Shown: one piece after another, positions 1 through 64,000 of the stretch | Layout of the letters: each line of letters starts with the position of its first letter | Position numbering within the stretch: position 1 is the first letter of the stretch | Source: Gemmatimonadota bacterium | Lineage (GTDB): Bacteria; Gemmatimonadota; Gemmatimonadetes; Gemmatimonadales; Gemmatimonadaceae | Assembly: GCA_028287285.1 (NCBI GenBank) | Contig: JAQBPY010000185.1 | Location: 1-64,000 of the forward strand | Length of the DNA stretch: 64,000 bases | Reading direction: 5' to 3' | Program-made: the position numbers and the translations under genes | Notes under the pieces: model-generated | Database searches by the model: none | Seen by the model: the letters and a program-made list of their open reading frames with translations, nothing else | What the model was told of the DNA's origin: nothing

Positions 1-1927
1 ACGTGGACGTTCCCACCCCGGACGCACTCACCAGTCCACTCTGCGTCGTGTCAGCAACGTTGGAGTCGTCCACCGCGAAGCCGATGTGCGCTCCGGCAGG
101 CACGCTCGTCACGTTCCCGCTCGCATCATACAATGTCGCCGTGAATTGCTGCGTCGTGCCCATGGCGATCGTCGCCGATGTGGGGCTGAGCTTCAGCGAC
201 GCAGGCGACGCAGTCGACGCGGCCGACACATTGACCGCCACGGTGCTCGAGAGCGTTGCATTCAATGAGCTCCTGGATGTGATTTGCGCGATACCGGCGG
301 TCTTTGCCGTGACGAGTCCTGTCGACGCATCCACCGTTGCCACGGCGGTGTTGCTCGAGCTGTACACGACCGGATCCACGACGAGCACGCCGTTCACGTC
401 GCGCACCTCCGTCACGAATTGAAGCGTCGCGCCAACGGAGAGCGGTTCGTTCGTACGCACCGTTGGCCGCGTCGTCGCCGCACCGGTCTTCACGAACACC
501 ACAAGCGACGTCGGCACCGGCGTGGCTGCAACGGTCACCGTGGCAGCGCCGGAGCCTACGCCGGCAAAGGCACGCGCCGCCGTGGTGCCGATGGCGACGC
601 CCGTTGCCGTCGCCGTCGAATCATCCACCGCGGTCACCTTCACGAACGCGGGGTTGTCGCTGCTCCACGTGATGAGCGCTGCCGAGGCAGGGATTGGTGA
701 ATTGTTGTCACTGTCCACGAACGTCGCATGCAACGTCACCGACTGATTCACCGTCAGCGTATTGGTGGCCGGTGAAACGACAATCTTGGGTGCACGATAA
801 ACGGTGAGTGCCGCATCACCGGATACGCCGCCAATCGTGGCAAAGGCATTGGCGGTTGCCGTTTGGCCGGCTGACGCGCCCGACGACACGCCCTTGGCCT
901 GCCCGGCCGCATCAACGCTCACGACCGCCGGATTTCTGCTGCCCCACGTAACGGGCAGGCCGGTGATGACGTTGCCTGCCGCATCGAGCGCCTTGGCCGA
1001 GAGCACGCGTTGCCCACCCACAATGAGATTCGCCGAGGCGGGCGTTACGACGACCTTTGAGACACCCGTCGTGACGGTAACGGCCACGGTGTCGGCGAAG
1101 GTTTTCGATACCCCCAGGAACGTGCCGGTATATGTCGCGATCAGACGCATCGTTCCCGCCTTGCGCGGAAGGAGCAGGACGTCACTTTCCAGCACGGTCG
1201 TATCGGATGGCAGACCAACGCGCCGGGTGAGTACCCCGCAGTGATTGCCGGAATTCGTCACCGCCGAGATCACCACCGCGACGAGTGTATCGCTGCAGGT
1301 CCAGCTCGCTGTCGAGGGTACGGCCGTTCCATCCGCCGAGAAGAGACGCGCCGTGAAGACGGGGTTTGCGGTCAGGAGGACCACCGCTGGGTTGGGACTC
1401 GCGACCAGCCTCGTCGGCGGCGGCGTAACCGTGACCTGAAGGGTCACGGTCACTGGTGCATTGTCCACCGTGGGCGCGCCGGTCACGGTACCGGTAACGG
1501 TGGCCGTTCCCTTGCTCACGCCACGCAGTACGAGCTTCGTCCCATACTCGCGCGGGGCGTCGTCGAGCACGGTTTTGGCCGGGCCTGTCACCGTGGTGGG
1601 TGTCACCACGGTGACAACCGCCGGGTTGCTCGACGTCCAGACGACGTTCACGCGCATGAGCCGGCCGCGGCGATCATTCTCGTTGCCATCGTTCGTTCCG
1701 AACGCCGGATTGGTCACGTCGAACGGATCTTCGGTGTCATTGTCGCCGAGCACGATACCAGGCGCGGTGTTCTTGACGTCGATGTACGCCGCCGGAATCT
1801 CGGTGGTGGCCGTACCGACCCCTCTGCCCGTGTCGCACGCCCATGCGGCGAAGAGCACACCCGCCGTCATGAGCGGCAGGCGCAGGTGGCGGTAGAACAT
1901 GGACGTCCAGCTGGCAGGTGAGCGCAT
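1..1927 (-). CDS. Secreted lipoprotein with bacterial Ig-like (Big_2) repeats, 3' end beyond window
   Basis: One open frame runs leftwards from an ATG at 1927 to the window edge, about 642 codons without a stop. A GAGGGA ribosome binding site sits just upstream of the ATG. The N-terminus has a short hydrophobic stretch ending in a lipobox-like LFAAWAC, so lipid anchoring outside the inner membrane is likely. The rest is built of repeated ~85-residue units rich in Val, Thr and Ser with the hallmarks of Big_2 domains, such as VVVTPASANLIVGG, LPVTWGSRNPAVVSV and VYSSSNTAVATVD. At least four such units are visible. Proteins of this type are usually surface-exposed adhesive or scaffold proteins; the specific role is unknown. 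The C-terminus, and any catalytic or anchoring domain there, is not seen. Confidence 0.8.
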   Translation of the reverse strand, partial: MRSPASWTSMFYRHLRLPLMTAGVLFAAWACDTGRGVGTATTEIPAAYIDVKNTAPGIVLGDNDTEDPFDVTNPAFGTNDGNENDRRGRLMRVNVVWTSSNPAVVTVVTPTTVTGPAKTVLDDAPREYGTKLVLRGVSKGTATVTGTVTGAPTVDNAPVTVTLQVTVTPPPTRLVASPNPAVVLLTANPVFTARLFSADGTAVPSTASWTCSDTLVAVVISAVTNSGNHCGVLTRRVGLPSDTTVLESDVLLLPRKAGTMRLIATYTGTFLGVSKTFADTVAVTVTTGVSKVVVTPASANLIVGGQRVLSAKALDAAGNVITGLPVTWGSRNPAVVSVDAAGQAKGVSSGASAGQTATANAFATIGGVSGDAALTVYRAPKIVVSPATNTLTVNQSVTLHATFVDSDNNSPIPASAALITWSSDNPAFVKVTAVDDSTATATGVAIGTTAARAFAGVGSGAATVTVAATPVPTSLVVFVKTGAATTRPTVRTNEPLSVGATLQFVTEVRDVNGVLVVDPVVYSSSNTAVATVDASTGLVTAKTAGIAQITSRSSLNATLSSTVAVNVSAASTASPASLKLSPTSATIAMGTTQQFTATLYDASGNVTSVPAGAHIGFAVDDSNVADTTQSGLVSASGVGTST

Positions 1928-2018
1928 CGGATCCCTCAGGGTTGGCGGGTGGGTGAAATGCCCCGCATCCTGTAACGCAGGAAATGCCGTGCTGACGGCT
2001 CATCCGTGAATCGTGAGG

Positions 2019-3377
2019 CTACGGCGCCGCGATGGACGACGTCTTCTTTCGCACCACGGAGCTCATGAACCGGCCCGTGAGCAGGTTGCGCAGATAGTCC
2101 CACACCTCGAGCCGCCGTCCCCACCATACCTGCAGCGCGCGCAGGCGCAGGAACCAGAACGTGCGCAGCGTGAGATAGCCTTCGCCGCCCAGCATGGGAA
2201 TCACCCAGAACCAGATCTCGCGCGCCTCCCAGCCAGGCTGGACACGGGCGCGGAAGCGTGCGCCAATGGAGAGATCCGCCCACCCCCAGTCGTGCGTCAC
2301 CGCCTCGGAGAGCACTTCGCTCGCAACCGTGTACCGAATGGGATGTTCGGTGAGTGCGGCAGACGGCAAGCGCTCCACCGTGTCGTCCGCGACGGAATAT
2401 CCCCATGGTTGATCGGCGAGCACGAACGCAAAGGGCGGGAGCTTGCGCCTGAACAACCGGGGCACTCGGCTCGCCAGCGTTCGAACGAACGTGGACATCA
2501 GCTCGTCCATCGTCTCGATGGGAATGATCTCCCGCTCGCTCACGTATCGCGTGTCGTGCTGCGCCGCGTCGAAGTGGCGCTTGTGCTCCGCCGTGCCGGA
2601 CACGACACCGCGCTCGATCGAATCGCCCGGATAGAGAATGGTGAGCGTCGCTTCGCTGAGCTGCGTCAGCTCGTCCAGACTCATCTTGTGCGCGTTCATG
2701 TGGGCGTTGTCCGCATTACAGAAGCGCACGAAGCTCGCGAAGGGAATCATGTGTCGCGGCGCGAGTACGCGCGCAAACGAATCGAAGCGGCGAACGAGGT
2801 CCACCCGGTTGAAGTCTGCCGGAATGTTCTCGTAGCAGTAGGGATAGCCCTGTGCGATGGCGAATTGCGCCGCACAGTAGTCGACCCGGGGGAACCGGCG
2901 CGCGAGATCGTCGAGTGTCGAGCCGCGCAGCGGCGTATCGTTGATGTTCACCAGCGTCTCGTCGTCCTCGCCGGACACCACGAGCAGCGAATCATCCATG
3001 CGATACTGCTGGCTGTAGAGCGACACGCCGGGAAACGCCGTGAATTGATGGCCCGGCCGCATCTCGACCACGTTGCGAAATCCGAGACCACGCAAGTCGC
3101 GTCCGATCGTGCCGTGAAAGAACTTCGCGACAAAAATGGGGATGTCCGGGCCTCGCTCGTCGCGCAATCGCTCGAGCGTTGGATGATGGTAGTGGTCCGG
3201 ATGTGCGTGTGACAGGAATACGCCGTCGAGCGCCCGGAAGTCCGGCAGCGTTGGCGGCGGCGGGCAGAGCTCCCACGCGTCCTTGTAGATGCGTCCCGAG
3301 TACCACGGGTCCGTCAGCAGCCGGATGCCGTTCGTCTCCACGAGCAGGGACGCATGGCTCACGAGTGTGATCTTCAT
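2019..3377 (-). CDS. MBL-fold metallo-hydrolase (UlaG/NAPE-PLD-like)
   Basis: A 452-residue protein starting at MKITLVSHASLL. The ATG at 3377 overlaps the stop of the preceding small gene by four bases (ATGA), which fixes the start better than the longer frame upstream. The N-terminal ~220 residues form a metallo-beta-lactamase fold: LLTDPWYSG, then the metal motif LSHAHPDHYHH, then NINDTPL further on. This matches the UlaG / NAPE-phospholipase D-like branch, which hydrolyses ester, lactone or phosphodiester bonds. The C-terminal ~200 residues (from about LDELTQLSEATL) have no family I recognise and end in a basic amphipathic tail. No signal peptide is seen, so it is probably cytoplasmic. The substrate cannot be inferred. 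Confidence 0.85.
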   Translation of the reverse strand: MKITLVSHASLLVETNGIRLLTDPWYSGRIYKDAWELCPPPPTLPDFRALDGVFLSHAHPDHYHHPTLERLRDERGPDIPIFVAKFFHGTIGRDLRGLGFRNVVEMRPGHQFTAFPGVSLYSQQYRMDDSLLVVSGEDDETLVNINDTPLRGSTLDDLARRFPRVDYCAAQFAIAQGYPYCYENIPADFNRVDLVRRFDSFARVLAPRHMIPFASFVRFCNADNAHMNAHKMSLDELTQLSEATLTILYPGDSIERGVVSGTAEHKRHFDAAQHDTRYVSEREIIPIETMDELMSTFVRTLASRVPRLFRRKLPPFAFVLADQPWGYSVADDTVERLPSAALTEHPIRYTVASEVLSEAVTHDWGWADLSIGARFRARVQPGWEAREIWFWVIPMLGGEGYLTLRTFWFLRLRALQVWWGRRLEVWDYLRNLLTGRFMSSVVRKKTSSIAAP

Positions 3378-3568
3378 GCGCGTGCGCGTGGCGGCGCGTT
3401 GCGGTCGCCGTCGGGATCTGGCGACGGTGCGTTCTCTTCGATGCGCTCGCCCGCTTCCATCCGCGCGAAGCCTACCACGAGCTGGCCGAGGATATGCCAG
3501 ACGATACCGCCGGCGGCCAGGATCACGACGACGATGATGCATGCTGCCACGATTGCCGGAGTGCTCAT
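3374..3568 (-). CDS. Small single-span membrane protein, coupled to MBL hydrolase
   Basis: A 64-residue protein beginning MSTPAIVAACIIVVVIL: a short N-terminus, one transmembrane helix (about residues 5-30), then an acidic/proline-rich cytoplasmic tail (EENAPSPDPDGDRNAPP). Its stop overlaps the hydrolase ATG by four bases, and its own ATG overlaps the stop of a 22-codon ORF in the same way, so translation is probably coupled along the chain. The family is not recognised. It could be a membrane tether or partner for the hydrolase, which is inference from position only. Confidence 0.6.
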   Translation of the reverse strand: MSTPAIVAACIIVVVILAAGGIVWHILGQLVVGFARMEAGERIEENAPSPDPDGDRNAPPRARA

Positions 3569-3633
3569 GTCCGTGCCTCGCGCGCATGCAGCGGCGCAGG
3601 CGCCGTATCCGCGCCCATCTCGACGACTGACAT
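3565..3633 (-). CDS. 22-codon leader ORF with strong ribosome binding site
   Basis: ATG at 3633 is preceded by AGGAG at ideal spacing (AGGAGATCACC-ATG). It encodes a 22-residue peptide starting MSVVEMGADTAP and stopping in an ATGA overlap with the small membrane protein. Neither downstream gene has a comparably good independent ribosome binding site, so this short ORF may be the translational entry point of the three-gene chain. The peptide itself may have no function. Confidence 0.45.
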   Translation of the reverse strand: MSVVEMGADTAPAPLHAREART

Positions 3634-3699
3634 GGTGATCTCCTGGATTCCCGTTACTCGTGTATACCTGCGTAACGGAACCTGGGTCACGAACCAAAA

Positions 3700-3730
3700 T
3701 TGACCTCCTGCCTTAGAGGCAAGAGGTCAA
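3700..3730. terminator. Inverted repeat, probable terminator or operator
   Basis: A dyad with arms TTGACCTC / GAGGTCAA, a single C-A mismatch, then TGCCT / AGGCA around a 3-base loop: 13 paired bases. It lies 57 bases past the stop of the minus-strand peptidase remnant and upstream of the 22-codon leader ORF. The T tract after it on the minus strand is short (ATTTT), so termination is plausible but unproven. The symmetry also suits a repressor site for the hydrolase operon. Confidence 0.45.
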
Positions 3731-3786
3731 TAATATCCATCAATATTGTCTATATGATGGAGATGCCGGTTCGTTGCGTGTTAACG

Positions 3787-4652
3787 CTACTTCGTTCTGA
3801 CGAGCACAAGCGCCTGATTCGCTCCGGTCGTTGTACCACTCGCTGATCCGAAGCCGGACCCCGGAACACCAAAGCGCATGAATCGTGTGCCGCCGCTCGT
3901 GCCAAGCGTGGACGACACACCGACACCACAGACCATGGCGGTCACATGCAGTGGATAGCCAAGCGGATCTCCACGAAGCGAAACGCCACCGTAAATCGAA
4001 CGAAAGTTCCAGCTCGGCTGCGTATAGATGGCGGCAATTCCACCCACCGCATCGGCAGTGTAGACGGAAACGAGGAAGTCGCGGATCCACGGATTCACCA
4101 CGGAGCCGATTCTGTTCTTGATGTTCGTCATGCCGGTGTCCCGAGAAAACGCCAACGCACTCCAGAAGCTCGACTCGAGCCCGCCGTGACGGTCGGCGGC
4201 GTACCGGAGAAACGCCCACGTCATGCCGCGGTTCGCGTTTCCCACGGCATGCTCGAGTCCCGCCATGTCGGGCCGCACGAGATAGTCGCGGAAGCGCGTG
4301 AGGTTCGGCGCCGCAAAGGCGTTGAAGGCGGTAGTCTGCGCACCACTGGCGGAGATGTTCGCGTACGTGAGATTTTCGCCCGAACCATGCAGCGCCGACG
4401 CATAGTACAGCTCCTCTTCGGCGACATGTGACAGTCCTTCATCCAGCCATGGCATCTCCAGTGGATACGGCCCACCCGGGCCGTACAGGCGGCGCGAGGA
4501 GTTGATGAGATGCTGGAACTCATGCGCCAGCCGCGCAGGGTGGAAGTCGCCCGCACCAGGACATTATGGCGACCTCATGCACGTGCGCACACAACGCGAC
4601 TTCCACCATCAAGCTCAGCCTCGTTGACCACGGCGATGAATGCCGTTAGTCC
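3787..4652 (-). pseudogene. 5'-truncated, frameshifted zinc metallopeptidase (HEFQH type)
   Basis: The intact C-terminal part reads LAHEFQHLIN, then MPWLDEGLSHVAEE, and ends ALVLVRTK. HEFQH is a zinc-binding HExxH motif, and the downstream LDEGLSH supplies the usual third-ligand region. The arrangement resembles secreted M30/hyicolysin-like peptidases. In frame, the only sequence upstream of GDFHPARLAHEFQH soon meets stop codons. A neighbouring frame (about 4575-4652) carries GLTAFIAVVNEAELDGG, which looks like the segment normally preceding the zinc motif in this family. The gene has therefore lost its 5' half and shifted frame near 4570. The break abuts the stop of the DinB gene at 4646. 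The longest ATG-initiated frame (from 4455) lacks the zinc motif and would be inactive. Confidence 0.65.
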
Positions 4653-5230
4653 CCGCTGCGGGGTGGGCGCGGAAGTGCTGTCGGCGGCAGGATGTTGTTG
4701 AGACGCATGTAGTTCGACAACTGGCTGTAGTGGTCGGCCATGTCCAGCGCGTGGCCAAGCACCATGCTCACGCGGGTCACCGTGCGTGTCGTCCCGCCAA
4801 ACGTCATTGACACCTGGTCCGCCATCTTCGCATCGTCGAGCTGCGCGAACGCCGCTTCGCAGAAGTCGAACGACGCCTTCACCTTTGCGATCAGCGTGTC
4901 CCGTGGCCACATCGCCTTCACCGAGTCGGCCGTACTCGTGTCCTTCGCTGCGATCGTCGCCTTCATCGCACCAAAATTGTTGCAGAAGAGGTAGTTGTCG
5001 GTGGCCAGGTGCTGCGCGATGTATCCGATGGTGAGCTGCGCCGGCGTGGGCCGATACGTGAACCTGCTTGCCGGAATGGAATCGAATGCCTGCGCAAGAT
5101 TGCGTTGCAAGGTCAGGGTACGCGTGCGAAACACGGTCGTGATGGGATTTACGGGTGGGCCAGCGGGCGTCTGTGCAATGAGGCTCGCCGGCAGCGCCAG
5201 CATGATCATGGCGGCATGCAGGATCTTCAT
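4646..5230 (-). CDS. Exported DinB-family protein
   Basis: A 194-residue protein. The start at MKILHAAMIML is chosen over an ATG four codons upstream because GGAGAGACAC precedes it closely. A cleavable signal peptide (to about LIAQ) leads into a four-helix DinB-like domain. Candidate metal ligands are the His in YIAQHLATDNY near the N-terminus and the pair in VLGHALDMADHYSQL near the C-terminus. DinB/YfiT-like proteins often act as thiol-dependent transferases or damage-inducible proteins; an exported version is common in this type of genome, but the substrate is unknown. It lies immediately upstream of the peptidase remnant and may have been brought in by the deletion that truncated it. Confidence 0.8.
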   Translation of the reverse strand: MKILHAAMIMLALPASLIAQTPAGPPVNPITTVFRTRTLTLQRNLAQAFDSIPASRFTYRPTPAQLTIGYIAQHLATDNYLFCNNFGAMKATIAAKDTSTADSVKAMWPRDTLIAKVKASFDFCEAAFAQLDDAKMADQVSMTFGGTTRTVTRVSMVLGHALDMADHYSQLSNYMRLNNILPPTALPRPPRSGD

Positions 5231-5400
5231 GTGTCTCTCCACGGGATGACGAAGGATTCATGAGTGTGGGCGCACGAGCCGAATTGCGCAACAGCTCCTG
5301 CGGCCGACGTGCTCCCCGGGGAGCTTGGGTGGTTGTGCCTGAGCCCCAGGGCAGCCATGATCCATGGTCTTGACCCGACCGCCACAATGGTGACTCAGGG

Positions 5401-5547
5401 ATGACCATGCTCCGGCGCACCTTCACGAGTGACTTTGGCCCGCAACCGCAGGACGGCCAGTACATCCTCGACCAGGCGCTCGCGCTCGGCGCCGTGTCAG
5501 CGCGCTATCACACCTTGTGCAGCAACCCGCTAGATATGAGCGCATGA
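5401..5547 (+). CDS. Short ORF in otherwise empty spacer, unrecognised
   Basis: The spacer 5231-5628 (about 400 bases) holds only this possible ORF, 48 residues starting MTMLRRTFTSDFGPQPQDGQ. There is no convincing ribosome binding site beyond CAGGG, and I recognise no family. Given the surrounding remnants it may be a fragment of a decayed gene. No other signal was seen in the spacer. Confidence 0.2.
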   Translation: MTMLRRTFTSDFGPQPQDGQYILDQALALGAVSARYHTLCSNPLDMSA

Positions 5548-5628
5548 CGCTCCAGGCCGTCCGTTTCACACCTCGCCTCACGCCCTTCGCACGCCCAGGT
5601 CCGTACCTATGAACACTCGGAGCAACAG

Positions 5629-6033
5629 ATGAAGCTTTACGCGCACCTGAACTTTGCCGGAGACTGCGAGCCGGCATTCCGCTATTACGAACAGCACCTC
5701 GGCGGCAAGATCATCATGATCATGCGGCAGAACGAAGCGCCAAACGCGCCGCCCGACGCGGGAAAGGCCGTCATCCATGCGCGGCTGGACATCGCCGGCA
5801 CGGTGCTCATCGGCAACGACGTTCCATCCTCGGTGTTCAAGAAGGTCCGCAGCTCATACCTGCACCTTTCCGTCGATTCCAGCGAAGAAGCCGAACGCGT
5901 GCATGCGGCCTTGTCCGATGGCGGGGAGATCTACATGCCCATGGAACAGACATTTTTTGCCACTCGCTTCAGCCAGCTGCGCGACCGGTTTGGCGTGTTG
6001 TGGTCGGTCATCCACGAGCGTTCACGGACGTGA
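5629..6033 (+). CDS. VOC-family (PhnB/glyoxalase-like) protein
   Basis: A 134-residue single-domain protein beginning MKLYAHLNFAGDCEPAFRYY, the usual start of the PhnB-like branch of the vicinal oxygen chelate superfamily. The middle (FKKVRSSYLHLSVDSSEEAERVHAAL) and the end (QLRDRFGVLWSVIHE) follow the family pattern, and the length is normal. GGAG precedes the ATG. Such proteins are often annotated as 3-demethylubiquinone methyltransferase-like, but most have no proven reaction. The gene appears to stand alone; the next feature is a remnant. Confidence 0.85.
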   Translation: MKLYAHLNFAGDCEPAFRYYEQHLGGKIIMIMRQNEAPNAPPDAGKAVIHARLDIAGTVLIGNDVPSSVFKKVRSSYLHLSVDSSEEAERVHAALSDGGEIYMPMEQTFFATRFSQLRDRFGVLWSVIHERSRT

Positions 6034-6056
6034 GTGACGTAGACGTATAAGAGCCG

Positions 6057-6488
6057 GTGTGCGCAAACACATTCTTCTCTACGGAATACGGCTCAACGGC
6101 GTTCATCATGGCGTGGTATCATCCCGACCTCTATCACCGTGTGCTTGCGTATTCCATCGCCGCCATCAACCAGCAGTGGCCGCATAGCGCTGAGACACCG
6201 CATGGTGCATGGGAGTTGCATGAGCACCTCATTCCCAGTAGCACCGTCAAGCCCATTCGTGTGTGGCTCGAGGTGGGCGACCGCGATCTCTATAATCCGA
6301 ACATCATGCGTGACGACATGCACGACTGGGTGCTGGCCAGCGAGAACATGGCCGGCGTATTGGCCGCCAAAGGCTATCACTATCAATTCGTGTTCGCGCG
6401 CAATGCCGGCCATGTCGACCGGGCTGTGAAACAGCAGACCCTGCCAGAGGCGCTCGAGTGGCTATGGAAGGGCTATGGCACGCATTGA
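6057..6488 (+). pseudogene. N-terminally truncated esterase (enterochelin-esterase-like)
   Basis: The frame from a GTG at 6057 encodes only the C-terminal half of an alpha/beta-hydrolase of the Fes/esterase D type: AFIMAWYHPDLYHRVLAYS, NQQWPHSAETPHGAWELHEH, WLEVGDRDLYNPN and the catalytic-histidine region FARNAGHVD. Full-length family members have another ~150 residues or more in front, including the oxyanion region and a GxSxGG nucleophile elbow. Here the residues before AFIMAW read STEYGST and the elbow glycines are missing. The fragment is probably inactive. Its end overlaps the start of the DUF3108 gene. Confidence 0.65.
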
Positions 6489-7236
6489 GATGCTGGCGAG
6501 CCTGCTGGTTGCGCTCCTTGCCAGTGCCGCCCCATCGTCCGCGCATATGACGCCACCATTCACCGTTGGCGAGCGTGCCGAGTATGACGTCAAGTACGGC
6601 ATCATCCACGCGGGCAATGGCTCGCTGTCCGTCGTGGGCATCGACACCGTCCGCGGTCGGGGGGCATATCACTTTCGCCTCACCCTTTCGGCGGGAGTGA
6701 ACCTTCTGTTCTACAAGTATTCCATCAGGGATACCATGCAGAGCTGGGTGGATACCGCAACCTTCCAGAGTCTGCGCTTTACGCAGGACCAGCATGATCG
6801 CAACAAGACCCGCATCAAGCGCTACGAGATCTTTCCCGAGCGACACGGGTACACCGACGGCGACCGCCCCGAGCAGGCATCCGTCTCGGATCCGCTCGAC
6901 GATATTTCGTTCCTGTATTTCGTGCGCTCGCAACGGCTCGACGTCGGCACCACGATGGAAGTTCCGCGTCACTTCAAGCCACAGAGCAACCCCGTCACTC
7001 TGAAAGTGCTCAGGAAAGACACCATCGAGGCAGTCGGGCGACGCTGGCCCACTATTGTCGTGCAGCCCATCATCAAGACATCGACGATGTTCTCCGATGG
7101 CAGTGAAGCCAAGGTGTGGCTATCCGACGATTCTGCACGGGTGATCGTGCAGATCAACGCCAAACTGTCCATCGGCTCGATCACCATGAAGCTGCAATCG
7201 TACCAATCCTCGGCCAATACTCCTCGCTTGCCGTAA
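6475..7236 (+). CDS. DUF3108 domain-containing exported protein
   Basis: A 253-residue protein with a signal peptide (LASLLVALLASAAPSSAH). A DUF3108-like domain follows: FTVGERAEYDVKYGIIHAGNGSLSV, DTMQSWVDTATFQSLRF, and the C-terminal VWLSDDSARVIVQINAKLSIGSITMKL cut around the conserved 'aWlt.D..r.pv....k..iGs...eL' pattern. Length is normal. DUF3108 proteins are periplasmic or outer-membrane associated beta-rich proteins of unknown function, often compared to LolA-like folds. The ATG at 6475 lies within the end of the esterase remnant, with no close ribosome binding site, so translation may once have been coupled. Confidence 0.8.
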   Translation: MARIEMLASLLVALLASAAPSSAHMTPPFTVGERAEYDVKYGIIHAGNGSLSVVGIDTVRGRGAYHFRLTLSAGVNLLFYKYSIRDTMQSWVDTATFQSLRFTQDQHDRNKTRIKRYEIFPERHGYTDGDRPEQASVSDPLDDISFLYFVRSQRLDVGTTMEVPRHFKPQSNPVTLKVLRKDTIEAVGRRWPTIVVQPIIKTSTMFSDGSEAKVWLSDDSARVIVQINAKLSIGSITMKLQSYQSSANTPRLP

Positions 7237-7286
7237 GTCCATCCATGCTGATTTTTTTCAGCGCCGCCTCTCCCTGCGTCCCGTAC

Positions 7287-8148
7287 ATGCAATATCGCAT
7301 CGCGCTCTTCACGATCTCGGCGCTGACTCTGTCTGCGACCATCGCATTCGCCCAAACCAGCCCAAAGGCCACTCGTCCCGGTGCTGAAGGCATCGCATCC
7401 TCCGACACGTCCGCCAGCGCGCGCATCATCCGCGAAGTAAAGATCATCAATTTGCGCTGAGCGACCTCCAGCGCGGAGACGTCGTGCGACTCGCACCAAA
7501 ATCGCTCGATGATTTCGAAGCACTCATTGGCCACTTCAAGGGTCGCATCGTCATCCCGGCAACTCTGCACCAGGGGCACTGACACCGCACGATATCGCCT
7601 CGTCCCACGAAAAAGTCGCGCGCGCCATTCGCGACGAGCGCGTCTCGATGGAGATCGACATCGAGGGCACAGTGTCTCCCGCACCGTGCAGGCGTACAAC
7701 TCCATTGCCGAGCTCCGCGGAACCGACGCGCGAGTGAGGTCGTGATCATTGGCGCTCACCTCGACTGGTGGGACCTGGGCACCGGTGCCACGGACAACGG
7801 CACCGGCGTGGTCGCGGCGATGGAAGCGCTGCGTGCGACCAGGGCCATCGGAGTTGCACCACGCCGCACCATTCGCGTCGTGCTCTTTTCAGGAGAAGAG
7901 CAAGGGCATTGGGGCTCCAAGGCCTATGTCCGCGCACATACGGCAGAACTTGGCGTGACAGAGCTGCCCCTCGAAAAAGGAAGCGACTCGGATCACTGGT
8001 CGTTTGTCGAAGCGGGGCGTGCCCGGCTTTTGCCGTGCAGGACGTGCTGGATTATTTCACCGTCACGCACCACAGCCAGTTCGATACCTTCGATCGCGTA
8101 AAGCCGGACCAATTGATCCAGAGTGCGCAGACGCTCGCCGTACCGTGA
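7287..8148 (+). pseudogene. Decayed M28 zinc aminopeptidase
   Basis: Pieces of one secreted M28 peptidase appear in order but in several frames. The signal peptide piece starts MQYRIALFTISALTLS and stops at 7460. A second frame carries FALSDLQRGDVVRLAP and LIGHFKGRIVIPATL. A third frame from about 7720 carries [20 protein letters not shown] and [20 protein letters not shown], the H/D and E-E metal motifs of M28. A last frame gives [20 protein letters not shown]. Between GSKAYVRAH and the last piece a large part of the catalytic domain is missing. At least three frameshifts plus an internal deletion make this a dead gene. Confidence 0.75.
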
Positions 8149-8149
8149 C

Positions 8150-9532
8150 CTACTTCATCCAGATGACAATGGCACCGCACACCGAGTTCCCACCAAAGCT
8201 CGCGGGGGAATACTGATACTGCACTGGCAGACCGGGCCCATTGTATATCTCGATTCCCGCGATCTCGCTCGGCCTGATCCACGTGTCCAACTCGTCCGCC
8301 GTGAGTCCGTGCATGGGCCGGTCATTGATGTAGATCACTGGTGAGCACGAGTGTGTAAACGTCCCCCGCATGACGAACCGCTTGTCCATGCCATGCGTGA
8401 CCGTCGTGCGCACCCCCGCGATGCTGCGAAACAGATCCGACGTCATCAGCGGTTGACGGCGGGTGACGTCGGCGGCGGTGAAGTAATGGCCCACACCGCT
8501 GCGCCGCCGCTCCAGGAAACCCGCCCACCCCGGACGCAGTGCCGAGACCTTCATGGTGTCCAGCACGGCCTTGAGCGTGGAGAGTGAGATGTGAATGGGC
8601 TTCGCATCTGGAATGACGTCCACCCGCCGGCGCTCCGGGTAGTAGCCAATGGCCCGCACCTCGATCATCCGCGTGCCGGCAGGCGCATCGACCATCGTCC
8701 ATTCGCCACGCTCGTTCGTGCGCGTCTGTGGCCCCTCCACGAGACTTATCTGTGCGCCGGAGAGCGGCGCTCCGCTTGACGTAGCCATTACGGTGCCGCT
8801 CAACCGTCCATCACCTGTGTGCACTCGCCGCAGGCGGGCCGTATCATTGACTACGGTTGTAGTTGCAGCGCCCAGATAGATCTCGCGCCGCAGAAATCCG
8901 TCGGCGGGAACGTCCATCTCGATGCGATCGGTGCTGTCGGCGCCGCGGCTCGCCACGAGCACCATCGTGCCTGGACTCGGCACATTGCACATCGAAAACC
9001 ATCCATTGTCGCGAGTCGTTGCCATCCGGCTCGGTGTCCGATGTCCAATGGACTGCGGCCCGAACGAAAGCTCCAGCCACTGGGCGGTCACTGACACATC
9101 GGCAACCGGCTCGTGAGTCCGCGCGTCGAGAACCATACCGACGACGGCGGCGCCCGGCTGCGATCCACAGACCGCCGTGCGCAACCGTGCGGCTGACGGA
9201 ATGGCGAGGTCCGCGAATACCGCCTGCTGCCGGGTCACGTTCACCTCCTGCAGCATTGGCTCGATGCCGAGCGAGTCCTGCACGGGATGAAAGAATCCGA
9301 TGGTGTACCGGCCGTCGGGAATGTCACCGAGCGTATACTGGCCGAGCGAGTCGGTGATGGAGCTGCGGCCAAAGCGCGATGGGCCATCGGCCGCGGCGAG
9401 TTGCACCACCGCGCCGGCGAGGGGCACGCGGTTGATGCTGTCGCGCACCACGCCACGCACGGTGGCGCCGGGTATCTGCGCCGATGCGTGTTGAACGACG
9501 AGTACAAGACCTGCCAGGGTCTGCAGCCGCAT
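8150..9532 (-). CDS. CarboxypepD_reg repeats plus TonB-type plug, no barrel
   Basis: A 460-residue protein. The start is MRLQTLAGLVLVVQHASAQ, a signal peptide; the longer frame upstream is discarded because it would bury this signal. About three CarboxypepD_reg-like beta-sandwich repeats follow: VRGVVRDSINRVPLAGAVV, VVGMVLDARTHEPVADVSV and LSGTVMATSSGAPLSGAQI. The last ~130 residues look like a TonB receptor plug (MTSDLFRSIAGVRTTV, SPVIYINDRPMHG, IAGIEIYNGPGLP, CGAIVIW), but the protein ends there with no beta-barrel. It is probably a periplasmic or outer-membrane-associated accessory protein. A longer protein of the same architecture is encoded at 27301-29787. Confidence 0.8.
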   Translation of the reverse strand: MRLQTLAGLVLVVQHASAQIPGATVRGVVRDSINRVPLAGAVVQLAAADGPSRFGRSSITDSLGQYTLGDIPDGRYTIGFFHPVQDSLGIEPMLQEVNVTRQQAVFADLAIPSAARLRTAVCGSQPGAAVVGMVLDARTHEPVADVSVTAQWLELSFGPQSIGHRTPSRMATTRDNGWFSMCNVPSPGTMVLVASRGADSTDRIEMDVPADGFLRREIYLGAATTTVVNDTARLRRVHTGDGRLSGTVMATSSGAPLSGAQISLVEGPQTRTNERGEWTMVDAPAGTRMIEVRAIGYYPERRRVDVIPDAKPIHISLSTLKAVLDTMKVSALRPGWAGFLERRRSGVGHYFTAADVTRRQPLMTSDLFRSIAGVRTTVTHGMDKRFVMRGTFTHSCSPVIYINDRPMHGLTADELDTWIRPSEIAGIEIYNGPGLPVQYQYSPASFGGNSVCGAIVIWMK

Positions 9533-9661
9533 GTGGGCCTCGTTTCGCCAGGTGAGGTTGGTATTCAAGTCTACATGCAAATCGCGATCGCGCGAGGCCG
9601 GCAAGCCCGATGTGGGCAGACCTGTCGTCCTGGGCGTGGCGCAGGCACATAGATTTCGCGC

Positions 9662-9943
9662 ATGAGCAGCCCCTGCCCCATGTACGGCTTCATGGTCACT
9701 CTCGTCTTCCCGGACGACATGGACGACGCGAGCATCGATGAGCTCGTATTGGGTTTCATCACGATGCTCGAGGCCAACGGCCTCTCCGCGGGTGGCGGTG
9801 GCGAGCGCACGTTCGAGTTTGCCGTCTCGCGCGACGGTGCGCCGGCCACGAGCGCAGACCGTGACATCCTCGCGCAATGGGCCAGCGCCCACGATGGCAT
9901 TTCTCTTTCCACGTCGGAGCTGATCGACCTGAACGACGCATGA
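9662..9943 (+). CDS. YggL-like (DUF469) ribosome-associated protein
   Basis: A 93-residue protein with the pattern of the YggL/DUF469 family: YGFMVTLVFPDDMDDASIDE, then a Gly-rich turn NGLSAGGGGERTFEF, then a variable tail containing RDGAPATSADRDIL. The family in E. coli binds the 50S ribosomal subunit; here that is inferred. Length fits. The gene is divergent from the plug protein with a 129-base spacer, and its TGA overlaps the ATG of the alkyltransferase gene by four bases, so the two are probably co-translated. Confidence 0.65.
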   Translation: MSSPCPMYGFMVTLVFPDDMDDASIDELVLGFITMLEANGLSAGGGGERTFEFAVSRDGAPATSADRDILAQWASAHDGISLSTSELIDLNDA

Positions 9944-10485
9944 CCAGCGTTGCGCGATATCACCTGTTCGATACGCCCATTGGCATCTGCGCAATCGCAT
10001 GGAGCGACGCCAGCGTGTGTGGCGTGAGCTTGCCTGAGCTGACGCCCGATGCCACGCGGACACGAATCATTCGACGTCATCCGGGGGCCGTCGAATCACC
10101 ACCGAACGAATCAATTGCCCAGGCCATCGAGGCGGTTGTGCTTCTCCTGACGGGCGCGCGTCCGGACCTGGCCAATATCGTACTCGACGAGTCCGGTATC
10201 CCGGAATTCAATCGCCGGGTGTATGCGATCGCCCGCACAATCCCCGTGGGACAGACGCTCACCTACGGCGACATCGCACGGCAACTCGGAGATCTTCTCC
10301 TCTCCCGGCAGGTTGGCCAGGCGCTTGGCCGCAATCCAATTCCCATCATTGTGCCCTGTCATCGTGTGCTCGGTGCCAACGGCAGGATGGTGGGCTTCTC
10401 CGCGCCCGGTGGCACCGACACCAAGCGACGCATGCTGCTGATCGAACGGGCACTGCCTGACGAGCCGCTCGATCTTTTTGAGTAG
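9940..10485 (+). CDS. ogt: Methylated-DNA--[protein]-cysteine S-methyltransferase
   Basis: A 181-residue suicide enzyme that repairs O6-alkylguanine by transferring the alkyl group to its own cysteine. The active-site motif IVPCHRV places the acceptor at Cys140. The helix-turn-helix-like DNA-binding segment (FNRRVYAIARTIPVGQTLTYGD trimmed around TIPVGQTLTYG) and RMVGFSAPGGTDTKRRML complete the C-terminal domain; the N-terminal ribonuclease-like domain is also present (RYHLFDTPIGICAIAW). ATG at 9940 is taken because it overlaps the YggL stop as ATGA. The symbol is a family label: this is the Ogt/MGMT type without the Ada regulatory domain. Confidence 0.9.
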   Translation: MTSVARYHLFDTPIGICAIAWSDASVCGVSLPELTPDATRTRIIRRHPGAVESPPNESIAQAIEAVVLLLTGARPDLANIVLDESGIPEFNRRVYAIARTIPVGQTLTYGDIARQLGDLLLSRQVGQALGRNPIPIIVPCHRVLGANGRMVGFSAPGGTDTKRRMLLIERALPDEPLDLFE

Positions 10486-10524
10486 GACCTGCCGCCCCGG
10501 CGACGGCAGGCAGCACCCAGGTCA

Positions 10525-10540
10525 TGTCATCCCGCACGCG
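10525..10540. repeat. Partial copy of dispersed palindromic element
   Basis: TGTCATCCCGCACGCG, matching the left half of the element seen complete at 11163-11205 and 31191-31228. The right half is absent. It lies 39 bases past the alkyltransferase stop. Confidence 0.6.
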
Positions 10541-10666
10541 TACCATTCGGGCCTTTGCGGCCCCGGTCGTACGCAGGGGTTGCCGTTATTGCGTTCACTA
10601 CATCATTTCATGTGACGTCGCTCGACGTGACGTGCTTTGGCGGTGCTGACACCTGATCCGGACACC

Positions 10667-11161
10667 ATGCGATACATCATGAAGCAGAAGCTCCTCTCGT
10701 GGGGCGATGATTTCTACATCAAGGACGAGAACGAGCACGACGTCTATTTCGTGGATGGCAAGGCGTTCAGTTTTGGCGACCAGCTGTCGTTCCAGGACCT
10801 GAACGGCCATGAGCTCGCGTACATCAGGCAGCAGCTCTTCGCGTGGGGCAAAACCTACGAGATCACGCGCAATGGTGCCGTAGCGGCCATCGTGAAGAAA
10901 GAGTTGTTCGCGCTGTTCCATCACCGCTTTACGGTGGACGTGCCCGGTCCGGATGACCTCGAGGCCGAGGGCGACTTCATGGATCACGAGTACACGTTCC
11001 GCCGCGGTGACCGCGTTGTGGCGACCGTCTCCAAGCAATGGTTCAGCTGGACCGATACCTACGGCATCGAGATCGCCGATGACGAGGATCAGGTGCTCAT
11101 TCTCGCGAGCGCCGTCGTCGTTGACCAGGCCTGCCACCCCGACGGCGGCAAGCGCCACTAG
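10667..11161 (+). CDS. LURP-one-related (tubby-like fold) protein
   Basis: A 164-residue protein starting MRYIMKQKLLSWGDDFYIKD. The repeated pattern of short beta strands (VYFVDGKAFSFGDQLSFQD, LAYIRQQLFAWGKTYEI, VVATVSKQWFSWTDTYGIEI) is typical of the LURP-one-related/YxjI family, a beta-barrel around a central helix related to tubby and phospholipid scramblase domains. There is no signal peptide or membrane segment. The biochemical function of bacterial members is unsettled; lipid or membrane sensing has been proposed for the fold. The upstream GTG at 10637 is less likely as start. Confidence 0.8.
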   Translation: MRYIMKQKLLSWGDDFYIKDENEHDVYFVDGKAFSFGDQLSFQDLNGHELAYIRQQLFAWGKTYEITRNGAVAAIVKKELFALFHHRFTVDVPGPDDLEAEGDFMDHEYTFRRGDRVVATVSKQWFSWTDTYGIEIADDEDQVLILASAVVVDQACHPDGGKRH

Positions 11162-11162
11162 C

Positions 11163-11205
11163 GTCATGCCATCCCGCACGCGCGGTGCGCGTGTCGGGAG
11201 ATTCT
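11163..11205. repeat. Dispersed palindromic element between convergent genes
   Basis: An imperfect inverted repeat: ATCCCGCACGCGC, a short loop, then GCGCGTGTCGGGAGATTCT. It fills the space just after the LURP-one gene stop and faces the 3' end of the giant minus-strand gene, so it could act as a bidirectional terminator. Further copies are at 31034-31320 and 57488-57694. Confidence 0.75.
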
Positions 11206-11268
11206 GTACCCGTTCTTGCGACATGCCTGGCGCAAGAAACAAATCGAGCATATCCGGATACCCACCAA

Positions 11269-14200
11269 TCACACCGCCGCGAGCGACCGCGTTGCCGAGC
11301 GCAGATACGCCGTATCCAGCCGCTCCGCCATGTCCCGCAGCGCCGTAAACCGTGCCGAGAGCAGCACGAACTGCTGCACGGTGGGGTGGCTGCCAATACG
11401 TTCGATCGACGGCCACAGGCTGCTGTCCTGCTCCACAATCTCGGCGGCGCAATCTCCCACCAGCCACGCGGCGGCATACACGTCAATGGCCTCGAGACGC
11501 TCAACGGCGGCCTTGAAGCGTTCCGCCGCCACAGCGTAGTCGCCGTCGCGGGCACTGATGCGAATCACGAGCGACTCCATCAGCTCCCGATTCTGGAACC
11601 ACCAGTCCTGCCGCGTACCAAGCACCTGCAACGCAGATGCCAGCGACTCGCGCGCCGCGTTGTCATCACCAAGACGCAGGGCCGCGAGACCACCACCGGC
11701 GTACGAGCCAATCGCGATATCGTCCGCGCCGAATCTGTTGGCAAGAATCGCCGTCTCCCGGTAGAGCGACGACGCCACCTCGGCATCACCACGCTCACGC
11801 TCGAGATTCGCAAGATTGTAAAGAGCGGCGGTCCTGTTGGTATTGTTGCGGAGAGTAGTGTACAACGTGAGCGCATCGTTCAACGCAGCGCGCGCCGACG
11901 CCAACTCCCCACCACGAATGCCAATGGCCCCGAGATTCATCGAGGCCGTTGCGGCAAAGTCCAGGGCATGCGCCTCACGCGCAGTGATCAGCGCACACCG
12001 AAATGCATCCTCGGCTGCATTATCGTCGTTGGAACGCATGCGTGCCACGCCGAGTGTCAGGTTCGCACGCGCCTCCATCACCTTGTCCCCGCGCACGCGA
12101 GCACGCTCGATCAACCGAAGCAGGTGTGCGATGGCATCATCGGTATGCGATTCCAACAGCGTGATCGCCAGGCGATTCAATGCCTCATCGATGAGCGTGT
12201 CGTCCCCACCTTCCTCGGTGATGCGCAAGGTGCCCTCGGCCGTACGGGTAGCCTGCTCCGACTCGCCGGCGCGGCCAAGAATCTGCACGAGCAGCGATCT
12301 CGCCTGCACGACGTCCCTTAGCCGTCCCACCTTCCGTGCCACGTCGAGCAGCGCCTGACATTCCGCGGCCGTGTCCTCAGCCGTCTGACCAAGACGTACA
12401 CGGGCCTGGAGCCGACGCAACCGTATCGGCAGCGCACGAGCGTGATCGTCCGCCAGCGCTGCCGAGACGAGGCTCGCATCACACGAGCGCTCGACGTCGG
12501 CCCAGCGTCCCGAATGCTCGGCCGCACGGGCAATCTGATCGTGCACCGCCACGCGCTCGTCGTCCGTGCTCGCGTGCGCCAGCGCACGTCGCAGGAACTC
12601 CGACGCTTCCTCGAGCGCGTACAGCGTCATGGCACCCGACGCCGCAAGGAGATTCCACCTGTACGCTTCGGCGCTGTTGGAGCTGCTCGCGTAGTGCGTC
12701 GCAATGCGGTCGACCTGTTCCGGATGGCGCGCCACGAGGATGCCGGCAATGCGCTCATGCGTCAGGCGTCGCCGGGCCGGACTCACCGACTTGAGCACCG
12801 CATCCACGAGCAGGGCGTGCGAGAACTGGTAGACATCACCGTCATCCTCGCGCGCCGGCTCTACCACGGACGTGGCCAGCGCCGCATCAACCGCGTCGAG
12901 CACGAGATCTGCGCTTGCACCAGATGCTTCCGTGAGTAACGGCAGAGTGAAAGTACGGCCTAACGCTGCCGCAGTCACGAGCACTTTCAGCGCATCGGCC
13001 GGCAACCGCGAGAGGCGGCGCCCCACGAGATCGATCATGCCTGCAGGCAGCGCGAGCGACGACGGAATTGTCCACTCCCACCCATCGCCCACATACCGGA
13101 ACACATTCTCCTCGGCCATCGCACGCAGGAGCTGCATCACGAGAAATGCGTTGCCCTCGGTGCGACGCAGCACGTAGTCGAGGAGATCGTCGCCAAGATC
13201 GGTGCGGTGCAACGCGCTCTGGAGCCACTCCGCGACCTCGGCGGCGGTGAGCCGAGCAAGATGCAGCTCTCGTACACGTTCATCGCGCGTCAGACGCTGG
13301 CGTCGCTCGCGAACCGCGCCGGATGCTGCTTCCTCCGCGCGAAGCGTCAATGCAAAGCAGATCCGCTCCGTGCTCACTTGGGCGAGCACATATTCGAGTG
13401 TATCCCAGCTCGAGGGGTCACTCCAGTGCATGTCCTCGAGCACGAAGAGCAGGGGCCGCGCCTCGCTCGCCGTGCGCAGGAACGCCACGAGCTCCTGCAT
13501 CAATTCGTTGCCCTGCAACGGCTCCGCCACCATGTCCGCACGCGGCGATGACGTGCGCAGGCTGGGCACGAGACGCCCCAGCGCCGGCCAGTTTCGTGGG
13601 GGAACAATGTCGAGTGCATGCACGCCGGCCAGCGCTTCAACCCACGGCCCGAATGGCAACCGGCTTTCACTCTCGAGCGCACGGCCCGTCACCACGACGG
13701 CCCCGCGCAGCCGCGCTTCAGGCAACAGCTGCCGAACAAGCGACGACTTGCCTACACCGGCCTCGCCAATGAGCACTCTCGTCTGGGGTGCGCCGTGCAC
13801 GCTCTCATCCAGGGCGAGGACGAGCGCACGCAACTCCTTGGCGCGGCCCACGAACCGGTTGAACACCAGTTGCGGCAGTCCTGCATTCGCCACGCCTGCC
13901 ACCACCACCTTGTCGCGGCCCGCACGCTTCGCGTCAAAGAGCGCGCGGTCCGCAGTATTGAACAGGGCATCGAAGGAATCGCCATGATCCGGCGCCGTGG
14001 CGACACCGATGGACAGCGTTACCTGCAGCTTGCGGTCGGGCTCTTGGCGCAAGGGCACCGGCATGGCCGCCGTGGTCCGGCGAATTTCTTCCGCCACTGC
14101 ACCTGCACCAGCCGCATCCAGCCCGGGCAGCAGGATGACAAATTCATCGCCCGCGTAGCGGCCCACGTACTGGCCCGGCCGCAGCGAATCCCGCATCACA

Positions 14201-16080
14201 CCCGCCACCAGCCGCAACGCATCGTCGCCGGCCAGGTGGCCAAAGGTGTCGTTGACCTGCTTGAACTGGTCCACATCGATGACCAGGAGCGACACGGGTG
14301 CGCCCGCGCGCTTGCGCTCCGCCAGCACCGCCGACGTGACATTCACGAACGCGCGGCGCACCAGCGCGCCCGTGAGATCGTCTTCTTCCGACATCGCGGG
14401 GCGGGCCTGGGCGTTCGTGCGGCGCACCGGTGTGCGACGTGGCGTTGCCACCGGCGCACTGACATTGCCGCGGCGCACCAGCTCCTCGAATCGCGCAAAC
14501 AACCCAGGATCAAACTGCCGCCCTACCTCTCGGCGCATGATCTCGACAGCTTCTATCTGCGAGAACGCACGCTTGTAGCTGCGCGACGTCGTCAACGCGT
14601 CGTAGACGTCGGCAACACAGAGAATGCGAGCGGCCAGTGGAATGTTCTCTCCGCTCAAGCCGTCGGGATATCCCTGCCCGTCCCACCGCTCGTGGTGACT
14701 TCGCACCATGGGCGCCACGTCCCACGGAAACTGCACGTCGGCAAGCAGCTTCTCACCCGCCGCCGGATGCTGCCGCACCAGCGCCCACTCGTCTTCCGTG
14801 AGCTTACCCGCTTTGTTCAGCACTTCCGCCGGAACGATCAGCTTGCCCACGTCGTGCAACAACGCGCCAATACGGAACCAGAAGAGTGACGTTTCGTCCA
14901 GACCCGCATGCGCGGCCAGTGCTACGGCAAGATCCGCAACACGCTCGCAGTGACCTTGCGTGTGATGGTCCTTGCCTTCGATTGATTCGCCCCACTTGCG
15001 CACGACGTCAAGGAAGTCGCCCTCGAGGCGCGACATCCGTCGGCCCACGTCGGCAAGCTCGTGGCGTGAGCGCAACTGCGTAAAGCATGCATGCGCACGA
15101 TTCAGCGCCAGCAGCGTCTCGCGATTGCGCCCGAGCTCCGCAAACAGCACCGCGAGCTCGCGATTCGCGCTGCCCTCGAGCATGAGATCATTTGCCGCGG
15201 CTGCGATGTCCCGGGCCGACGTCAGGTGCGATTCCGCACCCACGAAGTCGTGCGTCTCGCGAGCGATGACGCCGTACACCTTTGCCGCCTCACCATTTGC
15301 CCGCGCGTCATCCAGATGTTCGGCCAGCGCCATGGCGCGGTCGCAGCGCTGCTTCGCGGCGGCAAAGTCTCGCTTCTCGATTTGCAGTGCGGCGCTGTTC
15401 ACCTCGAGCTGCACGCGCGTGGACATGCCGCCCAGCGCGTCGGCAATCGTGAGCGCCTCCGTGAACGCATCGTCCGCCGCATCGAGTCGGCCCAACGCGG
15501 TATTGGTGAGGCCGAGGTTGTTGAGTGCGATGACGATGTTGTCGAGCAATGAGTGCAGCCGTCCATGGGCGAGCGCGTCCTGGAAGAAGCGCAGCGCCTC
15601 GCGGAAGTCACCGCGAATCCCCGCCATGGTGCCAAGGTTCGTCATGACGTCCACCTGCAGGCGCGGGTCGGTGGACGTGGTGCCGCGCTCGAGCGCTTCG
15701 TGGAACAGTTGCGCCGCGCGATCGAGGTCGCCCTGCCGCCATGCGACTGCACCGAGCATGTTCAACGCGTGGCCGAGTGCGTTGCGGTCGTTCGCCACTT
15801 CGGCACTGGCTACGGCGGCGATGGCACAGTCTTCGGCAGCCGCGTAGTCCGTGTCCACCTCGTACGTGCGCGCGATCCAGCGCAGCAGCATGGACGACAT
15901 CGCATGCGAGTTGCGCGGCAGCGAGCGAATGGCAAGCTCGTACTGGGCACGCGCCTCGCTCCGGCGCCCGAGTTTATCGAGGGTGCGTGCCTCCTCGATG
16001 AGTTCTGTCGTCGTTTGCCTGACCAGCGGCTCTTCCACGAGCCACAAGTGTTGCCTGGCGGATGCGGTGCTGTCCATCAC
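11269..16080 (-). CDS. Giant TPR / HD-GYP / GGDEF / AAA-ATPase / TPR fusion
   Basis: A 1603-residue cytoplasmic protein. Residues ~20-350 are TPR-like helical repeats. Residues ~370-540 form an HD-GYP domain with LLHDVGKL (HD at 409-410) and HHERWDGQGYP (462-472), the signature of c-di-GMP phosphodiesterases. Residues ~565-730 form a diguanylate cyclase domain with active site RYAGDEF (641-647). The position of the inhibitory RxxD site reads RPGQ, so product feedback is probably lost. Residues ~740-1100 are an AAA-16/STAND-like ATPase with P-loop GEAGVGKSS (772-780) and Walker B LLFVLEDMHW. The remainder to the C-terminus is TPR-like. Such an ATPase-TPR tail is known from MalT-like regulators and class III cyclases. 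The protein thus carries both c-di-GMP synthesis and breakdown modules beside a signal-sensing NTPase. No transmembrane segment or DNA-binding domain was seen. Confidence 0.9.
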   Translation of the reverse strand: MMDSTASARQHLWLVEEPLVRQTTTELIEEARTLDKLGRRSEARAQYELAIRSLPRNSHAMSSMLLRWIARTYEVDTDYAAAEDCAIAAVASAEVANDRNALGHALNMLGAVAWRQGDLDRAAQLFHEALERGTTSTDPRLQVDVMTNLGTMAGIRGDFREALRFFQDALAHGRLHSLLDNIVIALNNLGLTNTALGRLDAADDAFTEALTIADALGGMSTRVQLEVNSAALQIEKRDFAAAKQRCDRAMALAEHLDDARANGEAAKVYGVIARETHDFVGAESHLTSARDIAAAANDLMLEGSANRELAVLFAELGRNRETLLALNRAHACFTQLRSRHELADVGRRMSRLEGDFLDVVRKWGESIEGKDHHTQGHCERVADLAVALAAHAGLDETSLFWFRIGALLHDVGKLIVPAEVLNKAGKLTEDEWALVRQHPAAGEKLLADVQFPWDVAPMVRSHHERWDGQGYPDGLSGENIPLAARILCVADVYDALTTSRSYKRAFSQIEAVEIMRREVGRQFDPGLFARFEELVRRGNVSAPVATPRRTPVRRTNAQARPAMSEEDDLTGALVRRAFVNVTSAVLAERKRAGAPVSLLVIDVDQFKQVNDTFGHLAGDDALRLVAGVMRDSLRPGQYVGRYAGDEFVILLPGLDAAGAGAVAEEIRRTTAAMPVPLRQEPDRKLQVTLSIGVATAPDHGDSFDALFNTADRALFDAKRAGRDKVVVAGVANAGLPQLVFNRFVGRAKELRALVLALDESVHGAPQTRVLIGEAGVGKSSLVRQLLPEARLRGAVVVTGRALESESRLPFGPWVEALAGVHALDIVPPRNWPALGRLVPSLRTSSPRADMVAEPLQGNELMQELVAFLRTASEARPLLFVLEDMHWSDPSSWDTLEYVLAQVSTERICFALTLRAEEAASGAVRERRQRLTRDERVRELHLARLTAAEVAEWLQSALHRTDLGDDLLDYVLRRTEGNAFLVMQLLRAMAEENVFRYVGDGWEWTIPSSLALPAGMIDLVGRRLSRLPADALKVLVTAAALGRTFTLPLLTEASGASADLVLDAVDAALATSVVEPAREDDGDVYQFSHALLVDAVLKSVSPARRRLTHERIAGILVARHPEQVDRIATHYASSSNSAEAYRWNLLAASGAMTLYALEEASEFLRRALAHASTDDERVAVHDQIARAAEHSGRWADVERSCDASLVSAALADDHARALPIRLRRLQARVRLGQTAEDTAAECQALLDVARKVGRLRDVVQARSLLVQILGRAGESEQATRTAEGTLRITEEGGDDTLIDEALNRLAITLLESHTDDAIAHLLRLIERARVRGDKVMEARANLTLGVARMRSNDDNAAEDAFRCALITAREAHALDFAATASMNLGAIGIRGGELASARAALNDALTLYTTLRNNTNRTAALYNLANLERERGDAEVASSLYRETAILANRFGADDIAIGSYAGGGLAALRLGDDNAARESLASALQVLGTRQDWWFQNRELMESLVIRISARDGDYAVAAERFKAAVERLEAIDVYAAAWLVGDCAAEIVEQDSSLWPSIERIGSHPTVQQFVLLSARFTALRDMAERLDTAYLRSATRSLAAV

Positions 16081-16153
16081 TCAAAGACCCTTGTGGGCGT
16101 GCAAGGGGAAACCGGTCAGTGTGCGTGCGCACACCGGCCGGTATTAGGTATCG

Positions 16154-16240
16154 TCAGCTCGAAGCGATTATGTAGCCTGAGGTGTCGATCGGAGCTGGTC
16201 CGTGGCGCACCACGGTGGTGATGCAAGGTGTGCGTGACAT
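16154..16240 (-). CDS. 28-residue ORF with good ribosome binding site
   Basis: ATG at 16240 is preceded by GGAG with 6-base spacing (GGAGATTCTC-ATG). It encodes 28 residues starting MSRTPCITTVVRHGPAPIDT and ending IIASS. It sits between the lipoprotein gene and the giant TPR/GGDEF gene, all on the minus strand, 74 bases upstream of the latter. It has one cysteine and a Ser-rich end and no family I recognise. It may be a short peptide gene, an upstream regulatory ORF, or chance. Confidence 0.35.
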   Translation of the reverse strand: MSRTPCITTVVRHGPAPIDTSGYIIASS

Positions 16241-16313
16241 GAGAATCTCCAGTGGCGCGGCGCCCTGGGGCACCGCATGGTCGCAGTCAATGAGGAAGTT
16301 GGAGCGAGAGCGC

Positions 16314-16958
16314 TTACTGATCGCCGCCTTCACTGTCACGGCCGCCGGCAATGACGTATCCGCTAAAGTGCTTGATGCGGCGCCACACGATCTGTGCGGT
16401 GGCGTCGGTGAAGGATTTCACGCTCGCATCCGTGAGCGACTCGTCAATGCACTTGCCGTGGTCCGGGCAGTACAGCATGACGCGGTTATCGGCGTCGCCT
16501 TTGTTGGCCTTGGAGTAATACAGCGTGAGCTGAACGTTCTTGGCCGGATTGAAGCGCATGGCCGGCAGGAAGTCGATCTGCGGCTTGTCGCCGTTGGAGC
16601 CCTTGATGGTCACCGTCATCGTCACGGGCAGCGTCTGGGGCGTGCACGACTGGTTCCAGTGGCTGGTGCCGTATCCGGAGGTGAGCAGATTGCAGACGGA
16701 GTTCGCCGGCATCTTGAGGGTGTTCGGCCCCATGGCGAACGTCTGGTCCACGCGCGGGTCGAACACGACGACATAGGTGCCATCGATGCCGCCAACGAGC
16801 GCCTTGCTGGAGGCACCCGGCACGACCATGGTTGCGCCAGCCGGTGGTGCTGCGGTGGAGGGGGCCGTACTGTCGGCGCTGCATGCGCCGATGAATACGG
16901 CGGTGAGCGTCAGGGCGAAGCGTGGTGCGTTGCGGCGCGCCGTCATCGGCATTCGCAT
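16314..16958 (-). CDS. Hypothetical lipoprotein with beta-rich secreted domain
   Basis: A 214-residue protein. The start MRMPMTARRNAPRFALTL gives a type II signal peptide with lipobox VFIGAC, followed by a Ser/Thr/Pro linker (SADSTAPSTAAPPAGA). The rest is beta-rich with two likely disulfides: cysteines in NSVCNLL and QSCTPQ, then YCPDHGKCIDES. It ends RIKHFSGYVIAGGRDSEGGD, a tail I associate with exported proteins of this lineage carrying ZU5-like domains; that link is weak. No enzyme motif is visible. The longer upstream frame is rejected because it would hide the signal peptide. Confidence 0.7.
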   Translation of the reverse strand: MRMPMTARRNAPRFALTLTAVFIGACSADSTAPSTAAPPAGATMVVPGASSKALVGGIDGTYVVVFDPRVDQTFAMGPNTLKMPANSVCNLLTSGYGTSHWNQSCTPQTLPVTMTVTIKGSNGDKPQIDFLPAMRFNPAKNVQLTLYYSKANKGDADNRVMLYCPDHGKCIDESLTDASVKSFTDATAQIVWRRIKHFSGYVIAGGRDSEGGDQ

Positions 16959-17344
16959 GGTCAATCTCTCAGGTGATGGGTCAGGTCTATTACCGAGCGT
17001 TCTGCGATGGCCGATGCCAAGGCAATGCTGATACCATCCGTTACGACATTGCAATACGGACGAAATGACCGATCTTGGCACGCTGTGTAATCTACGATTG
17101 TCAGGTTGTCGCAAGCAATTCGGTCGCTTTGTCGAGTGTGCATTTTATGGACACCGACGCATTTTGCATGTATTTCCTGCGTATTGCAGTACCATATCTT
17201 GGCAACCGCCGCTGTGCGACCATGACATCCAACGGGAGCACCGTTGGCTTTGACTTGCCAAGTCGTTCAATGCCAAGCACTTGTCAAATTTGTCGATTGC
17301 TGCATCACTCATTCGACGTCTCAGTAACCCCAAACAAGGACCAC
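16959..17344. other. 386-base divergent spacer without recognised gene
   Basis: This spacer separates the minus-strand lipoprotein from the plus-strand DoxX-like gene and is visibly more AT-rich than its flanks. It should contain both promoters. I see no hairpin, riboswitch or convincing ORF. A short GCCAAG-type word recurs (around 17255-17280), which may be incidental. Confidence 0.4.
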
Positions 17345-17740
17345 ATGCCAGTTAACACCCGGCGCTGGACAGCGCGCATCCTGACAGGACTCTCGGTCGC
17401 CTTCCTGCTCTTTGACGCGACCATCAAGGTGCTTCAGGCGGCGCCAGCGATCAAAGGCACGGTGGAGCTGGGATTTCCGCCAGATGTAGTCCTTGGCATC
17501 GGCCTGCTCCAGCTGGCCTGTCTCGTCCTCTATATCGTTCCGCGCACCTCTTTCCTCGGCGCCGTGCTCCTGACCGGCTACCTGGGCGGCGCCGTCGCTA
17601 GCCACGTGCGCGTCGGCAATCCCCTCTTCAGCCACACCCTCTTTCCCACGTATGTAGCCGCGATGCTCTGGGGCGGTCTCTACCTTCGCGACGCACGCCT
17701 CCGCTCCTTGCTCAGTGCTTCGCCAGCTCCAGCGGCCTGA
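17345..17740 (+). CDS. DoxX-like integral membrane protein
   Basis: A 131-residue protein with four predicted membrane helices (about ILTGLSVAFLLFDATIKVL, VVLGIGLLQLACLVLYIV, FLGAVLLTGYLGGAVASHV and FPTYVAAMLWGGLYL). The pattern, with a conserved short loop containing HVRVGNPLFSHTLFP, is that of the DoxX-like family. Members occur beside YciI and redox genes; some have quinone-linked roles but most are uncharacterised. Here a YciI-family gene follows 89 bases downstream on the same strand, so the pair may share a promoter. Confidence 0.85.
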   Translation: MPVNTRRWTARILTGLSVAFLLFDATIKVLQAAPAIKGTVELGFPPDVVLGIGLLQLACLVLYIVPRTSFLGAVLLTGYLGGAVASHVRVGNPLFSHTLFPTYVAAMLWGGLYLRDARLRSLLSASPAPAA

Positions 17741-17829
17741 AATCCTGGCGAAGACATCCGGACGTTCCGCACAACGCTCCTCCAGGCCGGAAACGGCGAC
17801 AAACTTTTACCTATTTTTTGAGGGCACGC

Positions 17830-18198
17830 ATGAAGTTCATGACGATGGTCAGCTCCGACGAGACACTTGGTCCACCGCCACCGGCACTGTTCGGCGCCAT
17901 CATGAAGCTCGGAGAGGAGGCGATGAAGTCCGGCGTGCTCGTGGAGCAGGGTGGGCTGCACAAGACACCGGCCGGCGCGCGCGTCCGCATCAGACAGGGC
18001 AAGATCAGCATCGTGGACGGCCCATTCGCCGAGTCGAAGGAAGTAGTGGGCGGCTACGCGGTCTACGAGGTGAGCTCCAAGGAAGAAGTGCTGAAGTGGA
18101 CGAAGCGGTTCATGGAAATCCACGTGGAGCACTGGCCCGGCTGGGACGGCGTGGCGGAAGTCCGCCAGATCTTCAGTGCGTCCGACATCAAACCTTGA
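17830..18198 (+). CDS. YciI-family protein
   Basis: A 122-residue protein starting MKFMTMVSSDE. The core VDGPFAESKEVVGGYAVYEV is the signature of the YCII-related group (ferredoxin-like alpha+beta barrel). It is usually encoded next to an ECF sigma factor of the SigF/RpoE-like type; no sigma factor is present here. The family keeps a His/Asp pair suggesting catalysis, but the reaction is unknown. The preceding TATTTTTTGAGGGCACGC region supplies a GAGGG ribosome binding site. Confidence 0.85.
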   Translation: MKFMTMVSSDETLGPPPPALFGAIMKLGEEAMKSGVLVEQGGLHKTPAGARVRIRQGKISIVDGPFAESKEVVGGYAVYEVSSKEEVLKWTKRFMEIHVEHWPGWDGVAEVRQIFSASDIKP

Positions 18199-18263
18199 CA
18201 GCCCGAACATTGGTCGCGTGCACTGCTCCTCGGGGCTAACTTTTGCGATAACCCGAGGAGCCC

Positions 18264-20303
18264 ATGTCACACCGTTTTCTCATGGCTGTTTCACTTCTCG
18301 CGTCGGCCGGCGCGAGCGCGCAACTCCCCGAGCGCGCCGTTCGACGCGACATCCCGATGACCAACGCCATCCGCCGTGCATTTGCGGCCGGAACACGCGA
18401 TTCCACCGGACGGCCCGGGCGCAACTACGCGCAGCTGCGCACGGATTACACGATCAATGCGAAGCTCGACCCGAGCACGTCGCGCATTGCGGGGCACGAG
18501 ACGATCGTGGTGCAGAACAACACCGCCGATTCGCTCTCGGCCATCGTGATGCGGCTCGACATGAATCTCTTCATCGCGCAGAATCCACATGCCGCACCGT
18601 GGACCCCCGCCGAGGTGACCGATGGTTTCGTCATCTCGCGGATGACGGTGAACGGCGCGCCCGTCAACCTTGCACCGGTGGGCCGCGGCGGTGGACGCGG
18701 AGGCGGCGCACCGGCCGCGCCTACAGAGAATCGTGTCGTCGGTCTAAACACCACCCGCGCAACGATCTCCCTCGTAAAACCCATTCCTGCCAAAGGCACG
18801 GCTACGCTGGAAATCGACTGGTCGCACAAGGTGCCCGGCGGGCCCGGCGCGAACCATCGCATGACCCAGCGCTGGGCAGATACACTTTACCAGCCAACGC
18901 AGTGGTACCCGCGCGTCGCCGTGTACGACGACCTGCGCGGCTGGGACCCCGAGCTCTACGTCGGCCCCTCCGAGTTCTACAACAACTTTGGAAAGTTCGA
19001 CGTCCGCATCGATGTGCCCGCGGGCTGGATCGTTGGCGGAACAGGCGTTCTCCAGAATCCGCAGGACGTGCTGACATCTGCCGCTCGCGAGCGGCTCACG
19101 CACGTGCTCGAGAGCGATGACGTCCGCACCATCGTCGGCACTCCGGAGGTGGGTGCAGGCCAGGCAACCGCCGCGGGCGATCGTCTCGTGTGGCATTTCG
19201 TTGCCGACACGGTGAACGATTTCGCATGGGTCACCGGGAAGAAGCTCAACTGGACGGCGACACGCGCGACGATTCCCGGCAAGAGCCGCATTCCCGTGAA
19301 CATGTACTTCCTTCCGGGAGACTCCGCCCTGTATGCCAACGCCGGCCCGATCACCCGCCACGCCCTCGAGTTCTACTCGGCACTCTGGTTCCCATTCCAG
19401 TTCCCGCAGATGACGCTGCAGGACGGGCCGAGTGCGGGCATGGAATACCCCATGGTGATCAACTCCAACCAGGGTGCGGCCGATCACGAGACCGGCCACC
19501 AGTGGTGGCCGATGACCGTGAGCAACAATGAGACGTGGTATGGCTGGATGGACGAAGGCTTCAACCAGTACATGAACATTCTATCCGGCGCGGACAGCCG
19601 GAAAATCGCCCCTGTGCTCGATCGGCTCGGGCAGTCGTACGGCAGCGTGAGCGGCGATGAGGCCGAGCCGCCCATGATGTGGAACGCCAATTACGATGGG
19701 CCGTCGCGCTACGGCTTCACCACCTACTCCAAGACGCCGCTGATGCTCTCGATGCTCGGCGGCATCGTGGGGGACAGTGCGGTGCAGCGCGCGCAGAGCG
19801 AGTGGGGCAAGACCTGGATGTTCAAGCATCCGTCGCCGTGGGACTACATGTTCTTCATGAACAAGGCGTTGAACAAGGATCTGAGCTGGTTCTGGTACTA
19901 CTGGCTCTTCACTACCGAGAGCGTTGACGGCTCCATTCAGGGTGTGTCGACGTCGGGAACAAAGACCACGGTCACCGTGCATCAGGCGGGTCAGATGCCG
20001 TCACCCGTGGTGCTCAAGGTGGAGTTCGCCGCAAAGGGTCCGGCGATCAGGAAGCTGCCGAATGCCGTGATGGCCGATAGCACGACGGCCATTCTCACCT
20101 GGCCAGCAGACGTCTGGTTTGCCGGCAGCCGTACCTTCAAGGCGACGCTGGATTTTGGCGCCAGGAAGATCGAGCGGGTGGTGCTGGATCCAGGCTGTCG
20201 ATTTCCCGACCGCGACCCGTCGGACAATGCGTGGCCACGGGTAGCGGCTGTGGAGCAAGCGGCGCAAGGGCCACGCGGCGTTGCCGGAGCATGCGTGCGC
20301 TAA
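18264..20303 (+). CDS. Exported M1-family metallopeptidase
   Basis: A 679-residue protein with a signal peptide (MAVSLLASAGASA). The N-terminal beta-rich domain (about residues 50-270) includes a Gly-rich insertion (VGRGGGRGGGAPAAP). The catalytic domain has GMEYPMVI, corresponding to the GAMEN region, then HETGHQWW with zinc ligands His408 and His412 and catalytic Glu409, and WMDEGF with the third ligand Glu431, exactly 18 residues after the second His as in M1. The C-terminal part is short, so this is the compact gluzincin type. It probably trims peptides in the periplasm or outside the cell. A perfect hairpin follows the stop. Confidence 0.9.
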   Translation: MSHRFLMAVSLLASAGASAQLPERAVRRDIPMTNAIRRAFAAGTRDSTGRPGRNYAQLRTDYTINAKLDPSTSRIAGHETIVVQNNTADSLSAIVMRLDMNLFIAQNPHAAPWTPAEVTDGFVISRMTVNGAPVNLAPVGRGGGRGGGAPAAPTENRVVGLNTTRATISLVKPIPAKGTATLEIDWSHKVPGGPGANHRMTQRWADTLYQPTQWYPRVAVYDDLRGWDPELYVGPSEFYNNFGKFDVRIDVPAGWIVGGTGVLQNPQDVLTSAARERLTHVLESDDVRTIVGTPEVGAGQATAAGDRLVWHFVADTVNDFAWVTGKKLNWTATRATIPGKSRIPVNMYFLPGDSALYANAGPITRHALEFYSALWFPFQFPQMTLQDGPSAGMEYPMVINSNQGAADHETGHQWWPMTVSNNETWYGWMDEGFNQYMNILSGADSRKIAPVLDRLGQSYGSVSGDEAEPPMMWNANYDGPSRYGFTTYSKTPLMLSMLGGIVGDSAVQRAQSEWGKTWMFKHPSPWDYMFFMNKALNKDLSWFWYYWLFTTESVDGSIQGVSTSGTKTTVTVHQAGQMPSPVVLKVEFAAKGPAIRKLPNAVMADSTTAILTWPADVWFAGSRTFKATLDFGARKIERVVLDPGCRFPDRDPSDNAWPRVAAVEQAAQGPRGVAGACVR

Positions 20304-20326
20304 GTCGTTACAGGTAAATAGTTTGC

Positions 20327-20363
20327 GGCAACGCTCCAGACACTCTGTGTCTGGAGCGTTGCC
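20327..20363. terminator. Perfect 17-bp hairpin, terminator of M1 gene
   Basis: A stem of 17 perfectly paired bases (GGCAACGCTCCAGACAC and its complement) closed by a TCT loop, 24 bases past the peptidase stop and followed by GTTT. It separates the peptidase from the toxin-antitoxin pair. The short T run means it may rely on stem strength or other factors. Confidence 0.75.
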
Positions 20364-20458
20364 GTTTCCGCATGATACGTTGCAAACAGGCTTGGTGTGG
20401 ACTAAGTTGAGAACTAAGTATATGGTCCACGTGTTCACACTCAAATGATGGGGCATGC

Positions 20459-20779
20459 ATGAATGAGGTGATGAATGTCCACGCGGCCAAGACTAACCTT
20501 TCCAGGTTGCTTGTTCGCGTCGCCAATGGGGAGGAGATCGTGATTGCCAGGGATGGGGTGCCGGTTGCCAGGCTTGTTCCGTATGCATCCACCGCCGCGC
20601 CGCGCCAGCTTGGCGCATTTGCCGGCAAGCTGTGGATTTCCGAGGATGCATTCGAGACGCCCGCGTGGTTGATGGATGCGTTCGAAGGAGTGGGCGGCGA
20701 GTTGCCGTTTCCGGCCACAGCTGTTCCGGTAAGGGCGCCGCGGGTGGCTGAGCCGCGGCGGAAACCCCGCGCGCCGTGA
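20459..20779 (+). CDS. Type II antitoxin, Phd/YefM family
   Basis: A 106-residue protein. The N-terminal NVHAAKTNLSRLLVRVANGE and EEIVIARDGVPVARLVP are the conserved DNA-binding and dimer core of Phd/YefM antitoxins. The C-terminal half, which would wrap the toxin, is variable and ends in a basic tail. The ATG at 20459 is used; MNVHAAK four codons later is also possible. Its stop overlaps the toxin start as GTGA. The sequence upstream has a GTGGAC / GTCCAC dyad and a repeated ACTAAGT, suitable for autoregulation. Confidence 0.85.
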   Translation: MNEVMNVHAAKTNLSRLLVRVANGEEIVIARDGVPVARLVPYASTAAPRQLGAFAGKLWISEDAFETPAWLMDAFEGVGGELPFPATAVPVRAPRVAEPRRKPRAP

Positions 20780-21162
20780 GGTTGCTTCTGGACACGCACA
20801 CGCTCGTGTGGGCGTTGGCCGACCCTTCGCGCTTGTCCGTGCGTGCACGTGCCGCCGTCATGAATCCGTCGGCGGACGTGTACGTCAGCATGGTCAGCGC
20901 GTGGGAGCTTGCCATCCTTCAGGGGCTGGGACGCGTCCACCTGCGCACCTCGCTGGAGAGCGTTTTCTCGGAGGGTCTCGCGGCCATCCGTGCAAGGCTG
21001 CTCCCCATCCAGCTCAGGCATGTCGTCACACTTGGCGCCCTGCCGCACTACCACCGGGATCCGTTCGACCGGCTGCTTCTTGCCACGGCCGTGGGCGAGC
21101 GGCTCGCGCTGGTGTCGCGCGACGGGGCGTTTGCCCAGTATGGCGTTTCCGTGGTCTGGTAG
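20776..21162 (+). CDS. Type II toxin, PIN-domain (VapC-like) ribonuclease
   Basis: A 128-residue PIN domain. The acidic residues expected for metal-dependent RNA cleavage are present: Asp in LLLDTHTLVW, Glu in SAWELAI, Asp in DPFDRLLLA and Asp in LVSRDGAF. It starts at a GTG that overlaps the antitoxin stop by four bases, typical of toxin-antitoxin operons. By family knowledge it would cleave tRNA or rRNA when the antitoxin is lost. The target is unknown. Confidence 0.88.
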   Translation: MRLLLDTHTLVWALADPSRLSVRARAAVMNPSADVYVSMVSAWELAILQGLGRVHLRTSLESVFSEGLAAIRARLLPIQLRHVVTLGALPHYHRDPFDRLLLATAVGERLALVSRDGAFAQYGVSVVW

Positions 21163-21207
21163 AGCATCTGGGCTGTCGTTTGTCGCCCCAATTCGTCAGA
21201 TTCAGGA

Positions 21208-21564
21208 ATGGCCAGCAGCAGAGCAAAGACGTCCGCACCCAAGGGGGTGCCGGCCAAGATGGCCAGCATCAAGTGCAAGTGCGGTGAGTACCTCCACTAC
21301 ACGGCCGAGCAGGTCGGGTTCGTGGCCAAGTGCCGTTGCGGCCGTGGCGTGCAGCTGCCGTCCATGCCCATGGAGCCGCTACCGCCGGCCCCCAAGAGCC
21401 ATGCGGAGCTCGAGGACGAGTACTACCGCAAGCGGAACATCAAGTGGCAGATCGCGGCGGTGGGCCTGTTCTTCCTGCTCGTGTGCGCCGGCGTGGGCAT
21501 GGTTGCCATGAAGAGCGGCAAGCATTCGCCCGGCGTGAGTGAAGTGGGCGGCGACCCGGGCTGA
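21208..21564 (+). CDS. Small membrane protein with CxCG...CxCG zinc-ribbon-like N-terminus
   Basis: A 118-residue protein. Residues ~20-50 contain two cysteine knuckles, IKCKCGEYL and AKCRCGRGV, which look like a small zinc ribbon. One transmembrane helix (WQIAAVGLFFLLVCAGVGMVAM) follows a charged segment, with a short Gly-rich tail. The arrangement suggests a zinc-ribbon head on the cytoplasmic side. Similar zinc-ribbon/TM proteins are common and mostly unstudied. MASIKCKCG further in (ATG near 21259) is an alternative start. Confidence 0.6.
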   Translation: MASSRAKTSAPKGVPAKMASIKCKCGEYLHYTAEQVGFVAKCRCGRGVQLPSMPMEPLPPAPKSHAELEDEYYRKRNIKWQIAAVGLFFLLVCAGVGMVAMKSGKHSPGVSEVGGDPG

Positions 21565-21705
21565 CCGCCGCGTGGTGTCCACCGTCGTGCAGGGCGCCGT
21601 GATGACACCGGCCTGAGACAACCCTGTCACCCTCCCGACAGGTTCGGTCAGGTAGACTGGAGACGCGCGGTTCACAGCGGACCGTATTCATCTCTCGAGG
21701 ATCGT

Positions 21706-22737
21706 ATGTCCAGAACATTGAGTGTCGCCCTTGCTGGCGTCATGCTGGTCGCGTCGGGCGCTGCGCATGCGCAGACGTTCAAGATGGAAAAGTGGAACAT
21801 CGGCGGAGAGGGCGGCACGGATTACGTCACGGCCGAGCAGGGAACGAATCGCGTGTTCATCTCCCGGCAAACGCACGTGATGGTCGTTGACGGCATGACG
21901 GGCCAGGTGCTTGGCGACATCCCGAACACGCCGCGCATGCACGGCATCGGACTCGCACCCAGGCACAATCACGGCTTCACGACGAATGCCGGCGACTCGA
22001 GCGTCACGATCTTCGATCTCAAGACACTGGCGTTCATCAAGAAGGTGCCCATCAAGGTGGGTGGTCTCGATGGCATCATGTACGACGCCTACGACGACAG
22101 GATCATCCTGACGAACCACAGCAAGCCGGGTACTGCCATCTCGCTCGACCCCGCATCGGGTGACATTCTGGGTACGGCGGAGCTCGAGGATAACGCGCCC
22201 GAGGGCGCGATGGCCGATGGCAAGGGACACATCTTCGTCGTGAACGAGAGCAAGAACACGATGCAGGTGATCGACGTGAAGACGATGAAGACGACGGCTT
22301 CGTGGCCGCTTGCGCCGTGCGATGGCCCCACTGGCCTGGCGTATGATGCGCCGTCGAATCGGTTGTTCGCCGGCTGCGGCAAGACGTCGGTGGTTGTGGA
22401 TGCGACGTCGGGCAAGGTCGTGGCGAACATCGCGAATGGCGACGGCGTTGACGCGCTCGGCTATGATGCCTCGGAGAAGCTGATCTACATCCCATCCGGC
22501 GCGGCGGGCAACGTCACGGTGGTAAGACAGAATTCACCGGACAAGTACACGGTTGTGGCGACGGTGCCGACAGTGCGCGGCGCGAAGACGATTGCGGTGG
22601 ATGCCGCCTCGCACAGGGCGTACCTGTTTCAGCCGGAGCGTGGGCCATCCACGCCGGCGCCGGCTGGGTCGCCAGCGGGAACGCGGCCAACACCGGGGGC
22701 GATCATCGGCGCCTGGTTCGTTGCGATCAGCCATTAA
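21706..22737 (+). CDS. Exported YncE-like beta-propeller protein
   Basis: A 343-residue protein with a clear signal peptide ending GAAHAQ. The body has about seven propeller-like repeats with the YVTN/YncE rhythm: GTNRVFISRQTHVMVVDG, VTIFDLKTLAFIKKVPI, MQVIDVKTMKTTASWPL, TSVVVDATSGKVVANI. GAGGA lies just before the ATG. Propellers of this group bind DNA or act as periplasmic scaffolds; no catalytic residues are apparent. The C-terminus has a proline/threonine stretch before a final hydrophobic strand. Confidence 0.82.
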   Translation: MSRTLSVALAGVMLVASGAAHAQTFKMEKWNIGGEGGTDYVTAEQGTNRVFISRQTHVMVVDGMTGQVLGDIPNTPRMHGIGLAPRHNHGFTTNAGDSSVTIFDLKTLAFIKKVPIKVGGLDGIMYDAYDDRIILTNHSKPGTAISLDPASGDILGTAELEDNAPEGAMADGKGHIFVVNESKNTMQVIDVKTMKTTASWPLAPCDGPTGLAYDAPSNRLFAGCGKTSVVVDATSGKVVANIANGDGVDALGYDASEKLIYIPSGAAGNVTVVRQNSPDKYTVVATVPTVRGAKTIAVDAASHRAYLFQPERGPSTPAPAGSPAGTRPTPGAIIGAWFVAISH

Positions 22738-22828
22738 CTAGCTTGGCTTGTCGCACCTCTCGTGCGGGCATGCAAAACCTCTTCGCGGCGGTCACGAATA
22801 ACGCCGTTACGCCGGATCATTCGACTCC

Positions 22829-23728
22829 TTACGGAAAATCGCGAACCAGCAGTCCCAGGAATGCGTACACTCCGTGCAGGTGATCGATATGATCCGGCCC
22901 TGCGTTCCCTGCAAAGCCCAGCACCCGAAAGCCACCAGCCACCACGTCGCTGGTCTGCTGCATGCCAAGGGGCCCGTCACGGAGAACGCGGGCCCGCTTC
23001 AACCCGAGACTGGCAATGAGGTAGTCGGCCGTCTCGGTCGTACTCGCGAACGTCCCCGGAAAGATCTCGGAGTGCGTTATCACGAACCTTGTCTCCCCAC
23101 GAACCGCACGTCGCGCGAATTTCCCGAATGACGTCATGTTCATCGTATCGATGCTGCCACCCGCCGAGAGCACGGTGCGATCGGGCACGTAGCCGGCGTG
23201 CATTCCGTCAAGCAGGAGAACACCGGCAACGAGACCGGCGAGACGATCGTTGGAGAGAATTGCGCGCGCCGCACCGTAGCCGGCGCTGAAGCCGCTGATG
23301 TACACCTTGCCGAAGCGCGGAACACGAATCTCTTCGGCAACGCGAGCGATGAGCCGCGGGAATACGAGCGTGTCGAGCAGCGGACGTTCGTACGCACTTC
23401 CGCCGGCACCGAGATAGACGAAGGCGAGCACATAGCCGGGCCCCAGTTGCGAGACGGCATGCGCCACTGGTCCGTAGGCCCCCATGAAATGCACGAGCAG
23501 CGTGACAGGCTGGTCGACGCGCGTTCCCTGGGTGACGAAGACGTCCACCGGCCGCGTGAGCAGCCCCGTGATTATCGTGTGCGTGCCACGCACATCCAAT
23601 GTGTCGACTCGCTCGTGTGGACGCGACGTCTCCACCATTGGCGAGGGATTTTGCGCGGCGGGTGCGGGTGCCACCGGCCCGGGTGCCGCACGACAGGCGG
23701 CCACGGTGCCCAGAAAAAATGCGCGCAT
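22829..23728 (-). CDS. Putative alpha/beta-hydrolase lipoprotein
   Basis: A 299-residue protein. The start MRAFFLGTVAACRAAPG is chosen because it gives a lipobox (TVAAC). The core resembles an alpha/beta hydrolase: strand LLVHFMGAYGPVA, nucleophile elbow YISGFSAGYGAAR (GFSAG), acid region LLLDGMHAGYVP and a late histidine cluster DHIDHLHG. It follows the M28 peptidase gene by 46 bases on the same strand, so the two secreted enzymes are probably co-transcribed. The substrate is unknown; esterase or peptidase activity are both possible. Confidence 0.65.
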   Translation of the reverse strand: MRAFFLGTVAACRAAPGPVAPAPAAQNPSPMVETSRPHERVDTLDVRGTHTIITGLLTRPVDVFVTQGTRVDQPVTLLVHFMGAYGPVAHAVSQLGPGYVLAFVYLGAGGSAYERPLLDTLVFPRLIARVAEEIRVPRFGKVYISGFSAGYGAARAILSNDRLAGLVAGVLLLDGMHAGYVPDRTVLSAGGSIDTMNMTSFGKFARRAVRGETRFVITHSEIFPGTFASTTETADYLIASLGLKRARVLRDGPLGMQQTSDVVAGGFRVLGFAGNAGPDHIDHLHGVYAFLGLLVRDFP

Positions 23729-23774
23729 CGCATGGTGTCTCACGATGCGCGCAGTCTTCGTTCGCCGCACGGGT

Positions 23775-25631
23775 TTAGTGGCCGCAGCTCGGGTACGGCA
23801 CGTCGGGCCCCGTGATGGCGAGGCGGTCCTTCCTGTTCGCAATTGCCAGCATCACGTCGTGAATGAAGCGCGCCAGCCGCGCGGTATGATCGTACTCGAT
23901 GTACTGCGGCTCGTCCGTCGCCTGGTGGTAATCGAGCGCGTACCCGAGCGAGAAGTACGTCGTGGGAATTTCCTTGTTCACGTAGTTCACCTGGTCGCTG
24001 CGGCAGAAGCGGTTCATCGGGTTGGCGACGACGTCCCACGTCTTGTCGATGGCCATGACTTCGCTGCGCGTGGCATTGACGGAGTCGATCATGTCGCCGA
24101 ACTCGCGCGAGAGGCGACGCGAGCCGAGTGTTTGCACGGACGCGGGTCCGCCAAACTTCACCTGGTCCGCGCGGCCCTTGCCAAGCATGTCCATGTTGTG
24201 CACGGCGACGATGGACTTGAGTGGAATGGTCGGATGATCGACGAACCACTTGGAGCCCAGGAGGCCGGCCTCCTCGCCTTCGTGCGAGATGAAGACGATG
24301 GAGCGGGCCGGTTTTTCCTTTGCGAACTTCTCGGCGATTTCGAGGAGGACGACTGTACCGGAACCGTCGTCGTCGGCCCCGTTCATGATGGAATCCCGGC
24401 GCACGGGACGAATCTTGTGCGCGCGCGCGATGAGCGAGTCGATCTGGTACTGCTGCTCGGCGGTGGGGCGGCAGGATGGATCGTTGTTGCCCTGCTTGCG
24501 CGTCACGTAGTTCACGGCGCGCAGGGAATCATGATCGACGGACGCGGCGTTCGTACCCACATGATCATTGTGCGCGCCCACCACGACGTACTCGGCGGCC
24601 CGCGACGGATCGGAGCCGGGAAGCATGGCGATCACATTGCGGCCCGGCGTCTTCGAGATGTGCCAGTCGTAACTCCAGCTTTCCGTAACGGGCAGCCCGG
24701 CCATGCCGAGTGTAAGCTGGTCGACCGGCTTGCCGAAGATTGTGGTGGCGGCCGATCGGGAAATTGCCGCCGCGCTGAACGTCCCGGCGAACGGCTGGGC
24801 GGGCTGCATCGCCATGCGGCCGTTGAAGGCGCCGCTGATGATGGCTGCCGATGCGGAGTCGAGCCCGATGATGAGGACGCCGACGGCACCGCCGGCCTGA
24901 GCGCGGCCGTCGCGGACGCCGCCTGCACCGCCTGCCCTGCCGCCTGCACCAGCGCCGCGACCGCCACCGTTGGCGGCGGCAGCATCGCGCGCCGCCGCTT
25001 CGACTTTCGCTGCGGCGGCTGCACCAAACTTGTCCGGCACCGAGTCACACCGGAGTAATACCGCGGGGCGTGGGGCCCCGAGCCCAACCGCTGCAGGGCT
25101 CGCAGTAAAGACGGCGATCTTTCCCTTCAACATGGAGGGATCAATGGCGGTGGAGTCACCCCACCGTCCGGCAAACACCGTTGGCACGTTGGCGAGGTCG
25201 ACCTTGGCGGCGTAGCCATTCAGTGCGGTTGGCGCGAGTGGAATCCAGTTGGATTTTGGCCCGAGCGACGCCGTTCCTGCCACCAGCCTGGCCGAGGTGC
25301 TGTCGAAGCCCATGGGGCCAAACGCGAGGTCCTGGAAGTACGTGCCGTTGTCACCAGCTGGCTTGAGGCCAAGACGCTTGAACTCGCGCGCGATGTAGTC
25401 GGTGCCCTTGTAGTTGCCAGGCTCGCCGATGCGGCGGCCGGACATGGAATCGTCCGCAAACTGGTAGAGTCGCGTACGCAGGTCGTTGGCGGTGATGTCC
25501 GTGACCGTGGGACGCGGCGCCCACTTGAAGGGGCCTTCGTCGGGCCAAACGGGCTTGACGGTTTGGGCGTTCGCAGCTGCGGCAACCGGAAGGCTGGCGG
25601 CGAGCGCGAAAAGAAGTGAGGAGCGGCGCAC
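23775..25631 (-). CDS. Exported M28-family zinc peptidase with PA-like insert
   Basis: A 618-residue protein with a signal peptide (to about ANAQ). Metal-binding motifs of M28 are intact: VVGAHNDHV (~352-358), NGADDDGSG (~417-425) and HEGEEAGLLGS (450-460), followed by NMDMLGKG. An insert between residues ~130 and 320 corresponds to a protease-associated domain. It includes an Ala/Gly/Arg-rich low-complexity run (~202-248), probably a flexible loop. The enzyme likely releases N-terminal residues from peptides in the periplasm or medium. It heads a small operon with the hydrolase lipoprotein. Confidence 0.9.
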   Translation of the reverse strand: MRRSSLLFALAASLPVAAAANAQTVKPVWPDEGPFKWAPRPTVTDITANDLRTRLYQFADDSMSGRRIGEPGNYKGTDYIAREFKRLGLKPAGDNGTYFQDLAFGPMGFDSTSARLVAGTASLGPKSNWIPLAPTALNGYAAKVDLANVPTVFAGRWGDSTAIDPSMLKGKIAVFTASPAAVGLGAPRPAVLLRCDSVPDKFGAAAAAKVEAAARDAAAANGGGRGAGAGGRAGGAGGVRDGRAQAGGAVGVLIIGLDSASAAIISGAFNGRMAMQPAQPFAGTFSAAAISRSAATTIFGKPVDQLTLGMAGLPVTESWSYDWHISKTPGRNVIAMLPGSDPSRAAEYVVVGAHNDHVGTNAASVDHDSLRAVNYVTRKQGNNDPSCRPTAEQQYQIDSLIARAHKIRPVRRDSIMNGADDDGSGTVVLLEIAEKFAKEKPARSIVFISHEGEEAGLLGSKWFVDHPTIPLKSIVAVHNMDMLGKGRADQVKFGGPASVQTLGSRRLSREFGDMIDSVNATRSEVMAIDKTWDVVANPMNRFCRSDQVNYVNKEIPTTYFSLGYALDYHQATDEPQYIEYDHTARLARFIHDVMLAIANRKDRLAITGPDVPYPSCGH

Positions 25632-25742
25632 GGATGGTCTGGAAGAAGGAGTTGGCTGAGTGAAATGTGTGCACTGCGAGATCGATGGGCAATCAGCCGG
25701 GTCCTTCGCTTCGCTCGAGACGGCAAATCGGCATCGTCTCTC

Positions 25743-27188
25743 TCAGGCAGCGCCCTCGAAATCGATGAAGCCGCGCGCGGCATCGGTATGGGTGAGCCGC
25801 ACGCGTACGCGTTCGCCCACGTCCATCCCTTGCTGGCCGTGCAGCACTCTGCCCTCGGCCGGCGGTGAAAGAAGGCGCACATAGGTGCCGTCCTTGTTCA
25901 CGCCGGTGACGATCGCGTCGAACGTATCGCCGATACGATTCGCAAGCAGAATGGCGGCCGCCGCCTTCCGGACAATGCGCTCCACATGGTTTGCCGCGTT
26001 TTCGCGCTCGGTGCATCGCTTTGCGATGGTCGTCAGCTCTGCGTTCGTATAGGGCGCCGGCGTACCCGCAATGGCTGCCTTCACGAGCCGTTGGGTCACG
26101 AGATCGGCGTACCGGCGGTTGGGCGCCGTGGCGTGCGCATAATCCGACGCCGCCAAACCAAAGTGGCCCTGGTCGTCGGCGGGACCGGGAAGGTCCACCA
26201 CGTATTCGCCAGGCCCGAGCAGCTTCACGATGCTCAGCGAAAGATCCGCAAACCGAAGCGGGTCCACCGCGCGGCGCGCGCCGAGGAAATCCTGAAGCGC
26301 CCTGGCATTCGCGGCGGCCGGAAGCGCCACGCCAAATGTCCTGGCGATTTCAACGATGCGGTTCCACCGCTTGGGCTCGCGCACCACCCGCCGAATGGCC
26401 GATCGCTGCTGCTCGGCGAGATACTGCGCAATGACCACGTTCGCCGCGATCATGAAATCCTCGATGAGATCGCGGGCGCGGTTCTTTCTCGTTACCGCGA
26501 GTGATTTTACCTTCCCATTTTCACCAACGGGCGTGGCTTCGATCGTATCGAACTCCAGCGCGCCGGCCTTCTGCCGCAGGGACTTGAGCAGGCTTGCGGC
26601 ACGATCCTGAAGCCAGAGCTGCTGCTCGAGACCAGGCGTTTTGGCAACGACATCCGGCAGTGGTCCGCGTCCCTCGAGCCACGAGCCCACGCTCTCGTAG
26701 GCGAGCTTGGCGTGATTGGTGGCGATGGCCCGGTAGACGTCGCGCGACCGCGGTGTGCCATCGGCCTGCAGGATCAGCTCGATGACGAGCACGATGCGGT
26801 CTTCGTCCTGGTTCAGCGACGTCAGTCCGGTGGAAATCTCCACCGGCAGCATGGAATACACCGCCACGCCAGTATACACCGACGTGGCGTTGGCCATGGC
26901 ATGTTCGTCGAGCGCGGAATTTTTTTCGACAATGACGTCGACGTCGGCAATGCCCACAAGCAGGCGAATTCCCCCATCAGCCAACGACTCCGCAAACTCG
27001 ATCTGGTCCAGGTCGCGCGATTCGGCATTGTCGATGGAGCTCCAGAGGAGCGCACGCAGATCCTGGAGGTCGGGCGTTTGTTGTGGTGGCCGGAGCGCCG
27101 CGAGCTGCTGCCTAGCTGCAGCGTCGAGATCGGGCTCGAAATGATCGTTCTGGAGCGCCTGCCGGGCGACGGTGCCGAGATCAGTCAC
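25743..27188 (-). CDS. RNB-domain (RNase II/R family) exoribonuclease
   Basis: A ~481-residue protein. The catalytic RNB core shows SIDNAESRDLDQIEFAESL, the Asp-rich motif binding Mg2+, followed by LLVGIADVDVIV, and later YAHATAPNRRYADLVTQR, the RNA-binding and catalytic arginine region. A C-terminal S1-like stretch (IGDTFDAIVTGVNKDGTYVRL) is present; no N-terminal cold-shock domains are seen, so it is the short RNB type. The GTG at 27188 starts where homology begins. An in-frame ATG at 27269 would add 27 residues but would crowd the promoter of the divergent gene. It should degrade RNA 3' to 5'. Confidence 0.88.
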   Translation of the reverse strand: MTDLGTVARQALQNDHFEPDLDAAARQQLAALRPPQQTPDLQDLRALLWSSIDNAESRDLDQIEFAESLADGGIRLLVGIADVDVIVEKNSALDEHAMANATSVYTGVAVYSMLPVEISTGLTSLNQDEDRIVLVIELILQADGTPRSRDVYRAIATNHAKLAYESVGSWLEGRGPLPDVVAKTPGLEQQLWLQDRAASLLKSLRQKAGALEFDTIEATPVGENGKVKSLAVTRKNRARDLIEDFMIAANVVIAQYLAEQQRSAIRRVVREPKRWNRIVEIARTFGVALPAAANARALQDFLGARRAVDPLRFADLSLSIVKLLGPGEYVVDLPGPADDQGHFGLAASDYAHATAPNRRYADLVTQRLVKAAIAGTPAPYTNAELTTIAKRCTERENAANHVERIVRKAAAAILLANRIGDTFDAIVTGVNKDGTYVRLLSPPAEGRVLHGQQGMDVGERVRVRLTHTDAARGFIDFEGAA

Positions 27189-27300
27189 GATGCGGGGGTG
27201 CTGGAGTATGGCTGAAAGATAGGTGGCGGTGCGCCAAGGGTGGCGGGCGTGGCACATTGACGCCAACATTCAACATGTTCCCCTATCATGGGTTAACGAC

Positions 27301-29787
27301 ATGAACATGCAACGGCGAGTATCTGCCGCTGCGGCGCTGTGGCTGCTCCTGTCGCCAACAGCATTCGCGCAGCGAGCAATGGGAGTAGTTCGCGACAGTG
27401 CAACGGCGGGAGTGCTCAGTAGTGCGGTGGTGAGCGCACTCGACTCCGCGCATCGCACACTCGCGCGCACGATCTCCGGTGACGCGGGCCGCTATACCAT
27501 GGAGCTGCCGGCGAACGCCACACACCTTCGCATCGTGCGGTTGGGCTTCCAACCCCATACGGTGATTCTGTCGCATGAGCGAGGCCCGGTTCTTGTGCTC
27601 GACGTCGCCATGCAACGCGTGGCAACCCTCTTGACTACAACTGTAGTTAATGATAACCGGCTCTGTTCGTCCGATATCGACCGCACTGGTGCGCTCTCTC
27701 TGTGGGAGCAGGCCCGTGCGGGATTGATGTCCACGGTGGTCGCACGCGATGCGCTGCCGGCGCAGGCGTCCATCATGAGCTATCAGCGCGTGATCGACGA
27801 CGGGAGCAGGCGAGTCATCCGCCAGACGCAAGCAGTTGCAACAGGGCGGACGACTCGGCCGTTCCTTGCCGGCGAGCCTCCTTTTGCCCTGGCCACATTC
27901 GGATACATCGACGTGGGCTCCGCGGGCGAGCAGATCTTTCGTGCACCCGACGCGGACGTTTTGCTCGACGATACCTTTGCGGCGACGCACTGCTTCAACG
28001 TAAAGCAGGGACTGGACTCGCACGCCGGCCTGATCGGGCTGGCGTTCGAGCCGGTACGCGGCCGAGACAAGGTCGTGGACGTGGCGGGGACGCTCTGGAT
28101 GGAGGCGAGTGTCCCGGCGCTCCACTCCATCGAATTTCTGTACACCGACGGCGAGAACGCATTCAAAAAAGTGAACGCCGGCGGGCTGCTCGCGTTTCGC
28201 ACGATGCCCAACGGCGTCTCGTTCATCAAGGACTGGGTCATTCGTCTTCCGGTGATCGATACCTCGAGCCGAACGATGGCAGCGCGCGAGAACCAGGTGG
28301 GCACCTTTGGACAGCGACGCATTCCGTTCCAGACAAGTGAAGCGGGAGGAGTGGTGCTCACGGCACAGTGGGCCGACAGCTCACGGTGGGTATCATCGCT
28401 CATGCCGTTCACGGGACATGTATTCGAGCAGAACACCTCAACGCCCTTGCACGACATGCGCGTCGTATTCGAGGCATTTCCGGACACGCTCGTCTCGGAC
28501 CGGCAGGGTCGCGTCAGCCTGTTTCCCATGTTGCCCGGGCGATATCGCGCCGCTGCGATCGATACCACGCTCGCGACGTTCATCGACCCGAGGATATCAC
28601 AGAGCGAGTTCGAGGTATTTCCCGATTCCAGTGCCGACGTACGCTTCGAGCTGCCCGGTCCCATAGATCTCGTAAGGGCAGTGTGTGCCGGGACGGACGC
28701 GCTTCCCCGGACGTCGACCATTTTTGGACGAATTGGTGACGGACACAGCCCCGTTCCGCTGCCGCGGAACGTGAGCATCATGGCATCATGGAAAACGGGC
28801 CGGGTGTTTGTGCCAACCGACTCGCGCGCCGCGGTTGTGGATGCGGAGGGACGCTTTACGGTATGTGCGGTACCCTCTGTGGAAAGCGTGACGCTGACGG
28901 CGAGCCGCTTCGGCTATGACTTCGCGGACATCGTCGTGCCGGTGAAGAAAGGTGTGTTGCTGCAGGAGCTGGACTGGGCACTCGATATCGGTGCGATCAC
29001 GCGGCTCGCCGGTCAAAAGCTGGCATCTGTAAGTGGTCGCATCACCGACGAAGGCAGTGGCTCTCCCATTGTTGGCGCGGAAGTCTGGATTCCAACGGTT
29101 GACCGGCATGCTACGACAGATTCGCTCGGTCTCTTTCGCGTAGACAGCATTCCTGCCGGTCCGGCACTGCTGCAGGTACGCAGCCTCGGCTATGGCGTGA
29201 AGCGCGACAGGGTATTGCTTGCCGCTGGCCAGATTCGCCGGCGGGACTTCGTCCTCGGTCGCGAGAGCACAGTGCTCGCCGGAGTGACTGTCAACGCTGC
29301 GAGCCTGAAGGGGACGTCGTCCGGTTATCGCTACTTCGAGGAGCGGCGCTTGAGAAAGACCAGTGGTTACTTCGTGTCGGACAGCCTCCTTCGTGCAGTT
29401 GGGGACCGTCCGCTGAGCAGCATTCTCCTGAGCCGCATGGGCGGCGCAACGTTGGTACCGGGCGCGTCGGGACAGATGCATCTGGTATCGTCGACACGAA
29501 GCTGCCAGGGGCCGATGAATTCGTGCAGGATGCCCACGTGTTACGTCTCTGTTTTCATGGATGGCCGTCCCATCTATCCGCTCGCCCTTGGGGACGGCCC
29601 GGGCCAACAAGATACGAAACCCGCTGCGGGGCTGACTAACACCGAAGTGCCGCCGGATATCAACTTTTTTCAGACCGCCAGCTTGTCGGGCGTTGAGTTC
29701 TATCCGAGCTCGCAGCCAGTACCACCTGAATTCGCTCGAAGAAACTCGCAATGCGGGACACTCCTGCTCTGGACTCGGGAACGATGA
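27301..29787 (+). CDS. Large CarboxypepD_reg / TonB-plug-like exported protein
   Basis: An 828-residue protein starting MNMQRRVSAAAALWLL with a signal peptide ending AFAQ. A CarboxypepD_reg domain follows (MGVVRDSATAGVLSSAVVSA). A middle region of ~500 residues resembles nothing I can name but contains further sandwich-like repeats (LASVSGRITDEGSGSPIVGA). The last ~150 residues are plug-like (RPLSSILLSRMGGATLVPG, CYVSVFMDGRPIYP, LSGVEFYPSSQPVP, CGTLLLWT) with no barrel. It shares this plan with the protein at 8150-9532. The stop overlaps the start of the next gene by four bases, so the two products are likely made together. Confidence 0.78.
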   Translation: MNMQRRVSAAAALWLLLSPTAFAQRAMGVVRDSATAGVLSSAVVSALDSAHRTLARTISGDAGRYTMELPANATHLRIVRLGFQPHTVILSHERGPVLVLDVAMQRVATLLTTTVVNDNRLCSSDIDRTGALSLWEQARAGLMSTVVARDALPAQASIMSYQRVIDDGSRRVIRQTQAVATGRTTRPFLAGEPPFALATFGYIDVGSAGEQIFRAPDADVLLDDTFAATHCFNVKQGLDSHAGLIGLAFEPVRGRDKVVDVAGTLWMEASVPALHSIEFLYTDGENAFKKVNAGGLLAFRTMPNGVSFIKDWVIRLPVIDTSSRTMAARENQVGTFGQRRIPFQTSEAGGVVLTAQWADSSRWVSSLMPFTGHVFEQNTSTPLHDMRVVFEAFPDTLVSDRQGRVSLFPMLPGRYRAAAIDTTLATFIDPRISQSEFEVFPDSSADVRFELPGPIDLVRAVCAGTDALPRTSTIFGRIGDGHSPVPLPRNVSIMASWKTGRVFVPTDSRAAVVDAEGRFTVCAVPSVESVTLTASRFGYDFADIVVPVKKGVLLQELDWALDIGAITRLAGQKLASVSGRITDEGSGSPIVGAEVWIPTVDRHATTDSLGLFRVDSIPAGPALLQVRSLGYGVKRDRVLLAAGQIRRRDFVLGRESTVLAGVTVNAASLKGTSSGYRYFEERRLRKTSGYFVSDSLLRAVGDRPLSSILLSRMGGATLVPGASGQMHLVSSTRSCQGPMNSCRMPTCYVSVFMDGRPIYPLALGDGPGQQDTKPAAGLTNTEVPPDINFFQTASLSGVEFYPSSQPVPPEFARRNSQCGTLLLWTRER

Positions 29788-31004
29788 ATAGATCGATTGC
29801 TGCTGCACTTCTGGCGCTGCTGCCTGCATCCGTGCCGGCGCAAAAGCCGGTGCCCAGGCTGTACCTCGCGCCAGAGCTCACCATTGCAGCACGCCAGCTC
29901 AATACCGCTGGCAACGGCGGTGCGAACTCCAAGGGCATGATTTACGTTGGGCCTGATGGCCGCATCCTTTACACGATGAGTTATTACGGCGACGTCCGAT
30001 TCTTCGATTCACTCGGCAAGACAATGCCGGTGAAGGTCACGCTCGCGGACCGCGAAGGCGAGATTGGCTGGATCGAGCATGCGGGCTGGCTTGGCAGCAT
30101 GTTCTGGATCAGTGACCCGCGCTTCAAGCAGGTGGTGCTGCTGGACGGCGGTGGCAAGATCGTGAAGACAATGTCGTACCCCACGTGGGTGTATCCGCAC
30201 TGGGCCGATCGCCGCAAGTATCCCTTGTTCGCGAGCATGACCGTATTTGGCGTGTATGCGGACAGCTCGCTGCTGGTGCGGCCCGAGCGGCCGCGCACAC
30301 TGTTGGATACCCCCGGCTTCGACAAGACCGCATCACACCTGGTTCGCATCGACAAGGACGGGGCGGTGAAGCGGCTCATCGCGACCTTCGACGACGACGA
30401 CGGAAATCTGTGGCTACGTGGTGCCGGACGGTCGGAGCACGTCATGCAGGCGCCGGTGGTGAGCCGCAGCTTCTGGAAAGTATCCGGCGACGGAAAGCGC
30501 ATTGTATTCGTGAAGCCGGGCACGACTGCGGCGGACAGCGGCACATTTCGTGTCACGTCGCTCAACGAGAATGGCGACACGGTGTTCAGCCGAAGGTATC
30601 CCATGCCCGTGGTGCGTGTGAACAAGAAGAGCGTGGATAGTGCGCTCGCCACCGTCAAGGCATTTGGCGACAACACCGCCGAGGATATCCGCGCGAAGCT
30701 CGCACAGAAGATCCCGGAGTTCAGGTCGTTCGTTGCGGGACTCGTTGCCGGACGCGATCAGTCCACGTGGGTGATGCTCCGCTCCATGAACGATACGAGC
30801 AAGACCCAGTCGGCACTCATTCTCGATGAGCGCGGCGAGCCTCTCGCGACGGTGGACGTCTCCGAGTTCGTGCAACCGCTTGTTGTTGACCGTACGCATT
30901 TGTGGGGTACGGACCGGTTGAAGCTGTCGGTGGTCCGCATGCGGTTGCAGGCAACCGCGCCGCCGCCGGATACGACCACGGTGCCTGTCAGCGAGCGCCT
31001 GTGA
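29784..31004 (+). CDS. Exported beta-propeller-like protein coupled to plug protein
   Basis: A 406-residue protein starting MNRSIAAALLALLPASVPAQ, a signal peptide. The ATG overlaps the stop of the plug protein (ATGA). The body has NHL/six-bladed propeller rhythm: GMIYVGPDGRILYTMSYYGD, VRFFDSLGKTMPVKV, SASHLV-type strands such as SHLVRIDKDGAVKRLIATFD, and LILDERGEPLATVDVSEF. No catalytic motif is seen. In related gene neighbourhoods such propellers accompany CarboxypepD/plug proteins, suggesting a surface complex, which is inference. Confidence 0.7.
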   Translation: MNRSIAAALLALLPASVPAQKPVPRLYLAPELTIAARQLNTAGNGGANSKGMIYVGPDGRILYTMSYYGDVRFFDSLGKTMPVKVTLADREGEIGWIEHAGWLGSMFWISDPRFKQVVLLDGGGKIVKTMSYPTWVYPHWADRRKYPLFASMTVFGVYADSSLLVRPERPRTLLDTPGFDKTASHLVRIDKDGAVKRLIATFDDDDGNLWLRGAGRSEHVMQAPVVSRSFWKVSGDGKRIVFVKPGTTAADSGTFRVTSLNENGDTVFSRRYPMPVVRVNKKSVDSALATVKAFGDNTAEDIRAKLAQKIPEFRSFVAGLVAGRDQSTWVMLRSMNDTSKTQSALILDERGEPLATVDVSEFVQPLVVDRTHLWGTDRLKLSVVRMRLQATAPPPDTTTVPVSERL

Positions 31005-31033
31005 GGAAGTCAGGCGCAAGGATCAGGACAGTT

Positions 31034-31320
31034 TCTCCCGACAGTCGCTTCGCTCCTGCGGGATGACAACGAATCGAAAAGTCGCTCCTGCGGGATGACA
31101 ACGAATCTGCAACCCCCACGCTAAGATCCATCGTGCTCGTCGTCCCGCACACGCCCACCGCGATGTTCTCCCACACGCGCCCACCGCGATGTCATCCCGC
31201 ACGCGCTGCGCGCGTGTCGGGAGATTCTCGAACGATCCCGATCCTCAACCTTGTAGGCTGTTACGCAAGTTGTAATAGCGGTGTCGTCCTCGAGCGAAGC
31301 GAAGGACCTGCTCTTTTACC
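31034..31320. repeat. Cluster of dispersed palindromic elements between convergent genes
   Basis: The 331-base spacer between two converging genes is mostly repeats. At 31034-31067: CTCCCGACAGTCGCTTCGCT followed by CCTGCGGGATGAC. At 31081-31107: a partial tandem copy (GTCGCTCCTGCGGGATGACA). At 31138-31190: two degenerate copies sharing CACCGCGATGT. At 31191-31228: a full GTCATCCCGCACGCG...CGTGTCGGGAGATTCT element. At 31283-31320: a second class, GTCGTCCTCGAGCGAAGCGA then AGGACCTG. No gene is visible. Confidence 0.75.
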
Positions 31321-31335
31321 GGCAAAAACAGTCCA

Positions 31336-32076
31336 CTAGATTCGCTCAGCGAGCTCGTATCTCGTCAACGTGCGAAGGGCGTAGCCAAGTGCGAGGACGA
31401 AGAAGATTCCACTCATTGTCCATACGGTCGACATGGGAACGACATAGCCCGTCAACTTGATGGCGCCATTGCCCGCCGCCTGCGAGGCAGCCACGGAGAA
31501 CTCGCGCACCGACAGCGACTTCACGCCCACGAGGTTTCGCGACAACACCGCCTCGAATGCGATCAAGTACAGGAGCGACAACACAAGCGAGCGCCGCGAG
31601 ACGAGTCCCAACACAAGGAACATTGCGCAGTAAATGGAGGCGCCGAGTACGCCGCCGAGCAGAAAGCCCTTCAATACGTCAGCAGGCAACTCCGGTGCGC
31701 TGAGCACGAACCACGGCAACGCCATCGCCGGGATCAGCACGCCAACCGTGGACAGCACGGCCACGACGTACTTGGACAGCACCACCTTCCAGCGGGCGAG
31801 CGGCTTGACCAGCAGGTAGACGAGTGTGCCGTCGTCCACCTCTCCGCCAAAGGCCGTGGTACCAAATACCGCGGCAGCCAGTGGCATCACGGTTCCAATG
31901 ATGATCTCACGGCACAACGTGCTGAAGAACTGGAGCCGCGAGCCCGCCGCATCATCCGACGAGAAGCGGAAAAACAGGGTGAAGACGAGTGGCACGAGCG
32001 AAAAGATGACTGCCAGATAGAGCCGCTTGCGCGCGAACAGCTGGCGGCACGTGAGCCACATCACGGTGGTATTCAT
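31336..32076 (-). CDS. ABC-2 type transporter permease
   Basis: A 246-residue protein with about six membrane helices, for example LYLAVIFSLVPLVFTLFF, IIIGTVMPLAAAVFGTTAF and YVVAVLSTVGVLIPAMALPW. The loop FGGEVDDGTLVYLLVKPLARWKV is the typical cytoplasmic coupling region of ABC-2 permeases (NatB/GldF-like). Its start overlaps the ATPase gene upstream by four bases. As last gene of a four-gene operon it probably pairs with the ATPase at 32073-32999 to export an unknown substrate. Confidence 0.88.
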   Translation of the reverse strand: MNTTVMWLTCRQLFARKRLYLAVIFSLVPLVFTLFFRFSSDDAAGSRLQFFSTLCREIIIGTVMPLAAAVFGTTAFGGEVDDGTLVYLLVKPLARWKVVLSKYVVAVLSTVGVLIPAMALPWFVLSAPELPADVLKGFLLGGVLGASIYCAMFLVLGLVSRRSLVLSLLYLIAFEAVLSRNLVGVKSLSVREFSVAASQAAGNGAIKLTGYVVPMSTVWTMSGIFFVLALGYALRTLTRYELAERI

Positions 32077-32999
32077 CGTGTCACCAGGTAGCTGAAGACG
32101 CTTTCGAGAGACTCGTCCGTTGGACGAACCTCGAGGAGACGGATGTCGCCGTCGCGCGCGAGTCTCGCGAGGTTGCGCGTGAGCGCACCGCGATCTGCCG
32201 TGCGGACGATCACACCGTGTGGCGCGAGCTCCACGCCGAATACCGATTCGTCGGTGAGGAGTGCGGCGGCGAGCGCGCGATCGTTCGACGACCGAAGCGT
32301 GAAGGTGTGGGGGCGGTCGGTCATGAGGCGGCGGATCTCCCGGAAGTGCCCCGCAGCTGCAAGCCGACCTGCCACCATCACCAACACGTTCGACGCGAGA
32401 TCATTCAGCTCCTCAAGAATGTGGGAGCTGATCACGATCACGCAACCACTCCGTGCCAATGCGCGCATCATGTCGATCATCTGGAGCCGCTGCCGAGGAT
32501 CCATGCCGTTGAACGGCTCATCGAGCAGGATGACGCCAGGATCATGCACCAGGGCGCCGGCAATCTTGATGCGCTGACGCATTCCCTTCGAGTACGTGGA
32601 CACCGGACGTGTCATCGCACCCTCGAGATCCACGAGGGCAATGGCCCTGCGCGCGGCATCGTCGGGATTGGCGAGCGACTGCAGCCGCGCACACATCGTC
32701 ACGAACTCCAGGCCCGTGAGAAACGGCTGCACGGCCTCGTGCTCGGGAACGAGCGCGATGGTGCGATAGATGTCTGGATTGCCGGCAGGCACCTCGCCGT
32801 TCACGAGCACCTCCCCCGCCGAAGGCCGCAGCAGGCCAGCCATGGTGTGAAGAATCGTGGTCTTGCCGGCGCCGTTTGGACCCAGCAGGCCCGTGATGCC
32901 GGGCGTCAACGTGAAGCTGACGTCGTTCACGGCGACGACGTTGCCATACCAGCGCGATACATTGCGCAGCTCCACCCTGTGGCCCTGTCCGGTGCTCAT
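32073..32999 (-). CDS. ABC transporter ATP-binding protein
   Basis: A 308-residue ATPase. Walker A GPNGAGKTT, Q-loop region LVPEHEAV, signature YSKGMRQR (a variant of LSGGQ), Walker B GVILLDEPFNGMD and switch His in VISSHILEEL are all present. The C-terminal ~90 residues form the extra domain often seen in ABC-2 exporter ATPases. It overlaps both neighbouring permease genes by four bases. Substrate unknown. Confidence 0.92.
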   Translation of the reverse strand: MSTGQGHRVELRNVSRWYGNVVAVNDVSFTLTPGITGLLGPNGAGKTTILHTMAGLLRPSAGEVLVNGEVPAGNPDIYRTIALVPEHEAVQPFLTGLEFVTMCARLQSLANPDDAARRAIALVDLEGAMTRPVSTYSKGMRQRIKIAGALVHDPGVILLDEPFNGMDPRQRLQMIDMMRALARSGCVIVISSHILEELNDLASNVLVMVAGRLAAAGHFREIRRLMTDRPHTFTLRSSNDRALAAALLTDESVFGVELAPHGVIVRTADRGALTRNLARLARDGDIRLLEVRPTDESLESVFSYLVTR

Positions 33000-33880
33000 G
33001 CGTCGCTCCGCCGGTAGCGATTGAGCAACATGGCAATCGCCACGATCGTGACGGCGATGATGACATACAGATACAGCTCACCAGAGAGCGCCGCACGCCC
33101 CACGGCAGAACGGCGCCTGGCCTCGATCTCGAACAACCATCGGGAGAAGCCGGATACCAGCAACGCGGGATTCCCGAGCACCGCGTAACGCTGCATGCTT
33201 CCGAACCCTACATTGCGAACCATCTCGGACATCCCAGCGGTCAACAGAAAAAACGCGATCACCGTTGCGGTGGCGTAGCCTCGGCGCGTCGCATTGGACG
33301 CCAGGCCGAGTCCGATTGCCGCGAAGAACAGCGAGATGAGCACCGTGCCGCCCACCATGGGCACGAGCTTCGCATATTCGGCCACGAATGCCGGCCACGG
33401 CTTGTCGCTGATGAAGATCTTGCCCAGGAAGAGGATCAGCTGCGGTCCGAGCGTGAGCAGCAGCATGGCTCCGCTCAACGCCACGAGCTTCGCGATGGCA
33501 TAGTCCAGCCCCCGCAATGGACGCGAGAGATAGAGGGCGAGAATTCCCTGCTGCCGATCCGTGACGATCAGCTCGGGCGCCTGCGCCGCCGTGAACAGCG
33601 CGAGCAGGAAGGCGGTGAACTCGAGATGATCCGCGTAGTGGATCATGGCGACCATACCCGCCGCCGATGCAACGCCGATCTGGATGAGCGCAGGAAGATA
33701 GACGATCGCGACGACGATCACCGGCAGCGACTTCGCCTTTTCGCCGCGCCCGAGTCCGAATGCCGAGCGAAACGAAAACGCGAGCAGCGTGCGAAACGCG
33801 TACCAGCGGCCGAGCCGCTCGCCGCCGTACCGCTGGTAACCAAGATCGTAGATGGCGCCGGTGTTCGTGACTTCAGACAT
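32996..33880 (-). CDS. ABC-2 type transporter permease
   Basis: A 294-residue membrane protein with a soluble N-terminus carrying YDLGYQRYGGERLGRWYA, a motif shared by a family of ABC-2 permeases, then about six helices (VIVVAIVYLPALIQIGVASA and others). The coupling-loop segment ELIVTDRQQGILALYLSRPL is clear. It overlaps the upstream ATPase gene by eight bases. Two permeases with two ATPases suggest a heteromeric exporter or two related exporters. Confidence 0.88.
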   Translation of the reverse strand: MSEVTNTGAIYDLGYQRYGGERLGRWYAFRTLLAFSFRSAFGLGRGEKAKSLPVIVVAIVYLPALIQIGVASAAGMVAMIHYADHLEFTAFLLALFTAAQAPELIVTDRQQGILALYLSRPLRGLDYAIAKLVALSGAMLLLTLGPQLILFLGKIFISDKPWPAFVAEYAKLVPMVGGTVLISLFFAAIGLGLASNATRRGYATATVIAFFLLTAGMSEMVRNVGFGSMQRYAVLGNPALLVSGFSRWLFEIEARRRSAVGRAALSGELYLYVIIAVTIVAIAMLLNRYRRSDA

Positions 33881-34844
33881 GGGTCATCTCCGCGGCCGGC
33901 TGCCGAAACAATTCTTCAAGCTTGTGCCGCGACACTTCCATCCGGGCGATGGGCGCGGAGAGTGTCGCGGCGACATCGCGTACCACGTCGTAGATCGAAT
34001 CGTCAGCCAACGCCACGCGAAACTCGCGGCCCGTATTTTCCACGTCGAGCCCGCGCTCGCGAAGCGCATTCGCAAAGGTGGGCACGTCGTCATCGAGCTC
34101 GACGAACAACCGCTGGCCGCGTTGCGTGAATGCCGAGACCGGCCCGGAGTACTGGAGCTTGCCTCCATCAATGGCCAGGAGCGACTCGCACACCCGCTCG
34201 ATCTCGCCGAGCAGATGCGACGTCACCACGACGGCGATGCCGAATTCACGGCCGGTGCGCTCGACCAGCGCGAGCATTTCGTCCCGTCCCTCCGGATCAA
34301 GACCGTTCGTCGGCTCGTCGAGCAGGAGCAGCTGCGGATCGTGCGCCAGCGCCTGCGCCAGCTTGATCCGTTGTTTCATGCCCGTGGAATATCCGCCGAT
34401 CATGCGGTACCGCTCCTCGTGCAGACCCACGTGCCGCAGCATCTCGGCCGCACGCTCGCGCGCTGCAGTGAAAGGCAAACCGGAAATGCGCGCCATATGG
34501 GTCACGAAATCCGTGCCGCTGACATCGATCGGCAGGCAGTCGTGCTCGGGCATGTATCCAACGGCGCTCCTGAGCTCCATCGCCTGGGACTCGACGTCGT
34601 AACCCAGTACGGTGACGGTTCCACTCGTGGGCCGCAGGAGGCCAAGCAGGATGCGGAGGAAGGTGCTCTTCCCTGCACCATTCGCTCCGACGAATCCAAT
34701 GATGCCGGGCTCGATGTCGACGGTGAGTCCGTCGAGTGCACGGACGCCGGGATAGACCTTCGTGAGTTCGCGCGCGCTGATGAGTGGCAATCGCAGGTCG
34801 GTTAGGGACGCGCAAGTATGTGCGCTTTCGACTGTAAACGCCAA
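33873..34844 (-). CDS. ABC transporter ATP-binding protein, first gene of operon
   Basis: Up to 323 residues. Walker A GANGAGKST, signature YSTGMKQR, Walker B LLLLDEPTNGLDPEG and switch His VVTSHLLGEI. No ATG starts the homologous region: the frame opens with TTG at 34844, and another TTG at 34790 would begin MPLISARELTKVYPG, which fits the family better. Neither has a clear ribosome binding site. An imperfect palindrome (CCAAC...GTTGG, 34841-34859) lies over the first TTG, consistent with 34844 being promoter rather than coding sequence. Confidence 0.85.
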   Translation of the reverse strand: MAFTVESAHTCASLTDLRLPLISARELTKVYPGVRALDGLTVDIEPGIIGFVGANGAGKSTFLRILLGLLRPTSGTVTVLGYDVESQAMELRSAVGYMPEHDCLPIDVSGTDFVTHMARISGLPFTAARERAAEMLRHVGLHEERYRMIGGYSTGMKQRIKLAQALAHDPQLLLLDEPTNGLDPEGRDEMLALVERTGREFGIAVVVTSHLLGEIERVCESLLAIDGGKLQYSGPVSAFTQRGQRLFVELDDDVPTFANALRERGLDVENTGREFRVALADDSIYDVVRDVAATLSAPIARMEVSRHKLEELFRQPAAEMTHV

Positions 34845-34859
34845 CTGTTGAACGGTTGG
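34841..34859. promoter_or_regulatory. Imperfect palindrome in divergent ABC/cytochrome c promoter
   Basis: Arms CCAACTGTT and AACGGTTGG around a single G, matching 16 of 19 positions as an inverted repeat. It lies between the ABC operon and the cytochrome c gene, so one regulator could control both. No regulator gene is adjacent. Confidence 0.35.
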
Positions 34860-34924
34860 TGATGGCTCAACGCTCGAGCGCTCACCGGCATCACACCTGC
34901 ATTCCCGCCACGAGGCTTACCCGC

Positions 34925-35593
34925 ATGAAGCTCACCTTTGCACTCCTGCTCGCCCCCATCGCCGCATTCGCTTTTGGCGGATGGGCCGTGGTTACGGTCG
35001 ATGATCTCCCCGAGTACGTCGTCACAGGAAGGGCAGTTGAAATTCCATTTTCGGTACGGCAGCACGGCGTTACACTACTCTCCAACCTCACGCCCAGGGT
35101 AACGATGAGGGCAGGCGGCAGCGAATCCGTTGCCAGCGTGAGGGCAGGCAGCCAGCCGGGCCACTACATCGCCACGTGGACCGCCCCGCGTGCCGACTAC
35201 TGGTCCATACGCATCCACAGTGGTTTTCGTGACAGCGAAAATTCGCTCCTTCCGCTGCGCGTCGTTGCGGCCGGAGCGCCCGCGCCACGCAGCATGCCGG
35301 ACGTCGAACGTGGCCAGAAGCTCTTTTTTGCCAAGGGCTGCGTGACCTGCCACATGCGCGGAGATGCCGGCGTCGACGGAATGAAGATCGGCCCGGAGCT
35401 GACGGGTAAACGCTACGTGCCGGACTATGTCGCAACGTTTCTCGACGACCCTGATTCGAGCCCCCTGTCGAAGGCGACCAGCACGAGCGCCCGCATGCCG
35501 AAGCTGGACCTCAAGCAGCGCGAGATCGCCTCATTGGTGGCGTTCCTCAACTCCGAAGGACAGGTCGCGGGCGTTCACCGGCAGTGGCGGTAG
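34925..35593 (+). CDS. Exported c-type cytochrome with N-terminal beta domain
   Basis: A 222-residue protein starting MKLTFALLLAPIAAFAF (signal peptide); GAGG lies upstream. Residues ~25-115 form a beta-sandwich-like domain (VTGRAVEIPFSVRQHG, PGHYIATWTAPRADYW) similar to YtkA/FixH-type modules. Residues ~125-215 are a class I cytochrome c: haem site GCVTCH (Cys139, Cys142, His143) and axial Met in ARMPKLDL (Met191). It would carry electrons in the periplasm. It is divergent from the ABC operon across 80 bases. Confidence 0.88.
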   Translation: MKLTFALLLAPIAAFAFGGWAVVTVDDLPEYVVTGRAVEIPFSVRQHGVTLLSNLTPRVTMRAGGSESVASVRAGSQPGHYIATWTAPRADYWSIRIHSGFRDSENSLLPLRVVAAGAPAPRSMPDVERGQKLFFAKGCVTCHMRGDAGVDGMKIGPELTGKRYVPDYVATFLDDPDSSPLSKATSTSARMPKLDLKQREIASLVAFLNSEGQVAGVHRQWR

Positions 35594-35617
35594 GGGCATA
35601 TTTTTGCGCGACAGGCA

Positions 35618-35676
35618 TTCGAAACCTCCGGAAGGCTCGTCCGTATCGATAGAGGGCGCCCTCCGGAGGCTTCGAA
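35618..35676 (+). promoter_or_regulatory. Hairpin that buries the ribosome binding site of the next gene
   Basis: Left arm 35618-35635 (TTCGAAACCTCCGGAAGG) and right arm 35659-35676 (CCCTCCGGAGGCTTCGAA) pair at 16 of 18 positions around a 23-base loop. The only good Shine-Dalgarno, GGAGG at 35665-35669, lies inside the right arm with 8-base spacing to the ATG at 35678. If the mRNA begins upstream, translation would need this helix to open, as in RNA thermometers or protein-controlled leaders. Confidence 0.55.
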
Positions 35677-35677
35677 C

Positions 35678-38107
35678 ATGATTCTCATCATCGGCGCGAT
35701 GCTCGCGTTGAACCTGCAGGTTCAGATCGGGCCAGCACATCGCCGGCCGCCGGTCGTGCGCGACAGCACCGCTGACACCACGGCCGACACCACCGGGCGG
35801 CGCGGCTCCCGTGGCTCACGGTCGATTCGCAAGGCGGTCACGGCCGACGACCAGCGGTCCGCGTTCAAGGACGCCACGGCCCGCACCACGTTGCTCCAGG
35901 CGCGCGTGGCACGGCTCTCGATGGACTCGGCACTCGTGGCCTACGATGCCATGTCGTACATGCGTATTTCGGCCGGCATGTCCTTTCTCAAGCTTGGCCG
36001 GGATCGACTGCTCTTCCGGCACGAGGCGGCGGCACGCGTGCAGTGGCGTCAGGGGGTCGGCGTGTGGATGGAAGCACGCGGGCGGCGGACGACAATTCCT
36101 TCAGCTCCCTCAGAGGCGCATTCGGAAATGCGCTCGGAGATGAATGATCCCGACATGGATGCATCAATTCCGTATTTTCCTGGCGCCGAGCCCTTGTGGA
36201 TCGGCAATGGCATGGCGCGGGTGCAGGTTGACGAGTCCGAGCTGGTGAACCCCATTGCCGATGGCGCCGAGGCGTACTACACGTATGAGACCGGAGATTC
36301 GGCGACCTTTACGCTGCCCAACGGCATGGCCATTCACCTGCGCGAAGTAAGGATTCGTCCACGCCAGCCAAAGTGGAATCTTGCCGTCGGCTCGCTCTGG
36401 TTCGATACGAAGTCCGGACAGCTGGTTCGCGCGGCGTATCGGCTTTCCATTCCAATGGACGTCTGGGCGGTCGCGACGGCCGAAGACCCGCGCGCGATGA
36501 GTGGTGTGCCTGCTTGGGTCAAGCCGATGATCACGCCGATGAAAGCTGAAGTCACGGCAATTGCCGTGGAGTATGGGCTTTACGGTGGGCGCTTCTGGTT
36601 GCCGCGGTTGCGGCTCGCGGAGGGTAGCGCGCAGGTGAGCTTCATGCACGTGCCGTTCAAGATGGAAGAGAGCTTCAAGTATGAGAGCGTCAACGGAAAA
36701 GACTCGCTTCCTCCCATCAACATCGCGGCCCCACCTCCGCGGCTCCGTGCACCCGACTCACTCGACGCGGTGCAGGCACGGGCGTGGCTGGATTCGGCCC
36801 GCAAAGTCGCACGAGCACGCACGCGTGCATCCGACGATTCCGTGCGGAAAGGACTCAAGGTTGTGGCGAAGCGTGTCAATCAGTGCGATACCTCCGACAC
36901 ACGCATCGTGATGCAGACGCGTTATGACTCCGACCTGAAGATCGCGATCCGCATGCCGTGCGATTTGTCAAAGCTGGAGACGTCGGCGGACCTGCCGGCG
37001 TCGATATACGATTCCGGCGAGGAGACCTTTGGTGCGACTGAGCTGGACGAGCTCAAGAAGCAAGCCCTGTCCCTCGGCGCACAGGCGCCGTTGCAGCTGC
37101 GGCTCTCCTTGCTTCCGCCGCCCTCTGTGCAGTATGGCCTCTCCATGATGCGCTATGATCGCGTGGAAGGATTGTCTATCGGTGCCTCGATCACCCAGGA
37201 GGTGGGCGGTGGTTACAGTGGCACCGCAGTGGGCCGGTTCGGACTCGCGGATCATGAGCCCAACGTCGACCTCACCCTGACGCGCACGAATCTCACCGAG
37301 GCCGTTCACCTCTCGGCGTACAACCATCTCGTGTCGGCGAGCGACTGGGGACATCCGCTCAGCTTCAGCAGCGGTTTTTCGGCATTGCTTTTCGGGCGCG
37401 ACGAGGGCTTCTACTATCGAGCCACGGGCGTCTCGCTGACCGATGCGCGTGAGACCTCGTTTGGCGGGGGAGCGCGTGTGGAATGGCGTGCCTTCGTCGA
37501 GCGCGAACGGAGTGCGGCCATGAATACGAGCTTCTCGGTCAGCGGGTCCAATTTCCCCGCGAATCTCGTTGCCAATCGTGATACGTACCTGGGCGTGGGC
37601 AGCCATGTGTACAAGGATTATGGCGTCGATCCGACCGGTCTTCGCGTGTTGACCGACCTTCGCCTGGAAGCGGCGCGCGGCGATTCGGCGTATGGACGTG
37701 CGGCCTTCGACATCACCACATCACACGGGTTTGGTGCCCTCGCCGGGTCCATCACGCTCTCGGGCGGCACGTCGGTTGGTGCACTTCCCACGCAGCGATT
37801 GTGGTATCTGGGCGGGTCGCAGACCGTGCGGGGGCAAAGTCCTGACCCGGTTCCCGCGCAGAGCGGCAATGCGTTCTGGCTCACGCGGACGGAGGTTGGC
37901 TCGAGCTACGTTGGAGTGCGACCAGCCATATTCGCAGACATCGGCTGGGCTGGTGATCGCACCAGGCTGGGCGAGATTGGACGTCCCATGAGCGGGGCAG
38001 GTGCGGGCATGTCGTTCATGGACGGGCTGTTCCGCATCGACGTGGCGCGCGGCATTTACCCGCGCAAGCAGTTTCGCACCGACTTCTATCTCGAGTCGAA
38101 GTTCTGA
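35678..38107 (+). CDS. Outer-membrane beta-barrel protein (surface-antigen-like C-terminus)
   Basis: An 809-residue protein with signal peptide MILIIGAMLALNLQVQ. The N-terminal ~470 residues are soluble and contain a segment recalling outer-membrane lipoprotein-sorting-like folds (WNLAVGSLWFDTKSGQLVRA). The C-terminal ~300 residues alternate hydrophobic strands typical of a barrel and include TQRLWYLGGSQTVRGQ, the VRGF/Y-like motif of the BamA/TamA (D15) barrel family, and end RTDFYLESKF with a terminal Phe as outer-membrane proteins do. It may be a TamA/ShlB-like translocator or a barrel with a periplasmic domain. Function unknown. Confidence 0.75.
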   Translation: MILIIGAMLALNLQVQIGPAHRRPPVVRDSTADTTADTTGRRGSRGSRSIRKAVTADDQRSAFKDATARTTLLQARVARLSMDSALVAYDAMSYMRISAGMSFLKLGRDRLLFRHEAAARVQWRQGVGVWMEARGRRTTIPSAPSEAHSEMRSEMNDPDMDASIPYFPGAEPLWIGNGMARVQVDESELVNPIADGAEAYYTYETGDSATFTLPNGMAIHLREVRIRPRQPKWNLAVGSLWFDTKSGQLVRAAYRLSIPMDVWAVATAEDPRAMSGVPAWVKPMITPMKAEVTAIAVEYGLYGGRFWLPRLRLAEGSAQVSFMHVPFKMEESFKYESVNGKDSLPPINIAAPPPRLRAPDSLDAVQARAWLDSARKVARARTRASDDSVRKGLKVVAKRVNQCDTSDTRIVMQTRYDSDLKIAIRMPCDLSKLETSADLPASIYDSGEETFGATELDELKKQALSLGAQAPLQLRLSLLPPPSVQYGLSMMRYDRVEGLSIGASITQEVGGGYSGTAVGRFGLADHEPNVDLTLTRTNLTEAVHLSAYNHLVSASDWGHPLSFSSGFSALLFGRDEGFYYRATGVSLTDARETSFGGGARVEWRAFVERERSAAMNTSFSVSGSNFPANLVANRDTYLGVGSHVYKDYGVDPTGLRVLTDLRLEAARGDSAYGRAAFDITTSHGFGALAGSITLSGGTSVGALPTQRLWYLGGSQTVRGQSPDPVPAQSGNAFWLTRTEVGSSYVGVRPAIFADIGWAGDRTRLGEIGRPMSGAGAGMSFMDGLFRIDVARGIYPRKQFRTDFYLESKF

Positions 38108-38143
38108 TTTGGTGGGTGGGCTGTCGGGCTGAGCGCAGCCGGT

Positions 38144-39163
38144 TCATGGGGCCTTGAGATACTGCTTGGCGATCATCATGTGCACGCCAAGGTTCTGGTC
38201 GACGAGCTCGGTGATGTGGAGGACTGCGGCCATCGACGACGCCTGGTAGGCCTGCGCGAGCGTAATCCCCTTCATCTGCACCAGCATCTTCGCCATCTCC
38301 GTGATCGCCGTCTTCGTGGCCACGACAAGCGATGTGTCCGTGCCCATGGTGATCCAGTGGGTGGGCGTTTCGATGCGTGGCCAGTCGAGTTTCATGTCCT
38401 TGCGCACAATGAGCTGCACTCGGCCGCGAAGATTCGTTTCGATGCCCGTTTGATCCACTTCGCCGTCACCCTGCGCCGCGTGTCCATCGCCGATCTCGAG
38501 GAGGGCGCCCTTCACGAACACGGGCACGTAGAGCGTCGTGCCGGCGACGAGCTCCTTGTTGTCGATGTTGCCGGCGTGTCTACCGGGTGGATTGCTGCTC
38601 ACGCGACCCAGTGATGCGGCGGGTGCGACACCCATCGATCCCCAGAATGGACGGAGCGGCACCACGATGCCTGGTGCAACTTCCGCGACCATCTTTTGCC
38701 GGTCGAGCTGGATCAGCGTGCTGCCGCGAATACCGGCGCAGAGCTCACGCACATAACCGCTGCATCCGTTGTACGCATACGAAATGGGCAGTGTAATGGA
38801 TTGAATGCGGATCTCGAGGACGTCGCCGGAATCCGCGTTCTCCACGAAGATCGGCCCGGTGAGAATGTGTCCGCCCGGCCCCTTCAGCGACCCCGTATCC
38901 TGGGCCACGATGTCGCGAAGGTTCTTCGGGACATCCTCCGGCTTTACTCCCATGCGCTCGAGGCCCGCGGGCGAGTTGGTGAGCATCGTCTCGAGCTCGA
39001 CGACGTCGCCGGACTTGACGCGGATGGCGGGCTTCGCCTCCGACCAGTAGTACCCATACGCAACCGTCGTCGGCGTAGCTGGCAGCTGATGAACGGTCTG
39101 CGCCGCGATGGTGGGCGCTGCGAGAACTGCGCACAGCGCGAGGGCTTTCGTGTTGCGGGTCAT
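38144..39163 (-). CDS. Exported acetamidase/formamidase family protein
   Basis: A 339-residue protein with a signal peptide (LCAVLAAPTIAAQ). Family features of FmdA/AmdA: GPIFVENADSGDVLEIRI, FWGSMGVAPAA, NPPGRHAGNIDNKELVAGTT and IGDGHAAQGDGEVDQTGIE, which hold the metal-binding and catalytic His/Asp/Glu residues. These enzymes hydrolyse short amides to ammonia and acid. A signal peptide is unusual for classical formamidases but common among homologues in this kind of genome; substrate specificity may differ. Confidence 0.88.
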   Translation of the reverse strand: MTRNTKALALCAVLAAPTIAAQTVHQLPATPTTVAYGYYWSEAKPAIRVKSGDVVELETMLTNSPAGLERMGVKPEDVPKNLRDIVAQDTGSLKGPGGHILTGPIFVENADSGDVLEIRIQSITLPISYAYNGCSGYVRELCAGIRGSTLIQLDRQKMVAEVAPGIVVPLRPFWGSMGVAPAASLGRVSSNPPGRHAGNIDNKELVAGTTLYVPVFVKGALLEIGDGHAAQGDGEVDQTGIETNLRGRVQLIVRKDMKLDWPRIETPTHWITMGTDTSLVVATKTAITEMAKMLVQMKGITLAQAYQASSMAAVLHITELVDQNLGVHMMIAKQYLKAP

Positions 39164-39246
39164 TTGCGTTACGGTCGGGTTGTTTTGCGAGCGGTGAATG
39201 ATTCAGTATGCAGTTGGCAAATCTTAATACCAGCGCCGGCTGACCA

Positions 39247-41343
39247 TTATTTCCGCGTCGTGAGCTTCACGGCGCCCGCCGTTTCCTGCGCCTTGACGTA
39301 GTCCCACACGTCCTGCAGCGGAACGGGCTCGAATTCGCCGGAGATGAAATCACGAATCTCCAGGACTGTCATGCCGCGCGCGAGCACTGCGTTGAGCTCA
39401 CCGCTCATGTGTCCCGGAATCTTTGACGGAGCGGCACCACCGCGACCACCGCCGCCGCCGCGGCCCGCGCCGCCACCTGCCTGCGCGGCACGTTCGACGA
39501 CTGTGCGAGTGGCCTGTTTCTCCAACTCGGACTCCACGGGCTCCGTGGCCTTGACCTTCCACGTCGCAGCCGCCAACGCGTACGTCGCCTTGAGCTCGGC
39601 CATGAGTGCTGCTGCGCGCGATTCGATCAACGGGTCATACGTCGCGGCCAGTTTTTTCTCGGCATCCGACGGATTGGCGAACAACACACTCGCCGATTTC
39701 AGGACGGCCTTCTCGATGTTCGCCTGGTGACGAATGGCGGCCTTCGCGTCGACGTACGCCTGCGAGAGCTGCGACGCATCGGTCACATCACCGATGTAGC
39801 CGAGGCCCTTGCGTTGGCTCGCCGTCATGCGCTCGGCGCCGCGGCCCAGCGCGTCCGCCGCGACGCGCACGGCCATGGGGTCATCAGCTGTCGCAAGCAC
39901 GGCCATTGCCCCGATGCTCACCACCGCCGCGCGCTTGAACTGGGTGGCGTCGAGCTTGTCGGGCGTATCCTGCGAGGAATGGTACCAGGGATCAGGCCAG
40001 GTATTGAAGATGATCGCCGGAATTCCATGCTGCATGTACGTCGCGTGGTCGCTCGAGCCATAGTACTTGTCGACCTTGATGTTGAACGGATCGCGGCTGC
40101 CGTTCTGCGAGAGCACGTCGAGCGCCGGCGCGTATCCATTGGCACGGTAGCGCACGCGCTCACGCGTGATCTCCGCGACGAATTCCAGGAAGTTCTGGCA
40201 GATGTCGTTGAGAAACGTAGGAAAGGAATCCGGTGTGCGCATCAGGATCCACTGCGCACCGCCGGTGGAGAGACGCAGGCCTTCCATGTCGTAGTTGAGA
40301 TCGGCGATGATGCGCTTCGCGAGGTCGGGATGTGCGTTGAGCCACGCATTCGTGCCACTGATTTCCTGCACGAAGAGGAAGTGGATCGTGCGCTTCGGCC
40401 TGGGCAGTTTTCCTTCCTTCACGAGCTGGATGTATGCGCGTCCCATCTCGAGAATGTGCGCGGCGCCGGAGTTGTCGTCATTGGCGCCCTGCTTGATGAG
40501 GCCTTCGTAAATGTGACCTGATACGACGACGTCCTGATTGGTGCTTCCGTCGCCTGCGATGGTCGCATGAATGACTTCCTGCCGGCCCGGATACGTCTGT
40601 GCCTCGACGACGGAGCGAATGGTGATCTTCTCGCCCTTGTCGATACGAACGGCGAGGTCGTGCGCCGCGCGTGTCGTGACCATCCACCCAAAGCCAACGC
40701 TTCCACCGTTTGGATTGGCCGCGGCAATGGACGACGAGACCATGATGTCCACCTGCTCGATGGGGCGCATGGAATTCCACGAGAGCACGCCCACCGCGCC
40801 GCGCTCGAACACCGCCATGCGCTGCAGGGCATTCAGGCTTGCGCTTCCCATCACCACCTTGCCCTTCACGTCCTTTCCTGCGTAGTCCTCGGGCCGGCCA
40901 CCGTTGCCGATGTCGATCAGCTCACCGGAGACGTCGCCGGTTGGCGTATTGCCACCAAGAGCCACGGGGGTATCGTAGATGTCGTAGAGCTTGCGCGGGC
41001 CGAGCTTCTCGGTGGCCCACAGCTGACCCTTGGTGGGCTGCCACAACGCAGCGCTGGGGAACTTCTCGATCTCTACCGTGGAAAAGCCATATTCCCTGGC
41101 AAAATCGGCCGTGGCCTTGCTTTCACGAAATGGTCCGACGGTGTATTCCGACGCGGGCCGAACGCGCTGGTAGGGCACGAACTCCAGGACGTGGTGCATG
41201 GCACGCTCGCCTGACGCTTCCATGATGATCGCGCGCATCTGGTCCCAGTTGAGAAGTGTGCGATCCTCCTTTTCCTGGGCACCGGCAGTGGCAGAAACAA
41301 GGGCGAGGCCGAGCGACAGCAGCGCGATGGAACGGCGCATCAA
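39247..41343 (-). CDS. Exported M28-family peptidase
   Basis: A 698-residue protein with a signal peptide (ALVSATAGAQ). A PA-like region spans ~120-255. The M28 metal site is complete: VVSGHIYEG (His277), ANDDNSG (Asp290 region), VQEISG (Glu327), YDMEG (Asp352) and DPWYHSSQDT (His455). The last ~230 residues are helical with a Gly/Arg-rich stretch (~620-645) before the end. It lies 83 bases upstream of the acetamidase on the same strand; together they could release and deamidate peptides or amides outside the cytoplasm, which is inference. Confidence 0.88.
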   Translation of the reverse strand: MMRRSIALLSLGLALVSATAGAQEKEDRTLLNWDQMRAIIMEASGERAMHHVLEFVPYQRVRPASEYTVGPFRESKATADFAREYGFSTVEIEKFPSAALWQPTKGQLWATEKLGPRKLYDIYDTPVALGGNTPTGDVSGELIDIGNGGRPEDYAGKDVKGKVVMGSASLNALQRMAVFERGAVGVLSWNSMRPIEQVDIMVSSSIAAANPNGGSVGFGWMVTTRAAHDLAVRIDKGEKITIRSVVEAQTYPGRQEVIHATIAGDGSTNQDVVVSGHIYEGLIKQGANDDNSGAAHILEMGRAYIQLVKEGKLPRPKRTIHFLFVQEISGTNAWLNAHPDLAKRIIADLNYDMEGLRLSTGGAQWILMRTPDSFPTFLNDICQNFLEFVAEITRERVRYRANGYAPALDVLSQNGSRDPFNIKVDKYYGSSDHATYMQHGIPAIIFNTWPDPWYHSSQDTPDKLDATQFKRAAVVSIGAMAVLATADDPMAVRVAADALGRGAERMTASQRKGLGYIGDVTDASQLSQAYVDAKAAIRHQANIEKAVLKSASVLFANPSDAEKKLAATYDPLIESRAAALMAELKATYALAAATWKVKATEPVESELEKQATRTVVERAAQAGGGAGRGGGGGRGGAAPSKIPGHMSGELNAVLARGMTVLEIRDFISGEFEPVPLQDVWDYVKAQETAGAVKLTTRK

Positions 41344-41468
41344 GAGCTCCGGGTGTGAGACGATGACGTCAATGCTATGTATTACGTGTACGATGCTGCG
41401 TCTGCTGACATGGATGCACTCGAATCATGTTCGGCGCGCTGATACTCAGAGACGCCTGGTGCATGCCC

Positions 41469-41774
41469 TCACATGCGTGAGAACCTGTGCGCCGATGCGC
41501 TCAACGGTTGTGGCCATGTGGCTGTCGTCGCGCGTGTCATTTCCGAGCCGCGTGAGACGTGTGCGCTCGACCATCTAATGACGTCGATTGTCAGCGAGAG
41601 GCCAAGTGCCCGGAAGGTCTTCAGCACGAGCCCGAATTCAACCCGAGGCTTGCCCTGCTCGAATTCCGCGACCCAGTACCGGCTCGCACCGATCTTGTGA
41701 CCGAGGTCGGTCTGGCTGAGGCCGGCGTCCATCCGGGCTTGCCGGACGAGTGCGCCAATGTCCTTGTGCGACAT
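41469..41774 (-). CDS. HipB-like XRE-family regulator, orphan
   Basis: A 101-residue protein whose N-terminal ~70 residues form a helix-turn-helix: IGALVRQARMDAGLSQTDLG, IGASRYWVAEFEQGKPRVEF, then LVLKTFRALGLSLTID, the usual HipB antitoxin pattern. The last ~30 residues are unrelated. No HipA kinase gene follows; the next 125 bases are empty before the M28 peptidase start. It may be a solitary regulator or the remainder of a lost hipBA pair. Confidence 0.75.
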   Translation of the reverse strand: MSHKDIGALVRQARMDAGLSQTDLGHKIGASRYWVAEFEQGKPRVEFGLVLKTFRALGLSLTIDVIRWSSAHVSRGSEMTRATTATWPQPLSASAHRFSRM

Positions 41775-41828
41775 TCACCAATGATTATCGTCCGCGCATG
41801 AGTGTGTTGGCGTTCGTCAACATATGGA

Positions 41829-42323
41829 TCAGCGCCTCCGCAGCCCCCACATCATCGGCAGGCCGACGAACGCGATGTGGCCCAGCGCTTCGATGCCCCA
41901 CCGAACGCTGACCGCTCCAGGCTTGTGCGTGAACACCGGCAGGATCACGAACGACATCATGATCCAGATGAACGGGCCATACACAGCGCCAAGGGTGAAT
42001 ACCCCCGTGGGAGATTCGAGGATGCCACGCAGCCTGGCGAATCGCATGAGCAGCACGAGGAAGACCGCAGACCACGCGAAGGCAACAACAAAGTGGATGG
42101 CCAGCCCCAGTGCCACGGTCGCCGCGCCACCGGTGTACATACTGTTGCCAAATGCGGTTGCCGCAAGGTACTGCCACAGGCGCGACACGCTATGTCCATG
42201 GATCGCCGTGATGGTCGAGGCCCACAACGCATCCGCGGTGCCGACGGCCAGTCCGGCGCGTACAAGGCGAAGCACCGGATGGCCGATCGACGATGGCGAA
42301 GGAGCTGCAACGGCAGACGTCAT
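41829..42323 (-). CDS. Four-helix integral membrane protein, unrecognised
   Basis: A 164-residue protein with four predicted helices: about AGLAVGTADALWASTITAI, VALGLAIHFVVAFAWSAVFL, FTLGAVYGPFIWIMMSFVIL and a C-terminal GIEALGHIAFVGLPMMWGL. Histidines and a Gly-rich loop (GNSMYTGGAA) recur in similar hypothetical proteins. I recognise no named family. It ends 55 bases upstream of the HipB-like gene on the same strand. Confidence 0.6.
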   Translation of the reverse strand: MTSAVAAPSPSSIGHPVLRLVRAGLAVGTADALWASTITAIHGHSVSRLWQYLAATAFGNSMYTGGAATVALGLAIHFVVAFAWSAVFLVLLMRFARLRGILESPTGVFTLGAVYGPFIWIMMSFVILPVFTHKPGAVSVRWGIEALGHIAFVGLPMMWGLRRR

Positions 42324-42395
42324 GCGGATTGCTCGCGATTACGGGAGGGCGGTGAGTATGTCCCGGGCATCTCCACTCGGCAAGACACGCAGGCA

Positions 42396-45068
42396 TCAAC
42401 TCGACCGCAATGCCACCAGCGGATCTGCCAGTGCCGCCCGCCGCGCGGGCAGGTAACTCGCCAGGAACGCCACGGCAACGAACAGGGCAGAGGTCGCAAG
42501 AAACGTGGGCGCATCGAGTGGACTCACGCCGTAGAGAAATGCGACGAGCAATCGTGATGCGCCAACGGCGAGCACCAGTCCAAGCATCACGCCCAGCGCT
42601 GCGAGCCGCATCCCGCTTCGCACCACCATGCGCTGTACGTCCATTGCGCGCGCGCCGAGTGCCATGCGCACGCCGATCTCGCGGGCACGGCGGCTCACCG
42701 AGTACGAGATGATTCCGTACAGGCCAATGGACGCGAGGAGCAGGCCCAGGCCGCCCAGCGCACCGGTCACCATCGCGGCCAGCGCTGCGGCAGCAGCACA
42801 AAGCTCGTCGCGGTCCGCAACGTCACGACCTCGGGCCGCGGAAGCACCGGATCGAGTGAGCGTGTCGCATCCTGCACCGCACCCGATATCGACTCGGCCG
42901 TGCCATTCATGCGAATCATCAGGGTCTGTTCATTCGGCCACGCCTGCGCCGTGGGATAATAGACCATCTCCGGCGTGACTTCCGTGAGTGTGCCGTACTT
43001 CGCATCACGAACGACACCAACAACGGTGATCTGCTCCTTCTGCGCGATGAACGTCCGTCCAATGGCACTACCATTCGGCCAATGCTTTCGCGCCAGCGTT
43101 TCATTGACGACGGCCACGCGTGTTGCATGCGCATCATCACTTTGCTGGAACGCGCGGCCCATCAGGAGCGGGATCTTCACCACGGAGAAGTAGTCGACGT
43201 CGACGGAATTCGTCTCGACACGTGTCCCTTTGGTGCGCGCGCCAGGCGTTGCATCCTCGCCGTCGAACTGCACGAAGGTCCCGCTGCTGCTCATCTGCAG
43301 CGGCAGCTGCGCCGCGTACGATACGTTCGTCACACCAGGCGTAGCCAGCACTCGTTCACGAAGCGCATTGAAAAAGACCCTGGACTGTTGCTCGTTGTAG
43401 CCCCACGCCTCCGACTTGAAGGCAGCGGTCACCACACCATTCACGTCGAACCTTGGATCCACACGATTGCCGCGGTCGAGGGCGCGGAGCAGCAAGCCCG
43501 CCGATACCAGCAGCACGAGGGAAAGTGCGAGCTGCCCAACGACGAGCGCATTGCTGACGATACCCTTGCGGGCGTCGCCCGTGCGGGAATCGTTTCGCAG
43601 GCGGGACGTGATATCCAGCTTTGCCGCGCGGAGTGCCGGCGCGAGGCCGAACAGCACGCCACATGCCAGAGCAATTGCGAGCGCAAAGGTGAGGACACGC
43701 ACATCCGGCGTGAGGTGCAACGAGAGAGGCATCGAGGTAGGCAATGGAATGCGCTCGAGCATTCGCGTCGCGAGGAACGCGACACTCAACCCACCTGCGG
43801 CACCGAGCGCAAACACCACGAGACTCTCGGTGAGCAGCTGCCTGACGAGCCGAGTGCGGCCTGCGCCGAGTGCAACGCGAATGGCCATTTCGTGCTGGCG
43901 CGCAACGGCTCTGGCGGAGAGCATCGCCGCGACGTTCACGCTCGCGATCAGCAGCACGAGGAATGCGACTCCAAGCAGCACTCCGGTAAACGCGAGCATG
44001 GTCTTCTGTGCGTCATCGGGCAATCCCGTGAGACTGACGAGCCGAATACCATCATTCTTGCGCATCCATTCCGGCTCGACCCGCTCCGCGATCCGTGCAG
44101 CGGTCAGCGCGAGCAACTCCTGGCGAGCGGCTTCGCGGCTCACGCCCTCCTCGAGGCGGCCGAACGTCCAGAGCCAGCTCATCGAGGCGGACTCGAGACT
44201 CGCTTTGGGACGGACGCGAGGTTGCATCATGAGTGGAACCCATGCTGACGTCACCAACGGCGTGAAGACGCCGCGAAATCCGGCGGGGGCAACACCAATG
44301 ACGGTAAACGCCGTGCCGTTGACGCCAACGGTGCGGCCGATGGCGCTGCTGTCTCCATTGAGCACGCCGCGCCAGAATTCATGCGAGACGACAATGACGG
44401 GGGTGCGCGAGTGGAATTGCATCCTCTTCCGGCAGGAAGAAGCGACCAAGCGCCGGCCGCACACCGAGCACCAGGAAGAAGTTTCCGCTGACGATGTTTC
44501 CGTAGACGGAATGCCCCGTGCCGCCTGTGGAGATGGTGAGATCCGTCTTACCCCACGCTGCAACACCCGAAAGTGTTTGCGCCCGATCGCGCACGAATGT
44601 GTAGAAAGGATACGTGGCTTGGGTGCCACCATTTGCCGCCGTTTCGATGCGATCGATGCCGACGAGCCGCGACGGATCGCTCGCGCCTGGCAGCGGCTTG
44701 AAGAGGAACGCATTCGCGGCGCTGAAGATGGTCGTGACCGCGCCAACGCCCAGGGAAATCACCAGGACGACGACACTGGTGAACACCGGACTTCGTCGCA
44801 GCATCCGCAGCGAATAGCGGGCATCGGTGAGCAGCGTGGCCACCGTGTTTTCCCAGAGCGATGCGCGCACCGTTTCCCTGACGCCCGTGATGTTGCCCAC
44901 CTCTCGCAGTGCGGTGCGTCGCGCGTCATCCGGTGACATGCCGTTCGCGATGTTCGCCGCGACGGACTGCTCGAGGTAGTGCTGGACTTCGTCACTGATG
45001 TCGCGGCTCGACTGGCGTTCGTTGGTGAGTCCGCGAGCACCGCGTGTCAGCTGTCGCCAGAGTGACAT
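42396..45068 (-). pseudogene. ADOP-family ABC permease (MacB/FtsX-like) with two frameshifts
   Basis: Read from ATG 45068, the protein opens with the ADOP cytoplasmic helix-rich domain (SSRDISDEVQHYLEQSVAAN, ARRTALREVGNI), a first membrane helix, a MacB-like periplasmic domain and FtsX helices. The frame breaks twice. At the five-G run 44399-44403 an extra base changes AHPVIVVSHEFW. Near 42775, after SFVLLPQR, a base is missing before AAMVTGALGGLGLLL. Restoring both gives a continuous ~890-residue ADOP permease ending LPARRAALADPLVALRSS. Both lesions are single bases, one in a homopolymer, so either recent inactivation or sequencing error is possible. PadR lies two bases upstream. Confidence 0.78.
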
Positions 45069-45070
45069 GA

Positions 45071-45406
45071 TCAGCCCTCCGCGCGTAGGAGGCGGGCGAC
45101 GGCAGCCGCTCGACGCGTCCAGTCTTCCGTCTCGATGCCGAGCTGTTTCGTACCGGCGCGGGTGAGGCTGTAGAATTTGGCGCGGCGTGAATTTTCCGTC
45201 TGGCGCCATTCGGCGTTCAGCAGTCCGGCCCGCTCCATTCGCTGGAATGCGACCATGAGTGAGCCCGGATTCACCTTGAACACACCGCGCGAGATCTGCT
45301 CGATTCGCCGTGCCACGCCGAAGCCGTGCATCGGCTCGAGGCTCAACGACTTGAGGATGAGCATGTCGAGCGTTCCCTGAATGACGTCGGTGCTGGGCTG
45401 GTCCAT
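45071..45406 (-). CDS. PadR-family transcriptional regulator
   Basis: A 111-residue winged-helix protein starting MDQPSTDVIQGTLDMLILKS; GGGAG precedes this ATG, favouring it over an ATG four codons upstream. LEPMHGFGVARRIEQIS and GSLMVAFQRMERAGLLNAEW are the PadR recognition region. It lies directly before the ADOP permease, an arrangement widespread in Acidobacteria and Gemmatimonadota, and a perfect palindrome stands 20 bases upstream. It probably represses its own operon. Confidence 0.9.
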   Translation of the reverse strand: MDQPSTDVIQGTLDMLILKSLSLEPMHGFGVARRIEQISRGVFKVNPGSLMVAFQRMERAGLLNAEWRQTENSRRAKFYSLTRAGTKQLGIETEDWTRRAAAVARLLRAEG

Positions 45407-45426
45407 GTCGACTCCCATTGAGCGTC

Positions 45427-45447
45427 ACATCTTGATGGTCAAGATGT
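45427..45447. promoter_or_regulatory. Perfect palindrome, likely PadR operator
   Basis: Arms ACATCTTGA and TCAAGATGT around TGG. The outer ACAT/ATGT matches the general PadR operator pattern, and the site lies just upstream of the padR-like start, consistent with autorepression. A TACTAC/GTAGTA context flanks one side. Confidence 0.7.
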
Positions 45448-45606
45448 AGTACGCAGGGACCGTGTGCGAGGTTTCAGGGTGCCATTCCGTCGTCCGGCAC
45501 TCTTTCGGTACGGGCGGAACGGATCCAGCTCTGGCGTACGCTATCAACACGGCCCAGACTCCCATGAGTACACGCTCTTGCACATCTCTCGATGAGGTCC
45601 TGGCTG

Positions 45607-46458
45607 GTGACTATCGCTATCGCACTCAAGGTTGGAGATGGGGTTGTTCTTGGCGCCGACAGTGCATCCACGCTTGCGGCAGGTTCTCAAGTACTCAACG
45701 TCTATTTCAATGCAGAGAAAGTTTTCAACCTTTGCAAGGGGCTTCCAATCGGAGCAGTCACCTATGGATTGGGGTCGCTGCAGAATCGCTCGATCGCTTT
45801 GCTCTCAAAGGACCTGCGGGAGCGCCTTTCGGCCAGCGGTAAGTGGGAACTCAAGAGGAACCAGTTCCACGTGAAGGATGTAGTGGAACGAATGCGTGAA
45901 TTCTTCTACGAAGAGCGCTACAAAAAGGAATGGCCGCGCCAGCTGACGGACCCCGCTACGGGCTTGGAGAGGGATGTCTACGCAGCCAGGGGGTTCATGG
46001 TAGCGGGCTATTCTGCTGGACAGCGTGAAGCAGAGGTCTGGACCTTTGAGATCGATCCATCGGGAACTGCCGCAATTACTGAGCTCTTCCCGGTCGGCCA
46101 TACGGGCATCGAGGCCAAGGGACAGCCTGAAGCCCTGCTTCGGCTTATGAACGGGTGGTCTCCGCGAATACTTGAAGGCCTCGTTGCTTCTGGCATCCCA
46201 CTGCAGGACGCGTTAACCTTCCTTCGGTCGCAGGCGATGGAGCCGCTGGTGCAGTCGGGAATGCCGATTCAAGATGCTATCGACCTGGTACGCTACTTGA
46301 TCGAGGTTACTGCAGGGTTCGTGCGTTTCATTCCTGGCGAACTTTCAGTCCACGAACCAATTGATATCGCGGCAGTGACATATCATGAAGCCTTCCGTTG
46401 GGTTCGTCGGAAGCACTATTTCTCGCCTGAACTGAACCCTCCTTCTCCAGGAGTGTAG
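45607..46458 (+). CDS. Proteasome-like Ntn-hydrolase family protein
   Basis: A 283-residue protein. The GTG at 45607, with GAGG nine bases upstream, is chosen over ATG 45592 because it yields M-T-I-A-I-ALKVGDGVVLGADS. Met removal would expose Thr as residue 1. Counting from it, Asp of GADS is residue 17 and Lys of FNAEKVFNL is about 37, equivalent to Thr1, Asp17 and Lys33 of proteasome beta subunits and HslV. FMVAGYSAGQREAEVWTFEI plus DPSG matches the later beta-strand pair of that fold. Residues ~185-283 are a helical extension with an internal duplication (LVASGIPLQDA / LVQSGMPIQDA). Base composition is clearly more AT-rich than the flanks, suggesting transfer. No ATPase partner is adjacent. 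Protease or amidase activity is inferred. Confidence 0.72.
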   Translation: MTIAIALKVGDGVVLGADSASTLAAGSQVLNVYFNAEKVFNLCKGLPIGAVTYGLGSLQNRSIALLSKDLRERLSASGKWELKRNQFHVKDVVERMREFFYEERYKKEWPRQLTDPATGLERDVYAARGFMVAGYSAGQREAEVWTFEIDPSGTAAITELFPVGHTGIEAKGQPEALLRLMNGWSPRILEGLVASGIPLQDALTFLRSQAMEPLVQSGMPIQDAIDLVRYLIEVTAGFVRFIPGELSVHEPIDIAAVTYHEAFRWVRRKHYFSPELNPPSPGV

Positions 46459-46487
46459 GATGTCGCGAGTTCCTCAGGGAGGTTGAA

Positions 46488-46664
46488 GTGCACTACGACA
46501 ATCAGGGAAAGCCAATCGAATATGACTACCAACGCTCAGGCATAGCAGGCGCTACAATCAGGCCTGAGGATCGTCGCCCGCCGCAGCCTCTTTCACGGAT
46601 TGATAGCGAGCGAGTGAAGGAAGCGGTGAAAAAAATCGAGCAGCAACAGAAGCCGAACAAGTAG
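46488..46664 (+). CDS. 58-residue charged protein downstream of Ntn-hydrolase
   Basis: A GTG start preceded by GGGAGG at six-base spacing, 29 bases after the Ntn-hydrolase stop. It begins MHYDNQGKPIEYDYQRSG, has a Pro/Arg-rich centre (RPEDRRPPQPL) and a helical, Lys/Glu/Gln-rich C-terminus (SERVKEAVKKIEQQQKP). It is likely disordered at the N-terminus. Composition matches the preceding gene rather than the flanking genome. It could be a partner or substrate adaptor; it lacks the C-terminal Gly-Gly-Gln/Glu of Pup. Confidence 0.5.
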   Translation: MHYDNQGKPIEYDYQRSGIAGATIRPEDRRPPQPLSRIDSERVKEAVKKIEQQQKPNK

Positions 46665-46683
46665 AAGGTCGTACTCGAGCAGC

Positions 46684-49326
46684 TCACAGAGTGTAGAGGA
46701 CGAAATACGGCTGATTCGCCAGCTCGGCGGCGAATCCCGGATACAGCGCCGGCCGCTTCTGGTGTTCCGTGAGCTCGAAGTAATACTGCAGCCCATACGG
46801 CGATGCCGTATACGCCCCCGGGATGACTCCCCGGAACATTCCATTTTGCAGCACGAGCTCCGCCACCTCATACCGCTCCGCCTGATTCACGTGGCGATAG
46901 TACATCCGCACCGCGTTGGCTGCCGTCTTCACGCCAATCGCAACATCCACCCCTCGCTTGAATGAGGCGGGCGGCGTGTGCGTGCACGCGATGACGCTGC
47001 GCGTTTCGGCGCGCACGGCATCAATCACCGCTCCAATATTGTGGTCGACAACGGGGAGTGCCGCCAGCTTCTTGGACATCTGGTCGATGTCCTGGTCGAG
47101 CAGCCCGAGACGATCTGCCCAGTGTCCGTGCTCGGAAATCTTGTCGGATACCGAGAGGTCGTTCTGGTACACGGACGTGGACCACTGTACCACGGCGGTC
47201 CATGACTCGCGTGCCGACCTGTACGCGCGCAGCGCTTCACCGAGCGCTCTCGTGTCGCCGGTCTTTTCATGCAGCGCGTAGAACACGCCACTCATGAGCT
47301 TCGCACCAAAGAACCTGCCCAGGCCGGCCTGAATGTGAACATCGGCGACGATCCTCCGCGCCTGCGCGGACGTCTGCGGGCCGGCCCGCTCGAGATCCCG
47401 CTCCGCACCGAGGGCCAGCCCAGTGATCCATCGCTCCACGTCGAGCGGAGAATATTTGCCGGTCCGCTTTCCACTCAGCAACTCGTCCGCACATTCGGAG
47501 ATCGACGAGAACAGCTGCGGATCCAGCGGACTCACGTGCTGAAAGTTCTTCGGCGACGGTGAATCCGTATAGGGATTTCCCGGTGCCTCCGCGAGCATTG
47601 GTTGATTCCAGTAGATCTCCGGCCAGTATGCATCACACGCAGCCGATGGCAGATGCGCGGTGGTGACGATGGGCAGGATCCGACTGGCCTTCGCCAGCGC
47701 CGAGGCGAGCGCCGAGCCACCGGTGCCTGCGTGGAATTCGCGCCGAAAGACATCCGCGGCCGTTGCGGGGTTGTACATCATACGCCCGAGCGTGCGATAC
47801 CAACTGCCGAACTTTTCCCAATCATGGCTCGGGGCCAGCGTCTCGTCGCGATACCCATCGCGACGTAAAACGCCCGTACCTCGACGACCGCGGCAGGTGA
47901 GCGGCTCCATGAGATCCGCGCCCGTCATGCCCGCAAATCCGAATGACCGCGAGTACGCGGCCGCCCACACAGGATCACCGGACGCAAGCAGGCGTTGCGT
48001 ACCCGCAAAGATGCGTGTACGTACAGTGTACGTGCGATCATTACGCATGAGGTCCGCATAGCCATATCGCGTGAACACGCGCGACCCTTCACTCAACGTC
48101 ATGAGGCCGGCGCCGGTGCGTCCAGCAACGGGCATTTCCAGCTCACGTATCGCCGCCTGGTGATACGGCATCCCGCAGTGTTCGGCGGCGAACTTGGGCG
48201 AGAGGTTGATCGGCATTCCTGTCTTCGCCGCGCGTGCGATCATCGTCGCGTCGATGCCTTTGGCATGCAGGTCGATCTCGATGGTTCTGCCCGCCCGAGG
48301 CACACCATCAAAGATGGTGCTCCAGAATTCATAGCTGCCTTCGGCGATGCCGCTCTCACCATGAATGCGCAGCCCAACACTCGAGATTGACGGGCATGCC
48401 TTCAGCACCGCCGCCAGCGCATCCCGGCAATAGGGTGCATGCGTGTCGCTGTCGAGACCCTGGATGACGTACTTCGCATCGGGACTCTTCGGCATCTGGT
48501 AGCCGTGCATCCACAACCCGAGCTCGAAGTCGAGTCCGCGTGCAACCGTCTCGTCACTGATGAAGCGCAGCATCTCGAGATTCCGGTCGCGCTCCGCGTC
48601 GGGGAGATTCGATGCCCGCACACCGTATCCGGGAACCGCCACGAGAAACGGATACGTGAAGACGAAGTACGAATCACGCACGTTGGTGAGCGTGTCGTAT
48701 CCCAATCCGAACGCCAGGTGTAGGCGGTTGAAGCGATGCGTGGCAAGCATGGTGAGATAGGCTTTCCAGCCATCGCGATCGTGGAACCACGGCTTGTCGA
48801 GCGGTTCGCTCGTGAACTGGCGCATGACGCTGCGCACCGGATTTGCCGGCCGTTCGATGATCGGTTTCGTGATGCGGAGCGACGCGAGCGACGCGCGCGC
48901 CGTCGCTGGCGAACGAACTCTATCGGCGATGTCCAGCAGAGCATAGGCAAGACCGCGGCTGTCGGCACCGGCCGCGACGATCGCGTGCCGGCCGTTCACC
49001 CGCGTTTCGAAAAGGGCGAGGCTCTCCGCATCGCTCGGAACGGAAGACGCCGTGAGTGTGGCGAGCGGGGTCCTGTTTCCTGTTGCAATGATGCAGACGT
49101 CGCCTGCCCCGGCATCGGTGATGCGCCCAACGGTCCGCACGGTGACCTGTACGTCGACGAGTCGCTGCACAAGCTCGGCAACGGCCCATTTTACAGGAGC
49201 GGACGATGCGATTGCGTCGTCCGGGTCAATGACGATGGCGACAGTTGGCGCTGACTCGCCTGGCCACCGCGGCATCGATAGTGCGGCACCGGCAAGCCCC
49301 ATCCGGAAGAAATCCCGTCGGTTCAT
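46684..49326 (-). CDS. Tat-exported glycoside-hydrolase-like protein
   Basis: An 880-residue protein starting MNRRDFFRMGLAGAALS, a twin-arginine signal. Residues ~35-160 have the layout of the N-terminal domain of alpha-glucuronidases and hexosaminidases (APVKWAVAELVQRLVDVQV). From ~175 a barrel-like region follows with FNRLHLAFGLGYDTLTNVR, ELGLWMHGYQ, VGLRIHGESGIAEGSYEFW and IDLHAKGIDATM. The C-terminal third is helical. No exact family is assigned; an enzyme acting on uronic-acid or amino-sugar polymers is the best guess. The upstream in-frame ATG at 49362 would displace the Tat signal and is rejected. Confidence 0.7.
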   Translation of the reverse strand: MNRRDFFRMGLAGAALSMPRWPGESAPTVAIVIDPDDAIASSAPVKWAVAELVQRLVDVQVTVRTVGRITDAGAGDVCIIATGNRTPLATLTASSVPSDAESLALFETRVNGRHAIVAAGADSRGLAYALLDIADRVRSPATARASLASLRITKPIIERPANPVRSVMRQFTSEPLDKPWFHDRDGWKAYLTMLATHRFNRLHLAFGLGYDTLTNVRDSYFVFTYPFLVAVPGYGVRASNLPDAERDRNLEMLRFISDETVARGLDFELGLWMHGYQMPKSPDAKYVIQGLDSDTHAPYCRDALAAVLKACPSISSVGLRIHGESGIAEGSYEFWSTIFDGVPRAGRTIEIDLHAKGIDATMIARAAKTGMPINLSPKFAAEHCGMPYHQAAIRELEMPVAGRTGAGLMTLSEGSRVFTRYGYADLMRNDRTYTVRTRIFAGTQRLLASGDPVWAAAYSRSFGFAGMTGADLMEPLTCRGRRGTGVLRRDGYRDETLAPSHDWEKFGSWYRTLGRMMYNPATAADVFRREFHAGTGGSALASALAKASRILPIVTTAHLPSAACDAYWPEIYWNQPMLAEAPGNPYTDSPSPKNFQHVSPLDPQLFSSISECADELLSGKRTGKYSPLDVERWITGLALGAERDLERAGPQTSAQARRIVADVHIQAGLGRFFGAKLMSGVFYALHEKTGDTRALGEALRAYRSARESWTAVVQWSTSVYQNDLSVSDKISEHGHWADRLGLLDQDIDQMSKKLAALPVVDHNIGAVIDAVRAETRSVIACTHTPPASFKRGVDVAIGVKTAANAVRMYYRHVNQAERYEVAELVLQNGMFRGVIPGAYTASPYGLQYYFELTEHQKRPALYPGFAAELANQPYFVLYTL

Positions 49327-49415
49327 GGGCACAAGCATACCATTCGGCGAAATTCTTCGCACCCGATGTCCTGGTGCGCCATATTGAGCCCGGACCGTTC
49401 ATCGGGAGCAATCGC

Positions 49416-49604
49416 ATGAGAGCGTACGTCGCAGTCACCGGCCTGATTTTCGGCCTTCTCGTTGTCGCGCACATCATGCGCATTTTCGCGGAAGGCCGGT
49501 CCGTTGTCGATCTCTTCTACGTCATCATCACGTCGGCGGCGGCGGCACTTTGCATCTGGGCAGTTGTGCTGCTCCGCCGGAGCACCACGCCAGATCTTCG
49601 CTAA
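49416..49604 (+). CDS. Small two-helix membrane protein
   Basis: A 62-residue protein starting MRAYVAVTGLIFGLLVVAHI, with GGGAG upstream. Two membrane helices (AVTGLIFGLLVVAHIM and DLFYVIITSAAAALCIWAVV) are joined by a short charged loop RIFAEGRSVV. Proteins of this size and pattern are frequent and uncharacterised. It is divergent from the Tat protein (90-base spacer) and converges on the efflux outer-membrane gene with only ten bases between stops. Confidence 0.65.
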   Translation: MRAYVAVTGLIFGLLVVAHIMRIFAEGRSVVDLFYVIITSAAAALCIWAVVLLRRSTTPDLR

Positions 49605-49614
49605 CGCGTCGGTA

Positions 49615-51291
49615 TCACGGACGAACCACCCAGCTTCCGCCAAGTGCCTTGTACAACTGGACCGCCGATGTCAGCTCCCCAAGCTGCGCCTGACTCAGCG
49701 CGAGCTCGGCACCAAACAGACTGCGTTGTGCATCGAGCAGATCGAGATACGTGGCGAGTCCGGCCTGATATCGCAATGTCGCGAGCTCCAGCGCCTGCCG
49801 CAGCGCGTTGGCCTGCGTCGCCTGCGCCACGGCTTCATCACGCGCCGTGCGCACACCGATCAGGGCGTCGTTCGCCTCACGCAATGCATTGAGCGCGACA
49901 CCTTCATACGATGCGCGCGTCTGCTCTGCTCGCGCACGCGCGGCAGCAGACACGTTCGCAAGACGCGCGTTGTCGAAGAGCGGAAACGACACGCCGATGA
50001 GCGCCTGGTACACCTTTGTCTGCGAGCCGAACAGGCCGGTTGGCACGCCGGCCTGACTTCCCAGCGAGCCGCCGATGCTCACGGTGGGCCAGCGCGCTGC
50101 ATCAGCCACGCCCACCCGCGCCATGGCCGCGGCATAGGTCCGCTCGGCCTGAATGACATCGGGCCGCCGGGCAAGGAGTGCGGCAGGAAGTGAATCGGGA
50201 ATCGCGAGTGCCGTGACGACCTGGTTGAGCGCCAGGCCGCGTGGCACTCTCGCCGGCCCCTGGCCAAGCAGCACATTGAGATTGTGCTCCGTCTGAGCCA
50301 GCGCGCGCTCCGCCTGCGCAAGCGTTACCGCCGGGGCGGCTACTTGTGCCTCGAATTGGCGGACGTCGAGCTCCGACGTGAGCCCCTGCGCGAATCGCGC
50401 GCGCGCAATCTCCAGTGTGGAGCGCCGCGCACTCAGCGTACGCTCGGCAATTATGCGCTCCTGATCGAGCTCGAGAAGCCGCAGGTAGCCGGATGCAACG
50501 TCGCCCACGAGCGACAAGACTGCAGCGCGCTGCGCCGCGTCCTGTGCGCCGAGATCGGCGTTGGCCGCTTCGACACCACCACGAACGCGTCCCCAGAAAT
50601 CGACTTCCCAGGTAAGGTCGCCCGTAATGCGCGCTGCACGGTATGACGTGGGAGGTGCGTTGCCGAGTGCCACCTGGTTGGCGCTTTCACTCGCATTGAG
50701 CGTGATGCCTGGTAACTGCGCCGATCGTGCGATGCCGACATTGGCCCGGTATTCGTTGATGCGTGCAACGGCGATCTGGATGTTTCTATTCTGCTGGACG
50801 GCGATGTCCACCAGCCTGGAGAGTGTCGGATCGCGGATGATGTCCATCCATGCGACGGAGACGTCCGTGACCGGCTTTCGGGGTACGTCGTTGCGCCGTT
50901 CAACGGCCAGTGAGTCGAAGAACTTGCGGGCCGAGTCGCTGGACGGAGTTACACCGATGCGTTGGCCTGGTGCGATGACCGTTGGGGGGACATATGCCGG
51001 TGGCGCGCACGCGGCGAACACGACGGCGAGTAGCGCCGTTATCGCGCCAGCGGGTAGCGCATTGCCGGATGTCCTCCTGACGCGCGCGTGGTCTGGCGAA
51101 ACGTGTGGTATGGTATTTCCCGACACTCGTTCGCTTTGCTCACTCATGCGGGATGACAGGGGGGTATGGCGGCGCCCATCTATGTCGGATGACAGAGGAG
51201 AGGTATCGCGGCGCTCGCCCGTACGGGATGACAGAGGAGAGGTATCGCGGCGCTCGGCTGCACGGGATGGCAGATAACGGATGTAACTCAT
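49615..51291 (-). CDS. RND efflux outer-membrane factor (OprM/NodT-like lipoprotein)
   Basis: The efflux outer-membrane domains are complete: WMDIIRDPTLSRLVDIAVQQ, NADLGAQDAAQRAAVLSLVG, LNVLLGQGPARVPRGLAL and LSQAQLGELTSAVQLYKALG. A lipobox-like AVVFAAC sits unusually far in, near residue 95. The frame opens at ATG 51291, which overlaps the RND pump stop as ATGA, but the next ~48 codons are tandem repeat sequence encoding a 13-residue period (RRDTSPLSS). A signal peptide cannot work from that depth, so translation must begin downstream, for example ATG 51147, or the repeats damage export. It would be the exit duct of the tripartite pump. Confidence 0.85.
   Translation of the reverse strand: MSYIRYLPSRAAERRDTSPLSSRTGERRDTSPLSSDIDGRRHTPLSSRMSEQSERVSGNTIPHVSPDHARVRRTSGNALPAGAITALLAVVFAACAPPAYVPPTVIAPGQRIGVTPSSDSARKFFDSLAVERRNDVPRKPVTDVSVAWMDIIRDPTLSRLVDIAVQQNRNIQIAVARINEYRANVGIARSAQLPGITLNASESANQVALGNAPPTSYRAARITGDLTWEVDFWGRVRGGVEAANADLGAQDAAQRAAVLSLVGDVASGYLRLLELDQERIIAERTLSARRSTLEIARARFAQGLTSELDVRQFEAQVAAPAVTLAQAERALAQTEHNLNVLLGQGPARVPRGLALNQVVTALAIPDSLPAALLARRPDVIQAERTYAAAMARVGVADAARWPTVSIGGSLGSQAGVPTGLFGSQTKVYQALIGVSFPLFDNARLANVSAAARARAEQTRASYEGVALNALREANDALIGVRTARDEAVAQATQANALRQALELATLRYQAGLATYLDLLDAQRSLFGAELALSQAQLGELTSAVQLYKALGGSWVVRP
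51151..51270. repeat. In-frame tandem array of 36/39-bp units
   Basis: Units begin GGATGACAG at 51151, 51187 and 51226, with a partial fourth, GGATGGCAG, at 51265. Spacings are 36, 39 and 39 bases, all multiples of three. The two 39-base units are nearly identical (GGATGACAGAGGAGAGGTAT, then CGCGGCGCTCG). The array adjoins a copy of the dispersed palindromic element at about 51119-51155. It occupies the start of the outer-membrane efflux frame without breaking it. Confidence 0.85.
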
Positions 51292-54200
51292 CGCCGCCCC
51301 TCAGCCAAACCGCGAATCACCTGGAAGAACAGCGGAATGAAAAAGATCCCGATCGTGGTTGCAAAGAGCATCCCGGTAAACACACCCGTGCCGATGGAAT
51401 GCCGGCTCGCGGCTCCGGCGCCGGACGCGAGCATCAGCGGCAGCACACCCAGAATGAACGCGAACGACGTCATGAGAATGGGCCGCAGCCGTTCTCGCGC
51501 CGCCTCAATGGCGGCTTCCCGAATGCCCATGCCCTGCGCGCGAAGCACGCTCGCAAATTCCACGATCAGGATCGCATTCTTCGCCGCGAGACCGACAACG
51601 GTGATCAGTCCCACCTGGAAGTAGATGTCATTCGGCTGCCCACGGAACCAGATGCCGAGCAACGCACCCAACACGCCAAAGGGCACACCGAGCAGGACGG
51701 CAAACGGAACCGACCAGCTCTCGAACTGTGCGGCAAGCACCAGGAAAACGAGGATCATGCCGAGCACGAACACGAGTGCGGCGGCGCCGCTCGACGCACG
51801 CTCCTGAAATGACTGTCCTGAATATGAGACACCCAGCCCGGACGACGCGAATTGCGTCTGGATCAGCTGCTCCACTTCGTTCAATAATTGCCCGGTGCTT
51901 TGTCCGGGCTTGGGCGTTCCCGTAAACTGCGCCGACGTGAACCCATTGAATCGCGTCACCACTGTGGGTGCACTCCTGAACGCCGTGGACGTCAGCGCCG
52001 ACACCGGAATCATCTGGCTGTTCGTACCGCGCACATAGAGTCGTCCAATATCACTCGGCGACTGCCGGAACGACTCGCCCGCCTTGGCCTGCACACGATA
52101 CGTCTTGCCAAAGAGGTTGAAGTCGTTGATGTACAGCGACGACAGGAATGCCTGCATGGTCGCGAACAAATCCGTGAGGTTCACGCCGCGTGCTTTCGCC
52201 GACGTCCGGTCTACCGTGACGTACACCTGCGGCACCGATGCGCGGAACGACGAGTTCAGCGCAGCGACGCTCGGCAGCTGGTTCGACGCCGCGCGGAACT
52301 GTGCCACATTCTGCGCGAACTGGCGGATGTCCTGGCCATTGCGGTGCTGCAGATTGATCTCCACGCCTGCCGTCAATCCGAGTCCGGGCACTTCCGGCAG
52401 GTTGAAGCCGAATGCGTTGGCATCGCGCATGGCGAACAGCTTTCCATTCAGCCGCGCCGCAATCGAGTCGAGTGCATCGTGACTCGACCGCTCCTCCCAC
52501 GGCTTCACGTTGAGGAACACCGTTGCACCGTTCGTCGAGTTCGACTGGCTCAACAGATCGAGGCCAACCAACGCCACGATGTTCACCACGGACGGCTCCG
52601 AGCGAATGATCTTCTCGATGTTCGCGACCGTCGCCTTCGTGCGCTGCAGTGAAGCGGCGTCGGGCAGCTGGATGGACATCGCCATGTATCCCTTGTCTTC
52701 GGTGGGGATGAAGGCGGAGGGGATCTTGGTCCACAACAATCCGGCGAGTCCGATCAACAAGGCGAATGCGGCAATCCATGCCTTTGGCCGTCCAAGCACC
52801 GAATCCACCGCGCCGGCATACCGATTCGTCGCACGCGCGAAGACACGATTGAACCAGCCGAAGAATCCGGTCGTGTGATGATTGTCCGTTTCCTTCAGCA
52901 GCATCGCGCAGAGCGCGGGCGTCAGCGTGAGCGCCACGAGTCCCGACAACATGACGGCAATGACGATGGTCATGGCGAACTGCTTGAAGAACGCGCCGGT
53001 CACACCGCCAATGAATGCCACCGGTACGAACACGGAGCACAACACCAGTACGATGGCGACGAGCGCGCTGCCCACCTGCCGGATCGCGAGATCAGCCGCG
53101 AGCCTCGGAGGCAATTTCTGCGTGGCCATGATGCGTTCCACGTTCTCGATCACGACGATGGCGTCATCCACCACGATGCCGATGGCCAACACGAGCCCGA
53201 AGAGCGTGAGCACGTTGATGGACATGCCAAAGGCGAGCAGCCCCAGAAACGTACCGATGACACTTACCGGAACGGCCAGCATCGGAATCAATGTGGCACG
53301 CCAGCTCTGCAGAAAGAGAAACACCACGAGCGTTACGAGGATCATCGCTTCCACGAGCGTGATCGTCACTTCCTTGATCGACGCGCTCACGAACGGCGTC
53401 GTATCGAACGGAACGGCGTAGTGAATTCCTGGCGGAAACGTCTTCTGGAGCTCGTCGAGCCGTGCCACGACAGCACTCTTTACCGCGAGCGCGTTGGCAC
53501 CTGGCCGCGTGTACAGCAGCACGAACGCCGTGGGTACCCCGTTCAACCGGCCTTCCAGGTCATAGCTGCGGGCGCCGAGCGATGCCGCTCCGATGTCGGA
53601 CAGCCGGACGATGGATCCATCGGGCCGAGCGCGAATGACGATACTGTTGAATTCTTCCGGTGACTGCAGTCGTCCCAGGGTCGTGATCGGCAGCGTGAGC
53701 TGCGTGCCCGGAGGTGAAGGCTCCGCGCCCAGCCGGCCGGCGGGGTTTGTTGCGTTCTGCTCGCGAACCGCGCTCGACACATCACTCACCGTGATGCCCA
53801 GCTGCGCCATCTTTTCGGGGTCGAGCTGCAGCAACATCGAAAAGTCGCGTGCCGGAAACGGAGTCGCGTCGCCCACGCCGGGCACCCGCTTCAACTCGTC
53901 AACGACGTACAACTTCATGTAGTTGGCGAGATAGGTCGCGTCGTAGCGCTTGTCGTTCGTGGTAACGGCAATGACGGCGAGGATGTCGGTATTCGCCTTC
54001 AGGATCGTGATGCCATTCGTCCGCACCGCCTCCGGCAACTGCGGCTCGGCAAGCTTCACGGCATTCTGTACGTCGACGGCCGCGAGGTCCTGATTGCGCG
54101 TGACGTCGAAGGTGACCGTGATGTTCGTCGTTCCATCGCTCGAGTTCGACGACGAGTAATAAAGCATGCCCTGCAGGCCGGCGAGCTGCTCTTCGATGGG

Positions 54201-54437
54201 CGCGGCCACGGCCTGCGCCGCATCCTCGGACGATGCACCCGGATAGTTCGCGGTGATGCGCACGGCCGGCGGCGTGATCTGCGGATATCGCGCGATTGGG
54301 AGCAGCTGGATGGCGAACATGCCCAGCAGCGTGATCACGATGGAGATCACGGCGCCAAGAACGGGCCGGCGGATGAAGAAGTAGCGAGCCTGCTGGGTTT
54401 CGTCTTCCGTTGGTGCAGACTGCGGCGTGTGACTCAC
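51288..54437 (-). CDS. RND efflux pump, inner-membrane transporter (HAE1/AcrB type)
   Basis: A 1049-residue protein of normal length for hydrophobe/amphiphile RND pumps. The first helix (LGAVISIVITLLGMFAIQL) is followed by the porter signature ANYPGASSEDAAQAV. The proton-relay aspartates lie in GIVVDDAIVVIENVER, and the second half repeats the 12-helix plan with RLRPILMTSFAFILGVLPL. It uses proton motive force to expel drugs, dyes or solvents. It overlaps adaptor and outer-membrane genes by four bases on each side. Confidence 0.95.
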   Translation of the reverse strand: MSHTPQSAPTEDETQQARYFFIRRPVLGAVISIVITLLGMFAIQLLPIARYPQITPPAVRITANYPGASSEDAAQAVAAPIEEQLAGLQGMLYYSSSNSSDGTTNITVTFDVTRNQDLAAVDVQNAVKLAEPQLPEAVRTNGITILKANTDILAVIAVTTNDKRYDATYLANYMKLYVVDELKRVPGVGDATPFPARDFSMLLQLDPEKMAQLGITVSDVSSAVREQNATNPAGRLGAEPSPPGTQLTLPITTLGRLQSPEEFNSIVIRARPDGSIVRLSDIGAASLGARSYDLEGRLNGVPTAFVLLYTRPGANALAVKSAVVARLDELQKTFPPGIHYAVPFDTTPFVSASIKEVTITLVEAMILVTLVVFLFLQSWRATLIPMLAVPVSVIGTFLGLLAFGMSINVLTLFGLVLAIGIVVDDAIVVIENVERIMATQKLPPRLAADLAIRQVGSALVAIVLVLCSVFVPVAFIGGVTGAFFKQFAMTIVIAVMLSGLVALTLTPALCAMLLKETDNHHTTGFFGWFNRVFARATNRYAGAVDSVLGRPKAWIAAFALLIGLAGLLWTKIPSAFIPTEDKGYMAMSIQLPDAASLQRTKATVANIEKIIRSEPSVVNIVALVGLDLLSQSNSTNGATVFLNVKPWEERSSHDALDSIAARLNGKLFAMRDANAFGFNLPEVPGLGLTAGVEINLQHRNGQDIRQFAQNVAQFRAASNQLPSVAALNSSFRASVPQVYVTVDRTSAKARGVNLTDLFATMQAFLSSLYINDFNLFGKTYRVQAKAGESFRQSPSDIGRLYVRGTNSQMIPVSALTSTAFRSAPTVVTRFNGFTSAQFTGTPKPGQSTGQLLNEVEQLIQTQFASSGLGVSYSGQSFQERASSGAAALVFVLGMILVFLVLAAQFESWSVPFAVLLGVPFGVLGALLGIWFRGQPNDIYFQVGLITVVGLAAKNAILIVEFASVLRAQGMGIREAAIEAARERLRPILMTSFAFILGVLPLMLASGAGAASRHSIGTGVFTGMLFATTIGIFFIPLFFQVIRGLAEGRR

Positions 54438-55537
54438 CGCTTCACTCCCACCGCGCTCGAATCGGCCGCGGTTGACGGCTTCACCACACGCCCCGCCGCA
54501 ACCTTCTGAATTCCGTCGACGACGACTCTGTCACCCGGAATCAGCCCGGAATCGATGATCCAGAGATTGCCGCTCCACGGCCCCGGCACCACGTCGCGTG
54601 TGGCCACGGTATCGCCCTTGCCAACGACGAATACGAATTGACGGCCGAGTCCCTGCTGCACGGCACGCTGCGGAATGGCAATGGCACTCTCGCGCGAGAA
54701 GCCCTCGAGCCGCACGCGCACGAATTGGCCCGGCAGCAAACGACGATCTCCATTCTCGAACGTCGCGCGAAAGGTCTGCGTGCCGCTCGCGGAATCCACG
54801 GTGGGCGAGGTAAAGTCGATGCGCCCCGTCCGGGGAAGCAGGGAGCCATCGGGAAGAATGACATGCACCACGGCGCCACCACCCGGCCGAAGCAACTGCC
54901 TCGACTGCGGCTGGTTCTGCCACGTCATCAGTTGCTGCGCAGACGGATGGAACGACACATAGACGGGGTCGAGCTGATCGATCGTCGTGAGCAGGTCTGC
55001 CGGCCCGGTCACGCGCGCACCAAGCTGCAACCGTGCAAGGCCGACCTGCCCGGTCATCTCGGCGCGAATCACGGTGTCGTCGAAATCCTTCTTCGCGGCG
55101 TCGATGACCGCCTGCGCGGATTCGACCTCGGAGCGCGCGTTGTCGACGTCCTGCTGCGCAACCGCGTGCCTTGGCAGCAATGGCTCGAGCCTGGCGAGCG
55201 TGCGCTTTGCGTTGTCGAGCCGGGCAAGCGCGTTGCGATAGCCCGCTTCGTATCGTACGACATCGAGCTTGAAGAGCACCTGGCCTTTGGTCACCACACT
55301 GCCTTCGGTGAACGCCCGGTCGGTGACGATACCTTCCACACGCGACCGCACTTCGACGCGGCGAAAGGGCTCGACTTGCCCCACGAACTCGTATGATTCC
55401 GGAATCGTGGTCTGCACGACGTTGACGATGCCGACGTCCGCGGGAGGCGGTGCGAATGCCTTTGGTTGTGCGCGCTCACACGCGGCAACGGAGAACAGAA
55501 GTGCTGCTGACGCGAGGGCGCGCGGTGGTAACGACAT
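54434..55537 (-). CDS. RND efflux periplasmic adaptor (MexA/AcrA type) lipoprotein
   Basis: A 367-residue membrane-fusion protein. Lipobox LFSVAAC with Cys20, barrel-sandwich halves (YEFVGQVEPFRRVEVRSRVE, VTKGQVLFKLD), an alpha-helical hairpin (~95-150) and C-terminal beta-barrel (LPRTGRIDFTSPTVDSASGT, LLPGQFVRVRL) are all visible. It bridges the pump and outer-membrane duct. As the first gene of the operon its promoter should lie in the 139-base spacer shared with the TonB receptor. Confidence 0.93.
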   Translation of the reverse strand: MSLPPRALASAALLFSVAACERAQPKAFAPPPADVGIVNVVQTTIPESYEFVGQVEPFRRVEVRSRVEGIVTDRAFTEGSVVTKGQVLFKLDVVRYEAGYRNALARLDNAKRTLARLEPLLPRHAVAQQDVDNARSEVESAQAVIDAAKKDFDDTVIRAEMTGQVGLARLQLGARVTGPADLLTTIDQLDPVYVSFHPSAQQLMTWQNQPQSRQLLRPGGGAVVHVILPDGSLLPRTGRIDFTSPTVDSASGTQTFRATFENGDRRLLPGQFVRVRLEGFSRESAIAIPQRAVQQGLGRQFVFVVGKGDTVATRDVVPGPWSGNLWIIDSGLIPGDRVVVDGIQKVAAGRVVKPSTAADSSAVGVKR

Positions 55538-55676
55538 GATTCGTATTGAGGGAGAGCCGGTTGCGGCGGTAATCTCTCAACCGGCGCATCATCACGTAAG
55601 TTCCGCGACAGTCCGCACGCATAAATTTTTAGTGGTCCTGCTCAGCTCGGTATTCCACTCACCACTTACAGAGAAA

Positions 55677-57476
55677 GTGAACGTGATCCTGCTCGATGAA
55701 TGCAGAAATGCTCGTGCCTTGTTCGTTGTGGCGATCCTGACGCTGGTTCCTGCAGCTTCGCATGCGCAGGCCAGCCCGCAGCTGCTCGACACGATGCATG
55801 TGAGCGTGACGTCGCGGGCACGTGCCGCCGGCTCGGGCATGCGCAGCGTAACGATCGTGTCACGCGCCGACATCGACCGGACCGCTGCGCTCACACTCGG
55901 CGACGTCCTCGCTCCGATCACCGGCGTGGACATTCGTGCACGCTCGTCCGCCTCCGCCGACGTCGCCCTCCGCGGCGCCTCCGTCGAAGGTGTAATCGTC
56001 CTGGTGGATGGTGTGCGCGTGAGCGATCAGCAGAGTGGGCATTTCGATCTCGATCTTGCCGTCCCGCTCAGCATGGTCGATCACATCGAGATCCTGCGCG
56101 GCACGAGCTCCGCACTCTACGGTGCGGACGCCGTGGGCGGCGTGATCAATGTCGTGACGCGTGCGCGGGCAACTCGTGGCATCGAGGCAGGGGGCGGAAG
56201 CTTCGGTTCGTCGTCACTGGCCATGAATGCCGCACAGGGGCCGGCGTCGGCCGCTGCGGATTTCGCAAAGTCGAGCGGGCATCGCGACGGCACTGACTAC
56301 ACCTCGACGCAGGCGCGAGCGAGCCTCGGCAGCGGCGCACTGCACATTGACGGCGGCCTGGGCGTACGACATTTCGGCGCGGCCGACTTCTACGGCGCCT
56401 ACCCGGCGTACGAGGATACCCGGACAGCCACGCTTTCCGCATCGTATCACGCCGCGCTGGGCTCCTCGTGGTTCCTGACGACGTCCGCCGACACGCGCCG
56501 GCACGGGGATCTCTTCACCCTCTACCGCAATAATCCCGCGGCCTACCAGAACCAGCATACGTCGTGGCAATCCGGCGCCGAGGTCGTGGCCCATGGCCAG
56601 CCATCAGATGTGGTGTCCGTCGCAATCGGGGGAGATGCGCATAATCTTTCACTCACGAGCGCCCGGCTCGGTGATCACGACACGCAGCGCGGCGCGCTGT
56701 TTTCGGAGCTGACGCTGGGGCAACCCGGCCACGCATCGATTGACGCCGGCGCGCGCGTGGACTGGTCGTCAGACGACACGCCGTTCTTTTCCCCGTCGCT
56801 CGCCGGCATGCTCCCATTGGGCAATGGCATCGTGTTACGTGCATCGGGGGCTCGCGGCTATCGCGAGCCGACGTGGACGGAACGGTATTATCACGACCCC
56901 GCGAACATCGGAGATTCCACGATCACCGCCGAGACGTTCTGGTCTGGTGAAATTGGCGGCAAGGCCACGCTCACGCCGCGGACCTCGCTCGATGCGGTGT
57001 ATTTCTGGCGCGAGGCGGATCAGCTCATCGACTGGACGAAGCCATCCAGTGCGCCGGATGCAACACCATGGCACACCATGAACGTGGAGCGTGCGTCGTA
57101 TCGCGGCGTGGAGGCGGAGGCAACGCTGCGTGAGCTGTTCGACGCGGATTGGACGTTGCGGGCGTCGGCGCTTTCATTCACGGCTAATGCGGCAACAGGG
57201 TACAAGGGCAAATACGCGTTGAGTCCCGTCACGAGCTCGGCGGGCATCAGCGCGACATTTCACCTTGGCGATACGCGCTTTGGCCTGGACGCCGCGAGAT
57301 CGCGTCGTGCCGGCGAGGGAACGCAAACGCTCGGCAACCTGCGTGTTGCGACGCCGGCGGGTCCGGCGCAACTCAGGGTGGATTTCTTCAACCTGGGCAA
57401 CAGTGCGTATCTCGACGTGAGCGGAAAGCCGATCGCGGGGCGGGCGGTGCATGCGTCGCTGGGATGGCATTTGTAG
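55677..57476 (+). CDS. TonB-dependent receptor (BtuB-like)
   Basis: A ~599-residue receptor. GTG 55677 precedes a signal peptide (ALFVVAILTLVPAASHAQ); another GTG lies two codons on, and no in-frame ATG is suitable. The plug has LTLGDVLAPITGVDIRAR, VIVLVDGVRVSDQQSGHFDL and IEILRGTSSALYGADAVGGV, matching BtuB-type plugs. The barrel ends VHASLGWHL with terminal aromatic/Leu pattern. BtuB-like receptors import cobalamin or other cofactors; I see no cobalamin riboswitch upstream, only a GCCGGTTG/CAACCGGC hairpin at about 55555-55586, so the ligand is open. Confidence 0.88.
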   Translation: MNVILLDECRNARALFVVAILTLVPAASHAQASPQLLDTMHVSVTSRARAAGSGMRSVTIVSRADIDRTAALTLGDVLAPITGVDIRARSSASADVALRGASVEGVIVLVDGVRVSDQQSGHFDLDLAVPLSMVDHIEILRGTSSALYGADAVGGVINVVTRARATRGIEAGGGSFGSSSLAMNAAQGPASAAADFAKSSGHRDGTDYTSTQARASLGSGALHIDGGLGVRHFGAADFYGAYPAYEDTRTATLSASYHAALGSSWFLTTSADTRRHGDLFTLYRNNPAAYQNQHTSWQSGAEVVAHGQPSDVVSVAIGGDAHNLSLTSARLGDHDTQRGALFSELTLGQPGHASIDAGARVDWSSDDTPFFSPSLAGMLPLGNGIVLRASGARGYREPTWTERYYHDPANIGDSTITAETFWSGEIGGKATLTPRTSLDAVYFWREADQLIDWTKPSSAPDATPWHTMNVERASYRGVEAEATLRELFDADWTLRASALSFTANAATGYKGKYALSPVTSSAGISATFHLGDTRFGLDAARSRRAGEGTQTLGNLRVATPAGPAQLRVDFFNLGNSAYLDVSGKPIAGRAVHASLGWHL

Positions 57477-57487
57477 AGCTCCAATGT

Positions 57488-57694
57488 GTCATCCCGCACG
57501 AGGGAGCGAAGCGAACGAGTGTCGGGAAATACTTTCGCTGCGCCAATGCCGGCCCATGCGGAGGGGTAGAATGTCCCGACAGTCGCTTCGCTCCTGCGGG
57601 ATGACAAGTAGGCGTTATTCGCGCGGGATGACAATTGTGCTTCACTCCCGCACGATTGTCGTCCTGAGCGCAGCAAAGGACCTGCCCTTACTGC
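57488..57694. repeat. Cluster of dispersed palindromic elements between convergent genes
   Basis: At 57488-57531: GTCATCCCGCACGAGG then GAGCGAAGCGAACGAGTGTC. At 57573-57606: GTCCCGACAGTCGCTTCGCT then CCTGCGGGATGAC. At 57621-57633: a partial GCGGGATGACAAT. At 57658-57694: the second class, GTCGTCCTGAGCGCAGCAAA then GGACCTG. The last copy contains the stop codon of the DinB gene (57688), so the element has become the 3' end of a coding region. Confidence 0.78.
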
Positions 57695-58191
57695 GCCTTC
57701 AACACCCGCACGGTGACAGACAACGCACCAACGTGACGCATCGCATGCTCGGCGCCATGCACCAGGCAACCCATTACCGTTGACGGCAGTTGCGCGCGCC
57801 CCACGCCGCGAAAGTCTCCCAGCGTCGCAACGTCGACGGTACGCAGCTCCTCGACCGCGGCCTCGATGCGCGTGTCGAGTATCTCCATCGCCCGCGAAAC
57901 ATCCTGGGCGGCCAGGTGGTCACCTTCGCCGCGCAGGGCAATGAACTGGCCCTCCGCGAGCAATTCGCCACGCGCGTATGTAAACAGCCGGTCCACCACA
58001 CCGGGAATGTGACGAAGATGGAACGCCGGCGATGCAACACCGCCCGGGCGCGCGTTCCACTGTTCTTCGGTCAGCCCCTCTACCAGCTCGCCGACACTCT
58101 CGCGCACCTGCAGCAGAATGTGCGCGACAGGCACGAGCACCGCCGGCACACCGCCGACGGGCCCGCGCTGCCACCATTCTGTCGTGTTCAC
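57688..58191 (-). CDS. DinB-family protein
   Basis: A 167-residue cytoplasmic DinB/YfiT-like four-helix protein. Conserved positions include FHLRHIPGVVDRLFTYARGE and a C-terminal HGAEHAMRHVGAL, which together would supply a three-histidine metal site. It starts at GTG 58191, overlapping the stop of the amidohydrolase gene by four bases, so it is probably translated with it. Its last codons come from a dispersed repeat element. Family members act as thiol-dependent hydrolases or transferases; function here is unknown. Confidence 0.85.
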   Translation of the reverse strand: MNTTEWWQRGPVGGVPAVLVPVAHILLQVRESVGELVEGLTEEQWNARPGGVASPAFHLRHIPGVVDRLFTYARGELLAEGQFIALRGEGDHLAAQDVSRAMEILDTRIEAAVEELRTVDVATLGDFRGVGRAQLPSTVMGCLVHGAEHAMRHVGALSVTVRVLKAQ

Positions 58192-61100
58192 GGCGCCATG
58201 GTCGTCTTCATCCTGTCGCGCGTGGGCGACTCGTCCTCATTCCACGGGAAGGGAGCGCCCTTCACCTGACGCGGGTACACCTCGTCCAGGTTGCTCGCGT
58301 CGTACATGCGGCCGTTCTTCATCACGTACTTGATCGCCGCCGTATTCTGCAGGTTGTCGAGCGGATTTCTGTCGAACACCAGCAGATCGGCCATCTTGCC
58401 CACCTCGAGCGACCCGATGTCCTTGCCGAGTCCCAGTGCGTCGGCGCCGAGTGTCGTGGCGACCTTCAGGGCGTCCCACGGTGTCATGCCGTCGCCCATG
58501 CCGATGTTCCAGAGCTCCCAGTGGTAGCCGATGCCCTGCTGCTGCCCATGTGAGCCCACGCCGGCACTACCGCCAGCATCGATGAGGTGCTTGATGTCGC
58601 CGCCCACGAGCTTCATGGGATACTGGTTGTCGGCGAACCAGCCGGCCTGCGCCTTCGTTGTCACGGCACCCTGTGATCCTCCGCGACGCAGGATCTTGCT
58701 CTCGAGATCACTCCATGGCGTGAACAGCTGCAGCTTGGAATCGTGCAGCAGGTCCATGTGCTCGTACCAGTAGTTCTCGGCCCATGGAGCACCATACGCC
58801 ACGATGATCGTCGGCGTATAGGTGATACCGGATTCCTTCAGCAGGCGGATGACGTCCGACTGAAGCGGGTACGTGGGGATGGTGTGTTCATGACCCGAGT
58901 AGCCGTCAATCGCCTCGGTCATGTTCATCTTGTAGTCGAGGCCACCCTCCGTGGTGGGCATGAGCTTGAGCTCATTTGCCGCCTGGATCACCCACTGGCG
59001 GACTTCACGGTTGCCGGTCTCGTACTCCTTGATCGTCTTCGTGTCGTAGTACTCGGCGTAGCGCTTGAGCACCGTGCGTGCATTCTCGAGACTGCGAATG
59101 TTCTCCGCGGCAAAAACGCCCGGGCCGGTGGAATAGATTCGCGGCGCCAACACCAGACCCGCCTTCTCCTGATCCTCGTAGCTCAGCACATCGGTCGAGC
59201 CGGTTTGTGGATCGCGCGCCGTTGTTACTCCGTATGCGAGATTCGCGGCATAGCTCCACACGGGATCACGGTGTACGGCGCTCGCCAGCCGCAGGTGCGC
59301 ATGCGTGTCGACAAAGCCGGGGCTGATCGTCTTTCCGCTGACGTCAATCTCCTTCGCCCCTGCCGGCACCGTCACCGAGCCACTCGGTCCAATGGCGGTA
59401 ATGTGGTTGTTCGTGATGACGATGTCGCCCTTCTCGATGACTTCGGTTCCCTTCATCGTGATGATCCGGGCGCCTCGGAGCACGGCAATCGCCTTGGGTA
59501 TGTCACGCTCCGCCTGAATCCGGATGCGTGTTTCAACCGGCTTGTACGTTGGCAATGGCGGACGTCCGCCTCTCCCACCCCGCCCCGCCGCGGCAGGGTC
59601 ACCACCTGTTGAATCGGGCGCTCCGCCCACGGCGGGTACGCCGCGCGCCTTTCGCACCGAATCATCAAAGGCGATTGCGCGGGCGACGTCGTACACCGCG
59701 TGCGCGTTGCCGATGGACCAGTGGATGGTGTTGCCGTCGCTGCCCCAGTGCGGAAACTGCGCGCCGATGTCGGTGAGCTTGCGCGACGGAAACGCCTGCC
59801 CGCCGCCCGCTACCGCTGGGTCTCCGCCGCCGCCGCCGCCGCGACCTTCACCAACCGTGATCGTCGGCTCCGGGCCGCCGGGCCACGGAATATCGGGCAC
59901 GTAGTAGAGGTCCGTGCCGATCTGCGCCAGCACGTGTTGACCGTCGGGCGATATCTGCGCCCATGCGGCACCGCCACCCCGTCCGCCGCCGCCGCCCGCA
60001 CCGGCAGGCGCAGCACCCGTGATACGCGCAATCGCCTTGATGTCCGTTCCGTCCCAGCGCATGGAATACAGACCGCGCTGGCCGGAATAGGCAAAGATGC
60101 GCGAGGTGTCGCGCGCGCTGAAATGTGCGTCGCCCGCGTTGCTCGCAATGAACGTCGACGCGCCACCGGCCGCGGGAATCCACACGAGGTCACCGCCACC
60201 ACCGCCACGGCCACCGCCGCCGCCACTCGTGCGGAATGCGCGCGACGGGCCTCGTGTCGCCACGATGCGCTGCCCGTTGGGTGTGTAAACCGGATTCGTC
60301 CACATGCCTTCCTGCGGCGTGAGACGCTGGGGACGTCCGCTGCCGTCGCTCGACACACGATTCAGGTACCCGATGCTGTCGTCCCACGTGGTGTATGCGA
60401 TGTACCTGCCGTCGGGACTCCACGCCGGCTCGAACTCGCCCCGCGTGGAATTCGTGAGCCGCTTTGGCGTGCCCGCCGGATACTCCATCACGTACAGGTG
60501 GTCGAGCGCCACGAACGCCAGCTTTTTGCCGTCGGGGCTCGGCACGGCATCGCGGATCTGCTTGATCGTGAACATCGCGGAATCACTGATGCGATAGTCG
60601 AACGCGACATGCGGTCCCATCGCCTGCATGACGTCCACTTCGAACGGAATTTCGGTCGCCTGCTTCGTGGCGATCGCAATCCTGTAAAACTTTCCGCCCC
60701 ACGTCGTGACGAGGGATTTCGAGTCTGGTGTAAAGCTCATGCCGGGATAGACGTCCAACGTCGCAAGCGACTCCTGGTCGTCGCGCTGCACGGGGCCGGT
60801 GAGCCAGTCATCTTCGTTCGTCGCAAGGTTGCGGATGCGGAGCCTGGTCTGGTCCACGTAGCGTGTTCCGTACACCAGCCACTTTCCATCGGGCGACAGC
60901 GTGGGCCGAAATGCGGAGCCCCAGCGGTTTTCCTTCGTGGTCACGCGGCCCGTTTCGCGGTCGTACTGGCGCAGGTCGTAGTCACCAAGCGGAGTATTGT
61001 AGATCCACCGTCCGCGACGCTCGGCGAAGTACACATAGCGCGAGTCTTTCGCGGACATCGCCGGACCCTCTTCGCGCGTGACGTCGGCTCCGGCCGCGCC

Positions 61101-61667
61101 GCCCCGGCCACCAGCCGCCGCCGCGGGATCGTCACGAATGAGCTGAATGCCACTGCCGCCGGTGGCCGGAAACATCCACAGCTTCGAGCCCTTGGTGGCG
61201 ATGATGTACTTGCCGTCCGGCGTCCAGATGGGCGACTCGTATTCGTTCGTATTGCCCGTGGTGATCTGCACGGTGTCCTTCTTGTCCACGGAGATCGTGA
61301 AGATGTTGTAGCCTCCGGTGCGGTCGCTCACGTAGACGATCTTCCTGCCGTCCGGCGAGAACCGCGGCTGGCCATCGAACGCCATTCCACGCGTGATGGG
61401 GCTCGCCTTGCCGCCCGTAAACGGCATCACGTAAAGATCACCGAGATGATCGAAGACGATGGACTTCCCGTCGGGCGACACGTCCGACGACATCCAGTTG
61501 CCCACGCTCGTGGTAAAGGTCATCGTACGCGTTGGGCGAAGCGGCAATCCCTCCTGCATTGGATCGCGCGGGGGACCGGCCGCGCCACGCTGGGCAGAGG
61601 CGATGACCGGGAAGACGGCCAGCACACACAGGACGGTGCGGGCGACTCGAGTGAAGAAGGCGGACAT
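58188..61667 (-). CDS. Exported PD40-propeller amidohydrolase
   Basis: A 1159-residue protein. The start MSAFFTRVARTVLCVLAVF is chosen as the signal peptide; the 42 codons upstream are discarded. Residues ~50-700 form TolB-like PD40 propeller repeats (SSDVSPDGKSIVFDHLGDLY, QPRFSPDGRKIVYVSDRTGG, PIWTPDGKYIIATKGSKLW). Several Gly/Arg-rich loops interrupt it. Residues ~780-1150 are an amidohydrolase: SPGFVDTHAHL metal site, YAANLAYGVTTARDPQTG, and a late EVGKMADLLVFDRNPLDNL. It probably cleaves amide or cyclic bonds in peptides outside the cytoplasm. It precedes and overlaps the DinB gene. Confidence 0.88.
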   Translation of the reverse strand: MSAFFTRVARTVLCVLAVFPVIASAQRGAAGPPRDPMQEGLPLRPTRTMTFTTSVGNWMSSDVSPDGKSIVFDHLGDLYVMPFTGGKASPITRGMAFDGQPRFSPDGRKIVYVSDRTGGYNIFTISVDKKDTVQITTGNTNEYESPIWTPDGKYIIATKGSKLWMFPATGGSGIQLIRDDPAAAAGGRGGAAGADVTREEGPAMSAKDSRYVYFAERRGRWIYNTPLGDYDLRQYDRETGRVTTKENRWGSAFRPTLSPDGKWLVYGTRYVDQTRLRIRNLATNEDDWLTGPVQRDDQESLATLDVYPGMSFTPDSKSLVTTWGGKFYRIAIATKQATEIPFEVDVMQAMGPHVAFDYRISDSAMFTIKQIRDAVPSPDGKKLAFVALDHLYVMEYPAGTPKRLTNSTRGEFEPAWSPDGRYIAYTTWDDSIGYLNRVSSDGSGRPQRLTPQEGMWTNPVYTPNGQRIVATRGPSRAFRTSGGGGGRGGGGGDLVWIPAAGGASTFIASNAGDAHFSARDTSRIFAYSGQRGLYSMRWDGTDIKAIARITGAAPAGAGGGGGRGGGAAWAQISPDGQHVLAQIGTDLYYVPDIPWPGGPEPTITVGEGRGGGGGGDPAVAGGGQAFPSRKLTDIGAQFPHWGSDGNTIHWSIGNAHAVYDVARAIAFDDSVRKARGVPAVGGAPDSTGGDPAAAGRGGRGGRPPLPTYKPVETRIRIQAERDIPKAIAVLRGARIITMKGTEVIEKGDIVITNNHITAIGPSGSVTVPAGAKEIDVSGKTISPGFVDTHAHLRLASAVHRDPVWSYAANLAYGVTTARDPQTGSTDVLSYEDQEKAGLVLAPRIYSTGPGVFAAENIRSLENARTVLKRYAEYYDTKTIKEYETGNREVRQWVIQAANELKLMPTTEGGLDYKMNMTEAIDGYSGHEHTIPTYPLQSDVIRLLKESGITYTPTIIVAYGAPWAENYWYEHMDLLHDSKLQLFTPWSDLESKILRRGGSQGAVTTKAQAGWFADNQYPMKLVGGDIKHLIDAGGSAGVGSHGQQQGIGYHWELWNIGMGDGMTPWDALKVATTLGADALGLGKDIGSLEVGKMADLLVFDRNPLDNLQNTAAIKYVMKNGRMYDASNLDEVYPRQVKGAPFPWNEDESPTRDRMKTTMAP

Positions 61668-61768
61668 TCGGATGACCTTGGTCAGTTTTGCAACAGGCAT
61701 GTATCGATGAGCGGCACGTCGCAAAAAGTGCAGGCGGGCCGAGCGACAAGCAATGCTTTTCGATAGTT

Positions 61769-62480
61769 TCATTTGCAGACAATCGCAATACACACCCAGA
61801 TGTCAACCGTCCCTGGCTGCGAGCCCGATCCTTCAACGGAAATGAACGCGTAGCGATCGTCGTCCGTCACGGCCATGCCGTGCACCACCTTGCGCGTGGT
61901 GGGAATTCGCGCGAGCTTTTTTCCGCTCGCGACGTCGATCACGGAGACAGATGCGTCGCGCTTGTTGGTGCCGATCAGTTTTGTGCCGTCGTGCGTGAGG
62001 CCAAGATTGTAGACGCCGTTCCCCGTTGGAATGCGGCGTGTGACCTTCCACGCCTTCGTGTCGATCTCCACGATCTCGCTGGACTTGTTGCATGCCACCC
62101 ACACGCGCGAATTGTCCGGCGACGGCTGCGCCCACCCAGCGTGCGGGTATCGATCTCCACGAGCGACTCGTCCATCATGCACACGGAATAGTGCCTGGTG
62201 CCGTCCGCGCTGAAGCGTGAGCCGTGCGGCATCGTGCACGTCCTGATGCGCGCGATCTCCACCATCTGGTCCGGTTCGACGACCGACACGTCACTCGTGA
62301 CCATCTCGCCGTGCAGGTTGAAGTTCACGACGTACACGTAGTACCCGTCGGGCGACACCTGCATCGTTGCCGGAAAATTGCCGAGCATCACGCGGCCTTT
62401 GAGCTCGTTGCTGGCTGCGTCGAACTTGAGCAGGCTATGCGCGGAGGCGGTGTCAGGCCCAGCACCCATGCCCAGCTCCC
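61769..62480 (-). pseudogene. Decayed YVTN/YncE-like beta-propeller
   Basis: Two overlapping frames carry successive propeller blades. The first (about 62480 to 62140) has LLKFDAASNELKGRVMLGNF, ATMQVSPDGYYVYVVNF and SVCMMDESLVEIDTRTLG. The second, in another frame (about 62145 to 61769), continues AQPSPDNSRVWVACNKSSEI, LGLTHDGTKLIGTNKRDASV and VHGMAVTDDDRYAFISVEG. Blade residues appear to be missing at the junction. No start codon with signal peptide precedes the first piece, and the second ends abruptly in PGTVDIWVCIAIVCK. The gene is truncated at both ends and internally shifted. Confidence 0.65.
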
Positions 62481-62546
62481 ATGCGTGCCTTTGATTCACC
62501 ACGCACGATTCTGGTGACGGTGTTTGTCCACGCACTTCCCAACTTG

Positions 62547-63080
62547 ATGACCCAACCGTCAAGTGAGAGAAACGTGTCATACACCCTATGGAGCCGTGGC
62601 CGGCTCATTGGCCACACCGACCTGGCCTTTACCACCGACATCGAAGGAGCTCGCGCCGGATTTTTCTTTCCCACGGAAACCGGTGCTTCCTTCGTTCGCA
62701 TCGCCGTCGAAGCGTCCGAGATTCTGCTCGCCGCGCGAGACGGCACGGACAGAACAACGCTGATGGCCGACCTCACCGCGGCCGCGGATCGCTGCAGCGC
62801 CCTCGAGTTCGAGTTGCGCGGGCCAGATGGCGTGGTGGTCGCCACCACGGACATCGGCATCCGCGACACGGAACTGCTGGCGTCATGGGCCGACCTGGAC
62901 GACGAGAACGTCTCCAGTGCGGAGCTCTCACCCGAGGAGCAGTGCACGTTCGATACGGCCGTGGAGCACGATCTTCTGGTCCTGCAGGAAGCGCGCGGCG
63001 ACGACTGGCTCGCGCGCGCCACCGACGACGGAGAGTGGAACGAGCCGGAATTTCCACGCTACCAGATTTTCGTGACCTGA
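62547..63080 (+). CDS. Hypothetical protein, cytoplasmic
   Basis: A 177-residue protein starting MTQPSSERNVSYTLWSRGRL. A GTG at 62574 (VSYTLWSRG) with GAGAGAAAC before it is an equally good start. The sequence is acidic and has no signal peptide or membrane segment: LIGHTDLAFTTDIEGARAGF, LMADLTAAADRCSALEFEL, LLASWADLDDENVSS. I recognise no family. The fold looks alpha/beta. It converges on the last gene of the window with 31 bases between stops. Confidence 0.6.
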   Translation: MTQPSSERNVSYTLWSRGRLIGHTDLAFTTDIEGARAGFFFPTETGASFVRIAVEASEILLAARDGTDRTTLMADLTAAADRCSALEFELRGPDGVVVATTDIGIRDTELLASWADLDDENVSSAELSPEEQCTFDTAVEHDLLVLQEARGDDWLARATDDGEWNEPEFPRYQIFVT

Positions 63081-63111
63081 CCGGCGCCGTGGCGCAGGGC
63101 GACATCCCTGT

Positions 63112-64000
63112 TTAACGCAGCACCACCCGCGCCAGGTGCTGCCCCTTCGCATCACGCATGGCCAGATACACCACGCGGCCTGCTCCAAACCCCACAAGGT
63201 TGTACCCCGGCGGCAGCTGCAGCCGATCCGCCAGCTCACCCTTTCGGTTGATGAGATCGTACACCGGCCCCCCGGCCATGGGCGTCGGTGTATTGATCTT
63301 CACCCACAGGTTGCCGTCGCCATCGGCACGCACGGCATTCGTCGCGAATGGCGGCTTGTAGTCGGGCAGGTCGGCCGGCGCCATTACGCCGTTGGTGCGA
63401 ATCTGCGGCATGGGCGGCGAGTTGCCACCCGCCACGCTGATCGGCGTCGGGATGCACGATGGTGTACCCGCCGGCGCGCCCGGCGGACCTGCCACCGCAG
63501 GCGCCGCTTCGGGAGACGCATTCAACATGGTGGGCTCTTCGCCCTGCGCGCATGCGTAGATGTACTTGGCCGGAAACGAGAGTCCGGGCGGGAGTCGTGT
63601 GTCCTTTTGCAACCCTTGCTGCAGCACATAATCCTTTGGAACGACGATGTCTTTTGGATAGTCGTTGCCATACTGATTCACCCAGCGAATCAGCTGCGTG
63701 ATGTACCCGTTCATGGCCTGCCTGGTCTGCACGGCTCGCACGGAGTCCACGAGCTTCTGCTTGTCCTCCTCCGCAAGATGCTGCCATGGGTACGGCAGCT
63801 TCGCCGAGGACACGAGCTTGCCGTCGGGCTGGCGATACTCCACGCGATAATCCCGCCCGCGCACGAATGCGATCACCCCATCAGGCAACACGGCCCACTC
63901 ATCGGTACTCGGCAGCGGATTCGTGACACTCGTGAAGTTGAAGCCGCCCGTGGGAGAGACGCGAATGCTGTTCTCCTGCTTCGGAATGCGGATGGAACCG
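63112..64000 (-). CDS. Propeller-like hypothetical protein, 5' end beyond window
   Basis: The frame is open from the stop at 63112 to the window edge, adding GSIRIPKQENSIRVSPTGG and further residues before the first GTG at 63891, so the gene starts outside. Blade-like repeats include WAVLPDGVIAFVRGRDYRVE, NAVRADGDGNLWVKINTPTP and YDLINRKGELADRLQLPPGY, ending GRVVYLAMRDAKGQHLARVV, as in six-bladed NHL-type propellers of exported proteins. A Pro/Ala-rich linker and a helical insert (KQKLVDSVRAVQTRQAMNGY) lie in the middle. Function unknown. Confidence 0.72.
   Translation of the reverse strand, partial: GSIRIPKQENSIRVSPTGGFNFTSVTNPLPSTDEWAVLPDGVIAFVRGRDYRVEYRQPDGKLVSSAKLPYPWQHLAEEDKQKLVDSVRAVQTRQAMNGYITQLIRWVNQYGNDYPKDIVVPKDYVLQQGLQKDTRLPPGLSFPAKYIYACAQGEEPTMLNASPEAAPAVAGPPGAPAGTPSCIPTPISVAGGNSPPMPQIRTNGVMAPADLPDYKPPFATNAVRADGDGNLWVKINTPTPMAGGPVYDLINRKGELADRLQLPPGYNLVGFGAGRVVYLAMRDAKGQHLARVVLR

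What the first reader, a model, noticed from the sequence alone, without database searches (positions are those of the whole stretch)
45607..46664. Orphan proteasome-like Ntn-hydrolase with a small charged partner in a low-GC insert
Seen: starting at the GTG with the better ribosome binding site, residue 2 is Thr, and Asp17 and a Lys at ~37 fall where Thr1/Asp17/Lys33 of proteasome beta subunits lie; a later GYSAG...DPSG strand pair also fits. A ~95-residue helical extension with an internal duplication follows. A 58-residue charged ORF with a GGGAGG site lies 29 bases downstream. Both are more AT-rich than their flanks. Known: HslV, Anbu, BPH and 20S beta subunits use this triad. Inference: this is a separate Ntn group moved by transfer, with the small gene as partner, adaptor or substrate. 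No ATPase is adjacent.
Basis: partly seen in the sequence, partly recalled or inferred. Interest (0 to 1): 0.65.

Follow-up and report, generated by a model that had tools for sequence, protein, structure and literature searches.

The report
Proteasome-like protease with coupled mini-partner
This gene makes an uncharacterised relative of the proteasome's cutting subunit, and across many bacteria and archaea its relatives are wired in one operon to a tiny fast-changing protein and, in a third of cases, to a classic toxin gene, which suggests the proteasome-like enzyme is the built-in switch of a toxin-antitoxin-like module.

Summary
ORF 45607-46458 is a proteasome-beta-like Ntn hydrolase: the model is confident (pLDDT 93) and every leading fold match is 20S proteasome. 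Thr/Ser follows the start Met, and Asp18 and Lys38 are invariant in 81 aligned sequences. The "helical extension" is mostly the normal second half of the fold, with two extra helices. The family is sporadic in bacteria, archaea and prophages and probably belongs to the "PMI" proteasome homologues described in 2021, for which no genomic context was found.

The context is the new part. Outside one proteobacterial clade, 50 of 62 homologues (81%) carry a 40-140 aa ORF with a ribosome site right behind the gene, against 15% of control genes. These ORFs are under purifying selection although their sequences vary greatly. In 25 of 80 loci the next gene is a toxin of one of four unrelated families (MazF/PemK, PIN, RelE/ParE, Fic/Doc). 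Partners in those loci are longer and end in acidic, antitoxin-like tails. The window belongs to a toxin-less clade with basic ~60 aa partners.

Best reading: a dedicated Thr-protease that acts on its small partner. Where a toxin is present, that would release it. The proteolysis itself is inferred, not shown.

The parts
45594..45597 (+). GAGG ribosome-binding site of the Ntn gene, 9 nt before GTG
   Evidence: sequence
45607..46458 (+). proteasome-beta-like Ntn hydrolase, 283 aa, GTG start, no propeptide
45610..45612 (+). codon of Thr2 (= Thr1 after Met removal), presumed nucleophile; T or S in 79 of 81 aligned rows, 2 gaps
45658..45660 (+). codon of Asp18 (proteasome Asp17 position), invariant in 81 of 81
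45718..45720 (+). codon of Lys38 (proteasome Lys33 equivalent), invariant in 81 of 81
46162..46230 (+). two inserted helices (residues 186-194 and 199-208) between H3 and H4
   Evidence: AF2 model; an H3/H4 insert is described for PMI-2 to PMI-6 in PMC8665760
46261..46284 (+). near-invariant MPxQDAID motif at the start of helix H4 (residues 219-226)
46477..46482 (+). GGGAGG ribosome-binding site of the small ORF
   Evidence: sequence
46488..46664 (+). small basic Pro/Lys-rich partner ORF, 58 aa, 29 nt after the Ntn stop, with YDYQ motif; homologous to the small ORF at the same place in L039 (Gemmatimonadaceae)
45071..45418 (-). PadR-like regulator flanking the cassette; its block is kept in congener G396 (L137) without the cassette
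   Evidence: the PadR name is by reading
46684..49362 (-). 892-aa flanking gene, not found in nine congeners

Best explanation
The window holds a two-gene cassette: an N-terminal-threonine hydrolase of the proteasome-like family, and a small, probably disordered protein translated from the same message. It belongs to a widespread mobile module with the order Ntn hydrolase - small partner - optional toxin. Proposed working: the Met is removed, Thr1 becomes the nucleophile (with Asp17 and Lys33 equivalents), and the enzyme binds and cuts its dedicated partner. Where a toxin (MazF, RelE/ParE, PIN or Fic/Doc) follows, the partner's longer acidic C-terminal part is the antitoxin, its N-terminal part is the handle for the enzyme, and cutting it frees the toxin. 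In the toxin-less branch to which the window belongs, the ~60-aa basic partner is the dedicated substrate or regulator of the enzyme alone. Shown: fold, catalytic residues, conserved linkage, purifying selection on the partner, toxin linkage with repeated toxin exchange, and different partner length and charge by context. Inferred: peptide-bond cleavage, the partner as substrate, toxin release, and the trigger.
For: Fold and active site: AF2 model pLDDT 92.9; the listed Foldseek PDB hits are all 20S proteasome, E down to 3.5e-8, TM by target about 0.65-0.69 for beta chains; T/S2, D18 and K38 conserved. Partner: 50 of 62 loci outside the Roseomonas/Noviherbaspirillum-type clade have a 40-140 aa ORF with a ribosome site within -20..+60 of the stop, against 66 of 455 control genes and 3 of 18 in that clade. 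pN is below pS in all nine pairs tested, several with dN/dS 0.14-0.23, toxin-less loci included. Gemmatimonad partners are related to each other (z = 13; window vs L039 0 of 500 shuffles, vs G112 p = 0.002). Toxins: Pfam names PemK/MazF, PIN, ParE and Fic/DOC for the third gene. With profiles built from these, 25 toxin hits lie directly downstream and 2 elsewhere in 1.02 Mb. On the tree the four toxin types need 7 changes, so toxins have been exchanged. Partner form: median 91 aa with toxin vs 60.5 aa without (p = 3.5e-7); tail charge about -7 (MazF), -3.5 (RelE), -2.5 (Fic), -1.4 (PIN), +3.6 (no toxin). Sister groups (430-aa phrog_5990 type, 245-aa Ser type) also have a 41-67 aa ORF directly downstream in most loci read.
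Against: No proteolytic activity is shown. Proteasome-like does not mean protease: connectase is a ligase (PMC8665760). The small ORFs share no significant universal motif, match no antitoxin family or solved antitoxin, and the read-through fusion model gave no confident contact (partner pLDDT about 40). The window locus has no toxin. One proteobacterial clade keeps the enzyme without any partner, so the enzyme can work alone or on something else. Toxin profiles were built from the downstream genes themselves, which favours finding them there.
Confidence: 0.5

Rival explanations
1. The Ntn hydrolase is itself the harmful effector and the small ORF is its inhibitor (a protease-inhibitor toxin-antitoxin pair). 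Toxins in other loci are extra effectors added to the same control gene.
For: Toxin-less pairs are common and partners are variable and coupled; relatives sit at cargo positions of phages and satellite phages.
Against: The enzyme is first in the operon and survives without a partner in an 18-member clade, which is unlikely for a toxin; it does not explain why partners become antitoxin-like when toxins are present.
Confidence: 0.2
2. The enzyme works like connectase: it ligates or transfers the small protein, or part of it, onto another protein, and the small protein is a tag or modifier.
For: Connectase, in the same superfamily, is a specific ligase (PMC8665760). Partners are small, soluble, often Lys-rich at the end, and some share a YxYQ motif.
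Against: No conserved end or recognition sequence common to all partners; toxin linkage and acidic tails fit an antitoxin better.
Confidence: 0.12
3. The Ntn protein is a non-catalytic scaffold or chaperone that binds and stabilises the small protein or antitoxin, as the chaperone does in toxin-antitoxin-chaperone systems.
For: Conserved coupling and a disordered partner would also fit a chaperone.
Against: Invariant T/S-D-K and the fixed start that exposes Thr/Ser imply selection for catalysis.
Confidence: 0.1
4. An ordinary uncharacterised proteasome homologue beside unrelated small genes; the toxin context is a by-product of mobile islands.
For: The small ORF sequences do not align across phyla.
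Against: 81% versus 15% control linkage, purifying selection, and toxins always directly behind the partner rather than scattered.
Confidence: 0.05

Closest known systems
PMI-type proteasome homologues (Fuchs, Alva, Lupas 2021, PMC8665760), most likely PMI-2
   Same: Proteasome fold, Thr/Ser1-Asp17-Lys33 and Gly47 equivalents, no propeptide, insert between helices H3 and H4, bacteria plus Euryarchaeota. The 430-aa phage-borne sister family (phrog_5990) resembles PMI-4.
   Different: That paper reports no genomic context or co-occurrence pattern; here a coupled small partner and toxin genes are found. Exact assignment to PMI-2 could not be tested because the reference sequences were not at hand.
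20S proteasome beta subunit, HslV, Anbu, BPH
   Same: Same fold and catalytic residues.
   Different: Sequence scores below the curated family cut-offs for the window protein; no adjacent HslU or other ATPase; about 280 aa with extra helices; the genome has its own HslV-type gene elsewhere.
Connectase
   Same: Proteasome-like enzyme with an N-terminal nucleophile and no propeptide.
   Different: Connectase lacks helices H1-H2 and has an S3/S4 insert; the window protein has H1-H2 and its insert lies between H3 and H4.
Type II toxin-antitoxin modules (MazEF, RelBE/ParDE, VapBC, Phd-Doc)
   Same: In 25 of 80 relatives the small partner overlaps or abuts a toxin of one of these families.
   Different: The window has no toxin; a proteasome-like enzyme leads the operon. 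From general knowledge, known modules rely on host Lon or Clp proteases rather than their own.
Three-part toxin-antitoxin-chaperone systems, and COG2856 (ImmA/IrrE-like) peptidase-Xre pairs (recalled, not tested)
   Same: A third component or a peptidase linked to an antitoxin-like gene.
   Different: Different enzyme superfamily: SecB-like chaperone or zinc peptidase rather than an Ntn threonine hydrolase.

Membership tests
Proteasome-like family (Ntn hydrolase clan) | Proteasome beta fold (beta sandwich flanked by helices) | tested here: met
Proteasome-like family (Ntn hydrolase clan) | N-terminal Thr/Ser, Asp17, Lys33 equivalents conserved | tested here: met
   T/S 79 of 81 (2 gaps), D 81 of 81, K 81 of 81
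Proteasome-like family (Ntn hydrolase clan) | Score above the Pfam PF00227 gathering cut-off | tested here: not met
   12.3 bits against 22.4 for the window protein; 19 of 63 members hit at E up to 1, best 8.9e-5; structure and profile searches support membership in the wider family
Proteasome-like family (Ntn hydrolase clan) | Peptide-bond hydrolysis or ligation by the N-terminal nucleophile | not testable with these tools
   -
PMI-2 subfamily (PMC8665760) | Insertion between H3 and H4 | tested here: met
   helices 186-194 and 199-208; description
PMI-2 subfamily (PMC8665760) | Falls in the PMI-2 sequence cluster (WP_137109689.1) | not testable with these tools
   reference sequences are in an external data set not at hand
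HslV | Adjacent HslU ATPase | tested here: not met
   no ATPase gene beside the cassette; a separate PF00227-positive gene is on contig C289
Type II toxin-antitoxin module | Toxin gene directly adjacent to the small gene | tested here: not met
   window: the next gene is a convergent 892-aa ORF. Met in 25 of 80 relatives
Type II toxin-antitoxin module | Small gene matches a known antitoxin family | tested here: not met
   Searches (toxin-bearing partners; window partner): no antitoxin family
Type II toxin-antitoxin module | Partner neutralises the toxin | not testable with these tools
   -
Known anti-phage defence system (PADLOC) | Match to a PADLOC model | tested here: not met
   none

The most novel reading that the evidence does not exclude
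A new kind of module: toxin-antitoxin-like operons that carry their own proteasome-type protease, so that a dedicated threonine protease rather than host Lon or Clp decides when the antitoxin is destroyed. The toxin-less branch (including this window) would be a stripped-down protease-substrate switch, and the same logic would run through a whole branch of proteasome homologues in bacteria, archaea and phages.
Probability: 0.4. Interest if true: 0.9.

Novelty: new variant of a known kind. Interest (0 to 1): 0.78.

Why it matters
The 2021 survey that catalogued these proteasome homologues found no hint of their function. A conserved coupled partner and repeated linkage to four unrelated toxin families give the first testable role. 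If right, proteasome-like enzymes act as private switches of toxin-antitoxin-type modules, which bears on how antitoxins are removed and on what proteasome ancestors did before they teamed up with ATPases. The module is small and ready for a laboratory test.

Tried and rejected
Universal motif in the small ORFs: Gibbs sampling over 44 partners gave no convincing signal over shuffles. A Y-x-[YF](-Q) motif is enriched (8 of 29 partners against 0.6 expected for Y[EDNQH][YF]), but it was chosen after looking; in held-out phage partners it recurs mainly in relatives, and in only 1 of 6 unrelated ones.

Model of enzyme plus partner by reading through a stop in L042 (single chain): partner unstructured, no contact.

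Solved-structure, plasmid and Pfam searches for antitoxin homology of partners: nothing convincing.

Direct PDB sequence search with the single window protein: nothing meaningful. Plasmids: no match to the window protein.

Helical extension with internal duplication: rejected as a misreading of the fold. Known defence system: no PADLOC match. ATPase partner: none nearby.

Full report
WHAT IS IN THE WINDOW. ORF 45607-46458 (+) starts with GTG 9 nt behind a GAGG and encodes 283 aa beginning M-T-I-A-I-A-L-K-V-G-D-G-V-V-L-G-A-D-S. A second ORF, 46488-46664, follows 29 nt after the stop with GGGAGG in front and encodes 58 aa. The upstream neighbours (a PadR-like regulator and an ABC-type permease) and the downstream 892-aa gene are on the other strand. 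Both cassette genes are AT-richer than the surroundings: GC3 0.595 and 0.593 against a window mean of 0.712 (sd 0.071), the Ntn gene being 4th lowest of 41 ORFs. In a congener (G396, L137) the padR-permease block is kept (69% nucleotide identity) up to window position 45405, and beyond it lies a different gene with no cassette. The 892-aa downstream gene is found in none of nine congeners. Among 395 genomes of the phylum 7 others hold a full-length or near full-length relative, plus remnants.

FAMILY AND FOLD. Pfam and NCBIfam give no accepted hit for the window protein; PF00227 Proteasome appears below cut-off (12.3 bits against 22.4). A profile of 63 members reaches yeast proteasome subunits at E = 0.0013, and 19 of 63 members hit PF00227 at E up to 1, best 8.9e-5. 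The AF2 model from 63 sequences has mean pLDDT 92.9 and pTM 0.90. The leading Foldseek hits in the PDB are all 20S proteasome chains (E down to 3.5e-8, TM by target about 0.65-0.69 for beta chains). In BFVD the best hit is a phage protein named proteasome beta type-2 (E = 6e-10). Over 81 aligned sequences the residue after the start Met is T in 67 and S in 12 (two gaps), D18 and K38 are invariant, and G49 is G in 72. In many genomes the upstream stop lies only one to a few codons before the start, so there is no propeptide. The supposed helical extension is H3, two inserted helices, H4 and the last two strands of the sandwich. Literature: Fuchs, Alva and Lupas (PMC8665760) described 22 new proteasome homologues, among them six PMI types, several with an H3/H4 insert, and state that they found no genomic context suggestive of function. 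By insert position and taxonomic range this family is most likely PMI-2, and the 430-aa family phrog_5990 (window protein matches it at E = 2.9e-15) looks like PMI-4.

THE SMALL PARTNER. A scan of genome contigs gave 80 loci in Gemmatimonadota, Actinomycetota, Pseudomonadota, Acidobacteriota, Chloroflexota, Bacillota, Methanobacteriota, Helarchaeota and others; IMG/VR gave 23 viral loci. In 50 of 62 loci outside the Roseomonas/Noviherbaspirillum-type clade an ORF of 40-140 aa with a ribosome site starts within -20 to +60 of the enzyme's stop, often with ATGA overlap. The same criterion is met behind 66 of 455 other genes in the same loci and in 3 of 18 members of that clade. The 12 exceptions include L056, L060, L070, L081, L090 and L111, which do have a partner that this criterion misses. 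The ORFs are genes: pN is below pS in all nine pairs, with dN/dS 0.14-0.23 in several, including toxin-less loci. Gemmatimonad partners are related to each other (summed score z = 13; window against L039: 0 of 500 shuffles as high). Across phyla they share no significant universal motif. A YxYQ-like motif recurs in the window (YDYQ), several Pseudomonadota, a Chloroflexota and an archaeal partner, but the held-out test is weak once relatives are removed. The sister groups show the same arrangement: phage-borne 430-aa relatives have 41-59 aa ORFs right behind, two bacterial 430-aa relatives have 62-67 aa ORFs, and the two 245-aa Ser-type relatives have 50-51 aa ORFs overlapping by 4 nt.

THE TOXINS. 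Directly behind the partner, often overlapping it, 25 of the 80 loci have a toxin gene. Pfam names PemK/MazF (L047, L049, L053, L062), PIN (L051, L064, L065, L072, L077, L080, L114), ParE or ParE-like (L056, L079; L109 sub-threshold) and Fic/DOC (L110, L117). Further PIN (L081, L086, L090, L111) and RelE-like members (L060, L070, L074, L076, L082) are assigned by profiles built here or by their similarity. L074 itself had no Pfam hit, so the RelE label of L074 and L076 is weaker. A viral locus, L160, is followed by a Fic/Doc-like ORF by reading. In 1.02 Mb of locus DNA these profiles find 25 genes at that position and 2 elsewhere; the profiles were trained on the downstream genes, so this overstates the contrast somewhat, but the Pfam identifications are independent. 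On a maximum-likelihood tree the four toxin types need 7 changes and lie intermingled (for example MazF L047 beside PIN L051), so toxins were exchanged around a constant enzyme-partner core. The window lies in a toxin-less clade of 38 rows (support 96/82). Partners with toxins are longer (median 91 against 60.5 aa, p = 3.5e-7) and their last 35 residues are acidic (MazF -7, RelE -3.5, Fic -2.5, PIN -1.4) whereas toxin-less ones are basic (+3.6). Known antitoxin families were not recognised.

MECHANISM. The arrangement suggests a modular partner: an N-terminal part that goes with the Ntn enzyme and, where a toxin is present, a C-terminal antitoxin part. The simplest mechanism is that the Thr-hydrolase cuts or degrades the partner, which in toxin-bearing loci frees the toxin. 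In the window's toxin-less version the enzyme and its substrate or regulator remain. Whether the enzyme is a protease, a ligase or a binding scaffold is not shown. The cargo-type location of relatives in prophages and satellite phages (beside lysis genes, or near the end of Streptococcus satellite phages) fits a role in phage-host or element-host conflict, but no known defence model matches.

NOVELTY. The enzyme family itself is known as uncharacterised proteasome homologues. Literature searches in the open-licence library found no report linking them to a small partner or to toxin-antitoxin genes; subscription papers and preprints are not covered.

Noticed in passing
window 42767-45428, minus strand: The ABC-type permease upstream appears split between two frames (ORF 44379-45428 carries the N-terminal part, ORF 42767-44746 the rest), while the congener G396 has one intact 894-codon ORF; pseudogene or assembly error.
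   Followed up: partly
L023 (G112:C45) 7592-8696: Homologue of the Ntn gene broken into two frames, and in L030 (G023:C5) 9415-9600 only a fragment of the C-terminal part remains: signs of loss of the cassette.
   Followed up: partly
L127, L131 and other Streptococcus satellite phages (Javan series): The 430-aa sister proteasome homologue is cargo of satellite phages, directly behind a putative regulator; in Javan421 a RelBE pair lies about 1.7 kb further on.
   Followed up: partly
L022, BK068103.1 25469-26713: In a Porphyromonas phage the sister homologue lies between portal/adaptor and neck genes, an unusual place; a head-maturation role was not excluded.
   Followed up: no
L078, L083-L085, L087-L089, L091-L093, L095, L098, L100, L102, L103, L106, L107, L115: A proteobacterial clade (Roseomonas relatives, Noviherbaspirillum) keeps the Ntn enzyme but has no small partner; several members have sensor-kinase-like genes nearby.
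   Followed up: no
G000 and G396: About 20 PadR-like paralogues in the window genome and 14 in one congener.
   Followed up: no
L061, L119, L120: The cassette lies next to phage lysin and tail-fibre-like genes, suggesting prophage cargo.
   Followed up: partly
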